From the NCBI GenBank assembly GCA_024635555.1, contig JAGXIO010000171.1:1-38740 (forward strand): a stretch of 38,740 nucleotides of DNA, written 5' to 3'. Shown in pieces: positions 1-38,740 of this stretch. A model generated the notes under the pieces. The model was not told the DNA's origin. It did not search any database and worked only from the letters and a program-made list of their open reading frames with translations. Positions within the stretch are counted from its first letter, which is position 1. Every line of letters begins with the position of its first letter. This stretch comes from Saccharicrinis sp. (GTDB lineage: Bacteria; Bacteroidota; Bacteroidia; Bacteroidales; Marinilabiliaceae). The position numbers were made by a program, and so were the translations under genes.

Positions 1-456
1 TAATACGGTTAAAATTACGATAGTGGTAGTTAAGTTATCGAGCACTGCCGACATAAAAAAAGTAAGGAAACTGATAATCCATAATAATTTTACGGCGTTT
101 GAACCGTTAATTTTACTAGTGATAATCTTAAATCCCTGGTAATTATCCACCAGCTCTACGATGGTCATTGCACCAATCAAGAAGAACAAGATGGAAGATA
201 TCTCAGCAAGGTGATGAAGTAACTGGTGGTGTGTAATAAACTCCGTTTTATCAGCCAGACCGTGTGCTGCATTCGAAAAATGGTTCCAGGCCGAACTATA
301 GCCTAAATCCAATATGCTATCAGCTCCTAAAGCATAAATAGCCCAGGTCAATGAGCCTATTAAAAGCGCCGTAGCTGCCTTGTTAATATGGTTGATATGC
401 TCAAATACGATGAATCCGTAACCGAGCACAAATACTGCAAGCATTAGTAAAAACAT
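1..456 (-). CDS. nhaD: NhaD-type Na+/H+ antiporter, N-terminal part (cut by window edge)
   Basis: This reading frame starts at an ATG at 454-456 on the minus strand and stays open to the window edge, giving the first 152 residues. Several hydrophobic segments are visible. The stretch FLIGAMTIVELVDNYQGF (about residues 92-109) and MSAVLDNLTTTIVILT (about 135-150) match the conserved core of NhaD sodium:proton antiporters of the ion transporter superfamily, which exchange Na+ for H+ across the inner membrane. The DNLTT motif lies in the predicted ion pathway of this family. The rest of the protein (usually 400-470 residues in total) lies outside the window. A His-rich loop (THHQLLHH, about 75-82) is visible between the early helices. 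Family assignment is strong. Confidence 0.85.
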   Translation of the reverse strand, partial: MFLLMLAVFVLGYGFIVFEHINHINKAATALLIGSLTWAIYALGADSILDLGYSSAWNHFSNAAHGLADKTEFITHHQLLHHLAEISSILFFLIGAMTIVELVDNYQGFKIITSKINGSNAVKLLWIISFLTFFMSAVLDNLTTTIVILTVL

Positions 457-533
457 ACAATCAGATATATAAAAATTCAAAAATTAATCTGCCATATCCA
501 AATGACAAAGAAGATAGATATTAGGGAATGATG

Positions 534-863
534 TTAAACGGTCGACGATGCGTTTGGGGGAGAGGTATCTGTTTGGTATGGAATGTTACCATGTGTAACA
601 ATATGACAATTAGTTAACACAAGGCCAATTAAAATGGGAAATTTGTAGTTATAGGTTTCATCCAATAGCGTAGAACAAGCTTCTGTAATACGCTGTTGTT
701 CGGTTAGTTCAAATACATTATAGGCAATAATGCGTCCATAAGTCCTGCTGCTACTGCTTTTAGGTGCAGCATTTTCTATTGTGTTTTCTTTTATGACTGT
801 TTGTTCAAAACTGAACAAACAAAGCAGAGCGATAATAATATGTACTTGAAATAATTTGCCCAT
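534..863 (-). CDS. small putative secreted protein of unknown function
   Basis: A 109-residue protein. Residues 1 to about 20 form a hydrophobic signal-like segment (HIIIALLCLFSFEQ), followed by a polar region with SSSSR and two Cys residues (in EACSTLL and TNCHIV). No family is recognised. It lies 77 bp upstream of the NhaD gene in the same orientation, so the two could be co-transcribed. A TACATTTG element (880-887, minus strand) fits the Bacteroidota -7 consensus and would give a leader of about 10 nt. The signal-like start plus promoter support a real gene, but coding evidence is modest. Confidence 0.5.
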   Translation of the reverse strand: MGKLFQVHIIIALLCLFSFEQTVIKENTIENAAPKSSSSRTYGRIIAYNVFELTEQQRITEACSTLLDETYNYKFPILIGLVLTNCHIVTHGNIPYQTDTSPPNASSTV

Positions 864-879
864 GATTTTTTGAATGCGA

Positions 880-887
880 CAAATGTA
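880..887 (-). promoter_or_regulatory. -7 promoter element TACATTTG for the small secreted protein
   Basis: Read on the minus strand, TACATTTG matches the Bacteroidota -7 consensus TAnnTTTG exactly, 17 bp upstream of the ATG at 863. No convincing TTG at the -33 position was found, so the promoter would rest on the -7 box. Confidence 0.45.
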
Positions 888-1013
888 GTGCTTTTAGCGG
901 CCTGTATACGTTGAATTTGTTAAAATCATCTTAATAAACTATAAATAGTGGTTATAAGAACACACCAAATACAAACTTATGTTTATCGGATAGTATCCCT
1001 CTAAACAAGGTCA

Positions 1014-1049
1014 GGACAACCCCATCTGCAGGATTGCAGGAGATTGTCC
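1014..1049. other. intergenic hairpin downstream of miaB
   Basis: Outer arms GGACAA (1014-1019) and TTGTCC (1044-1049) enclose a second pair CTGCA (1026-1030) and TGCAG (1035-1039) with a GGAT loop. It lies 36 bp beyond the miaB stop. There is no clear U-tract on the miaB (minus) side, so it could be a weak terminator, an mRNA 3' end structure or a dispersed palindromic element. Confidence 0.35.
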
Positions 1050-1084
1050 CGATGATGAATAAATAGCATTATAATACTACTAAA

Positions 1085-2458
1085 TTAATTACTGCTAACT
1101 GTTAACTGATCATTGTTAACTGCTAGCTGCTCACTGAACACCAATTCCCCTTCCAGCGAAAATTTTGCTGCTGCTGTAATTTTTAGCGGAATAATTTGGC
1201 CTATCAAGGATTCATTGTCCGATTTAAAACGGATGACCAGTTTACCTCCTGTATGTCCCGACAAGTAACCTTCTTTTCTGTCGTGCTCGCGTACCAGTAC
1301 TTTAACCGTTTTGCCTATCATAGTTTGGTTAAATTCCAGCGTATGTTTAGCCAGTTCATCGCTTAAAATGGCAAAGCGCTTTTTCTTTTCATCCAGGCTC
1401 ACGGTATCTTCCCAACGGTACGAAGCGGCTCCGGGTCTGGGTGAGTACATGGCAATATAAGCCATATTGTATTTAAACTCCTCCATTACTTTGCGGGTAT
1501 TCTCGAACTGTTCATCTGTTTCATCCGTAAAACCAACTATAATATCGGTAAACACAGTTGCCTGTGGCAGTATCTCGCGCAGTGCGTGCATCGTTTCGCG
1601 GTATTTGCTCACCGAGTGGTTGCGGTTCATTTTTATCAACACCTTTTCGTCGCCACTTTGTAACGGAAAATGAATCTGTTTGCCCAAACAATCGTATTTG
1701 GCAATGGTATGGAAAATATCGGTGGTCATGTCCCTCGGATGGGGCGAGGTGAAATATACCCAAAACTCGTTGTCGATTTCTTCGCCCATTTGGCCTACTT
1801 TTTCAAGCAGTTGTGCAAAACTTATTTCTTGGCCATTTTTATCCAAACCATATGAGTTCACATTTTGCCCCAGTAGGGTAATGGTTTTATATCCTTTTTC
1901 GGCCAGCTCTCTTACTTCTTGCAATATTTCGTTGGATGGCCGCGAAATCTCCCGACCACGTGTATAGGGCACAGCACAAAAGGTGCAAAACTTGTTACAG
2001 CCGTTTTGTATGGGTACAAAGGCCTCAAAGCTACTATCGTACTTGGGTTTAACTTTCCAAAAAAGTTTTATCTCATCCACAGCCGATTGCGGTTCGGCTA
2101 TTAGCGATAAAGGGTTGGTAATGCCGTACTCGCCCAGCATATGGGGTAGTTGGGGCAGTTCGGGCATAGTAAAAACAATGTCGAACAACTTTAAAAATCG
2201 ATCTTTGTCGGTGGGTAACATGCAGCCGGAAATAAAAGTAATCAGATTTTTTTTATTCTTCCACTTGTTCCAAACCGATATTTTATTGTAAACCTTATCA
2301 ATAGCCTTCTGGCGAACCGAACATGCAAGTATTCCAATAATATTTGCTTCCTCCTCTGTCTCTACTTTTACGCAACCTGCGGCATCAAGTACCGATGCTA
2401 CACGTTCCGAATCACTCATGTTCATTTGACACCCCAGTGTCATTAAATAGTACTTCAC
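1085..2458 (-). CDS. miaB: MiaB-family tRNA methylthiotransferase (radical SAM)
   Basis: A 457-residue radical-SAM methylthiotransferase, expected to add the methylthio group at C2 of N6-isopentenyladenosine-37 in tRNAs reading UNN codons. The N-terminal UPF0004 domain carries the three Cys of the auxiliary Fe-S cluster: C10 in TLGCQMN, C46 in LACSVRQ and C79 in SGCM. The radical-SAM CxxxCxxC motif is C154-C158-C161 (NGCNKFCTFCAVPYTRGRE). A TRAM RNA-binding domain fills about residues 380-440. GCQMN and PYTRGRE favour MiaB over RimO or MtaB. The last dozen or so residues (AVNNDQLTVSSN) are encoded by an imperfect CTGTTAACTG-type repeat and look like a read-through extension rather than folded protein. 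The upstream gap is another tandem-repeat tract, so the promoter is not obvious. Confidence 0.88.
   Translation of the reverse strand: MKYYLMTLGCQMNMSDSERVASVLDAAGCVKVETEEEANIIGILACSVRQKAIDKVYNKISVWNKWKNKKNLITFISGCMLPTDKDRFLKLFDIVFTMPELPQLPHMLGEYGITNPLSLIAEPQSAVDEIKLFWKVKPKYDSSFEAFVPIQNGCNKFCTFCAVPYTRGREISRPSNEILQEVRELAEKGYKTITLLGQNVNSYGLDKNGQEISFAQLLEKVGQMGEEIDNEFWVYFTSPHPRDMTTDIFHTIAKYDCLGKQIHFPLQSGDEKVLIKMNRNHSVSKYRETMHALREILPQATVFTDIIVGFTDETDEQFENTRKVMEEFKYNMAYIAMYSPRPGAASYRWEDTVSLDEKKKRFAILSDELAKHTLEFNQTMIGKTVKVLVREHDRKEGYLSGHTGGKLVIRFKSDNESLIGQIIPLKITAAAKFSLEGELVFSEQLAVNNDQLTVSSN
1088..1136. repeat. imperfect CTGTTAACTG-type tandem repeat at the 3' end of miaB
   Basis: Variants of ACTGCTAACTG, GTTAACTG and CTAGCTG follow each other. 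The tract belongs to the same style of short imperfect intergenic repeats seen elsewhere in the window, but here it lies inside the reading frame and supplies the C-terminal codons of miaB. Confidence 0.6.
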
Positions 2459-2460
2459 AA

Positions 2461-2505
2461 ATTATTAGATTATTAGATTATTAGACTAATAGATTAGGAG
2501 ATTAA
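2461..2505. repeat. imperfect tandem repeat, ATTAGATT unit
   Basis: Repeats of ATTAGATT with drift fill the region just upstream of the miaB start codon. Similar TTAGATAATAGA words recur at 26771-26822 and 35193-35235. Confidence 0.65.
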
Positions 2506-2514
2506 TAAGTTTAA

Positions 2515-2583
2515 TATCACCACATCGCCATATCTTCACATCACCATATCTTCACATCAGCACATCAGCACATCAGCACATCT
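2515..2583. repeat. imperfect tandem repeat, CACATCA/CATATCTT unit
   Basis: A run of CACATCA-type words (CATCACC, CATATCTTCA, CATCAGCA) of about 7-10 bp fills the gap between the flavoprotein stop codon and the ATTAGATT tract. It has no coding potential. Confidence 0.65.
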
Positions 2584-2585
2584 CC

Positions 2586-3251
2586 TTAAAAATAAACCTC
2601 AGCATGTATACGCTCATTGGGTATTCCTTTATTTTCCAGAATATCGTAAGCATCATGTATCATGTTGCAATTTCCGCACAAATATACTTCAGAATCTGTA
2701 TCAATCTGTAATTCTTGCAAATAATTTGTCAATCTACCTATATAATTACCACTAGTATCCCGCGAGGAGCATAGGGTATATCGTAGTTTGTCGTATTCTT
2801 CTTTTTCGTAACCTTCGATATGCGAACGCACCCCATGTACAATTTTATAATCTAATGTTGGGTGTGATTTTACCATGCTATGAAAAGGGGATATACCTGT
2901 GCCAGTAGCAATAAAAAGATATTTCTTGTTTAATTTTTCGCCACCATTCAGCCCAAAATAACCAACAGGTTCTTCCACCACAACCGAATCACCCACCTTA
3001 AGCTTTTTGAGTACCGGGGTTATCAATCCATTTTGCACTTCCTTAACTAAAATCTCGATATACGGATCATTTACGGCACTATAAATAGAATATTCGCGCG
3101 TGTGTATTCCGTTCGGGGGCCCAACGCAAACATGCTGTCCGGCAGTAAATTCCAATCCGTTTTTTTCGAATTGAATAATAAATGTTGATTCAGTCAAATT
3201 CCTTATTTCTAAAATCTCATGCAAATTCATGCGTTTTCTGATAATATTCAT
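2586..3251 (-). CDS. ferredoxin/flavodoxin--NADP+ reductase-like flavoprotein
   Basis: A 221-residue FAD/NAD(P)H oxidoreductase of the ferredoxin-NADP+ reductase superfamily. The flavin-binding RxYS motif is REYS at 52-55 within the N-terminal barrel, the pyridine-nucleotide site begins with GTGISPF at 117-123, and the C-terminal CGNCNMIHDA (about 193-202) resembles the conserved CG(P/N)xxMxxD segment. It should pass electrons between NAD(P)H and a small carrier in the cytoplasm; the partner cannot be told. An alternative start is the ATG at 3228-3230 (residue 8), which would fit the family better. It is divergent from ppk, so the 109-bp gap at 3252-3360 probably carries both promoters. Confidence 0.8.
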   Translation of the reverse strand: MNIIRKRMNLHEILEIRNLTESTFIIQFEKNGLEFTAGQHVCVGPPNGIHTREYSIYSAVNDPYIEILVKEVQNGLITPVLKKLKVGDSVVVEEPVGYFGLNGGEKLNKKYLFIATGTGISPFHSMVKSHPTLDYKIVHGVRSHIEGYEKEEYDKLRYTLCSSRDTSGNYIGRLTNYLQELQIDTDSEVYLCGNCNMIHDAYDILENKGIPNERIHAEVYF

Positions 3252-3360
3252 TATATATTATTCTTTTATTTTCTACTTTTATACGATTGCTATTACAACC
3301 TTAAACGAATTGATTTGTTCAACCCGTTTTGGTGCATACAATCGCAATAAAAAAATTCCT

Positions 3361-5409
3361 ATGAGCGTAAAGAACTTCAGAAGCAAAGAGATTAGTTGGC
3401 TTTCGTTTAACGAAAGAGTATTACACGAGGCTATGCGTGATGACGTGCCCTTGATTGAACGGATAAAATTTTTAGGTATCTATTCCAACAACATGGACGA
3501 GTTTTTTCGTGTTCGCGTAGCGGTGCTTAAAAGAATAGTTCAGTTGGATAAAAATACCATCTTCGAGGGAGGATCTCCTCAGGAGATATTAAAAGGAGTA
3601 CATGAGTTGGTGCGTAAACAAGCATTGATGTTCGATCAGGCTTATCGTAAAGTTATTCAGGATTTGATAAAAGAGAATATTTATATCATCAACGAAAAGG
3701 ATCTTACCGAAGAACAAGGCGAGTTTGTAAAGCGTCATTTCCATAAAAGGGTTCGCGGAAAACTTATGCCCATCATTATTAACAATAGCCGCCCCTTGCC
3801 CGATTTGGCCGACGACGGTATTTATTTGGCCGTTTATTTAAAGCGAAATGGAAACAGCAGAATGCAGTATGCCTTGATAGAAATTCCATCGTCGCTGGAT
3901 CGCTTTGTTTTGTTGCCTTCAAAAGATGGTAAAAAATATGTTATGCTTTTAGATGATGTGATACGCTATGAGTTGGGCGACATATTTTATATGTTTAAAT
4001 TTGATGAAATTGGTGCCTATACCTTTAAACTCACTCGCGATGCGCAGCTCGATATCAATGAAGATATATCTGAGAGTTACGTTAAAAAGGTGTCGAAAGG
4101 TTTAGAGTTGCGAAAGGAAGCCGACCCCGTGCGCTTTGTGTACGACGAGTTAATGCCCGAGGCTTTGCTGAAACTCTTGCTAAAAAAACTTCACTATTCC
4201 TCAAACAGCTCCATTATTAAAGGAGGCAGATATCATAACTTTAAAGATTTTATCGATTTTCCGAAGATAGGGAGTAAAGAAATGAGCTACCCCTCATTGC
4301 CTTCGATAATTCACCGTGATATTGAGCCACATTCGTCTTTTTTTAAGATAATTAGTAAAAAAGATATACTGTTTCATTTTCCGTATCATTCCTTTCATTA
4401 TTTTATCGATTATCTCCGCGAAGCTTCTATCGACCCAATGGTGCGCGAAATTAAAATTACCATTTACCGGGTAGGGAAAAATGCCCCAGTGATAAAGGCC
4501 TTGATTAATGCTGCCCGTAACGGTAAAAAAGTGACGGCGGTGGTAGAGCTTCAAGCACGTTTTGACGAGAAAGCAAATATTAAATGGGCCAATCGTTTAC
4601 GAAATTCAGGGGTTAAAGTTGTTTTTGGTGTGCCCGGACTTAAAGTGCATGGCAAACTATGCCTTGTGGTGCGCAAGGAAAAAAACCAAATGAAAAATTA
4701 TGTGTGCGTGGGTACTGGTAATTTTAATGAAGACTCGGCAGTTGTGTTTGCTGATAGTTTGCTGTTTACCAAGCATGAGGGTATTGCAAATGAAGTGGTT
4801 GCTGTTTTTGAATTCTTTAATAAACATTATAATATTCCTTCGTTTGAACACCTGTTGGTTTCGCCGTTTATTTTACGCGAAAGTATAGAAGGCTTTGTTG
4901 ACCGTGAAATAAAAAATGCTAAAGAAGGCAAGGAAGCATATATCTATTTGAAAGTGAATAATTTGGTTGATTTTAACCTGATTTTTAAATTATATGATGC
5001 CCAAAGAGTAGGGGTTAAGGTAAGACTGAATGTAAGAGGCATGTTCTCGGTGTTCCCGGAGTTTGATAAACCAGAAAACGCTATCGAATCCATTGGTATT
5101 ATCGACAGATTTTTAGAGCATTCGCGCATATATGTCTTCTGCAACGGAGGCGATGAAAAAATGTATATTTCATCTGCCGATTGTATGACACGTAACCTAG
5201 ATAGACGCATAGAAGTAGCCTGCCCTATATATGATAAGAAAATAAAGCACGAGTTAAAGGTGATGTTGGAAATGCAAATGAAAGATAATTGCTCGGCACG
5301 CCTATTAAATAATGAGATGGATAATAAAATAAGAAAAATTGAAGGAGAAAAAGAGGAATTCCGGTCGCAATTGGAATTTTACAAGTGGCTAAATGAAGCA
5401 AGAGATTAA
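3361..5409 (+). CDS. ppk1: polyphosphate kinase 1
   Basis: PPK1 reversibly polymerises the gamma-phosphate of ATP into inorganic polyphosphate. Starting at the ATG at 3361 the protein has 682 residues, the usual family length, and begins with NFRSKEISWLSFNERVLHEA, the standard PPK1 N-terminus. The frame is open upstream to 3229, but that extension is hydrophobic and AT-rich and does not resemble the family. The autophosphorylated histidine is His430 in GLKVHGKLCLV, and the second conserved histidine is His587 in FLEHSRIYVF. Phospholipase-D-like motifs (GTGNFNEDSA, SSADCMTRNLDRR) are present. No ppx lies next to it; a toxin-antitoxin pair follows on the same strand. Confidence 0.95.
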   Translation: MSVKNFRSKEISWLSFNERVLHEAMRDDVPLIERIKFLGIYSNNMDEFFRVRVAVLKRIVQLDKNTIFEGGSPQEILKGVHELVRKQALMFDQAYRKVIQDLIKENIYIINEKDLTEEQGEFVKRHFHKRVRGKLMPIIINNSRPLPDLADDGIYLAVYLKRNGNSRMQYALIEIPSSLDRFVLLPSKDGKKYVMLLDDVIRYELGDIFYMFKFDEIGAYTFKLTRDAQLDINEDISESYVKKVSKGLELRKEADPVRFVYDELMPEALLKLLLKKLHYSSNSSIIKGGRYHNFKDFIDFPKIGSKEMSYPSLPSIIHRDIEPHSSFFKIISKKDILFHFPYHSFHYFIDYLREASIDPMVREIKITIYRVGKNAPVIKALINAARNGKKVTAVVELQARFDEKANIKWANRLRNSGVKVVFGVPGLKVHGKLCLVVRKEKNQMKNYVCVGTGNFNEDSAVVFADSLLFTKHEGIANEVVAVFEFFNKHYNIPSFEHLLVSPFILRESIEGFVDREIKNAKEGKEAYIYLKVNNLVDFNLIFKLYDAQRVGVKVRLNVRGMFSVFPEFDKPENAIESIGIIDRFLEHSRIYVFCNGGDEKMYISSADCMTRNLDRRIEVACPIYDKKIKHELKVMLEMQMKDNCSARLLNNEMDNKIRKIEGEKEEFRSQLEFYKWLNEARD

Positions 5410-5552
5410 ACAAAGTTAGTTTAATTGAGATTTGTCATTAACGTAAACTTATTTTGCTGCTAACTTTATAGGGTGTTTGGCTGTGCTTCATATTAAAGAA
5501 AATACCAATTCGAAAAAAATGATGCAATTCATTAAAATTGTAACTAATTCGT

Positions 5553-5560
5553 TACATTTG
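5553..5560 (+). promoter_or_regulatory. -7 promoter element TACATTTG in front of higB
   Basis: TACATTTG matches TAnnTTTG exactly. It ends only 4 bp before the GTG start at 5565, and an in-frame stop at 5541-5543 rules out an earlier start in that frame beyond a few codons. Transcription would begin at or within a few bases of the start codon. No TTG was found at the proper -33 distance. Confidence 0.5.
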
Positions 5561-5564
5561 TAGT

Positions 5565-5903
5565 GTGAGAGAAATAGACATTACAAAAGCTTGTCTTGAA
5601 TATATAGATAATCAAGACGAAAGAGTGTCGCTAAAATTCTTCCAACTCATTGAAGTTATTGGAAATGTAAAAGTCGTAAACGCAAACTTTCTGAAAAAGC
5701 TACAATCGACACAATTTTATGAATTACGAATTAGTGCGGGAAATAAATATCGAATTGTAATCTTTGCCATTGACCACCTGAATTTTGCTGAATGTACCAA
5801 AGCGGTGTGTCTTTGTGGATTTCAAAAGAAATCAACAAAAGATTATAAAAAAGCGATAAAACAAGCAGAAATATTATTAGAAGAGTATTTAAAAGAAAAG
5901 TAG
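5565..5903 (+). CDS. higB: HigB/RelE-superfamily toxin (Gp49-like, PF05973 type)
   Basis: A 112-residue basic protein with the pattern FLKKLQSTQFYELRIS..KYRIVIFAID...AVCLCGFQKKSTK, typical of phage-derived Gp49-like/HigB toxins, which cleave mRNA on the ribosome. The RIS..YRI and GFQKKS segments are the family hallmarks. The start is GTG at 5565. The gene order, toxin first and XRE-type antitoxin second with a 2-bp gap, is the HigBA arrangement. The AT-rich composition agrees with a mobile addiction module. Family assignment is good; the cleavage target is inference. Confidence 0.85.
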   Translation: MREIDITKACLEYIDNQDERVSLKFFQLIEVIGNVKVVNANFLKKLQSTQFYELRISAGNKYRIVIFAIDHLNFAECTKAVCLCGFQKKSTKDYKKAIKQAEILLEEYLKEK

Positions 5904-5905
5904 TT

Positions 5906-6190
5906 ATGGGAAAGTCTATAAACGCAAAAGAACTAATTGCTAAGCGATACGGAAAAGAAGGGACAGCAGAACGAGAAAAATTCCGAGAAGATGCTTTTTC
6001 CTATTATTTTGGAGAAATTATTAAAAATCGTAGAAAGGAATTACACATGAGTCAAGAAAATTTGGCTGAGAAGGTTGGTAAAAAACGACCATATATTTCG
6101 CGTATTGAAAACGGTGAAGATATTCGTTTGTCGAATTTTGCTTTGCTTGCCAATGCTCTGGGATTGTCAATTGAATTAAAAACTGAATAA
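5906..6190 (+). CDS. higA: XRE-family HTH antitoxin, HigA-like
   Basis: A 94-residue protein with a C-terminal helix-turn-helix of the Cro/CI type: IIKNRRKELHMSQENLAEKV followed by GKKRPYISRIENGEDIRLSN, about residues 38-77. It is expected to neutralise the toxin encoded 2 bp upstream and to repress the pair's own promoter. The N-terminal 35 residues (charged, helical) are likely the toxin-binding part. The immediate spacing and shared orientation make a bicistronic unit almost certain. Confidence 0.85.
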   Translation: MGKSINAKELIAKRYGKEGTAEREKFREDAFSYYFGEIIKNRRKELHMSQENLAEKVGKKRPYISRIENGEDIRLSNFALLANALGLSIELKTE

Positions 6191-6278
6191 AAGTTGAAAA
6201 GTTTACAGTCCATAATCAGCTACTCTATTTGTACTAAACGATAAGAACAACAATCAATACAAAAAAGGTAAAAATATC

Positions 6279-7313
6279 ATGACAAAAATGAAAGCCCTTG
6301 TAAAAGCCAAACCCGAAAAAGGTATTTGGCTACAAGAAGTGGATATACCTCAAATTGGGGTAAACGATGTGTTGATTAAGGTATCAAAATCGGCCATTTG
6401 CGGCACCGATTTACATATCTATCTTTGGGATGAGTGGGCTCAAAAAACCATTAAAACACCCATGACCATTGGGCACGAGTATGTGGGCTATATAGCTAAA
6501 GTTGGCTCCGAGGTTAAACAGTTGAAGGAGGGCGACCGGGTGACGGGCGAAGGCCATATTGCTTGCGGGCATTGCCGAAACTGCCGGCGTGGGCGACAGC
6601 ATATTTGCGAAAACACCGTGGGCATAGGCGTAAATATTGATGGTGCTTTTGCCGAATACGTAAAAATACCGGCCAACAATGTAATAAAGGTGCATCCAAA
6701 TATTTCGGATGAGGTGGCTTCTATTATGGATCCCTTTGGAAATGCTACTCACACTACCCTCAGTTTTCCTATTATTGGCGAAGATGTAATTGTTACAGGC
6801 AGTGGCTTAATAGGAAGTATGTGCGTGGCTATCGCTAAATTTGCCGGTGCACGCTATGTGGTTGCTACCGAAACTAATGAATATCGTGCCAATCTGGCGC
6901 GCAAGATGGGCGCAACAAGAGTGGTGAATCCTTTAAAGGAAGACTTACGTAGTGTGGTGGTAAACGACCTGAAAATGAAAGGCTTTGATATTGGCTTGGA
7001 ATGTTCAGGAAACCCAATGGCTTTTAACTCCATGGTGGATAACATGTACAATTCGGGTAAGATTTCGCTCTTAGGTTTATTGCCCTCAAATACCCAAGTG
7101 GATTGGAATAAAATTATTTTTAAAGGATTAACCCTTAAAGGAATATATGGTAGGGAAATGTTCGAAACATGGTACCAGATGGAACAGATGATTTTGTCAG
7201 GTATCGATTTAACACCTATCATTACCCACCGTTTTCCTATAGATGAATTTCAAAAAGGATTTGATATCATGGAATCGCACAACAGTGGGAAAATTATCTT
7301 GAACTGGGAGTAG
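6279..7313 (+). CDS. tdh: L-threonine 3-dehydrogenase
   Basis: A zinc-dependent medium-chain dehydrogenase that oxidises L-threonine to 2-amino-3-ketobutyrate with NAD+. It has 344 residues and closely follows the E. coli Tdh pattern along its whole length. Catalytic zinc ligands are Cys41 ([10 protein letters not shown]), His66 and Glu67 (GHEYVG). The structural zinc is held by Cys96, Cys99, Cys102 and Cys110. The Rossmann loop is GSGLIGSM, and the C-terminal [15 protein letters not shown] and [15 protein letters not shown] are Tdh signatures. A second ATG three codons in (6288) gives the canonical MKAL start and may be the true one. The partner gene kbl, often adjacent, is absent from this window. 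Confidence 0.95.
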
Positions 7314-7351
7314 TTTTTTTATTCTCAGGGTACTTGTATTTAAAAGCTATT

Positions 7352-7389
7352 CATTAGTTTTGGAAGCGATTGATTAACCTAAACTAATG
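7352..7389 (+). promoter_or_regulatory. inverted repeat overlapping the start codon of the TPR/HTH regulator
   Basis: CATTAGTTT (7352-7360) and AAACTAATG (7381-7389) are perfect 9-bp inverted repeats around a 20-bp spacer. The right arm ends with the ATG start codon at 7387-7389. In RNA this could pair and hide the start codon; in DNA it could be an operator for autoregulation. Confidence 0.5.
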
Positions 7390-9033
7390 AAGCACTACCT
7401 AGCTATTATATTGACTACCTTTATTCTTTTCTCTTGCACTAAAGGAAACCCTAAGCCTAGCGTAAACCTAGACCTGCTTGAGCGCTTGCAGGAAGCTGAG
7501 AATATCCGCTTTTACCGCCCGGAAGTTGTAGATACGATACTCACAAATATAGTCGATGCACTGCGAAAGGAAGACACTGATGAGCTTTGGGCTAAGTACT
7601 ATTTCCTAAAAGCGCATGTTGAATACGAAAGGGGTGACTATGAGCAGTTAGTGCATTATATAGATAGTGCTAAGTTACGAGGTCTGGATAATGATTCAGT
7701 TTATAACAAGAAAATAGTCCTGTTAGAGGCTCTGACTAAAGAGTCTTTAAAACTCTACGATGAGGCTTGGCAGCTATATAATTTTTGTAACAATGATATA
7801 TGTGATAATGGTTTAACTGACAATGAAAAGCTAAAAGCATATTTAGCACAAGCAAGAATAGCCAAAAGTATTAATTTGGACATTGAACCTTATTTATTTA
7901 AAGCAGATAAATTGGTGAAAGGTAGGAAAGAGGAAATTGACTTGGGGTTGTATTATTCAAACATGGCTTTCTTCTCCACGGGTAAGGAGCGTCTTCGATT
8001 TAGCATATTGTCAAATAATTACTATAGAAAAAATAATTTAAATTATCAACTAGTAAAATCACTGGATCTGATAGCGAATTCATTTATTAACCACAATATA
8101 GATTCTGCAATTTATTATCACAATGAAGCAAGCGTTGTTATTGAAGAACTCAACAAAGGCTTTATAGGACTGAAAAAAGAAGATTTGTTATATCATTTGT
8201 ACGTTGGTTCAAAGTTGCTTATAAAAAATGAAGAATATGAAAAATGCATAACCATTCTTGATTCATCATTATACCTTTCTGACATTCAAAAAAGTGATTT
8301 ATTTAAATACAGGTTTAAAATTCTAAAGTCTAAAGTTCTTTTTATTACAAAGCAGTATAAAGCCGCTAGAGTCTATGAAGAAAAAGCCTATGAGCATTAT
8401 CTGGACTATGATAAAAAAATAGCTCGGAATAAGATCATGTATATTAATGCACAAAATCATATCAATACGATAAAACAAGAGAATGAAATTCTTTGCCTAA
8501 AAGATAAAAGTACACGACAAAAGAATAGCCTTTACTTATTCTATAGTATAATAATATCAGTTGTATTAATCTTTTTAATCTACAATTCTAATAAACTGAA
8601 AAGGATGTTAGATAAATCTCATCAATGCTTACATAAAAAAGAGATTTCGTTGTTAGAATCGGAAGACATGCTAAAATGTATCTATTCTCATCTAAATGTA
8701 AAAACACTACCAGCAAAGACCATTGTCTCAAAAATAAGTCAGGAGTTAAATAAAACACAAAATATAAGTAGTTGGGATAACTTTAACGAGCGCTACAGAT
8801 ATCAATACCCCAAAGGTGAAAGGAATATCAGAGTTGCGTACCCAGATTTGAAAGCCGGGGATGTGCGTTATTTAATGTGTTGTCATTATGGACTTACTGA
8901 TTCAAAGATGGCAGATGTGTTTGGAATAAAGGAAACATCGGTTAGAAAACAACGCCAACGCATTAAAGAGCGTCTTAAATTAAATTCAGAAGACGATTTA
9001 CAGAACTTTATTTTGAAAATTTTATCAAAATAA
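7387..9033 (+). CDS. membrane-spanning TPR regulator with C-terminal HTH
   Basis: A 548-residue protein with a lipoprotein-type signal (lipobox around Cys17, FSCTKG), a long helical region of TPR-like repeats to about residue 375, one transmembrane helix at about 380-400 (YLFYSIIISVVLIFLIYNS), a short linker, and a cytoplasmic C-terminus with a LuxR/GerE-like helix-turn-helix at about 490-530 (YGLTDSKMADVFGIKETSVR, then KQRQRIKERL). This architecture is known in Bacteroidota: an extracytoplasmic TPR sensor joined through the membrane to a DNA-binding domain. It probably senses an envelope signal and binds DNA while membrane-tethered. The operator array directly downstream (9077-9123) is a natural target. 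Gene boundaries and domain order are clear; the signal is unknown. Confidence 0.8.
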   Translation: MKHYLAIILTTFILFSCTKGNPKPSVNLDLLERLQEAENIRFYRPEVVDTILTNIVDALRKEDTDELWAKYYFLKAHVEYERGDYEQLVHYIDSAKLRGLDNDSVYNKKIVLLEALTKESLKLYDEAWQLYNFCNNDICDNGLTDNEKLKAYLAQARIAKSINLDIEPYLFKADKLVKGRKEEIDLGLYYSNMAFFSTGKERLRFSILSNNYYRKNNLNYQLVKSLDLIANSFINHNIDSAIYYHNEASVVIEELNKGFIGLKKEDLLYHLYVGSKLLIKNEEYEKCITILDSSLYLSDIQKSDLFKYRFKILKSKVLFITKQYKAARVYEEKAYEHYLDYDKKIARNKIMYINAQNHINTIKQENEILCLKDKSTRQKNSLYLFYSIIISVVLIFLIYNSNKLKRMLDKSHQCLHKKEISLLESEDMLKCIYSHLNVKTLPAKTIVSKISQELNKTQNISSWDNFNERYRYQYPKGERNIRVAYPDLKAGDVRYLMCCHYGLTDSKMADVFGIKETSVRKQRQRIKERLKLNSEDDLQNFILKILSK

Positions 9034-9076
9034 AATCAATCGATATCTATCTGATTATTTGACTATTAATCTCTAT

Positions 9077-9123
9077 TGTCACGTAATGTCACAAGCTATA
9101 TTTGTGCTGTCACGTATTGTCAC
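9077..9123 (+). promoter_or_regulatory. operator array: four TGTCAC half-sites
   Basis: TGTCACGTAATGTCACA and TGTCACGTATTGTCACA are near-identical 17-bp copies (9077-9093 and 9108-9124). Each contains two TGTCAC half-sites, starting at 9077, 9087, 9108 and 9118. Start-to-start spacings are 10, 21 and 10 bp, so all four lie on one face of the helix. The array ends 11 bp upstream of the -33 element of the promoter at 9135-9164, a position typical of activator sites. It lies between the TPR/HTH regulator and the operon starting at 9195. Confidence 0.75.
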
Positions 9124-9134
9124 ATCCTTTTATT

Positions 9135-9164
9135 TTGTCCTCTTATTGAAAAACTTTATGTTCG
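9135..9164 (+). promoter_or_regulatory. promoter for the secreted-polypeptide operon
   Basis: A TTG at 9135-9137 and TATGTTCG at 9157-9164 are separated by 19 bp, matching the Bacteroidota -33/-7 arrangement (TTG, 19-21 bp, TAnnTTTG) with one mismatch in the -7 box. The expected transcript start is about 9170, some 25 nt before the ATG at 9195. Confidence 0.6.
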
Positions 9165-9194
9165 CAGCCTACTAACATAATATTTTAAACGCTT

Positions 9195-9431
9195 ATGAGA
9201 AAAGAAAGAGTTTTAAAATTAGCGTTATCAACCTGTGCAGTGTTGGCAATGCTAGTTACAAATATTTGCCACAGCCAGAACATGAATTTAAGTACAAATA
9301 CCACATTAAAAGATTTGATGCTGATGGAAAACTGCCAAACTGAGCTAGTAGATGATTATGACCCTAAAAAATGTCAGGTTACAACGGGTGACAGCCTAGT
9401 GGTTGTTATTAGGTCTACATATACTAATTAA
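9195..9431 (+). CDS. small secreted protein, first gene of the operon
   Basis: A 78-residue protein with a clear signal peptide (basic MRKER, hydrophobic core LALSTCAVLAMLVTNI, likely cleavage after CHS near residue 27). The mature part is about 50 residues with two Cys (MENCQ and KKCQV) that could form one disulfide. No family is recognised. It is the first gene after the operator array and promoter, and lies 11 bp before the outer-membrane exporter pseudogene. It could be the signal or effector polypeptide of the locus; this is inference from position only. Confidence 0.6.
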   Translation: MRKERVLKLALSTCAVLAMLVTNICHSQNMNLSTNTTLKDLMLMENCQTELVDDYDPKKCQVTTGDSLVVVIRSTYTN

Positions 9432-9442
9432 ACTATATTAAG

Positions 9443-10896
9443 GTGCGGAATTGCTTACTTTCAATCGTATTTCTTATTGCTTTTTGCCCAATGCTAACAG
9501 CTCAGGATATCCTGATCCTAAACCGGGCATTAGAACTTGCAGCTACACACAGTACAGACCTGAAACTATCAGCTCTAAGTTTGGAAAAGACCCAACAAAG
9601 CCTTAAAGTGCAAGAGACGGCTTTGAAGTCTGATTTTGACCTTAGTCTAACACCTTTTAGCTATTCTAACCAGTAAAGTATGATGATCGCCCTGGGGGTG
9701 ATGGTTGGTACAATGTGCAACAGACCACATCAAGCGGCAACTTCTCCATTAGTCAGCCAATATTACTCACTGATGCTACCCTTGGCTTATCCAATTACTT
9801 CAAGTGGCAAGATGCCAATGGCGATCAAAGCTTTTACAATAATCTGACGCTAAAAATAGATCAACCACTATTTTCACACAATCAGCAAAAAATAGCACTA
9901 AGAAAGGTAGAACGGGATGTGGAAAATGCTGAGATTAACTATGCCTTGCAAAAACTGAGTATGGAGCGGTCCATCACAAGTCAATTCTATAGTGTTTACC
10001 AGAAACAGATGCAATACCTTATTTACCAAGAGGAACTGGACAATCAACTTAAAAACCACAAGATAGTAGAGCAAAAGGTGAGGGCAGGCCTCATGCAACT
10101 GGAAGAACTCTATCAGTCGGAAGTCAACCTAATATCGGCAGAGAATACACTTGAAAATGCAATGGTCAGCTTAGATGATGCAAGGGATGATATCAAACTC
10201 CTACTAGGGCTGCCGTTTGACTATGATTTTTTTACCGTATTAAACATCAGCATAGATTCAGTACCTATAGATCGTGTACAGGCCATTAATCGCTCCTTAG
10301 ATGTTGCCCGTGAACTGCGCCAACGTGAAATAGATATAGAAATAGCCCAATTCAGTCTATTACAAACCATCGATAATAATTCGTTTAGTGGCAATCTATC
10401 CTTACAGATGGGCTTAAGTGGTCAAGGTGAAGATCCTACACAGGTATATAATAAGGCTACCAATAATACTGGCATTAGCCTTTCGTTAGAAGTGCCTATC
10501 TGGGATTGGGGAAAGCGGAAAGCGCGCATTCGTGCTTCGGAGATTAATCTTGAGAGGCAGGAACTCTATTTAGCTGACTATAAAAATGAGATCGTGCTAA
10601 CGATAAGAAAACTCCACCGTAGCCTAATTAGTTTGTATCACCAATCCCAAAAAGCAGAAAAAAATGTGCGTAATGCACAATTAACTTATGATACCAACTT
10701 AGAGCGTTTTAAGATGGGAAAGATTTCAGGTATGGATCTGCAGCATTTTCAGAATCAGCTTTCAGCAAAAAAAATGGCACATACCAATGCTATTATCAAT
10801 TATAAGTTGGAGCTACTGAATCTTAAAATACAGACTTTATACGATTGGGAAGCGCAGGAGGAGTTTTTACCCGAAGGATTATTCGAAACAAATTAA
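9443..10896 (+). pseudogene. TolC-family outer membrane efflux protein, frameshifted
   Basis: Two consecutive frames together make a normal-sized TolC-like protein of about 484 residues. The first part (9443-9676, GTG start) carries a signal peptide ending at LTAQ and the typical opening LNRALELAATHSTDLKLSAL. It stops at 9674-9676. The second part continues in the -1 frame through about 10896 with the helical hairpin region and the closing segment LRKGKISGMDLQ-like (RFKMGKISGMDLQHF). Across the junction the second frame is open from 9670 and reads PVKYDDRPGGDGWYN, so the two parts join cleanly if one C is restored in the CC at 9670-9671. The second part also has a GTG at 9715 that could start a truncated, signal-less product. 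A working version would form the outer membrane channel of a tripartite exporter; no inner membrane partner is encoded nearby. A sequencing error is the main alternative. Confidence 0.8.
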
Positions 10897-10899
10897 TGT

Positions 10900-11289
10900 A
10901 TGGAAAACACAATAAAATATCATCTTATTATACTTTTAGCTTTGTTTGTTTCCTGCAGCAACGGTACTCAAACCAAATCCCAAACTACAAGTATAATACT
11001 TTCCGATTCAGAGATTGATTTAGGAAAAGTTAAGATAAATACCTTGAAAGAGAGTGAATTTACTATCACCAACGTGGGGAATGTGCACCTTACCATCTAC
11101 CAAATGGCTACCTCTTGTGGCTGTACCGAGGTGGAATGGACACAAAAACCCATAAAACCCAGCAAATCGACAACAATAAAACTCAAATACTACGATAAAT
11201 ACCCAGGTTTTTTTCATAAAACCATTACTATTTACGCAAATACTGATAAGCCTGTGGAGGTAAAAATAAAAGGAGAATTAATAGAGTAA
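10900..11289 (+). CDS. DUF1573 lipoprotein
   Basis: A 129-residue protein with a lipoprotein signal (LALFVSC, lipidated Cys19) and one DUF1573 domain of immunoglobulin-like fold. The family hallmark TSCGCTEVEW is at 71-80, followed by KPSKSTTIKLKYY and the terminal strands IYANTDKPVEVKIKGEL. Such proteins are common next to secreted-peptide and beta-propeller genes in Bacteroidota; their role is unclear. The ATG lies 3 bp after the TolC-like stop codon, so it was translated with the exporter. Confidence 0.85.
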   Translation: MENTIKYHLIILLALFVSCSNGTQTKSQTTSIILSDSEIDLGKVKINTLKESEFTITNVGNVHLTIYQMATSCGCTEVEWTQKPIKPSKSTTIKLKYYDKYPGFFHKTITIYANTDKPVEVKIKGELIE

Positions 11290-11312
11290 ATAAATCAGAT
11301 AGCGTATCAGAG

Positions 11313-11346
11313 TCTCACCAGCTTTGATACAAAGTTTGATGTGAGA
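11313..11346 (+). other. hairpin downstream of the DUF1573 gene
   Basis: Arms TCTCAC (11313-11318) and GTGAGA (11341-11346) enclose a second pair CTTTG (11322-11326) and CAAAG (11330-11334) with an ATA loop. No U-tract follows, so it is more likely a processing or stability element than a simple terminator. Confidence 0.4.
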
Positions 11347-11365
11347 TACAACATAGTATTAACAA

Positions 11366-11428
11366 AAATACTCAAGGAGGGACGAGAAGTCTTAATCTTA
11401 GCGGTTAGCTTCTCGCCCCAGAGTATTT
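11366..11428 (+). other. long three-part stem-loop upstream of the NVEAL-like gene
   Basis: Outer arms AAATACTC (11366-11373) and GAGTATTT (11421-11428) pair perfectly. Inside, GGG (11379-11381) can pair with CCC (11416-11418), and CGAGAAG (11383-11389) with CTTCTCG (11409-11415) around a 19-nt loop. That is 18 paired positions in a 63-nt element 160 bp before the next start codon. It may be an intrinsic attenuator or a structured leader. Confidence 0.5.
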
Positions 11429-11464
11429 CATAAAATGAAATGCGGTGCTAATGTAATACATTTC

Positions 11465-11510
11465 TTCCTTAAAAGGAAAACCTTCAAGGCAGGCAGGAGG
11501 CGGTCTTGAA
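11465..11510 (+). other. two short hairpins in the leader of the NVEAL-like gene
   Basis: TTCCTT (11465-11470) pairs with AAGGAA (11473-11478), and TTCAAG (11483-11488) pairs with CTTGAA (11505-11510) around a GC-rich 16-nt loop containing GGCAGGCAGGAGG. Together with the upstream stem-loops they make most of the 11.3-11.5 kb gap structured. Confidence 0.4.
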
Positions 11511-11590
11511 TTAAATTGAATTGAAATTATAAACCAACAATGATGAATAGGTTTGATATATTACCTACATCATTGCTAATATTTTTAAAA

Positions 11591-12028
11591 ATGAAAAAAT
11601 CAATGTTAACTGCAATTGTAGTAGCTATTGTTGCTATTGTCAATTTGAATGTTTATTTGGATGATGCGCAAGCTGGATGGGTATGGGTAAGAACTCCAAC
11701 GCCTTGTATTGTTATGGATCTTAATACTGGCTTTGAATATTTTGACTGTGCACTATGGAGCTCTTTAGGTGGTAGTTCTGGTGGTAGTGGTAGTTCTGGT
11801 GGTAGTGGTAGTTCTAGCAATGCTGAAAGCACAGACGAAGATGATGGAATTGAGTCCATAGATGAAACATGCTGGTATGAGCAAGGAACTGGTTATTGGA
11901 ATTCTAAACCATTTGGAGATGAAAATTGGTCAAATATACAGGAGTTTGAAACGGTAGCGGGAATAACAACCACGTGTTCTGTGGGTGGTAGTACATATTT
12001 TACTTGTGAAGAATCAGACTGTGAATAG
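11591..12028 (+). CDS. NVEAL-like secreted Cys-containing polypeptide with Gly/Ser linker
   Basis: The frame is open from an ATG at 11540, but the ATG at 11591 gives the typical start MKKSMLTAIVVAIVAIVNLNVYLDD..., 145 residues. The segment NLNVYLDDAQAGW is close to the signature of NVEAL-family leader regions of Bacteroidota small exported proteins. The mature part has six Cys (PTPC, FDC, ETC, TTC, FTC, SDC), an acidic stretch, and a Gly/Ser linker (about residues 60-77) encoded by 18-bp tandem repeats. Six Cys would allow three disulfides. NVEAL-type genes in the phylum commonly sit next to 6-bladed beta-propeller genes, as here. The function of the family is not established. Family call is moderate, coding is strong. 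Confidence 0.65.
   Translation: MKKSMLTAIVVAIVAIVNLNVYLDDAQAGWVWVRTPTPCIVMDLNTGFEYFDCALWSSLGGSSGGSGSSGGSGSSSNAESTDEDDGIESIDETCWYEQGTGYWNSKPFGDENWSNIQEFETVAGITTTCSVGGSTYFTCEESDCE
11768..11815 (+). repeat. 18-bp in-frame tandem repeat in the NVEAL-like gene
   Basis: GGTGGTAGTGGTAGTTCT occurs twice in perfect tandem (11780-11797, 11798-11815), preceded by a 12-bp shortened unit (11768-11779). Each unit encodes GGSGSS, so unit gain or loss would change linker length without breaking the frame. Confidence 0.85.
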
Positions 12029-13265
12029 GATTATTAAAATAATATGGTATAGAGCTATCTGCTCTATACCATTATTTAAACACAATTCAATAGCACTAAT
12101 ATTAGGTATTGTCTTTTGTTTATACAGCTGTGGAGAGAAAGGAACAAATAAGGAAAATTTAGTTTCAATCAAAATTAATACACCATTTAATCAGCTATTA
12201 AACGGTCAAAGTAGGATTGATTATACCGATTCTGTGTATCGTTGCATAGCTTTAGAAACAAATGATCAATGTTATTTGGGGAAAGTGAAAAAAATGAAAG
12301 TACAAGGAGATAGAATCTTTTTACTAGATGTTACATCAAAAGCATTGCTTTGTTTTGATATGGAGGGAAAGTATTTATTTAAAATCAGTGCGATAGATAA
12401 AGGTCCTGGTGAATATTTAAATATTAATGACTTTGATGTAGGTGATACTAGAATTGTATTACTCGACATTAATGGCTTTAAACTATTAATGTATGACATA
12501 AGTGGTAATTTTATCAAAGAAAAGAAACTGCGCCAAACAGCTCTACGTGCTTTATGTATTCATAACCAAGAGATATACACTTATACCGTATCTACTCCAC
12601 GGCAAGATGAAACGATGAAGAAGAATTGGATAGTTGTTTATAATGATAATTTTAAGGCGATAAAAAAAATGGAAGTGCCAGAACTTAGTCCATTATCAAG
12701 GCATACAAGCATTTCTGATTATTTCTTTACAATGAATCATCGTTTGTTTTTTTGCAAAAGCTATGAGCAAACTATCTTTGAAATAGAAGAGAAACAGCTA
12801 AAGCCCTACCTTGGGTTAAACTTCCTAAGGATATCCAAGGAAATAGATCGTCTTTCGCAGCTACTAAAAGACCCTCAAGCTGTGTTTTGTACAGGCAGGA
12901 TAAATGCTGCTAATGATAGTTTACTATTTATGCAGTTTTGTAATAAAGGGAAGCGCTATGAGTTGGTGTATAATGATAATCAAAAGAAAATGTATGTCAA
13001 TGGTATTGAATCTGCCTATAGCTATACTAAAGGCCAAACCAATGAGATGATGTTTATGACTTTAAGTGATATTAGATGCAGTGCTAACGATAGATTATAT
13101 ACACTCTGCGAAGTTGCACAAGTTAAAAGCAAAGCTAACATGATAAGAGCTATGGGAGATAAAGCAATTAAAGATGAAGTTATAAATACACTGATAGACT
13201 CATCTACTAATTTAGATGAGCTGCAAAACCCCGTGGTGTTTTGTAATACTTATTACGAAAAATAA
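12021..13265 (+). CDS. 6-bladed beta-propeller lipoprotein
   Basis: About 414 residues from a GTG at 12021 that overlaps the previous gene's stop codon (12026-12028), suggesting translational coupling; an ATG at 11985 in the same frame would overlap more. A lipoprotein signal (IALILGIVFCLYSCGEKG) follows a basic/hydrophobic lead of about 25 residues. The pattern of CIALETNDQCYLGKVKKMKV..RIFLLD, LLCFDMEGKYLFKIS..GPGEY and LLMYDISGNFIKEKKL is that of the Bacteroidota 6-bladed beta-propeller family (PF17170/BF4221-like). It is probably an envelope-anchored binding protein. The propeller domain occupies most of the mature protein. Partner identity is unknown. Confidence 0.75.
   Translation: MNRIIKIIWYRAICSIPLFKHNSIALILGIVFCLYSCGEKGTNKENLVSIKINTPFNQLLNGQSRIDYTDSVYRCIALETNDQCYLGKVKKMKVQGDRIFLLDVTSKALLCFDMEGKYLFKISAIDKGPGEYLNINDFDVGDTRIVLLDINGFKLLMYDISGNFIKEKKLRQTALRALCIHNQEIYTYTVSTPRQDETMKKNWIVVYNDNFKAIKKMEVPELSPLSRHTSISDYFFTMNHRLFFCKSYEQTIFEIEEKQLKPYLGLNFLRISKEIDRLSQLLKDPQAVFCTGRINAANDSLLFMQFCNKGKRYELVYNDNQKKMYVNGIESAYSYTKGQTNEMMFMTLSDIRCSANDRLYTLCEVAQVKSKANMIRAMGDKAIKDEVINTLIDSSTNLDELQNPVVFCNTYYEK
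12046..12070 (+). other. perfect 9-bp hairpin just after the NVEAL-like stop codon
   Basis: GGTATAGAG (12046-12054) and CTCTATACC (12062-12070) pair perfectly around a 7-nt loop. It lies 18 bp beyond the stop codon of the upstream polypeptide and inside the first codons of the propeller gene. It is followed by ATTATTTAA, a weak U-rich stretch, so partial termination or mRNA stabilisation is possible. Confidence 0.55.
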
Positions 13266-13302
13266 GTGTTTAATTATTAATTTTGATAAAACACACATTA
13301 CT

Positions 13303-15057
13303 ATGCATATAATAGGATATAATAAAATAGTATGCCTGCTTGTCCTATTCTTTTTGTCAGGAGTTCAGCTCCAAGCCCAAAGCACCCTCACTGGCACAGT
13401 CATTGACCAAAAGAGCAAAGCCCCAGTGCCCTTTGCCAACGTGTATGTAGAGAATACCTTTACAGGCGTAGCCACTGGGGATGATGGCGGCTTTACACTA
13501 GAGGTAAAAGAAGGCCATCAGGGCAAGGTGATAGTACGAGCCATAGGCTATGAAACTAGGAGCATACCTCAAAGTGACTTTTCACAACAAGCACTTAAAA
13601 TTTACCTGTCGCCAGTGTCTTTTGACATTAAAGAGGTGGAAAAAAGTGAAAGAATAGCTTTGAAAGATCCCGTTAAAATTATAAAGAAAGCCATCAAAAG
13701 TATTCCTGAAAATATGGCAGCTGATTACACCATATTGGAGGGCACCTACCACCAAGTTTTTCAAGATTACGAAACGGATAGTTTATTGGATGCCAGTCAA
13801 GTGGAGGTGAAAGTAGGTTTAGCTGGCATTGAAACAAAACATAAAGCCGATAGCTTATGGCACACTAAGCCACTAAGTGATCATGTTTTCTGGCAAAAAT
13901 TTCGTTATAATGATGATGCCCTATTGCCTCAATACCAAATTCCCGACTATGGTACTAATCACTTGCAGTTTTTATTACGGATGGATCCTGTGCGTAATTA
14001 CAAGACGCCCACTTTTGATTTTGTAGATCGTTTAGATAAGGACTTTATTTCCAACCATTATTTTATGTTGGATACAATAGGGGTATATAACAATGAAAAT
14101 GTTTATCATATAAGAATATATCTTCTCAATAATATTCGATTTAGTAAGGTTAATGTATTAACTGGAGATTTTGATTTTAGGGAAATTGAAAAACTGACTT
14201 CTCCAAGGTCTGGCAAAGAGTATTCTATATATCCAAACTATACATATCTTCTCAAACAGGGACATAATGAAGACGCTATTCCTATTGGACGAATGATGAT
14301 TAGTACAAAAGATTTTGCTATTGTTTACTTTGAATACATTAATGGTTTTGGAAATGACAGGTATAAATTTATAGCTGAATATATTAAAAATAAGGGAAAA
14401 TATTATCCCTCTAAATTGTATTTTGCTAATAAGTTTATAATGAGTAAACACCCTGATTTTAATGCAACGGGAGCTGATATAGAATACGGGTTGAAATGTT
14501 TGATGAGTGAAAAATACTACGATGAGATTGTTGAGAATTATTCTAAAACAAAAAATAGTCAATCAATAGTGAATGGGATAATTAATGAATATACAATCGA
14601 TTGTCACTGGTCGGGATATGCTATAAATGAAGTTATTGTTGTTATAGATACAGTTGCCGCTTGTACCAGAATTGTAGAGGAAGTTCAAAACACTTTTCAG
14701 TACTCTGATTTTCAAAAATGTTTACATCACAGATATGTTGATTTTAAAATCCCAGATTCTAATTCAACGGCTTCTAAAAAAAGTGATTTTAATGAGTTTT
14801 ACTATCCTTTAGGAGCCCGTAATTTTCATTGGAATGCATATAGATTAAGAAAAGGAAGATATAATGCTGGATTCACTTATACAATATATACGGGTAAGGG
14901 TAATGGGCCTTATAGTCCAGTTATTGTCCATTATTTTGTTCCAATACCATTTACTTCAACAGATGAGTATAGATATATTTTTGCAGCACCAAGAGATACT
15001 TTTTTTTACAATAAAAACTTCTTGATAAAAGGAAGGGTTGGTATTGAACCTGATTAA
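13303..15057 (+). CDS. secreted protein with carboxypeptidase-like regulatory domain
   Basis: From the ATG at 13303 the protein has 584 residues; the frame is open further up to 13216 but overlaps the propeller gene without a signal peptide. A signal peptide ends near residue 27 (LFFLSGVQLQAQ). It is followed by a CarboxypepD_reg-like beta-sandwich (STLTGTVIDQKSKAPVPFAN through YETRSI, about 28-115), the domain found at the start of SusC-like and related outer membrane proteins. The remaining 450 residues have no recognised domain and no plug or barrel signature, so it is not a TonB-dependent receptor itself. It lies 37 bp after the propeller gene and probably belongs to the same locus. Likely outer-membrane or periplasmic. 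Confidence 0.7.
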   Translation: MHIIGYNKIVCLLVLFFLSGVQLQAQSTLTGTVIDQKSKAPVPFANVYVENTFTGVATGDDGGFTLEVKEGHQGKVIVRAIGYETRSIPQSDFSQQALKIYLSPVSFDIKEVEKSERIALKDPVKIIKKAIKSIPENMAADYTILEGTYHQVFQDYETDSLLDASQVEVKVGLAGIETKHKADSLWHTKPLSDHVFWQKFRYNDDALLPQYQIPDYGTNHLQFLLRMDPVRNYKTPTFDFVDRLDKDFISNHYFMLDTIGVYNNENVYHIRIYLLNNIRFSKVNVLTGDFDFREIEKLTSPRSGKEYSIYPNYTYLLKQGHNEDAIPIGRMMISTKDFAIVYFEYINGFGNDRYKFIAEYIKNKGKYYPSKLYFANKFIMSKHPDFNATGADIEYGLKCLMSEKYYDEIVENYSKTKNSQSIVNGIINEYTIDCHWSGYAINEVIVVIDTVAACTRIVEEVQNTFQYSDFQKCLHHRYVDFKIPDSNSTASKKSDFNEFYYPLGARNFHWNAYRLRKGRYNAGFTYTIYTGKGNGPYSPVIVHYFVPIPFTSTDEYRYIFAAPRDTFFYNKNFLIKGRVGIEPD

Positions 15058-15140
15058 CCTAGTGTATATGTATGTTAAAATGCATAAATCAACTTATCCA
15101 CATCACTTTAATGTTTTAATCCTGAACCCCAAAACTCAAA

Positions 15141-15183
15141 CGGAGCAATGCGACATCCCGCCGCCCGAAGTTTAATTAGGAGG
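15141..15183. repeat. REP-like GC-rich dispersed element (copy A)
   Basis: The GC-rich core ACATCCCGCCGCCCGAAG followed by TTTAATTAGG stands out in an AT-rich gap. Its reverse complement aligns with 21813-21850 (both read AATTAAA, then GGG, then GGCGGGATGT), and a weaker relative lies at 30980-31027. Confidence 0.55.
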
Positions 15184-15217
15184 GAACTCAAAACTTTAAA
15201 CTCACAAACTTAAAAAC

Positions 15218-15409
15218 TCACTTAAAAACCAACACCAAGCCTGCAAACGAACCATATAAAACACTATTGATGGGGTTGGAGGTAATGGCGCAGGTTCCTG
15301 AGTTGCATCCTATAAAATAATAATACGCGTAGCCGGCCACAGCACCCAATAGCACACCCAATAAAATACGTTTTAAACTTTGTTGTTTTATTTTCTCCCA
15401 AATCTTCAT
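15218..15409 (-). CDS. DUF6132 family small membrane protein
   Basis: A 63-residue protein with two predicted transmembrane helices (RILLGVLLGAVAGYAYYYFI and VLYGSFAGLVLVF) separated by the conserved CNSGTCAITSNP motif of DUF6132. The CxxxxC pair is the family's mark, and could bind metal or form a disulfide. Function is not known. It is divergent from the secreted-protein gene at 15461. A TATCTTTG (15438-15445, minus strand) matches the -7 consensus 29 bp upstream of the ATG. Confidence 0.8.
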   Translation of the reverse strand: MKIWEKIKQQSLKRILLGVLLGAVAGYAYYYFIGCNSGTCAITSNPINSVLYGSFAGLVLVFK

Positions 15410-15437
15410 AATTTCGCCATTATAAATAGTTAAAAAA

Positions 15438-15445
15438 CAAAGATA
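15438..15445 (-). promoter_or_regulatory. -7 promoter element TATCTTTG for the DUF6132 gene
   Basis: Read on the minus strand, TATCTTTG is an exact TAnnTTTG match in the 51-bp divergent gap. No TTG sits at the expected -33 distance. Confidence 0.4.
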
Positions 15446-15460
15446 TTAAAATATATAACA

Positions 15461-16702
15461 ATGTACATATGTAAGGTTTTATTTTTGCTAATGTTTGGAT
15501 TCTTTTTTGAGGTTGGCGCTCAAAATAATTTGGAGGCGTATGCACAAAAGGCAAAATCCATTTCGGACTTAGAAGATATCAATGAAAAAAAGTACCAGCT
15601 AACAGAATTTGCCCCTAAATTTGCACAATACCTCGAGTTAAACGGCACATCAATAGGTACTAACGATGATTTGCACATAAAAACAACCAACTCGAGCGAT
15701 TCGAAATATGGCTTGTATTATTTCAATACTTTTGCAAATGGTATTATTTATAGGGTAGATTGGTTTGTGCTTTATGGTGATGTAAACAAACGTAAAGTAT
15801 TGCACGGTTTTGACGATACAGTAGGTAACCATGTAAAAAAAGGAAGTGGGGAACTGCAATTGCATCTGTCACGTCAACAGCACGAGCAGCTCGACTTATA
15901 CCCCTTAACCTTTTCGTTTATAGCCGAAGAAAAAACCTATAAGGAATATTGCGATGTGGCGGTTATTTGTCAGTTTGAAGAGTTAATGCAGCGACAGACT
16001 GAAGCGGAACGCATTTCGCTAAATGATTCTATCATGGACAGAATGCAAATACTTTGGGATAATCCTGAGTTGTTTGGTGACAGATTTGAAGGAATAAAAA
16101 GAATGTCAACATTAATTTCGGAGGATGGTAATGTAAAGGTTTGTACATGGAACGTAGGAATGCCAAACTCCACCAATAATTTTTATGGTGCAGTGCTTGC
16201 AAAAGCAAAAAATGATGTTAAAGTGTCTATTCTAAAGGATAATACCGACAAGATACGTTCGCCCGAGCGATCGGTTTTAACAAACAAAAGTTGGTATGGC
16301 GCTATTTATTACGATATGATTGAGGTGAAAGATAAAAGCAAACAGACTTATTATCTCCTATTGGGATATAAACCCAATAACGAAATGACCCAGAAAAAAG
16401 TGGTAGAGCCTTTAATGGTTATAGGAAATGGGCAAGTTCGATTTGGACATAGTGTTTTTCAGGAAGACAGGTATCTATATAAACGCTTGATTTTTGAGTA
16501 TAGTGCAACTGCCAATATGATGCTGCGCTACGATAAGGCTAAAAAAAGGATTGTGCTGGATCACCTGGCACCGCCCAGTAGCATGTACTCGGAAAACAAA
16601 AGGTTCTACGGTCCCGATTTTTCGTACGATACCTATGTTTTTGATAAGGAAAAATGGGTACTTACCAAGGATATTGATGTTTTTAACCCGGGAACGAACT
16701 AA
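15461..16702 (+). CDS. secreted protein of unknown function
   Basis: A 413-residue protein with a signal peptide (YICKVLFLLMFGFFFEVGAQ, cleavage near residue 21). The mature protein is mixed alpha/beta with many aromatic residues, a middle segment VKVCTWNVGMPNSTNNFYGAVL and a late segment LIFEYSATANMMLRYD that suggest beta-sheet with hairpin turns. I do not recognise a family. It stands alone between the DUF6132 gene and the VapBC pair. The signal peptide and steady codon use make it a convincing gene. Confidence 0.7.
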   Translation: MYICKVLFLLMFGFFFEVGAQNNLEAYAQKAKSISDLEDINEKKYQLTEFAPKFAQYLELNGTSIGTNDDLHIKTTNSSDSKYGLYYFNTFANGIIYRVDWFVLYGDVNKRKVLHGFDDTVGNHVKKGSGELQLHLSRQQHEQLDLYPLTFSFIAEEKTYKEYCDVAVICQFEELMQRQTEAERISLNDSIMDRMQILWDNPELFGDRFEGIKRMSTLISEDGNVKVCTWNVGMPNSTNNFYGAVLAKAKNDVKVSILKDNTDKIRSPERSVLTNKSWYGAIYYDMIEVKDKSKQTYYLLLGYKPNNEMTQKKVVEPLMVIGNGQVRFGHSVFQEDRYLYKRLIFEYSATANMMLRYDKAKKRIVLDHLAPPSSMYSENKRFYGPDFSYDTYVFDKEKWVLTKDIDVFNPGTN

Positions 16703-16835
16703 TAAAAATAGATATTCTACCCTTGAAATATACAAATGAAAACAAACACTAATTTCATGATTGGCAATGTTATTATTTTGTAATGATTCCATTTTGTTCT
16801 ATTTTTAACAAGAGATTGGTTTAATTATATTGAAG

Positions 16836-17201
16836 ATGGTTAAAAGGAAACAGGCTTCTGCCAAATATGATTTTTTTAGCTCCGCAGGATTGTGGGCTAA
16901 AAAGAAAAAAGATGCAAAAGAACTTAGAGTAGAGGCATGGGACACAACAAAACAATATTCTGTGAAACAACAAATATTTAGAGATATGGACAATACGATG
17001 CTTATTAAGCTAACCAACCAAAAAGCTGAGGGGCTTTTACGCGAATTGGAAGAACTGCATATAATAAAGGTTTTGAAAAAAAATATGATACCTGTACAAA
17101 CTAAATTATCCGATAAATACAGGGGTTTTATTAGCAAAGAAGAAGGACAACAACTAAACGATCATATAAACCAGATGCGCAGCGAATGGAACAATATTTA
17201 A
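16836..17201 (+). CDS. VapB-type antitoxin, possibly with a fused upstream antitoxin fragment
   Basis: The C-terminal part, from the ATG at 16986 (MDNTMLIKLTNQKAEGLLRELEELHII..., ending SDKYRGFISKEEGQQL..MRSEWNNI), has the pattern and length of a complete Bacteroidota antitoxin of PIN-toxin pairs. The frame is open further up to an ATG at 16836 and a TTG at 16830. That extra part contains DFFSSAGLWAKKKKDAKELR, which resembles the C-terminal end of a different antitoxin family. The gene could thus encode a longer composite protein, or the true start is 16986 and the upstream part is a relic. It overlaps the toxin gene by 16 bp. The antitoxin should bind and mask the toxin's active site. Confidence 0.65.
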   Translation: MVKRKQASAKYDFFSSAGLWAKKKKDAKELRVEAWDTTKQYSVKQQIFRDMDNTMLIKLTNQKAEGLLRELEELHIIKVLKKNMIPVQTKLSDKYRGFISKEEGQQLNDHINQMRSEWNNI

Positions 17202-17575
17202 TTGATACCAATGTTATTTCCGATTATTTCTCCGCCTCACTTCCTGAAACTGGTTTGCAATTTATGGATACGGTTATAGATGCTGTGCCTAACCTTTCGG
17301 TTATCTCGCAAATTGAACTGCTGTGTTGGAAAACGGATGCTGTTAAGCAACAACGGGTAAAAGATTTTATTGTGGATAGTATCATTTTTGATATTACACC
17401 CCATGTTATAGAAAATTGCGTGAACATACGTCGGAACAAGATAGTTAAAACTCCAGATGCTATTATTGCAGCCACTGCCTTGGCAAATGACCTAACACTT
17501 ATTACCAATAACGAAAAAGATTTTAAAAGAATCGAGGGCTTAAAAATCTTAAATCCTTTTAAAATACTCGGTTAA
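17186..17575 (+). CDS. vapC: PIN-domain ribonuclease toxin, VapC-like
   Basis: A 129-residue PIN domain. The acidic active-site residues are visible: Asp7 (YLIDTNVIS), Glu44 (SQIELLCW) and Asp91 (KTPDAIIAATAL), with TNNEKDF (107-113) supplying the fourth position. VapC toxins cleave tRNA or rRNA with Mg2+. The start overlaps the antitoxin end by 16 bp, which is typical of coupled toxin-antitoxin translation. It is complete and appears functional. Confidence 0.88.
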   Translation: MEQYLIDTNVISDYFSASLPETGLQFMDTVIDAVPNLSVISQIELLCWKTDAVKQQRVKDFIVDSIIFDITPHVIENCVNIRRNKIVKTPDAIIAATALANDLTLITNNEKDFKRIEGLKILNPFKILG

Positions 17576-17684
17576 ACTGAAACGGGCAAAACCATAAAAA
17601 TTGTTTTAATGGCAATCAGACACGTTGCAAAACTTTTTTGTAAACTGAAAAATTCACTATCCGTTATCGGATACTACTCTTGTA

Positions 17685-19640
17685 ATGAAGAATATACCAA
17701 TGGAAATACTAGCAGACAAATTTGACGACATAAAAATATTACGCTTTGAGGTTCCGGAATTTGAGCATCTCGATTTAAATAAAAAGCTTTTTATCTATTA
17801 TTTAAGTCAAGCCACACTTACGGGTAGAGATATTTTATGGGATCAGCATGGGAAACACAATTTGCTGTTGCGCGATGTGTTGGAAGCAATTTATCTTTTA
17901 GAGGATAAAGGGGAGGAGTGGGATCATTTTGTGGTATATCTTAAAAAAGTATGGTTTGCAAGTGGTCCGCACCACCATTACAGCACTGATAAATTTGTGC
18001 CAGGTTTTACACTCGATTCTTTTAAAAGCTGGATAGAAAAACTAAAATCTGGCATGGGTAAGCTCACCTCTCAACATCTTACCCCAGAAAACAAACGCCT
18101 GTTACAACGATTAGTTTTTGATGCGAATTTCCTTTCTAAAAGGGTGAATATGAACACAAGTACTGATTTGGTGCAAGGCTCGGCCAACAACTTTTACGAA
18201 GGTCCTAACCAAAACGAAGTAGAAGAGTTTTATCGGAAACAAAAAGAAAACGCTGACAATAAGAAACTATCGTTTGGCTTAAACAGCAAACTGATAAAGG
18301 AAAACGGAGCCATCAAGGAGCAGGTGTATTCCGAGAGAGGCCTATATGCAAAGGCTTTAACAGCAATCAACCATCATTTAAAACAAGCGCTGTTGTATGT
18401 CGAAAATTCAGCCCAAAAGGAGAGTATCGAATTATTGATTGCGTTTTATAAAACCGGCCGACTGGATTTATTCGACGATTTTTGTATCAAATGGTTATCT
18501 AACCTTGAGGGCGATATTGATTTTATCAATGGATTTATCGAAACCTACGGCGACCCGCTGGGTATAAAAGCCACTTGGGAAGGCGTGGTGCAATGGATTG
18601 ATACCGAGGAAACACGCAAAGCAACCATCATTGCCGATCATGCCGATTGGTTTGAGCAAAATTCCCCTACACATCAAAAATTTAAAAAAGAGAAGATAAC
18701 CGGAATCTCCCTAAAAGCAATAAACGCAGTTATGCTGGGCGGCGATTGTTACCCGGCCAGTCCGCTGGGTATTAACTTGCCCAATGCCGAGTGGATTCGG
18801 GAAGAGTATGGTTCCAAGTCGGTTACCCTGATTAATATTTCCAATTCGCATCACAAAGCATCGTTGAGTACAGGTTTTGCCGAGGAATTTGTATTATCGA
18901 AAGAGGAAATTGCTCTGGAAAAAAAATATGGTGCTATTTCTGATAATCTGCATACCCACTTGCACGAGTGCATAGGCCATGGTTCGGGTAAAATGTTACC
19001 CGGCATAAGTGCGGAAGCACTCAAAAATTATGGCTCCGTGATCGAAGAGGCTCGGGCCGATTTATGTGGACTGTACTTTATGTACAACCCAAAAATGATT
19101 GAGCTGGGACTTTTGCCAAGTCTCGATGCGGCCAAGGCGCATTACAATGCATATATCCGCAACGGACTTTTAACGCAGATTACCCGCATTAAGTTGGGCG
19201 ATAAAATAGAGCAGGCTCACATGCGTAACCGACAGCTTATAGCCGCATGGGCGTTTGAAGCAGGAAAAGGTAAGGTGATTGAAAAAGTAATTGAAAACAG
19301 GAAGACTTATTTCAGAATAAATGATTTTGAAGCACTGCATAAATTGTTTGGAGAGTTGCTTCGAGAGATACAACGGATAAAATCGGAAGGTGATTTTGCA
19401 TCGGCACAGAACATTGTGGAGACTTTAGGTGTTAATATAAATCGGGAATTGCACGAGGAGGTATTGCAACGTTTCGAAAAATTGAAAGTGCCACCATTTA
19501 CCGGATTCTTGAACCCTAACCTTGTTCCAATTTATAAGGACAATAAAATTAAAGATGTGGTGGTAAATTATTTAACGGATTACACCACTCAGATGATGCA
19601 GTATTCAACGGAATACGGCGTTTTGAATGCAATAGATTAA
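17685..19640 (+). CDS. dipeptidyl-peptidase III (M49 zinc metallopeptidase)
   Basis: A 651-residue peptidase of family M49, which removes dipeptides from the N-terminus of oligopeptides. The zinc motif is HECIGH at 427-432, the Bacteroidota HECxGH variant of the eukaryotic HELLGH, and the second motif EEARADLCGLYFM starts at 454. No signal peptide or lipobox is visible at the chosen start MKNIPMEILADKFDDIKI, so it is predicted cytosolic. Length is slightly below that of the better-known bacterial members that carry an N-terminal export signal. It follows the VapBC pair by 109 bp and precedes slyD. Assignment is strong. Confidence 0.9.
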   Translation: MKNIPMEILADKFDDIKILRFEVPEFEHLDLNKKLFIYYLSQATLTGRDILWDQHGKHNLLLRDVLEAIYLLEDKGEEWDHFVVYLKKVWFASGPHHHYSTDKFVPGFTLDSFKSWIEKLKSGMGKLTSQHLTPENKRLLQRLVFDANFLSKRVNMNTSTDLVQGSANNFYEGPNQNEVEEFYRKQKENADNKKLSFGLNSKLIKENGAIKEQVYSERGLYAKALTAINHHLKQALLYVENSAQKESIELLIAFYKTGRLDLFDDFCIKWLSNLEGDIDFINGFIETYGDPLGIKATWEGVVQWIDTEETRKATIIADHADWFEQNSPTHQKFKKEKITGISLKAINAVMLGGDCYPASPLGINLPNAEWIREEYGSKSVTLINISNSHHKASLSTGFAEEFVLSKEEIALEKKYGAISDNLHTHLHECIGHGSGKMLPGISAEALKNYGSVIEEARADLCGLYFMYNPKMIELGLLPSLDAAKAHYNAYIRNGLLTQITRIKLGDKIEQAHMRNRQLIAAWAFEAGKGKVIEKVIENRKTYFRINDFEALHKLFGELLREIQRIKSEGDFASAQNIVETLGVNINRELHEEVLQRFEKLKVPPFTGFLNPNLVPIYKDNKIKDVVVNYLTDYTTQMMQYSTEYGVLNAID

Positions 19641-19702
19641 AATACATAGTGTAACGCTTGGAAAAACATACAAAAGAGAGAGCGGGTTTTTTAGTAATTA
19701 CT

Positions 19703-19733
19703 TTGGCATTTCCTAAAAAACTACCTTTCTTTG
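19703..19733 (+). promoter_or_regulatory. promoter for slyD
   Basis: A TTG at 19703-19705 and TTTCTTTG at 19726-19733 are separated by 20 bp, matching the Bacteroidota -33/-7 layout with one mismatch in the -7 box. It lies 41 bp upstream of the slyD ATG. Confidence 0.5.
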
Positions 19734-19774
19734 CATCGTAATTAATTTAAGCTGAATTTTTTAAAAACAAACAT

Positions 19775-20368
19775 ATGAAGATTTCAAGAAATAAGTTCGT
19801 AACCGTTTCGTACGTGTTAAGATTAAAAGGATTTGAAGGGGAGATAGTTGAAGAAACGCCAGAAGAAAAACCATTAGAGTTTATCTTTGGTACAGGACGT
19901 ATGCTTCAAATGTTCGAAGAAAAGTTAGAAGGTCTAAAATCGGGCGATAACTTTAGCTTTAAATTAACTGCCGAGGAGGCCTACGGAGATGTAAATCCGG
20001 AAGCTAAAGTTGAAATTCCAAAAAACATTTTCGAAGTTGACGGAAAAATTGACGAAGAGTTGATTAAAGTTGGTAACATGGTGCCCATGCAAGATGCTCA
20101 GGGAAACCGTTTGAACGGCATTGTACTGGATGTAAATGACGAAAATTTAACCATGGACTTTAACCATCCATTGGCTGGTGATGATTTATATTTTGCAGGT
20201 TCGGTAAAAGAAGTGCGCGAAGCTAGTGAATCCGAAATGATGGCTGCCGTTGGTGGTGGTGGATGTGGCTCAGGATGTGGTTGTGGAAGCGGAAGCGGAG
20301 AAGAAGTAGGATGCGAAAGCGGTTCTTGTGGTTCCGACGGTTCTGGTTCGGGTGGCTGCGGTTGCTAA
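19775..20368 (+). CDS. slyD: SlyD-type FKBP peptidyl-prolyl isomerase with Cys/Gly-rich tail
   Basis: A 197-residue cytoplasmic chaperone and prolyl isomerase. The FKBP half begins with VSYVLRLKGFEGEIVEE and contains FIFGTGRMLQMFEEKLEGLK, with the IF (insert-in-flap) chaperone domain in the middle (EEAYGDVNPEAKVEIPKNIF, GNMVPMQDAQG) and the closing FNHPLAGDDLYFAGSVKEVR. The tail (about residues 158-197) is almost only Gly, Ser and Cys, with ten Cys in CGSGCGCGSGSG and related runs. The E. coli SlyD tail is rich in His and Cys and binds nickel; this one has no His. A metal-storage or delivery role is likely but inferred. Confidence 0.9.
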   Translation: MKISRNKFVTVSYVLRLKGFEGEIVEETPEEKPLEFIFGTGRMLQMFEEKLEGLKSGDNFSFKLTAEEAYGDVNPEAKVEIPKNIFEVDGKIDEELIKVGNMVPMQDAQGNRLNGIVLDVNDENLTMDFNHPLAGDDLYFAGSVKEVREASESEMMAAVGGGGCGSGCGCGSGSGEEVGCESGSCGSDGSGSGGCGC

Positions 20369-20442
20369 TAATTTAGTTGAAAGTTAAAAAGTTGAAAGTT
20401 GGTAAAGTAAAGATACCTTACCAATTTTACCGCTCAAAATAT

Positions 20443-20474
20443 AAAGCCTGTTCTTTTGGAGAGCAGGCTTTTTT
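20443..20474 (+). terminator. rho-independent terminator after slyD
   Basis: Arms AAAGCCTGTTCT (20443-20454) and AGAGCAGGCTTT (20460-20471) pair over 12 positions with one G-U, around a TTTGG loop, and lead into TTTT. It lies 75 bp after the slyD stop codon. Confidence 0.85.
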
Positions 20475-20576
20475 GCGTTTGAGAAAAAAACAAAGCGTTC
20501 TTTGCATCAAACCTGCTCCATTAACCAATCTATTTTTTATTTTTGGGGTTTGTTTGTCCATCATGTATTAATGATA

Positions 20577-20653
20577 GCTAATCAACCTAATAACCTAACG
20601 ATCTATCGACCTAACAACCTAATAATCTCTAATCTAATAATCTTTTAATCTAA
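20577..20653. repeat. imperfect tandem repeat, AACCTAA/AATCTAA unit
   Basis: Words such as ACCTAATA, CGACCTAAC and AATCTAATAATC run without a clear frame from 20577 up to the aroC start codon. The leader of aroC is therefore made of this repeat. Confidence 0.65.
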
Positions 20654-20657
20654 AAAC

Positions 20658-21734
20658 ATGGCAGGCAATACATTCGGAAATTTTTATAAACTGACCTCAT
20701 TTGGAGAGTCACATGGGAAGGCCGTAGGCGGTGTAATAGAGGGTGTTATGCCGGGAACGGATATCGATTTAGATTTTATTCAATCTGAACTCAATCGTCG
20801 TCGCCCGGGACAAAGTGCCATTACCACACCCCGCGACGAGAAAGACAAGGTAGAGATACTATCCGGCGTAATGGATGGCAAGGCCACCGGAACTCCCATG
20901 GGCTTTTTAATCTGGAATGCCGATCAGCGCTCTAATGACTATGGCAATATAAAGGATGTGTACCGTCCTTCGCACGCCGATTATACCTATCAGCAAAAAT
21001 ATGGTATTCGCGATCATCGTGGAGGAGGCCGTTCCTCGGCACGCGAAACAGTGGCACGAGTGGTGGCAGGTGCTGTTGCCAAACTCATATTAAAAAAATA
21101 TGGGGTGCAGATAAATGCTTACACCTCGCAAGTAGGAGCCATCAAGCTAGAAAAATCGTATCAAGAAATGGATCTGGCAAAAGCCGAGGAAAATATGGTT
21201 CGATGCCCCGATGCCGAGGTGGCGCAGCGGATGATTGACTATATTGATCAGGTTCGCCAAGATAAAGATTCGGTGGGAGGGGTGATTACCTGCGTGATAA
21301 AAAATGTTCCGGTAGGTTTGGGCGAGCCCGTGTTCGATAAGTTTCATGCCGAAATGGGCAAGGCCATGCTAAGCATCAATGCAGTTAAAGGATTTGAGTA
21401 CGGCATGGGTTTTAAAGCCTGCGATATCAAAGGCTCAGAGCATAACGACGAGTTTTACATGGACGGCGACAGGGTGCGCACCAAAACAAACCGTTCGGGT
21501 GGCGTACAGGGCGGAATAACCAATGGCGAGGATGTGTATATGAACGTTGCATTTAAACCTATTGCCACTATTTTAAAAGAACAGCACACTGTTAACAAAC
21601 AAGGTGAGGAGGTGGCCAGTACGGTAAAAGGTCGTCACGATCCATGTGTTTTACCTCGTGCTGTGCCAATTGTTGAGGCTATGGCCGCCATAGTGATGGT
21701 GGATATGATATACATGAACAAGATGTATTCGTAG
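20658..21734 (+). CDS. aroC: chorismate synthase
   Basis: AroC converts 5-enolpyruvylshikimate 3-phosphate to chorismate, the last shared step of aromatic amino acid synthesis, using reduced FMN. The 358-residue protein has all three family signatures: [18 protein letters not shown] (about 17-34), the [16 protein letters not shown] segment (about 120-135) and [17 protein letters not shown] (about 327-343). The start [20 protein letters not shown] is canonical. No other shikimate gene is adjacent. Both flanks are tandem-repeat tracts. Confidence 0.97.
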
Positions 21735-21812
21735 CTAGTGGCTGATGGCTGATGGCTAGTGGCAGATAGCTGATGGCTAGTGGCAGATAGCTGATGGCTA
21801 ATGGCAGATAGC
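21735..21812. repeat. imperfect tandem repeat, GCTGATGGCTAGTG-type
   Basis: Variants of GCTGATG, GCTAGTG and GCAGATA follow each other for 78 bp directly after the aroC stop codon. A related tract follows the M48 gene at 30931-30979. Confidence 0.75.
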
Positions 21813-21850
21813 TTCCCGGCCGAATTAAAAGTTGGGTGGCGGGATGTTGA
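21813..21850. repeat. REP-like GC-rich dispersed element (copy B)
   Basis: Contains AATTAAAAGTTGGGTGGCGG followed by GATGT, which aligns with the reverse complement of 15141-15183. It directly follows the GCTGATG tract. Confidence 0.55.
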
Positions 21851-21904
21851 GTTGGAAGATAGTAGTTTCCTAATAGCTAATAGAAGAGCGTTCAGAACTC
21901 AAAA

Positions 21905-21991
21905 TCTCTAACCTCAAGCTCTAACCTCTCTCTAACCTCTAACCTCTAATCTCTAACCTCTAATCTCTAACCTCTAATCTCTCACTCTAAC
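21905..21991. repeat. imperfect tandem repeat, CTCTAACCT/CTCTAAT unit
   Basis: About ten near-copies of TCTAACC/TCTAATC with the CTCTAACCT phrasing fill the 87 bp up to the symporter start codon. The repeat therefore forms the leader of the next gene. Confidence 0.75.
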
Positions 21992-21992
21992 T

Positions 21993-23408
21993 ATGAAGAA
22001 AATTCCATTATATGTACAAATAGTCATCGGAATATTGTTGGGTGCAGCCTGGGCTGTGTTGTCGGGTTGGATGGGATGGCAGGATTTTACTCGGGAATGG
22101 ATTGATCCCTTTGGTAAGATTTTTATCAATCTATTAAAACTAATTGCTATTCCTCTGATTATATTTTCGGTTATCAGCGGAATTGTGAGTTTAGGAAGTC
22201 CTAAAGATTTAGGCAAGATGGGCATTCGTACTTTGGGAATGTATTTGCTTACCACAATTTTGTCCGTGTCCATTGGTTTGCTTTTGGTAAACACTATTGA
22301 ACCCGGCAAATCATTGTCGGATGAGGTTAGACTCGAAAATCGTATTTCGTACGAGCTGTGGGCTATGCACGAGCAAATAAAAATAAAGGATGGTGTGCAT
22401 TATGCCCAGGATCCCAAGTATCAGGACATTGTAAAAACGAAACTTGCGCAAAAAAATCGGGTAGAGGAGGAGGCTATTAAAGTATTGAAGCCCAGTGTAA
22501 ATGAGGGGCCTTTGCAGGCCTTGGTGGATTTGGTGCCGCAAAATATTTTCCATGCTTTGGCTGGTAACGGCTCCATGTTGCAAATTATCTTTTTCGCCAT
22601 CTTCTTTGGCATGTCGTTGCTCTATGTTCCCATTGAAAAAGGGAAAGTGGTTATCTCGTTTGTAGAAGGCTGTTCGGATATTTTCATCAAGATGGTGGAT
22701 ATTATCATGAAAGCAGCACCTTTTTTCGTGTTTGCCCTAATGGCAGGTGTGGTAAACGATATTGCAGGGGACAATCCGGCAAAAATCGTCCAAATATTCA
22801 AAGGTCTCACTTGGTATTCAGGCACAGTTTTAATTGGGCTTGTGTTCATGGCCTTTGTGTTGTATCCTGTTCTGCTAAGGATGCTAGTGCCTAGGTTTAA
22901 ATTCCGAAAGTTTTTAAAGGGGATTAGTCCTGCACAAGCATTGGCATTTTCAACCAGCAGCAGTGCAGCCACATTGCCAGTAACCATTGAATGTGTGGAG
23001 GGAAATTTGGGTGTTGATAAAAAAACGGCCGGCTTTGTATTGCCCATCGGGGCTACCATTAATATGGACGGCACCAGTTTGTATCAAGCTGTGGCTGTGC
23101 TTTTTTTGGCGCAGATGCACATGATAGACCTAAGCTTGATGCAACAACTAACGGTAGTGCTCACCGCCACTTTGGCCAGCATAGGTTCTGCTGCCATACC
23201 CAGTGCCGGAATAGTAATGTTAATGGTAGTGCTGAACTCCGTGGGTTTAAACCCCGCCTGGATAGCTATTATATTGCCGGTTGACCGTATTTTAGATATG
23301 GTGCGTACAACGGTAAATGTAACTGGGGATGCAGTTGTTTCGCTTGTTATTGATAAGTATGTGCGCGGTGAAGAAGATAAGGGTGTAGATTTGCCCTTCG
23401 GTAAATAG
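21993..23408 (+). CDS. dicarboxylate/amino acid:cation symporter (DAACS family)
   Basis: A 471-residue inner-membrane transporter of the GltP/DctA family, which takes up glutamate, aspartate or C4-dicarboxylates with H+ or Na+. The hallmark re-entrant loop AFSTSSSAATLPVTIE and the substrate/cation motif GATINMDGTSLYQAV are both present, followed by SIGSAAIPSAGIVMLMVVL and LPVDRILDMVRTTVNVTGDA. A larger than usual polar loop of about 65 residues (about 105-170, after IEPGKSL) separates the early helices. The substrate cannot be decided from sequence alone. Confidence 0.92.
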   Translation: MKKIPLYVQIVIGILLGAAWAVLSGWMGWQDFTREWIDPFGKIFINLLKLIAIPLIIFSVISGIVSLGSPKDLGKMGIRTLGMYLLTTILSVSIGLLLVNTIEPGKSLSDEVRLENRISYELWAMHEQIKIKDGVHYAQDPKYQDIVKTKLAQKNRVEEEAIKVLKPSVNEGPLQALVDLVPQNIFHALAGNGSMLQIIFFAIFFGMSLLYVPIEKGKVVISFVEGCSDIFIKMVDIIMKAAPFFVFALMAGVVNDIAGDNPAKIVQIFKGLTWYSGTVLIGLVFMAFVLYPVLLRMLVPRFKFRKFLKGISPAQALAFSTSSSAATLPVTIECVEGNLGVDKKTAGFVLPIGATINMDGTSLYQAVAVLFLAQMHMIDLSLMQQLTVVLTATLASIGSAAIPSAGIVMLMVVLNSVGLNPAWIAIILPVDRILDMVRTTVNVTGDAVVSLVIDKYVRGEEDKGVDLPFGK

Positions 23409-23421
23409 GCAACTGTAATAA

Positions 23422-23455
23422 AAAAAGCTGCTCGACCCAAGTCAAACAGCTTTTT
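23422..23455. terminator. bidirectional terminator between the symporter and tpx
   Basis: AAAAAGCTG (23422-23430) and CAGCTTTTT (23447-23455) form a 9-bp stem with a 16-nt loop. The A-tract and T-tract serve both convergent genes. Confidence 0.85.
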
Positions 23456-23483
23456 GCTTATTTATTTAGATAAATTCCTTTTT

Positions 23484-23996
23484 CTAAACCAATCCTTTGG
23501 CCACTTTTAGTGCTTTGTCGTAATTAGGTTCGTCGGTAATTTCGGGTACATACTCCACATATTTTACCGTTCCTTTTTTGTCAATAATTACGGTGCCACG
23601 GGTCAGCAATCTTAATTCCTCAATCACAAAACCATATTTGCTGCCAAAATCAAGGTTCTTGTGATCCGAAAGGGTGATGATGTTTTCCAGGCCTTCGGCT
23701 GCACAAAAGCGTTTTTGCGCAAAAGGCAGGTCGCAGGATATGGAAAGTACAACGGTATCTTTCAGTTTGTTGGCCTCCTGGTTAAAGTGGCGGTTTTGCT
23801 TAGCACACACCCCGGTATCAATGGAAGGATAAATTACGATAACCTTAACTTTACCATCGAAGTCTGAGAGTTTAACGGGCTCAAGCTTGTTGTTTAATAC
23901 AGTAAAATCAGGAGCTTTATCGCCCTCTTTAATTTGGTTTCCAACGATGGTCACTGGACCACCCGCAAAGGTTACTTTTAAATCTGTTTTATTCAT
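23484..23996 (-). CDS. tpx: thiol peroxidase (Tpx, atypical 2-Cys peroxiredoxin)
   Basis: Tpx reduces hydrogen and alkyl peroxides with thioredoxin. The ATG at 23994-23996 gives the normal 170-residue protein; the frame extends to 24041 but the extra 15 residues have no counterpart. The peroxidatic motif is T61-C64 within PSIDTGVCAKQ, and the resolving Cys is Cys98 in FAQKRFCAAEG. A further Cys88 is in ISCDL. The segment EGDKAPDFTVL is the usual start of the peroxiredoxin fold. It is convergent with the symporter gene and shares the terminator. Confidence 0.93.
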   Translation of the reverse strand: MNKTDLKVTFAGGPVTIVGNQIKEGDKAPDFTVLNNKLEPVKLSDFDGKVKVIVIYPSIDTGVCAKQNRHFNQEANKLKDTVVLSISCDLPFAQKRFCAAEGLENIITLSDHKNLDFGSKYGFVIEELRLLTRGTVIIDKKGTVKYVEYVPEITDEPNYDKALKVAKGLV

Positions 23997-24113
23997 TTTG
24001 TTTAGTTTAATATGTTGTGTGGAAAACAACAAGACCATCAAAAGGTTTAAGGTTCAGCAAAATATTTTATGTTTAAATAGTGCCTCTAATAAAACATTAA
24101 CATTTTGTAGTTA

Positions 24114-25511
24114 TTAATTAACGTTCATGCACTCTTCTAATCTATTGCATGTTTTCGCCTTAATTAGTTGGTTTTTACCGTTTTTCTTACCTGAATCCTT
24201 GTGCTTACTTTTATGCGAATACATAGTCACGTAAAAGGTACTCCCCGTTTTTCCGTCAGACTCTAAGCCAATAACCCCATTTAGTTTTTTGGCAAGTTCG
24301 TTACTGATAGATAATCCTAGCCCGACCCCATCTTTCTTATTCTTCATATCAAAGTGCCCTTGATTAAAACGCTCAAAAATATTTTCCTGGTTTTTTTTCG
24401 ATATCCCTTTGCCGCTATCGCTTACGTAAAATTGGATCCATTCGGGATCAACGGTACTGGAGGCTTCAAATCCGAATTTAACGTATCCTTTATCCGTAAA
24501 CTTGATGGCATTTGTAACAAGGTTTGATAGTATTTGGTACAGTAACAACTCATCCGTATAAAACATTACACCCTCCAACTCCTCTGGCACGTGGCACGTT
24601 AAAACCACCTCTTTGTCCGACGGAATTTGCGGCTTAAGTGAAGCGTGCAACCTTTCAAGAAACGGCTTTAGGCTAACTGTTTTGTTATGAATTTCTACAA
24701 TGCCGGCCTCCAGTTTGGAGGCATCCATTACATTGTTTATCAAATGCAGTAGTATGTTTCCATTGTCCTTTATAATATCGATATATTGCTTTTTGGTGCT
24801 CTCGTCAAGTTCACTTTCGCCTAAAAGCTCCGAAAAACCGATGATGGCATTCATGGGCGTTCTGATTTCGTGACTCATATTGGCCAAAAAAGCACTTTTT
24901 ACCTTTTCCGAATTAATGGCTTTTTGGCTTTGGGAAAAAAATTGCTTTTGGATAAAATATAATAGTGGTATTTCAATAATAAAGAATAAAAAGGTAATTA
25001 CGAGTGCGTCAAACAAACGGTCTACAGGACTTTGGTAAAGTATTATGAGGTGGGGATAGAAATATTCGATAGCAAACAGAAAATGAATGTTGACAAAAAG
25101 TCCAAAAACAATTAAAAGCTTATTTTTTAATTCTGTAAAAAAAATAAACATAGGAATAAATGCCTGAAAAATAAGCAGCGTAGGGCCATAACTCCCTCCA
25201 TTGTTTAACCACAGCACATTTAAAATAAGAAACTGTGAGGCTATAAAAATTTTTACCGAAGATTTGTAATATCCTTTGAAATGACAGAGGTAATATAATA
25301 AAACAAAAATCAGGGTTATCAATATGGTGGATATAATCAAGATGTTTCCTAATTTCAGTATTATGTTTCCAATACTGGCAACTCCCGCAAGTAAAATGCA
25401 GAGCTTTAATATTTGCTCATAAATTTCTTGTGAATTTAGCTTGCCAATATTCGAATCGTTCCATCGTTTAAGAGATGATGCGATTGTAAATTTGGCCATT
25501 TTATTTTTCAT
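24114..25511 (-). CDS. membrane sensor histidine kinase
   Basis: A 465-residue kinase. Six or so transmembrane helices occupy about residues 28-190, then comes HisKA with the phosphorylated His214 in FLANMSHEIRTPMNAIIGFSELL, and the ATPase domain with N-box (NLVTNAIKFTDKG), G1 (SDSGKGISKK) and G2 (GVGLGLSISNELAKKLNG). It would sense a membrane or small-molecule signal and pass phosphate to a response regulator, which is not encoded nearby. There is no PAS domain and no receiver domain. The short basic C-terminal tail (KSKHKDSGKKNGKNQ) is unusual. Confidence 0.88.
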   Translation of the reverse strand: MKNKMAKFTIASSLKRWNDSNIGKLNSQEIYEQILKLCILLAGVASIGNIILKLGNILIISTILITLIFVLLYYLCHFKGYYKSSVKIFIASQFLILNVLWLNNGGSYGPTLLIFQAFIPMFIFFTELKNKLLIVFGLFVNIHFLFAIEYFYPHLIILYQSPVDRLFDALVITFLFFIIEIPLLYFIQKQFFSQSQKAINSEKVKSAFLANMSHEIRTPMNAIIGFSELLGESELDESTKKQYIDIIKDNGNILLHLINNVMDASKLEAGIVEIHNKTVSLKPFLERLHASLKPQIPSDKEVVLTCHVPEELEGVMFYTDELLLYQILSNLVTNAIKFTDKGYVKFGFEASSTVDPEWIQFYVSDSGKGISKKNQENIFERFNQGHFDMKNKKDGVGLGLSISNELAKKLNGVIGLESDGKTGSTFYVTMYSHKSKHKDSGKKNGKNQLIKAKTCNRLEECMNVN

Positions 25512-25734
25512 CGCTCATTTTTAAATATTTGCGGAGCTAAGTTAGATTTTTTTAATTGAAAAGTAAAAACAATAGTTAATGTAATTAATGGTGTGAATTC
25601 AAGTTTTAAGTAGTTAATTTTGCATGGTAAAGCGCATGCGAATGAATGTACGATAGAAAATATTCAAACAATCTCGTTTATGTGCTTACTCATAGTTAGT
25701 TATGGAACGATAAAAACTTATTATATGAAACAAG

Positions 25735-25831
25735 CCCCCGAAGGGTCGGGGCAGGCTATGAGAGTTGCTTCTCACAAAGAGGAATGATTGTAATGGCGAG
25801 TTCCCCCGAATCAAGTTCGGGGCAGGCTATG
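25735..25831. repeat. paired hairpin repeats ending in CGGGGCAGGCTATG
   Basis: Two copies (25735-25760 and 25803-25831) begin with CCCCCGAA and end with the same 14 bases CGGGGCAGGCTATG. Each can fold: CCCCGA with TCGGGG, or CCCCGAA with TTCGGGG. They stand out as GC-rich in an AT-rich 345-bp gap (25512-25856) before the patatin gene. The rest of the gap holds no recognisable gene. Confidence 0.7.
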
Positions 25832-25856
25832 TGGCAAAAAAATCAATTATAAACAC

Positions 25857-26762
25857 ATGAAACAAAAAGTATCTTTAGTGTTGTCGGGTGGAGGAGCAAG
25901 AGGTATTGCCCATATTGGGGTTATTGAGGAACTGGAAAAGCAAGGCTATCAGATTGCTTCCATAGCCGGCACATCGATGGGTGCTTTGGTTGGCGCGGTG
26001 TATGCACTGGGTAAATTGGAAGAATTTAAAAAGTGGATGCTCACCTTGGACAAGAAGACAATCTTTCAGCTTATCGACCTAAGCTTTAGCAAACAAGGAT
26101 TAATAAAAGGGGACAGGGTGTTTAATAAAATGAAGGAATTTATCGAAGATGAAAATATTGAAGACCTACCCATACCATTTGTGGCCACCGCAACGGATAT
26201 TATTAACAAAAAGCAAGTGGTTTTTAATTCGGGAAGCGTATTTGGAGCCTTGCGTGCTTCTATAGCGATACCAACGGTAATTACTCCGATTGAAAAGGAT
26301 GGTGTTTTATTGGTGGATGGTGGAGTGATAAACAATCTGCCTCTTGAATGTGTAAAAAGAGTGCCCAATGATATATTGATTGCAGTAAATGTGAACGCCA
26401 ATACTGCTCAGGGTAAACCGTTGTTGTCTGAAAAGGAAACACAGAACCCACAATCAAAATATCAGGAAATGTTGAGCAGTTTTCATTTACACTTCAACAA
26501 TAGCAAGGTATCGGAAGATAAACTTGCCCTAGGATATTTTGAACTGATAAACAAAACCGTAAATCTTTTGATAGATCGCAATACCCAATTGGCGCTTGCT
26601 ATGCATAAACCCGACATATTAATTGAAATTTCGAGCGAAACATGTGGTATGTTTGATTTTTTTTGCGCACAAGAGCTGGTTGAAACAGGTTGCCATACAA
26701 CCGTAACAGCACTTCAAAAATATAAATCTACCTCAAAATGGTGGTTTCACATTTTCCGATAG
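25857..26762 (+). CDS. patatin-like phospholipase (RssA-type)
   Basis: A 301-residue alpha/beta hydrolase of the patatin family. The oxyanion loop GGGARG is at 11-16, the nucleophile Ser40 in GTSMG (38-42), and the catalytic Asp154 in DGGVINNLP. It should cleave acyl groups from lipids; the natural substrate is unknown. No signal peptide is present, so it acts in the cytoplasm or at the inner face of the membrane. The C-terminal 100 residues are less conserved. Confidence 0.9.
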   Translation: MKQKVSLVLSGGGARGIAHIGVIEELEKQGYQIASIAGTSMGALVGAVYALGKLEEFKKWMLTLDKKTIFQLIDLSFSKQGLIKGDRVFNKMKEFIEDENIEDLPIPFVATATDIINKKQVVFNSGSVFGALRASIAIPTVITPIEKDGVLLVDGGVINNLPLECVKRVPNDILIAVNVNANTAQGKPLLSEKETQNPQSKYQEMLSSFHLHFNNSKVSEDKLALGYFELINKTVNLLIDRNTQLALAMHKPDILIEISSETCGMFDFFCAQELVETGCHTTVTALQKYKSTSKWWFHIFR

Positions 26763-26770
26763 GTTTATTT

Positions 26771-26822
26771 TAATAGACTGTTAGATAATAGATTGTTAGA
26801 TAATAGACATTAGATATTAGAC
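26771..26822. repeat. imperfect tandem repeat, TTAGATAATAGA unit
   Basis: Several near-copies of GTTAGATAATAGA lie in the convergent gap between the patatin gene and the FUSC-family gene. Words of the same kind occur at 2461-2505 and 35193-35235. Confidence 0.65.
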
Positions 26823-26887
26823 TTTTGGTTCGATAGTTATATCTACTTTTCAAGTGATTAGGTCTTGATACTTAATACTTCTCTGGC

Positions 26888-29026
26888 TTATCCAGGATAG
26901 ATGGATGCGGCTTTAACCGCCTTCGATTCGCGCAGCAGCTTGTTGCTTACAGCGGCAATGTTGTAAATGAGGCGCAAATGCTGTTGTTTGCTATTTGGCG
27001 GGCTTTGGTCTATCCTATTTTTAAGCTCCATTAAAACAGGCTTTAAAGTGTTGTTGCTTAGCGTATTGGGGTTTTCTATCAAATTTAGTGCAGTTTCATT
27101 AAGAGCGCTTTCTATATTGTTGTCCACATCCATGGTGAGTGCAAAGTAACTCCTGTCCTGGTTTAGTGCTCCAAGAGCAGATAAATGGGATAACAGGGCA
27201 TGGTTAAGATAGGTGAGCGTAAAAGCCTGCTGCATCAGCGGCTTGTTTTTTTTAGGTTCTACCTGCATGCTTTGCCACGCCAAGGTAAGCGCATTGTCCG
27301 ATTTATGTGCCATCCTGCGGGCAAGTCGGTATTCGTAATCATCATCCACATTGCTATTGGCGCTGGTTACTATTTGCCTAAAATAGGCGGCATTACCTTG
27401 CAGGGCAGCAGCCAAGAGCTGCGGTATGCGTTTGAACTGCCAGTTAGGCCATAAAAAGCGGATGGCCAAAAAGGATAGTGATGCTCCCAAAAGAGTATCT
27501 ATGATGCGAGGTATAAAAACATTACCAAATGGAACGGATATCAACTGGTTTCCGGCCAAAACGAAAATACTGATAAAAACAACGGCATAGGAATAGTTAG
27601 ACACGCGCCAATAAAAAAAACTATAAGCACTTACCAGTAGTAGAACCAATTGTCCGGTTTGTGTGGGGAGAAGATGGAGCACTAAAATACCCAGACTAAT
27701 ACCTGCAAGCGTTCCTGCTATACGTTGTAGCAGTTTCTTTCTGGTTTCACTGTAGGTGGGTTGGCTCACAAACAAAGAGGTGAGGAGTATCCATTCGCCA
27801 TTATCTAACTTTAAATACTGTATCAATATGTAGCCCACCAAAAAGCAAGCACTGAGCCTTATAGCATATCTTAATCGAGGATGATTCCAGTTCAATTGAT
27901 CTTTGATGCGTTGCCAGGTACTGCGTTCGTCCTGCTTCAAACGTGGTATCGAGGTGCTTTTTTCGGGCACATTTAAGTTGTTGAGTGACTGATGCGAACG
28001 TGCAAGGTTGTGAAGTAGCAGTTCAATCAATTGACGATCGTGATTCGGTATTTTTTCCAATTCAAACTCCAAAGCATTTATTATCCAACCTATGGCAACA
28101 GGATGTTGGTAAGGTTCGCCAGTGAGCATGTTTTCGGCCAGCAATTTGGTGGCGTGCGATAACTGATGAAACAACTCTGCAAACCCATTTAAAAGCCCTA
28201 TATATTCCTCTTTTTCACTCAATGTTTCATATTGCTCATGCCCCGATGCTGCGCGTTCGTGCAAACTTTGCAACAACATAAACCGTTGAAGATAGGGGAT
28301 GAGTTCCTCCTGGGATTTCACCTCCTGACCATATATGTTAATTACTTCCTTACACTTTTCTAATGCCGTTACTACCTGAATATTTAAAATGCTCTGTTTA
28401 TTGGTTTGTTGATGCTTGCACTGCGAAAAATCCTTGCCTTTTTCTTCCAGATAATCAGACAAAGCCATAAAACCCGATGCCAATTGCTCTTCTAACAAAC
28501 GCCAAGGTTTGCGATACAATAATAACAGGGATAAAAGACCATAAAATAGTGCGCCGGTGCATAAAAAAAGCACTTGGTTATACCATTCATAATCCACGCG
28601 ATAAGTTAGCATGGCGTATATACCAATTAGTATGGCTCCAAAAGTGATGCCTCGATAGCGCTCGCTGATTCCACCCAGAAGAACAAAAACTATGGTGGAG
28701 GCGATAAATCCGATGCCAAAAATAATGGGATAGGGCTTTAACACAAAAACTGAAGCCGTGGTTATAGCAAAGCTGATAAGAGTAATAATCAGCGATTTCA
28801 TTCGTCCACGAGGGTGGTCATCGGTTTCCGAAAGGGCTGCTGCCACCGTTCCCAAAGATAAGGTAACAACCAGGTATGGGTTACCCAAAATTATAAACGG
28901 TAGGGCTTGAATAGCCATGGCAATAACTACCTTGCTAGCCGTAAGCCGGTTTGGGTTTTGCCATAGTTTCTTTATAAAAGACTGATACCAAGCTTTCTGC
29001 CTGATGTTTGTGATGATTTTTGACAT
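26888..29026 (-). CDS. FUSC-family membrane protein (YccS/YhfK-like)
   Basis: A large inner-membrane protein of 712 residues with two blocks of transmembrane helices, at about 30-165 and 385-515, separated by a helical cytoplasmic domain, and a cytoplasmic C-terminal tail. This is the duplicated layout of the FUSC/YccS group related to fusaric acid resistance and aromatic-acid efflux proteins. The second block contains the segment LDNGEWILLTSLFVSQPTYS and ETRKKLLQRIAGTLAG, which is the family signature. The chosen start (ATG at 29024-29026) follows a TACTTTTG -7 box; an ATG at 29065 would lie at or before the predicted transcript start. Substrate is unknown. Confidence 0.85.
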   Translation of the reverse strand: MSKIITNIRQKAWYQSFIKKLWQNPNRLTASKVVIAMAIQALPFIILGNPYLVVTLSLGTVAAALSETDDHPRGRMKSLIITLISFAITTASVFVLKPYPIIFGIGFIASTIVFVLLGGISERYRGITFGAILIGIYAMLTYRVDYEWYNQVLFLCTGALFYGLLSLLLLYRKPWRLLEEQLASGFMALSDYLEEKGKDFSQCKHQQTNKQSILNIQVVTALEKCKEVINIYGQEVKSQEELIPYLQRFMLLQSLHERAASGHEQYETLSEKEEYIGLLNGFAELFHQLSHATKLLAENMLTGEPYQHPVAIGWIINALEFELEKIPNHDRQLIELLLHNLARSHQSLNNLNVPEKSTSIPRLKQDERSTWQRIKDQLNWNHPRLRYAIRLSACFLVGYILIQYLKLDNGEWILLTSLFVSQPTYSETRKKLLQRIAGTLAGISLGILVLHLLPTQTGQLVLLLVSAYSFFYWRVSNYSYAVVFISIFVLAGNQLISVPFGNVFIPRIIDTLLGASLSFLAIRFLWPNWQFKRIPQLLAAALQGNAAYFRQIVTSANSNVDDDYEYRLARRMAHKSDNALTLAWQSMQVEPKKNKPLMQQAFTLTYLNHALLSHLSALGALNQDRSYFALTMDVDNNIESALNETALNLIENPNTLSNNTLKPVLMELKNRIDQSPPNSKQQHLRLIYNIAAVSNKLLRESKAVKAASIYPG

Positions 29027-29064
29027 TGTGATGAAACGTTTGAGCATAGAAATCAGCAAAAACA

Positions 29065-29072
29065 CAAAAGTA
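29065..29072 (-). promoter_or_regulatory. -7 promoter element TACTTTTG for the FUSC-family gene
   Basis: Read on the minus strand, TACTTTTG matches TAnnTTTG exactly, 38 bp upstream of the ATG at 29026. It supports that start over the longer frame. No proper -33 TTG was found. Confidence 0.4.
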
Positions 29073-29228
29073 TAGTTTAATGAACACTTTGTGGTGAGCT
29101 TTCTTTAATTTATAATTATTTAAGAGGATATTGTTACTTTTGAACAAATAACCTGTAAATTTCATGTGGATGGGGTTAAAATGCCTCGTTATTGTTGCTT
29201 TATTTGCACGCAGGCCGAAGGTGGTCGT

Positions 29229-29290
29229 ATCAGGCTTTGATACTTTATAATTTTATCTTGATACTTTTTATCTTGCTACTTAATACTTAT
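29229..29290. repeat. imperfect repeat, TTGATACTT unit
   Basis: TTTGATACTT, CTTGATACTT and CTTGCTACTTAATACTT follow one another up to the rhomboid start codon. The same word occurs at 26867-26880 and twice at 35052-35078. Confidence 0.6.
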
Positions 29291-29295
29291 TTATA

Positions 29296-29973
29296 TTGAA
29301 AGGACTAGGTTCACATATTCCCATTGAAAGAAGACGTTTTTTGCACAGTCTTATCTTCCCATCCTTTTTTTTGGTGCTTGTTTTTACCATAAAGCTTATT
29401 GAGTCATTAGAGGGCGTATCGTTTGCCGAATATGGCGTTCGGCCACTAACTAAAGAAGGGATATGGGGAATATTGTTATCTCCATTGATACATGGCGACT
29501 GGCAGCATTTATATTCCAACTCCGTATCCATGTTTGTTTTGGGAGTCACCTTATTTTACTTTTACAATAAGATAGCCTACAAGGTATTTTTTTTAATATA
29601 CTTGTTAAGTGGAGTAGGATTGTGGCTAGCGGCTCGCGATTCGTGGCATATAGGAGCAAGTGGAATAATATATGGACTCACAGGCTTTTTAGCTGTCAGC
29701 GGTATCATACGTCGTCACATACGCCTGATAGCTATATCATTCCTGGTTATATTTTTTTATGGGAGTCTTGTGTGGGGCGCATTTCCGCTTAAAGTAAACA
29801 TGCAATACTCCTGGGAGGGTCATTTTTGGGGCGGTTTGGCAGGCATATTGTTAGCCGTGCTTTATAAAAATGAAGGTCCACAGCGCCCAAAATCACCTTT
29901 GGAAGATGAAAACCATGAAGACGATGAGGCGGAAGAAGATCCTTATTGGATGAAAACGGACATTGAACCATAA
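29296..29973 (+). CDS. rhomboid-family intramembrane serine protease
   Basis: A 225-residue membrane protease with six or so helices. The catalytic Ser122 lies in HIGASGIIYGL and the catalytic His176 in EGHFWGGLAGI, the two active-site residues of rhomboids. The L1-loop segment PLIHGDWQHLYSNS is also typical. It cleaves single-span membrane proteins within the bilayer. The start is TTG at 29296, since no ATG lies in a suitable place. The tail is very acidic (EDENHEDDEAEEDP) and cytoplasmic. Confidence 0.92.
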   Translation: MKGLGSHIPIERRRFLHSLIFPSFFLVLVFTIKLIESLEGVSFAEYGVRPLTKEGIWGILLSPLIHGDWQHLYSNSVSMFVLGVTLFYFYNKIAYKVFFLIYLLSGVGLWLAARDSWHIGASGIIYGLTGFLAVSGIIRRHIRLIAISFLVIFFYGSLVWGAFPLKVNMQYSWEGHFWGGLAGILLAVLYKNEGPQRPKSPLEDENHEDDEAEEDPYWMKTDIEP

Positions 29974-30090
29974 GCAACCATATAGCCTTGTTTCGAAGTC
30001 AAACTAATCATGCTTAGGCATAAAATACTATGGCTGAACAATTAATACCGATACTTAAAAATAAATGGGATGGCGTGTAATTAAATTCTT

Positions 30091-30098
30091 TACATTTG
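30091..30098 (+). promoter_or_regulatory. -7 promoter element TACATTTG for the M48 protease gene
   Basis: Exact match to TAnnTTTG, 23 bp upstream of the ATG at 30122. A longer frame from 30065 would start upstream of this promoter, which supports the shorter start. Confidence 0.55.
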
Positions 30099-30121
30099 TA
30101 ATAATAAGAAAAATAAAGACA

Positions 30122-30931
30122 ATGAAGAATATAAAAAATTTTTGGCAGCAGATATTGGCGTCCTTCGTAGTGGCCTCCTTGTTCGTAGCATGTTCTATAG
30201 TGCCCATTACCGGTCGTTCACAATTAAACTTGTTCCCCGAATCGCAAATGGCTGAGATGGGTTTAACCAATTACAGCGAATTTTTAAAAGAAGCCAAGCT
30301 GTCGAACAATAAAGAGCAGGCCGCCTTGGTAAAAAAGGTAGGTAGTAAAATTGCGGCAGCTGTTGAGGAGTACATGACCAGTAACGGTTTGAGTAGCGAA
30401 GTGGCAAATTATAGTTGGGAATTTAACTTGGTTGAAGATGAAACCCCAAATGCCTGGTGTATGCCCGGTGGAAAAGTGGTTTTTTATACCGGTATTTTAC
30501 CCTACACCCAAGACGAAAATGGTATTGCTGTGGTGATGGGACATGAGATTGCACATGCTGTAGCTCGTCACGGTAACGAACGTATGAGCCAGCAAATGGG
30601 CATGCAGGCAGTGGCGGCAGGCTTACAAGTGGCTTTGCAGGAAAAGCCCGAACAAACCCAACAATTGTACATGACAGCTTTTGGTTTGGGAGCACAATTC
30701 GGCGTGTCGCTGCCATTCTCCAGGCAACATGAAACCGAAGCAGACAAAATGGGGCTCGTGTTTATGGCTATGGCCGGATACGATCCCGAGGGTGCCGTTT
30801 CCTTCTGGACTCGTATGGCGGAAAGCGGCGGACAAAAACCACCTGAATTTATGAGTACACACCCTGCCGACGATACCCGTATAAGAAAAATTAAAGCGTA
30901 CTTGCCCCAGGCCAATAAGTATAGGAAATAG
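30122..30931 (+). CDS. M48-family metalloprotease, lipoprotein
   Basis: A 269-residue periplasmic or envelope zinc protease of the M48 (Ste24/BepA-related) family. The lipobox is SLFVACS with lipidated Cys24. The zinc motif HEIAH is at 141-145 in MGHEIAHAVARHGNERM, and the downstream acidic motif HETEAD is at 203-208. THPADDTRIRKIKAYLP near the end is another family mark. It has no C-terminal TPR domain, unlike BepA, so it resembles the shorter YcaL/LoiP type. Likely role is quality control of envelope proteins. Confidence 0.92.
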   Translation: MKNIKNFWQQILASFVVASLFVACSIVPITGRSQLNLFPESQMAEMGLTNYSEFLKEAKLSNNKEQAALVKKVGSKIAAAVEEYMTSNGLSSEVANYSWEFNLVEDETPNAWCMPGGKVVFYTGILPYTQDENGIAVVMGHEIAHAVARHGNERMSQQMGMQAVAAGLQVALQEKPEQTQQLYMTAFGLGAQFGVSLPFSRQHETEADKMGLVFMAMAGYDPEGAVSFWTRMAESGGQKPPEFMSTHPADDTRIRKIKAYLPQANKYRK

Positions 30932-30979
30932 CTTGTGGCTGATAGCTGATAGCTGATAGCTGATGGCAAATAGCTGATG
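30931..30979. repeat. imperfect tandem repeat, GCTGATA unit
   Basis: TAGCTGATAGCTGATAGC-type words follow the M48 stop codon directly, as after aroC at 21735-21812. Confidence 0.75.
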
Positions 30980-31027
30980 TAGAGCGAAGCAATATCCCGA
31001 TACGTATAGTTTAATTTCTTCGGGAGC
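30980..31027. repeat. REP-like dispersed element (copy C, divergent)
   Basis: GAGCGAAGCAATATCCCGAT and AGTTTAATTTCTTCGGGAG share the order GAGC, GCAAT, ATCCCG, AGTTTAATT with 15141-15183. CCCGA and TCGGG can pair. It is a weaker match than copies A and B. Confidence 0.45.
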
Positions 31028-31050
31028 GGTTGGCGCTTAGTGGATTATCA

Positions 31051-31096
31051 GGGTACGATATAGTTGGAGATCTTCATATCGTACCCTTATTTTTTA
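31051..31096 (+). terminator. strong stem-loop with T-tract downstream of the M48 gene
   Basis: GGGTACGATAT (31051-31061) and ATATCGTACCC (31076-31086) form a perfect 11-bp stem, followed by TTATTTTTT. It lies 120 bp after the M48 stop codon, beyond the repeat tract and REP-like element. The rest of the gap to 31307 holds no gene that I can support. Confidence 0.8.
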
Positions 31097-31307
31097 TAAG
31101 CTGTCAACCAATCAGCCGGTAAACAGGCCGAATAATTTCTTATTGGGTTTATATTTGTTTTTATTTTCAGATGAAGAAGCGGTATCGATTACAGAAATCT
31201 ATTTTAAAATCACAAACTAAAAGGTGTCTGTATAAAACTGAAACGTACTTTGGCTAAAAAGCCAATTATAAAGGTGCCTTTAGAACTGGCAAAAAAAGGA
31301 AGATGAA

Positions 31308-32408
31308 ATGCGGATAGGAAACAGTTGGTTCAAAACATTTAGCAAAAAGTATCAAAAATCATTACTCGTTCTCTTTTTTATTAGTGGATTTATCTGGGAT
31401 TCATTAACCCTAGGACGAGTAGATCGATTGTATGATATCATCGTATTATGCACCTACATGATATCCTTAACCATTTGTATATATCTGTATAATCTGGGTG
31501 ATGACGGAAAATGGAAGGGTTCCTTTATTGAGCGCATTGAGGCCTATCTTCCTTTCGCAATTCAATTTTTTATTGGAGGACTCTCAAGCGCATTTGTCAT
31601 CTATTTTTCGCGAAGTGTTTCGGTATCTAAAACCATGTCGTTTTTTCTGATTTTATTGTTTTTACTATTTGCAAACGAGGTGTTTAAAAAACGATTGTCA
31701 AATAAGTACTTGCAGTTCAGTATTTACTTTTTTGTTAGTTTTATCTTCTTTTCATTCTTCTTGCCGGTGTTGATTAAAAAAATGAACACAACGATTTTTC
31801 TAGTTTCTGGGATAATTAGTTTGGCAAATACCTTTTTACTCATTGTTTATATATACAGTGTAAGTCCTTCAACCAGAGCCGAAATAAAAAAAAGAAAAAT
31901 GTTAGGGATTGTGTTGGGAATATATTTGGTGATTAACATAGGCTATTATTTCAATTTAATCCCTCCGGTTCCCTTGGCCTTAGAAACAGGACTGGCTGCA
32001 CATAGTGTTACCAAAGAAAACGGCGACTACCATGTTAGCTACGAAACCGATGAATGGTATATTTTTTGGCGTGATCACCGCATTAAGTTTTTATGTAAGC
32101 CAGGAGAGTCGGTATATATTTTTTCGTCCATATTTGCCCCCACGGATTTAATAAAGAATGTTTCTCATAGATGGAAATGGTTCAATCCGCAAACGAATGA
32201 ATGGGAGGTATTAGATAACATCAGTTATGATATTACCGGGGGACGAGATGATGGTTTTCGTGGCTACACCTACAAAAGCAACACGATGGATGGACGATGG
32301 AGAGTGGATGTAATTACAGAGGAAGAACTGGTTTTAGGCATCATAGATTTTGAGATAGAGACAGATTCTTTGAAACAGCCCAAAAACCTCGTTACAAAAG
32401 TTTTTTAG
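31308..32408 (+). CDS. membrane protein with C-terminal DUF2914 domain
   Basis: A 366-residue protein with about seven transmembrane helices in residues 18-225, and a soluble C-terminal domain of about 110 residues with the DUF2914 pattern SHRWKWFNPQTNEWEVLDNI, then SYDITGGRDDGFRGYTYKS, and GRWRVDVITEEELVLGIIDF. DUF2914 is of unknown function and occurs in envelope proteins of many bacteria. It stands alone, without operon partners on its strand, in a region rich in remnants. Confidence 0.75.
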   Translation: MRIGNSWFKTFSKKYQKSLLVLFFISGFIWDSLTLGRVDRLYDIIVLCTYMISLTICIYLYNLGDDGKWKGSFIERIEAYLPFAIQFFIGGLSSAFVIYFSRSVSVSKTMSFFLILLFLLFANEVFKKRLSNKYLQFSIYFFVSFIFFSFFLPVLIKKMNTTIFLVSGIISLANTFLLIVYIYSVSPSTRAEIKKRKMLGIVLGIYLVINIGYYFNLIPPVPLALETGLAAHSVTKENGDYHVSYETDEWYIFWRDHRIKFLCKPGESVYIFSSIFAPTDLIKNVSHRWKWFNPQTNEWEVLDNISYDITGGRDDGFRGYTYKSNTMDGRWRVDVITEEELVLGIIDFEIETDSLKQPKNLVTKVF

Positions 32409-32505
32409 GTTTTTAGTGGAGCGCAGATTAATCATATGGCAGTTGCAATCCAAGCAATAAAATCAGAAAAGGAATTAATATAATAAGTTAGTGCCTTGTT
32501 GATTT

Positions 32506-32900
32506 TCAATCATCAAAGTGCAGATTAGAATGACTAGATGTTTTTATATAATTAGCCTTATCAACTCCCCATAATCCAATATCTTCGGCCTTATCATTCT
32601 TTCTCCAATATCTTCTCGCATCCTTTACCAACTTCTTTCTCTGTTCTGCATTCAGTTTGAATTCAGGGCTTAAATTACCAGAGGAATCTGCCAATATAAA
32701 TCCTTTTGATTAGTTGAATCTCGATAATAAATAATGCCTTGAAAAAAATCACCATCCTTTATCTCAGAAAAAAGATAAAAGACCATCTTTTCGGTGCTAT
32801 TAATAGTATCACCTACCATTGGATGTAACTGAACAATATTCTGCGATGATAAATTTATGAAACTTATAAACATCAAAGCAATGAATACTAACTTTCTCAT
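32506..32900 (-). pseudogene. small secreted protein of unknown function, frameshifted
   Basis: Two minus-strand frames overlap and make one protein of about 131 residues. The first (32670-32900) has a signal peptide (LVFIALMFISFINLSSQ) and the pattern KMVFYLFSEIKDGDFFQGII; the second (32506 to about 32705) continues with GFILADSSGNLSPEFKLNAE and a basic helical end. Adding one A to the AAAA run near 32709-32712 would join them as TNQKGFILADSSG. This is either a decayed gene or a homopolymer sequencing error. No family is recognised. Confidence 0.6.
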
Positions 32901-33006
32901 AATGTTATAGTCTACTGGTCTTTTTGTGATTTATTTTAATTATTTGTGAGCGTGTATATACCCTGTCAGCACTACAACATACCCAGGTCTAAGTTCTAAC
33001 TAAAGT

Positions 33007-33156
33007 TTAAAAATACAAATTATCTCCAATTTGCCAACTTGCGCACCCATCCAGGGTATCATATTTTTCTAAGAATGCAGACATGGCATTCAGACACTTT
33101 TTGGCACAGGCCCAAAGCAGGTTGTAATCTGTCGGTAAATGGTCATTGCTCTCCAA
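33007..33156 (-). pseudogene. coding-like remnant without a proper start
   Basis: The minus-strand frame reads from a possible TTG at 33154-33156 (ESNDHLPTDYNLLWACAKKC, then LNAMSAFLEKYDTLDG and WQIGDNLYF) to a stop at 33007-33009: 49 codons with protein-like composition. The frame one base away carries more protein-like sequence just upstream (SGVFDYLKSSQIYNHLLIG), which suggests a longer gene broken by a frameshift. The family is not recognised. It is the only content of the 343-bp gap 32901-33243. Confidence 0.4.
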
Positions 33157-33243
33157 TAAGCAAATGGTTGTATATCTGGCTGCTTTTTAGGTAATCAAAT
33201 ACTCCACTGTCGGAATTAATTTTCGTTTATATCATTCGGAAAA

Positions 33244-33630
33244 TTAGATTCCAAGTAATCTAGAAGTTGCTTTTAAAAGTTCTATCGCTGGTGAATCTGC
33301 AAAACATTCTTCGCAACCAGAATACATCATTAAACAATCATTAAAATCAGTTAGCATATGAAAAAGTAATCCAATTCCTATTAAGTTAAAAGGCTTACGA
33401 AAAAAAAGTAAAACAACATATATCGACATAGCATAGTATGTATGCAACAGGTGGAAATTAATGCTACATCTATTTGCTTGGAAAATTGGATTGGCTACCA
33501 AATGGTCTAAATCAACTAACATAGTAGCTATCAGAATTAAATATACTTTTTTCCAGTCTTTTCTAAAGAAGACAAATGCGATAAAGAAAGGAAAAACAAA
33601 GTGTAAAAAGTAGTGTATAAATGTCTGCAT
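33244..33630 (-). CDS. DUF6122 family membrane protein
   Basis: A 128-residue protein with about four helices. The motif LVDLDHLVANPIFQANRCSI followed by NFHLLHTYYAM is that of DUF6122, with conserved Asp and His residues that could bind metal, as in related LexA-independent membrane hydrolase-like families. FHMLTDFNDC carries a second His/Asp pair. Function is not known. It is read on the minus strand with its own start at 33628-33630. Confidence 0.75.
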   Translation of the reverse strand: MQTFIHYFLHFVFPFFIAFVFFRKDWKKVYLILIATMLVDLDHLVANPIFQANRCSINFHLLHTYYAMSIYVVLLFFRKPFNLIGIGLLFHMLTDFNDCLMMYSGCEECFADSPAIELLKATSRLLGI

Positions 33631-33869
33631 CGTTTTTCTAGTATTTTTTTCAGCTTGCTAAAAGTAGGCCACTTCGTCGCACTTTCCTATCAATTTGTAC
33701 AAAAGTTGAAGCGAGTTGCAGCCCTTTAAAGAACTACTGTATCGGTTATTATGTTTTACAACGGTTTGAAAAGGTTTAAAATTACAAACTATCGTGACTC
33801 TTTTCTAATTTGCGAGTGGTATTATCTATTTTTAAATCAACACCATAGTCTCTCTGATTTAAAAATCTT

Positions 33870-34517
33870 TTACTCTTTCAAGGAATTATTAAAAACCCTA
33901 GTCCCGAAGATAAACTTTTCATTCCACCAAGGACTGTTTAATGAAGTGATGGAAACGCCGTTTGAAGAAGAAGTATGAATAAAATTACTATCGCCGATAT
34001 AAATACCCGAATGCGTTATTAAGCTATTTGTTTTATATGATCTAACAAAAAAGACCATATCTCCAGCTTTAAGGTCATCCATTCTGGCTATTATTTTACC
34101 GTATCGAGCCTGCTCTTGCGAGTTATGTGGTAGTTGAATGCCATGCTTGGCAAAAACTGACATCACTAATCCAGAGCAATCGATGCATTTCATAGTCGTT
34201 CCACCCATACAATGAGGTACCCCAAGGTATTTTTGAGCGGTGTTAATGATTTCTTCAGCACTCGTATTGTGCGTATCTATCATTTTTTTATTACTCGCCT
34301 CCATGAACGTTTTTAGCTTATCCTTATCAGTCTGGTTTTTGATGTTCAGAAACGATTGTTTAGGATAAATTTCTTTGGAACAAGAGGTGTTAAGTAGTTG
34401 GTTTAAAGCAACTAATATAATGATAAATTTCAACGACTTGAAATAGGACGTGTGCAACGGGAAAATCGGTGATTTTTCGGTTGTGGCAATTCGTGGGTTG
34501 AATGTTGGTTGGTTCAT
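33870..34517 (-). CDS. NlpC/P60 family cell-wall hydrolase, lipoprotein-like
   Basis: A 215-residue C40 peptidase that would cut peptidoglycan stem peptides. The catalytic triad is Cys114 (IDCSGLVMSVF), His169 (ITHSGIYIG) and His181 (NFIHTSS). The region around residues 28-46 (SLKFIIILVALNQLLNTSC) looks like a lipoprotein signal ending at Cys46, so the true start is probably about 25 codons inside the longest frame, although no ATG is available there. It is complete at the C-terminus. Confidence 0.88.
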   Translation of the reverse strand: MNQPTFNPRIATTEKSPIFPLHTSYFKSLKFIIILVALNQLLNTSCSKEIYPKQSFLNIKNQTDKDKLKTFMEASNKKMIDTHNTSAEEIINTAQKYLGVPHCMGGTTMKCIDCSGLVMSVFAKHGIQLPHNSQEQARYGKIIARMDDLKAGDMVFFVRSYKTNSLITHSGIYIGDSNFIHTSSSNGVSITSLNSPWWNEKFIFGTRVFNNSLKE

Positions 34518-34584
34518 TGTTTAATTTAAAGTAAGCATAAATAGTATGTGGTGTTGAATTAAACCCCGTCGAAGCGGAATAGTT

Positions 34585-34824
34585 TTAAGCAATGCCAGCT
34601 TTGAGCGCGGGGCATTGTCCGTAGTTTTTGCGCAGGTCGATGAGCACCACATTTTTGTCCTTCTTCTTTTTTATGGCCTCCACAGTGCCGTCGCTCGAGC
34701 CGTCGTTTATAAGTATGGTCTCAAATTCGTATTCCGAAGGCTTTAGGGCATCGTAAACCTGCTGCACCAAAGGAGCAATATTGTGTTCTTCGTTATATAC
34801 GGGGATAACTACGGATATTTTCAT
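34585..34824 (-). pseudogene. glycosyltransferase family 2, truncated after 79 residues
   Basis: The start MKISVVIPVYNEEHNIAPLV and the nucleotide-sugar motif INDGSSDGT are those of GT-A fold glycosyltransferases of the DPM/ArnC type, whose usual length is 300 or more residues. The frame stops after RKNYGQCPALKAGIA, in the middle of the first domain, and nothing downstream continues it. The remaining sequence lacks the DxD/metal-binding part and the membrane helices. It is a gene fragment. Confidence 0.8.
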
Positions 34825-35294
34825 TTTTCTAAAGTATCAAGACATATATATCAAACCCCACCTGCCGGGGATTAAAGTTGTAAATTTCCAAATTACATTA
34901 CGTTATGTTCAGCCTGTTACGTGTGATATGGCTAACAACAAATACCATTGATTTTTTATAACCATTAATTGCCATAGCGTATTGGACTCCTATCAGTGAG
35001 ATCTGTATTATTTTTGGCAGAATATTGCTGCATATCTATTATATAGAGGATCTTGATACTTGTGTCTTGATACTTTTTGGCTTGTTTAGGTTAGCAACAC
35101 TTCGTTATATTTTTGTAACTATCTGAATGTTAGGGCTTTTGATGAGTTACGCGATTTTCGCTAACCCCTTGATAATATAGCGTTTGTAAATAAGTCTAAT
35201 GTCTATTATCTAAAATCTAACGGTCTATTGGGTTAGGATACTGTTAATATTTACGAGTCCTTCATTCGCATTTAAGGCAAACTTACATGTTCTT
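34825..35294. other. intergenic region of 470 bp, no supported gene
   Basis: Contains scattered TTGATACTT words (35052-35060, 35070-35078), a hairpin GTTAC-GCGA with TCGC-TAAC at 35146-35165, and ATTATCTAAAATCTAACGG-type repeat words at about 35200-35225. No reading frame is convincing. It separates the truncated glycosyltransferase from another remnant. Confidence 0.5.
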
Positions 35295-35429
35295 TTACTC
35301 TATTTTAAGCAAAAATGCCTTGTCAACGATGTGAGGAGCAACCCAATCGCCGCTCTCGAACATGAAACGGCTCACGCCCCCCATATTTTCCGGTATCGAT
35401 GCCCATTTCTCGAAACAAACCAATAACAT
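35295..35429 (-). pseudogene. coding-like remnant, 44 codons
   Basis: From an ATG at 35427-35429 the minus strand reads LLVCFEKWASIPENMGGVSR and FMFESGDWVAPHIVDKAFLL to a stop at 35295-35297. Composition is protein-like. A neighbouring frame just upstream begins MSDKSIGIG, then a stop, then FVAALIGYVIGLFREMGIDT, which looks like a membrane segment. The two may be pieces of one decayed membrane protein gene. The family is not recognised. Confidence 0.35.
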
Positions 35430-35489
35430 ACCCAATTAGTGCAGCCACAAATTAACCGATACCAATTGATTTATCACTCATATTCTGTG

Positions 35490-36416
35490 TTATTCTTTAT
35501 CATATTTAAAAAATACCGTCATTGCCACACCTGCCAAAACCAATAATCCTCCGATGATATGATACTCAAAAAGCGTTTCACCCAAAATTAAAACTCCACC
35601 TGCTATGGCAATTACCGGACTAAGATTGTTGAATACTGCAATTTGTGAAGCCGGAATTTGCGACAGTGCAAAATTAGTGAGGAAGGAGGTAAGCATAGAG
35701 GATAAAACACCCAGATACAAAACTGCCCATAGAAATTCCTTTTGAGCTAAAGGGCTGAAGAACTGGTTCAACGTATTGCTTTGGATATGAGTTGTTATGC
35801 TCCATCCGTTAAACACCAAAAATGCCAGGATAGTCATCCAAACCGTAATTTCCATCGCCGAAAAATTAACACTAATTTTCTTTCCCAGAATGTAATACGC
35901 TATTACCGAAAATACCGACAGTAGTAACAACAAAACACCCATTAACGTAGTTTCGCCCGATAGACTTCCTTTATTTAAAATGATAAACAGAATCCCAGCA
36001 ATGGACAATGCAATTCCTGTTTTTTGAAGGATGGTAGTTTTTTCTTTCAGGAAAATACGAGCAGCAAGGAGAGTAATTACGGGCACAGTGGCAAATATAA
36101 TTCCTGCTTCGGATGCGGTACTATGTTCCATCCCAAAAGTCTGAAGAGTGAAAAACATCAAAGGATAAAACAAAGAAAGAATGAATAAGGATTTGGCTTT
36201 ATTCAGGTTAAAAGGAGGGATTTTTATAAAGCCAAATACCCATAACAATACCAAGGAAATAGTTGCTGCCGTAAAACGATGAGCAATAAGATCCATGGCA
36301 CCTACGTACCGTAATCCAATTTTTAAAAATATAAATGAAAAACCCACAATACTGGTCATCAATATAAGTCCTAAATAGGCTTTGGGGGAGGTGTTAGATT
36401 GTTTCGTAATAGACAT
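35490..36416 (-). CDS. EamA-family (drug/metabolite) transporter
   Basis: A 308-residue inner-membrane protein with ten helices in two EamA repeats. The first repeat ends near EAGIIFATVPVITLLAARIF LKEK, the second near ASQIAVFNNLSPVIAIAGGV and LGETLFEYHIIGG, both of which are the family's typical segments. Members export metabolites or amino acids. The substrate is not predictable. Upstream (36417-36584) is a divergent intergenic gap with a -7 box for the plus-strand gene. Confidence 0.88.
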   Translation of the reverse strand: MSITKQSNTSPKAYLGLILMTSIVGFSFIFLKIGLRYVGAMDLIAHRFTAATISLVLLWVFGFIKIPPFNLNKAKSLFILSLFYPLMFFTLQTFGMEHSTASEAGIIFATVPVITLLAARIFLKEKTTILQKTGIALSIAGILFIILNKGSLSGETTLMGVLLLLLSVFSVIAYYILGKKISVNFSAMEITVWMTILAFLVFNGWSITTHIQSNTLNQFFSPLAQKEFLWAVLYLGVLSSMLTSFLTNFALSQIPASQIAVFNNLSPVIAIAGGVLILGETLFEYHIIGGLLVLAGVAMTVFFKYDKE

Positions 36417-36549
36417 ATATTATTCGTTTATTTGTATTTCGAATGCGTGTTTTACTATTTCAATAGGGCTATATACACCTTATTGGCTAGGTACAATAAT
36501 AGCAATAAATAGCTTCTACAGCTTGAATAATCTCATTAGTAATTTTAAG

Positions 36550-36557
36550 TATCTTTG
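36550..36557 (+). promoter_or_regulatory. -7 promoter element TATCTTTG
   Basis: Exact TAnnTTTG match 27 bp upstream of the ATG at 36585. A TTG at 36523-36525 is 24 bp away, longer than the usual 19-21. Confidence 0.45.
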
Positions 36558-36584
36558 TTAATATTTTGAAATAAATAGGTTATC

Positions 36585-37445
36585 ATGGATTTAAATGATT
36601 TACAAAAACATTTGAACAACATAATGAATGAGCAAAACAATCGGTCTTTTCCTAAATTTGAAGGATACTCACCAACTGAAATGCATCAAGTTATAGATTT
36701 CACCTTCGACTCAGGTAGCCCCATAAGTTTGCAAAAGCTATCCGACAACGATTACAAAAAGGTACCGATGCTTAATCAGATGAAGTATTTTTTGAACCTG
36801 ATGATGGAAAAAGGTGAGATTAAACTTACCGCCAAAGGTTTTTTACCTACCAAAATTGTAAAAGATATTTATGATCAGGGATACTTGGAGGAAGATTTCA
36901 TTAAGTCAGGATTATATCAGCTTTACAAAGAGAGTGATTCGATGACTGTTAATCTGACCCGAATATTGGCCAAAATGATGGGACTCACAAAAAAGAGAAA
37001 CGGAAAACTGAGCCTGACCAAAAAAGCGGAGACAATTATTAAGGATGATTACAAATTACTTGTTTTAATTTTGACCACTATAACCAGTAAATTCAATTGG
37101 GCATATTACGATCGCTATGGCGACAATAGGATAGGTCAGTTAGGATTTGGCTTCTCTTTGATTTTATTGAATAAATATGGAAGCACTAAACGCCACCACT
37201 TATTTTATGCCGATAAATATTTAGAGGCATTTCCTCATTTGCTGGAACAGGAGCTACCGGATAAATATCCGGCCGACAAAACAAGTTCTTCAAGCTGCTA
37301 TTCATTGCGCACCTTTGATCGGTTTTTAGACTATTTTGGATTGATAAAAATTGAAAAGGCAGATGCGTCGTGGAATGCCGATAAGTACATCATGAAAACA
37401 GAATTGTTTGATAAGCTAATAAAAATACGACCTCATACCACCTAA
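36585..37445 (+). CDS. conserved protein of unknown function
   Basis: A 286-residue soluble protein, charged and helical. A middle segment (NQMKYFLNLMMEKGEIKLTA followed by KGFLPTKIVKDIYDQGYL, about 64-102) looks like a winged-helix style DNA- or protein-binding fold, with a later basic stretch (GLTKKRNGKLSLTKKAETII). I do not know the family with certainty and cannot name a function. It stands alone, with its own -7 box, and has no signal peptide or membrane segment. Confidence 0.7.
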   Translation: MDLNDLQKHLNNIMNEQNNRSFPKFEGYSPTEMHQVIDFTFDSGSPISLQKLSDNDYKKVPMLNQMKYFLNLMMEKGEIKLTAKGFLPTKIVKDIYDQGYLEEDFIKSGLYQLYKESDSMTVNLTRILAKMMGLTKKRNGKLSLTKKAETIIKDDYKLLVLILTTITSKFNWAYYDRYGDNRIGQLGFGFSLILLNKYGSTKRHHLFYADKYLEAFPHLLEQELPDKYPADKTSSSSCYSLRTFDRFLDYFGLIKIEKADASWNADKYIMKTELFDKLIKIRPHTT

Positions 37446-37796
37446 GCATCGTTTTTTGGCGTCCCAAATATACCAGTCTATAGTTGCCGAACAAACAGCT
37501 AAATTGCTCAATTCCATCAGCCGCTCTAGCAGGTACTGTTAATAGAGTTTAATAATTAATGATTTAAAAAGGACAAAAAGAAACAGAATAGACTAAAACA
37601 ACCAACCGTAAACAAACCATAAAGACCAGTCGCGAGAAATACCGTTGCGACAATGCAGTAAATAAATTTTTTATTCAGAACGAGGCAAGTACAGCAAACA
37701 AATTATCCTGCTAACGACTGGGATATTCGCTTGCTAGGTTGGTAACAAAATTAACAGAAGAATAAGAAAGGGTAAGGATACATAAAATTAAAATCT
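37446..37796. other. intergenic region of 351 bp, no supported gene
   Basis: Contains CCAGTCG (37626-37632) and CGACTGG (37715-37721), 7-bp inverted ends of a 96-bp segment of different texture. No frame of note, no promoter match and no terminator were seen apart from this. Confidence 0.4.
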
Positions 37797-38740
37797 ATGA
37801 ACTTCGAGAGCGGTTATAGCATAAAAAAAATGATAGTAATATCCGTACTATCCGGTATATCAGGCTTTTTATTTTCGCAATTTGGCATTGAGGCCAGCGT
37901 AGGGGAAATCTATATAAGTATTCCATGGTCGTTAATTTTTCCTATGGTTACCGCCATTGCTTTTGGCAGCAGGTTCGGTATTATTGCCGGTTTAGCGGGC
38001 GGAGCATATTTCCCTTTTTTATTATGGCCCAATAATGGAATTACTAATGTAACTACAGCCTTAGTTTACCTGGGGGTTTATTCCCTATTGGGATTATTTC
38101 ACGATAAATGCTTTTTGTGCAAACAAAAAAATGATTCCGTACGAATAATTATTATTCTTACTGTTTGTATAGCCATATTCGTTTTTTATTTCAGCTTGCT
38201 CTTTAATCCTTTGCTTTCTTTCAATCCGTCTCTGGGGTTCAAAAATGCAATTGTAGGGCTGCCAAGGGATATTATTTACAGCATTATTATAAAAGATAGT
38301 ATCAATTTAATACTGTTATCCTTTGTTGCACTCACCTTTCTGGAGCTCGCATGGGTGCGTAAAGCATTAGGGTTACAATTTGTACCGGCAACCCAATCGA
38401 ACAATACAATATTAATGTATGTCATTTTTGTTTCTGTTACAATATGGCTGTTGCTTGTTGGCTTGGGTCAAAGTCTTTTGCATGGCGACAATGCTTTTAA
38501 AAGTCCGCAGTTAAGTGTAGTTCTATTCGTAATTATTGCATCGGGTTTTGTAGTCGCAAAAGTATTGTTTCGTTACAGCGAAAGTAAATTTAATACAGAG
38601 AATGAATTAAAAGAAAGAGAAGAGAGACTTAAAAAAATTATCGCTACTTCACCTGATGGGTTAGCTATAACTGATTTGAAGGGTAATGTACAATATCTTT
38701 CGCCACAATGTATTAAGATGTGGGGTTTTAACAATGCTGA
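37797..38740 (+). CDS. membrane sensor with PAS domain, probable histidine kinase (cut by window edge)
   Basis: The ATG at 37797 opens a frame that continues past the window end, giving 314 residues. About eight helices lie in residues 10-275. The first half (PWSLIFPMVTAIAFGSRFGI, GLAGGAYFPFLLWPNNG) resembles a small-molecule-binding membrane module. A coiled segment (ESKFNTENELKEREERLKKI) leads into a PAS domain start (IATSPDGLAITDLKGNVQYL SPQCIKMWGF). This layout is typical of a sensor kinase or a diguanylate cyclase; the catalytic domain is outside the window. Confidence 0.7.
   Translation, partial: MNFESGYSIKKMIVISVLSGISGFLFSQFGIEASVGEIYISIPWSLIFPMVTAIAFGSRFGIIAGLAGGAYFPFLLWPNNGITNVTTALVYLGVYSLLGLFHDKCFLCKQKNDSVRIIIILTVCIAIFVFYFSLLFNPLLSFNPSLGFKNAIVGLPRDIIYSIIIKDSINLILLSFVALTFLELAWVRKALGLQFVPATQSNNTILMYVIFVSVTIWLLLVGLGQSLLHGDNAFKSPQLSVVLFVIIASGFVVAKVLFRYSESKFNTENELKEREERLKKIIATSPDGLAITDLKGNVQYLSPQCIKMWGFNNA

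Follow-up and report, generated by a model that had tools for sequence, protein, structure and literature searches.

The locus raises the question of which protein, if any, recognizes four identical hexamers placed in front of a gene for a small secreted-type polypeptide, and of whether their layout recurs beside other regulators of the kind encoded immediately upstream. On the basis of sequence comparison, the array is likely to be an activator operator of the adjacent membrane-anchored TPR-HTH protein. Positions refer to the window, that is, the whole 38,740-nucleotide stretch of DNA that was analysed.

The array and its surroundings

The four TGTCAC half-sites reported in the preliminary description are all exact matches on the forward strand, at 9077–9082, 9087–9092, 9108–9113 and 9118–9123, with spacings of 10, 21 and 10 bp. 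The features of the region are as follows.

7387–9033, forward strand: membrane-tethered TPR-HTH regulator of 548 amino acids, assigned by its orthologue and by a family profile (A2) that includes it as a row
9076–9104, forward strand: TTG-N18-TATATTTG, a second promoter-like element of uncertain role that overlaps the distal pair
9077–9092, forward strand: predicted distal operator pair TGTCACGTAATGTCAC, a duplicate lying 31 bp upstream of the proximal pair
9108–9123, forward strand: predicted proximal operator pair TGTCACGTATTGTCAC, whose second TGTCA ends 34 nt before the -7 box
9135–9137, forward strand: TTG, -33 element of the proposed activated promoter, 11 nt past the end of TGTCAC and 12 nt past that of TGTCA
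9157–9164, forward strand: TATGTTCG, -7 element, one mismatch to TAnnTTTG, placed N19 after the TTG at 9135–9137
9195–9431, forward strand: small secreted-type polypeptide of 78 amino acids, first gene of the putative target operon
9443–9676, forward strand: N-terminal part of a TolC-like outer-membrane factor gene, its frame broken before 9715
9715–10896, forward strand: remainder of the TolC-like gene (Pfam OEP)
10900–11289, forward strand: DUF1573 protein, presumed to belong to the same operon
11540–12028, forward strand: small Gly/Ser-rich protein of secreted type, separated by 250 bp from the preceding gene and possibly with its own promoter
11985–13265, forward strand: 6-bladed beta-propeller protein (DUF5128)

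The split of the TolC-like gene over two frames is either a real frameshift or an assembly error. A CarboxypepD_reg protein is also encoded downstream, after the propeller gene. No homologue of the 78-aa peptide was found in the 99 other genomes searched (100 including its own). Elsewhere in the window, two small genes at 5565–6190 (a 112-aa protein and a 94-aa HTH_3 protein) resemble a toxin-antitoxin pair, and a polyphosphate kinase-like gene, named by eye, occupies 3229–5409.

The regulator shows an N-terminal lipobox (LFSC), a TPR-like region, a single internal transmembrane-like segment (residues 381–399) and a C-terminal LuxR/GerE-type HTH. This is the arrangement that defines the membrane TPR-HTH (A2) family, namely an N-terminal signal, a TPR region, one internal transmembrane segment and a C-terminal LuxR-type HTH. 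Its match to the A2 profile (E 8.9e-115) is that of a protein which is itself a row of the profile, and it gave no match to Pfam or, at E 0.01, to NCBIfam. The internal hydrophobic segment is present in all 33 aligned A2 members, 146–211 residues from the C end, and a TPR model detects 28 of these 33 and GerE nine, the window member being in neither group. The A2 profile, which TPR proteins lacking an HTH match as well, has matches in 187 of 198 sampled genomes of the class; a plasmid collection yielded no homologue of the regulator.

The two 17-bp copies of the array differ by a single base, in accordance with the near-identity described before, and represent the core of a 31-bp tandem duplication (9077–9106 and 9108–9137, 77% over 30). 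The 21-bp gap is therefore a consequence of one duplication, and of the helical phasing put forward at first the 10/21/10 spacing stands but the independent weight of that gap does not. This four-site state was observed in this genome only. When the 161-bp intergenic region was subjected to 4000 dinucleotide shuffles, some hexamer was repeated at 10 bp in 210 of them; a TGTCAC pair appeared in none, and neither did a hexamer forming two distinct 10-bp pairs. Across the 5.3-Mb genome the exact pair is present twice, both times within this array. A chance origin, which had already been judged unlikely, is thus excluded. With one mismatch allowed, the pair was seen at six places, three of them at this locus, versus six for the reversed control, so that no dispersed regulon is visible and this candidate was rejected, the exact pairs being confined to the array. 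One single-mismatch match, TGTCACCCGTTGTAAC, lies at 9378–9393 on the reverse strand, inside the 78-aa peptide gene.

The array had been placed 11 bp before a TTG-N19-TATGTTCG promoter, and that distance is confirmed; the proposal is complicated, however, by the alternative promoter (TTG at 9076–9078, TATATTTG at 9097–9104), which overlaps the first pair and whose -7 element is a better match than TATGTTCG. The -7/-33 consensus used here is that cited in the available part of PMC7366714. Together with the gene content, the promoter type suggests that the host is a member of the Bacteroidota.

The repeat beside related regulators

An orthologue of the regulator was found at locus L102, in a genome of another family, with 34% identity over the full length (E 3e-78). 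Only this genome and the window's own had a match at E 1e-12 among 393 genomes of the order. At E 0.001, 59 of 100 relatives had regulator matches, none better than 5e-9 outside the own genome. At 1e-15, no further orthologue appeared in 395 genomes of the phylum, in three of the family of L102 or in a second draw of 395 genomes of the order, which was searched with a two-row profile; these draws overlap.

Between the L102 regulator and a gene for an 89-aa secreted-type peptide lies TTTTGTCCCGTTTTGTCCCG, a 10-bp direct repeat of the form TGTCCC-N4-TGTCCC. It is followed at 34 nt by the -7 box CAGCTTTG, the same distance as for the proximal pair of the window, and 72 nt separate operator and start codon in both loci. 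L102 carries a single pair, in the proximal register. Its intergenic region contains TTTTGTCCCG twice in tandem, and the half-site is changed in the same way in both copies with respect to the window, as would be expected of a bound site. The preliminary description had expected TGTCAC pairs beside homologues of the regulator and had taken their absence as refutation; no such refutation came from the sole orthologue found, where the TGTC repeat is kept at the same place, although as TGTCCC, the exact TGTCAC not being retained. A paralogous locus in the window's own genome, L166, shows TGTCACGTTTTTGTCACG with a -7-like GATATTTG at 33 nt, before a gene for a 75-aa secreted-type repeat peptide.

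For a wider comparison, distant TPR-HTH regulators were gathered by protein similarity only (pooled n = 141, counting two fragments of longer Reg_prop genes, L082 and L089, and some partial genes). The sets comprised L081–L130 (set 1), L133–L161 (set 2), L162–L200 (set 3), L218–L245 minus five loci repeating set-1 genes (set 4) and L286–L345 (set 5). The window and L102 supplied the TGTC core, and the repeats of L091, L085 and L094 had already been viewed before set 1 was scored; a lag of 11 was added with set 1 and one of 12 after set 2.

In set 1, TGTCMC pairs with up to two mismatches were present in 15 of 67 regulator-adjacent intergenic regions versus 9 of 196 others, and exact pairs in 4/67 versus 0/196. 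Enumeration of all 4-mers put GGAC and GACA at 11 bp on top, the reverse complements of GTCC and TGTC (uncorrected p 0.001, 876 tests), and that of 5- and 6-mers ACTAT(A) at 11 bp, mostly from related loci. In regulator-adjacent regions, TGTC repeats at lags of 10, 11 and 12 numbered 1, 2 and 8 in set 2 (other orders) against 8 at all other lags from 6 to 25; 1, 11 and 3 against 6 in set 3 (mostly other orders); and 0, 5 and 0 against 4 in set 4 (same order). For the control, 15 Reg_prop-HTH proteins whose HTH is similar, the counts were 0, 0 and 1 against 3, and TGTCM at lags 10–12 occurred once in 26 regions.

Thirty of the 32 exact TGTCM repeats of the pooled regulators are directed at the neighbour gene, 27 to its start and three to its end, and the remaining two at the end of the regulator, with none at its start. 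One of the three end-directed repeats (L166) faces a probably spurious ORF, and the peptide gene starts 69 nt past it. Exact TGTC(A/C) direct repeats of 10–12 bp were found in 26 of 152 neighbour upstream regions, compared with 2/152 on the reverse strand, 0/123 upstream of the regulators themselves, 2/289 for other genes (p 4e-11 for neighbours versus other genes) and a shuffle mean of 0.2. The operator with one mismatch is less specific when taken alone (neighbours 44/152, reverse strand 12, own upstream 5, other genes 13/289, shuffle 8.3); combined with a -7 box at 33–35 nt it gives 29 neighbours, 2 on the reverse strand, 1 own upstream, 0 other genes and 0.35 in shuffles.

After an exact repeat, the -7 box (TAnnTTTG, up to one mismatch) was located at 34 nt in 18 instances and at any other offset in four at most, a rule first read off the pooled sets and then counted in those same sets. 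The register is kept whatever the spacing of the repeat, as an activator touching the polymerase would give. In 26 aligned family promoters, 10 of the 17 TTGs counted lie 11–12 nt after TGTCM, and the flanks of the core are little conserved except for a T-rich stretch before the second TGTC. As in this operator class, both window pairs are direct repeats with a spacing in the range of 10–12 bp that lie in the upstream region of the neighbour and point in its direction; the box at 33–35 nt after the second half-site accompanies the proximal pair (TATGTTCG at 34 nt, with one mismatch) and not the distal one.

Judged by sequence, the window array is most likely an instance, here with a duplicated pair, of an operator layout found again next to some regulators of this class, other families and orders included. 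The early proposal that the upstream TPR/HTH protein is the candidate binder at an activator site gains support from this comparison, through the repeat at L102 and the forward repeats at 34 nt in part of the family. At four loci from genomes outside the window's order (L151, L160, L161 and L169), 12-bp TGTCCAC repeats precede a conserved CRP-like regulator gene that adjoins the TPR-HTH gene.

Other half-sites and the adjoining genes

The TGTC half-site is unevenly distributed. About one in six neighbour upstream regions carried the operator in the early sets, and the last held-out set (60 loci, 64 regulators) was lower, with an exact repeat in 1/65 and operator plus box in 4/65; its controls were 0 on the reverse strand, 0/55 own upstreams, 1/82 other genes (p 0.12 against operator plus box) and a shuffle mean of 0.05. 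Family-wide use of TGTC was rejected on these held-out counts, and the notion of a target for the whole regulator class is narrowed to a similar operator next to some of the relatives sampled. The operator label requires 20 changes on the HTH tree (29 when shuffled), at least 7 of them forced by well-supported branches, and is missing from several clades, the tree having few columns and many unresolved forks; the label was given per locus, and the second ORF of L091 is therefore also labelled. This clade-dependent prevalence indicates that TGTC is one specificity within a larger pattern.

That larger pattern was examined with exact -7 boxes as anchors, TGTC sites being left out and 7-mers with at least 6/7 identities being counted as repeats; lag and position had been fixed beforehand on the TGTC sites, in the identical loci. 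Beside regulators, 15 of 95 anchors had an 11-bp repeat whose second copy lay about 34 nt upstream, compared with 1–4/95 at nine other spacings (p 3e-9), 2/107 for other genes (p 3e-4) and 3/89 for own upstreams. The half-site types include TTGTACC, TTGTAG, TATAG and TTGCC. A second operator-like class, TATAG/ACTATA repeats at 11 bp, was noticed beside the TPR-HTH genes of L086, L092, L098 and L114, of which L086 and L092, as near copies of each other, do not count as independent. At L088, the 3' side of the regulator bears 21/42-bp tandem repeats of alternating type, AGTGCCGGATGC(T/C)CGCTAACG.

A search that started from the DNA, with TTGTCC-N5-TTGTCC, detected the pattern in 79 of 198 genomes; matches of the reversed control were of the same order (not totalled). 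Of 30 loci obtained in this way, 22 lie inside ORFs and three (L259, L273 and L275) have a -7 box at 34 nt with up to one mismatch. Two of these three adjoin a TPR-HTH gene; L259 is the L091 site, so only L273 is new. Weak profile matches at L265 and L271 overlap the pattern itself.

Among the 34 operator-plus-box targets listed, 22 start with a signal-type segment, as judged by eye, and these comprise glycosidase-like, repeat and surface proteins and small peptides. The others include four CRP-like regulators and one superoxide dismutase-like protein, and three are without a convincing ORF.

The window regulator and that of L102 are sisters in the HTH tree (support 98, starred) and join the starred group L085, L126, L166, L084 and L083 at a support of 86, unstarred. 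In six of the seven loci of this clade, a gene for a small secreted-type peptide adjoins the regulator. The heuristic used for small peptides is crude and overlooked the window's own peptide and that of L126, both added by eye. Alone it gives 4/7 in the clade versus 12/134 elsewhere (p 0.003); with the two additions the comparison becomes 6/7 versus 12/134, which is biased, as the other 134 were judged by the heuristic alone. Peptide sensing by the regulators of this clade is possible.

Tandem-repeat peptides occur in two clade loci, one in the own genome and one in the same genus. The former (L166:4589–4816, contig C219) is the 75-aa peptide, with tandem REDPIVIQQGKMF-like repeats, encoded after the TPR-HTH gene with a TGTCACG operator; the latter (L126) is an 81-aa secreted-type peptide with LPTDIDEDDPII repeats, divergent from its regulator at 3490–5094. 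The small secreted-type peptides beside the TPR-HTH genes of L084 (9422–9637) and L085 (2499–2702) have a common DEEDPV core and a common hydrophobic C-terminus (W..T..G[FL]-like). The peptides of L166, L126, L085 and L084 contain an E-D-P or D-D-P core, which those of the window and L102 lack. The operator-like repeats of L126, L085 and L084 are only degenerate.

Proposed mode of action and related systems

From the sequence and geometry at the locus, the conservation in L102 and the position and orientation seen in the family, binding, activation, a signal and a dimer may be proposed as follows. The regulator would be anchored in the inner membrane by its lipid or transmembrane segment, with the TPR region in the periplasm and the LuxR-type HTH in the cytoplasm. 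A signal in the periplasm would lead the HTH domains, probably dimeric, to bind a direct repeat of two TGTC(A/C)C half-sites separated by one turn of the helix. At the proximal pair (9108–9123), whose second half-site lies 11 bp before the -33 TTG and whose TGTCA ends 34 nt before the -7 box, the regulator would be placed beside RNA polymerase and activate the secreted-polypeptide operon from 9195. The distal pair (9077–9092), three turns upstream on the same face, might add a second dimer and cooperativity.

The array could instead be read as a repressor site, binding to which would block the TTG-N18-TATATTTG promoter overlapped by the distal pair (9076–9104). The location of TATATTTG, a full match to the -7 consensus, between the two pairs speaks for such a role, but in the family the pairs precede the -33 position by one favoured distance and the single pair of L102 is in the proximal register, which makes repression improbable.

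The binding protein might be another regulator with direct-repeat sites, such as an OmpR/PhoB-type response regulator, with the TPR-HTH gene as a bystander. Pho-box and OmpR-family sites consist of TGTCA units directly repeated at roughly one helical turn, close to the promoter, and the TGTCAC repeat at 10–11 bp resembles the Pho box, with its TGTCA repeats 11 bp apart; a polyphosphate kinase-like gene is, moreover, encoded in the window. The repeats described here differ in being found beside TPR-HTH genes, before whose neighbours they are enriched in the sampled loci (26/152, against the 2/289 of other genes); the exact pair exists nowhere else in the genome, and the half-sites vary between regulators, unlike those of a global regulator. 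We regard this alternative as quite improbable.

That the array is a non-functional tandem repeat or a mobile-element array is scarcely credible in view of the position and orientation beside regulators in several orders and the conservation in the diverged orthologue L102, even though it was born of a 31-bp duplication and a collection of 84,980 species contains 43 stretches with an exact four-site TGTCAC array (inner gap 14–16), of which 38 span 46 bp (plain 10-bp register), the ORFs around the 18 listed being of many kinds. Compared with these 43 loci, of up to 8 kb each, eight window proteins gave one weak partial TolC match (L075) and none for the regulator; the exact four-site array was rejected as a marker on this ground. 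The TGTCAC motif alone is not diagnostic, whereas its position is. These exact TGTCAC decamer arrays (L038–L080) come from several phyla, a number of them from rumen Bacteroidales and Lachnospiraceae.

Activation by the adjacent regulator may form part of a wider scheme, which we consider doubtful, in which the membrane TPR-HTH activators of the phylum are a family of one-component switches with a common operator geometry (a half-site spacing of 11 bp, or less often 10 or 12 bp, and 34 nt to the -7 box) and diversified half-sites, and in which the activated gene of the window's clade encodes a short, in some cases tandemly repeated, secreted peptide that is sensed by the periplasmic TPR region. 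If true, the diversified half-sites would keep many paralogues insulated in one cell, and the circuit would be one of RNPP-like peptide signalling, but across the inner membrane. RNPP sensors (Rap, NprR, PlcR and PrgX) have a TPR sensor, in some cases an HTH, and an adjoining gene for a small secreted peptide. NprR and Rap chains are among the 60 matches shown of a structure search, over the TPR region. The peptide link observed here is one of adjacency, in 6/7 of the clade. In the available part of the literature, RNPP sensors are described from Gram-positives as cytoplasmic proteins that respond to re-imported peptides, whereas the signal or lipobox and internal transmembrane segment of the regulators studied here would place the TPR outside the cytoplasm. 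The association with peptide genes is a testable lead to peptide signalling in the phylum.

Membrane TPR-HTH regulators are common, yet the literature found, as far as available, gives no binding site for them and a different layout for SusR-like sites; none of the papers that the searches returned was found to describe a 10–12 bp operator for such regulators. With the rule outlined above (neighbour gene, forward orientation, 11-bp direct repeat, 34 nt before the -7 box), some regulator-target pairs become predictable from sequence. According to the available part of PMC2954219, BT_3442 is a TPR protein of several domains whose gene cluster includes MACPF genes, and no DNA target is given there. 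The model of its family (NF053779) is matched at E 0.001 or better by 26 of the 33 aligned relatives; the window protein differs in matching over the HTH only (E 1e-4), under the cut-off. SusR and SusR-like regulators of Bacteroides (NF058541) are likewise membrane regulators with a periplasmic sensor and a C-terminal cytoplasmic HTH that activate operons, according to the available part of PMC3878776. In their predicted motifs, the centres of the direct repeats lie 67 or 77 bp apart (Ravcheev 2013, PMC3878776, in the part available), in contrast with the 10–12 bp of the family repeats and the 10, 21 and 10 bp of the window, which has no two-site operator of the SusR type. The window protein does not match NF058541 at E 0.01, and 8 of the 33 aligned relatives do match this model.
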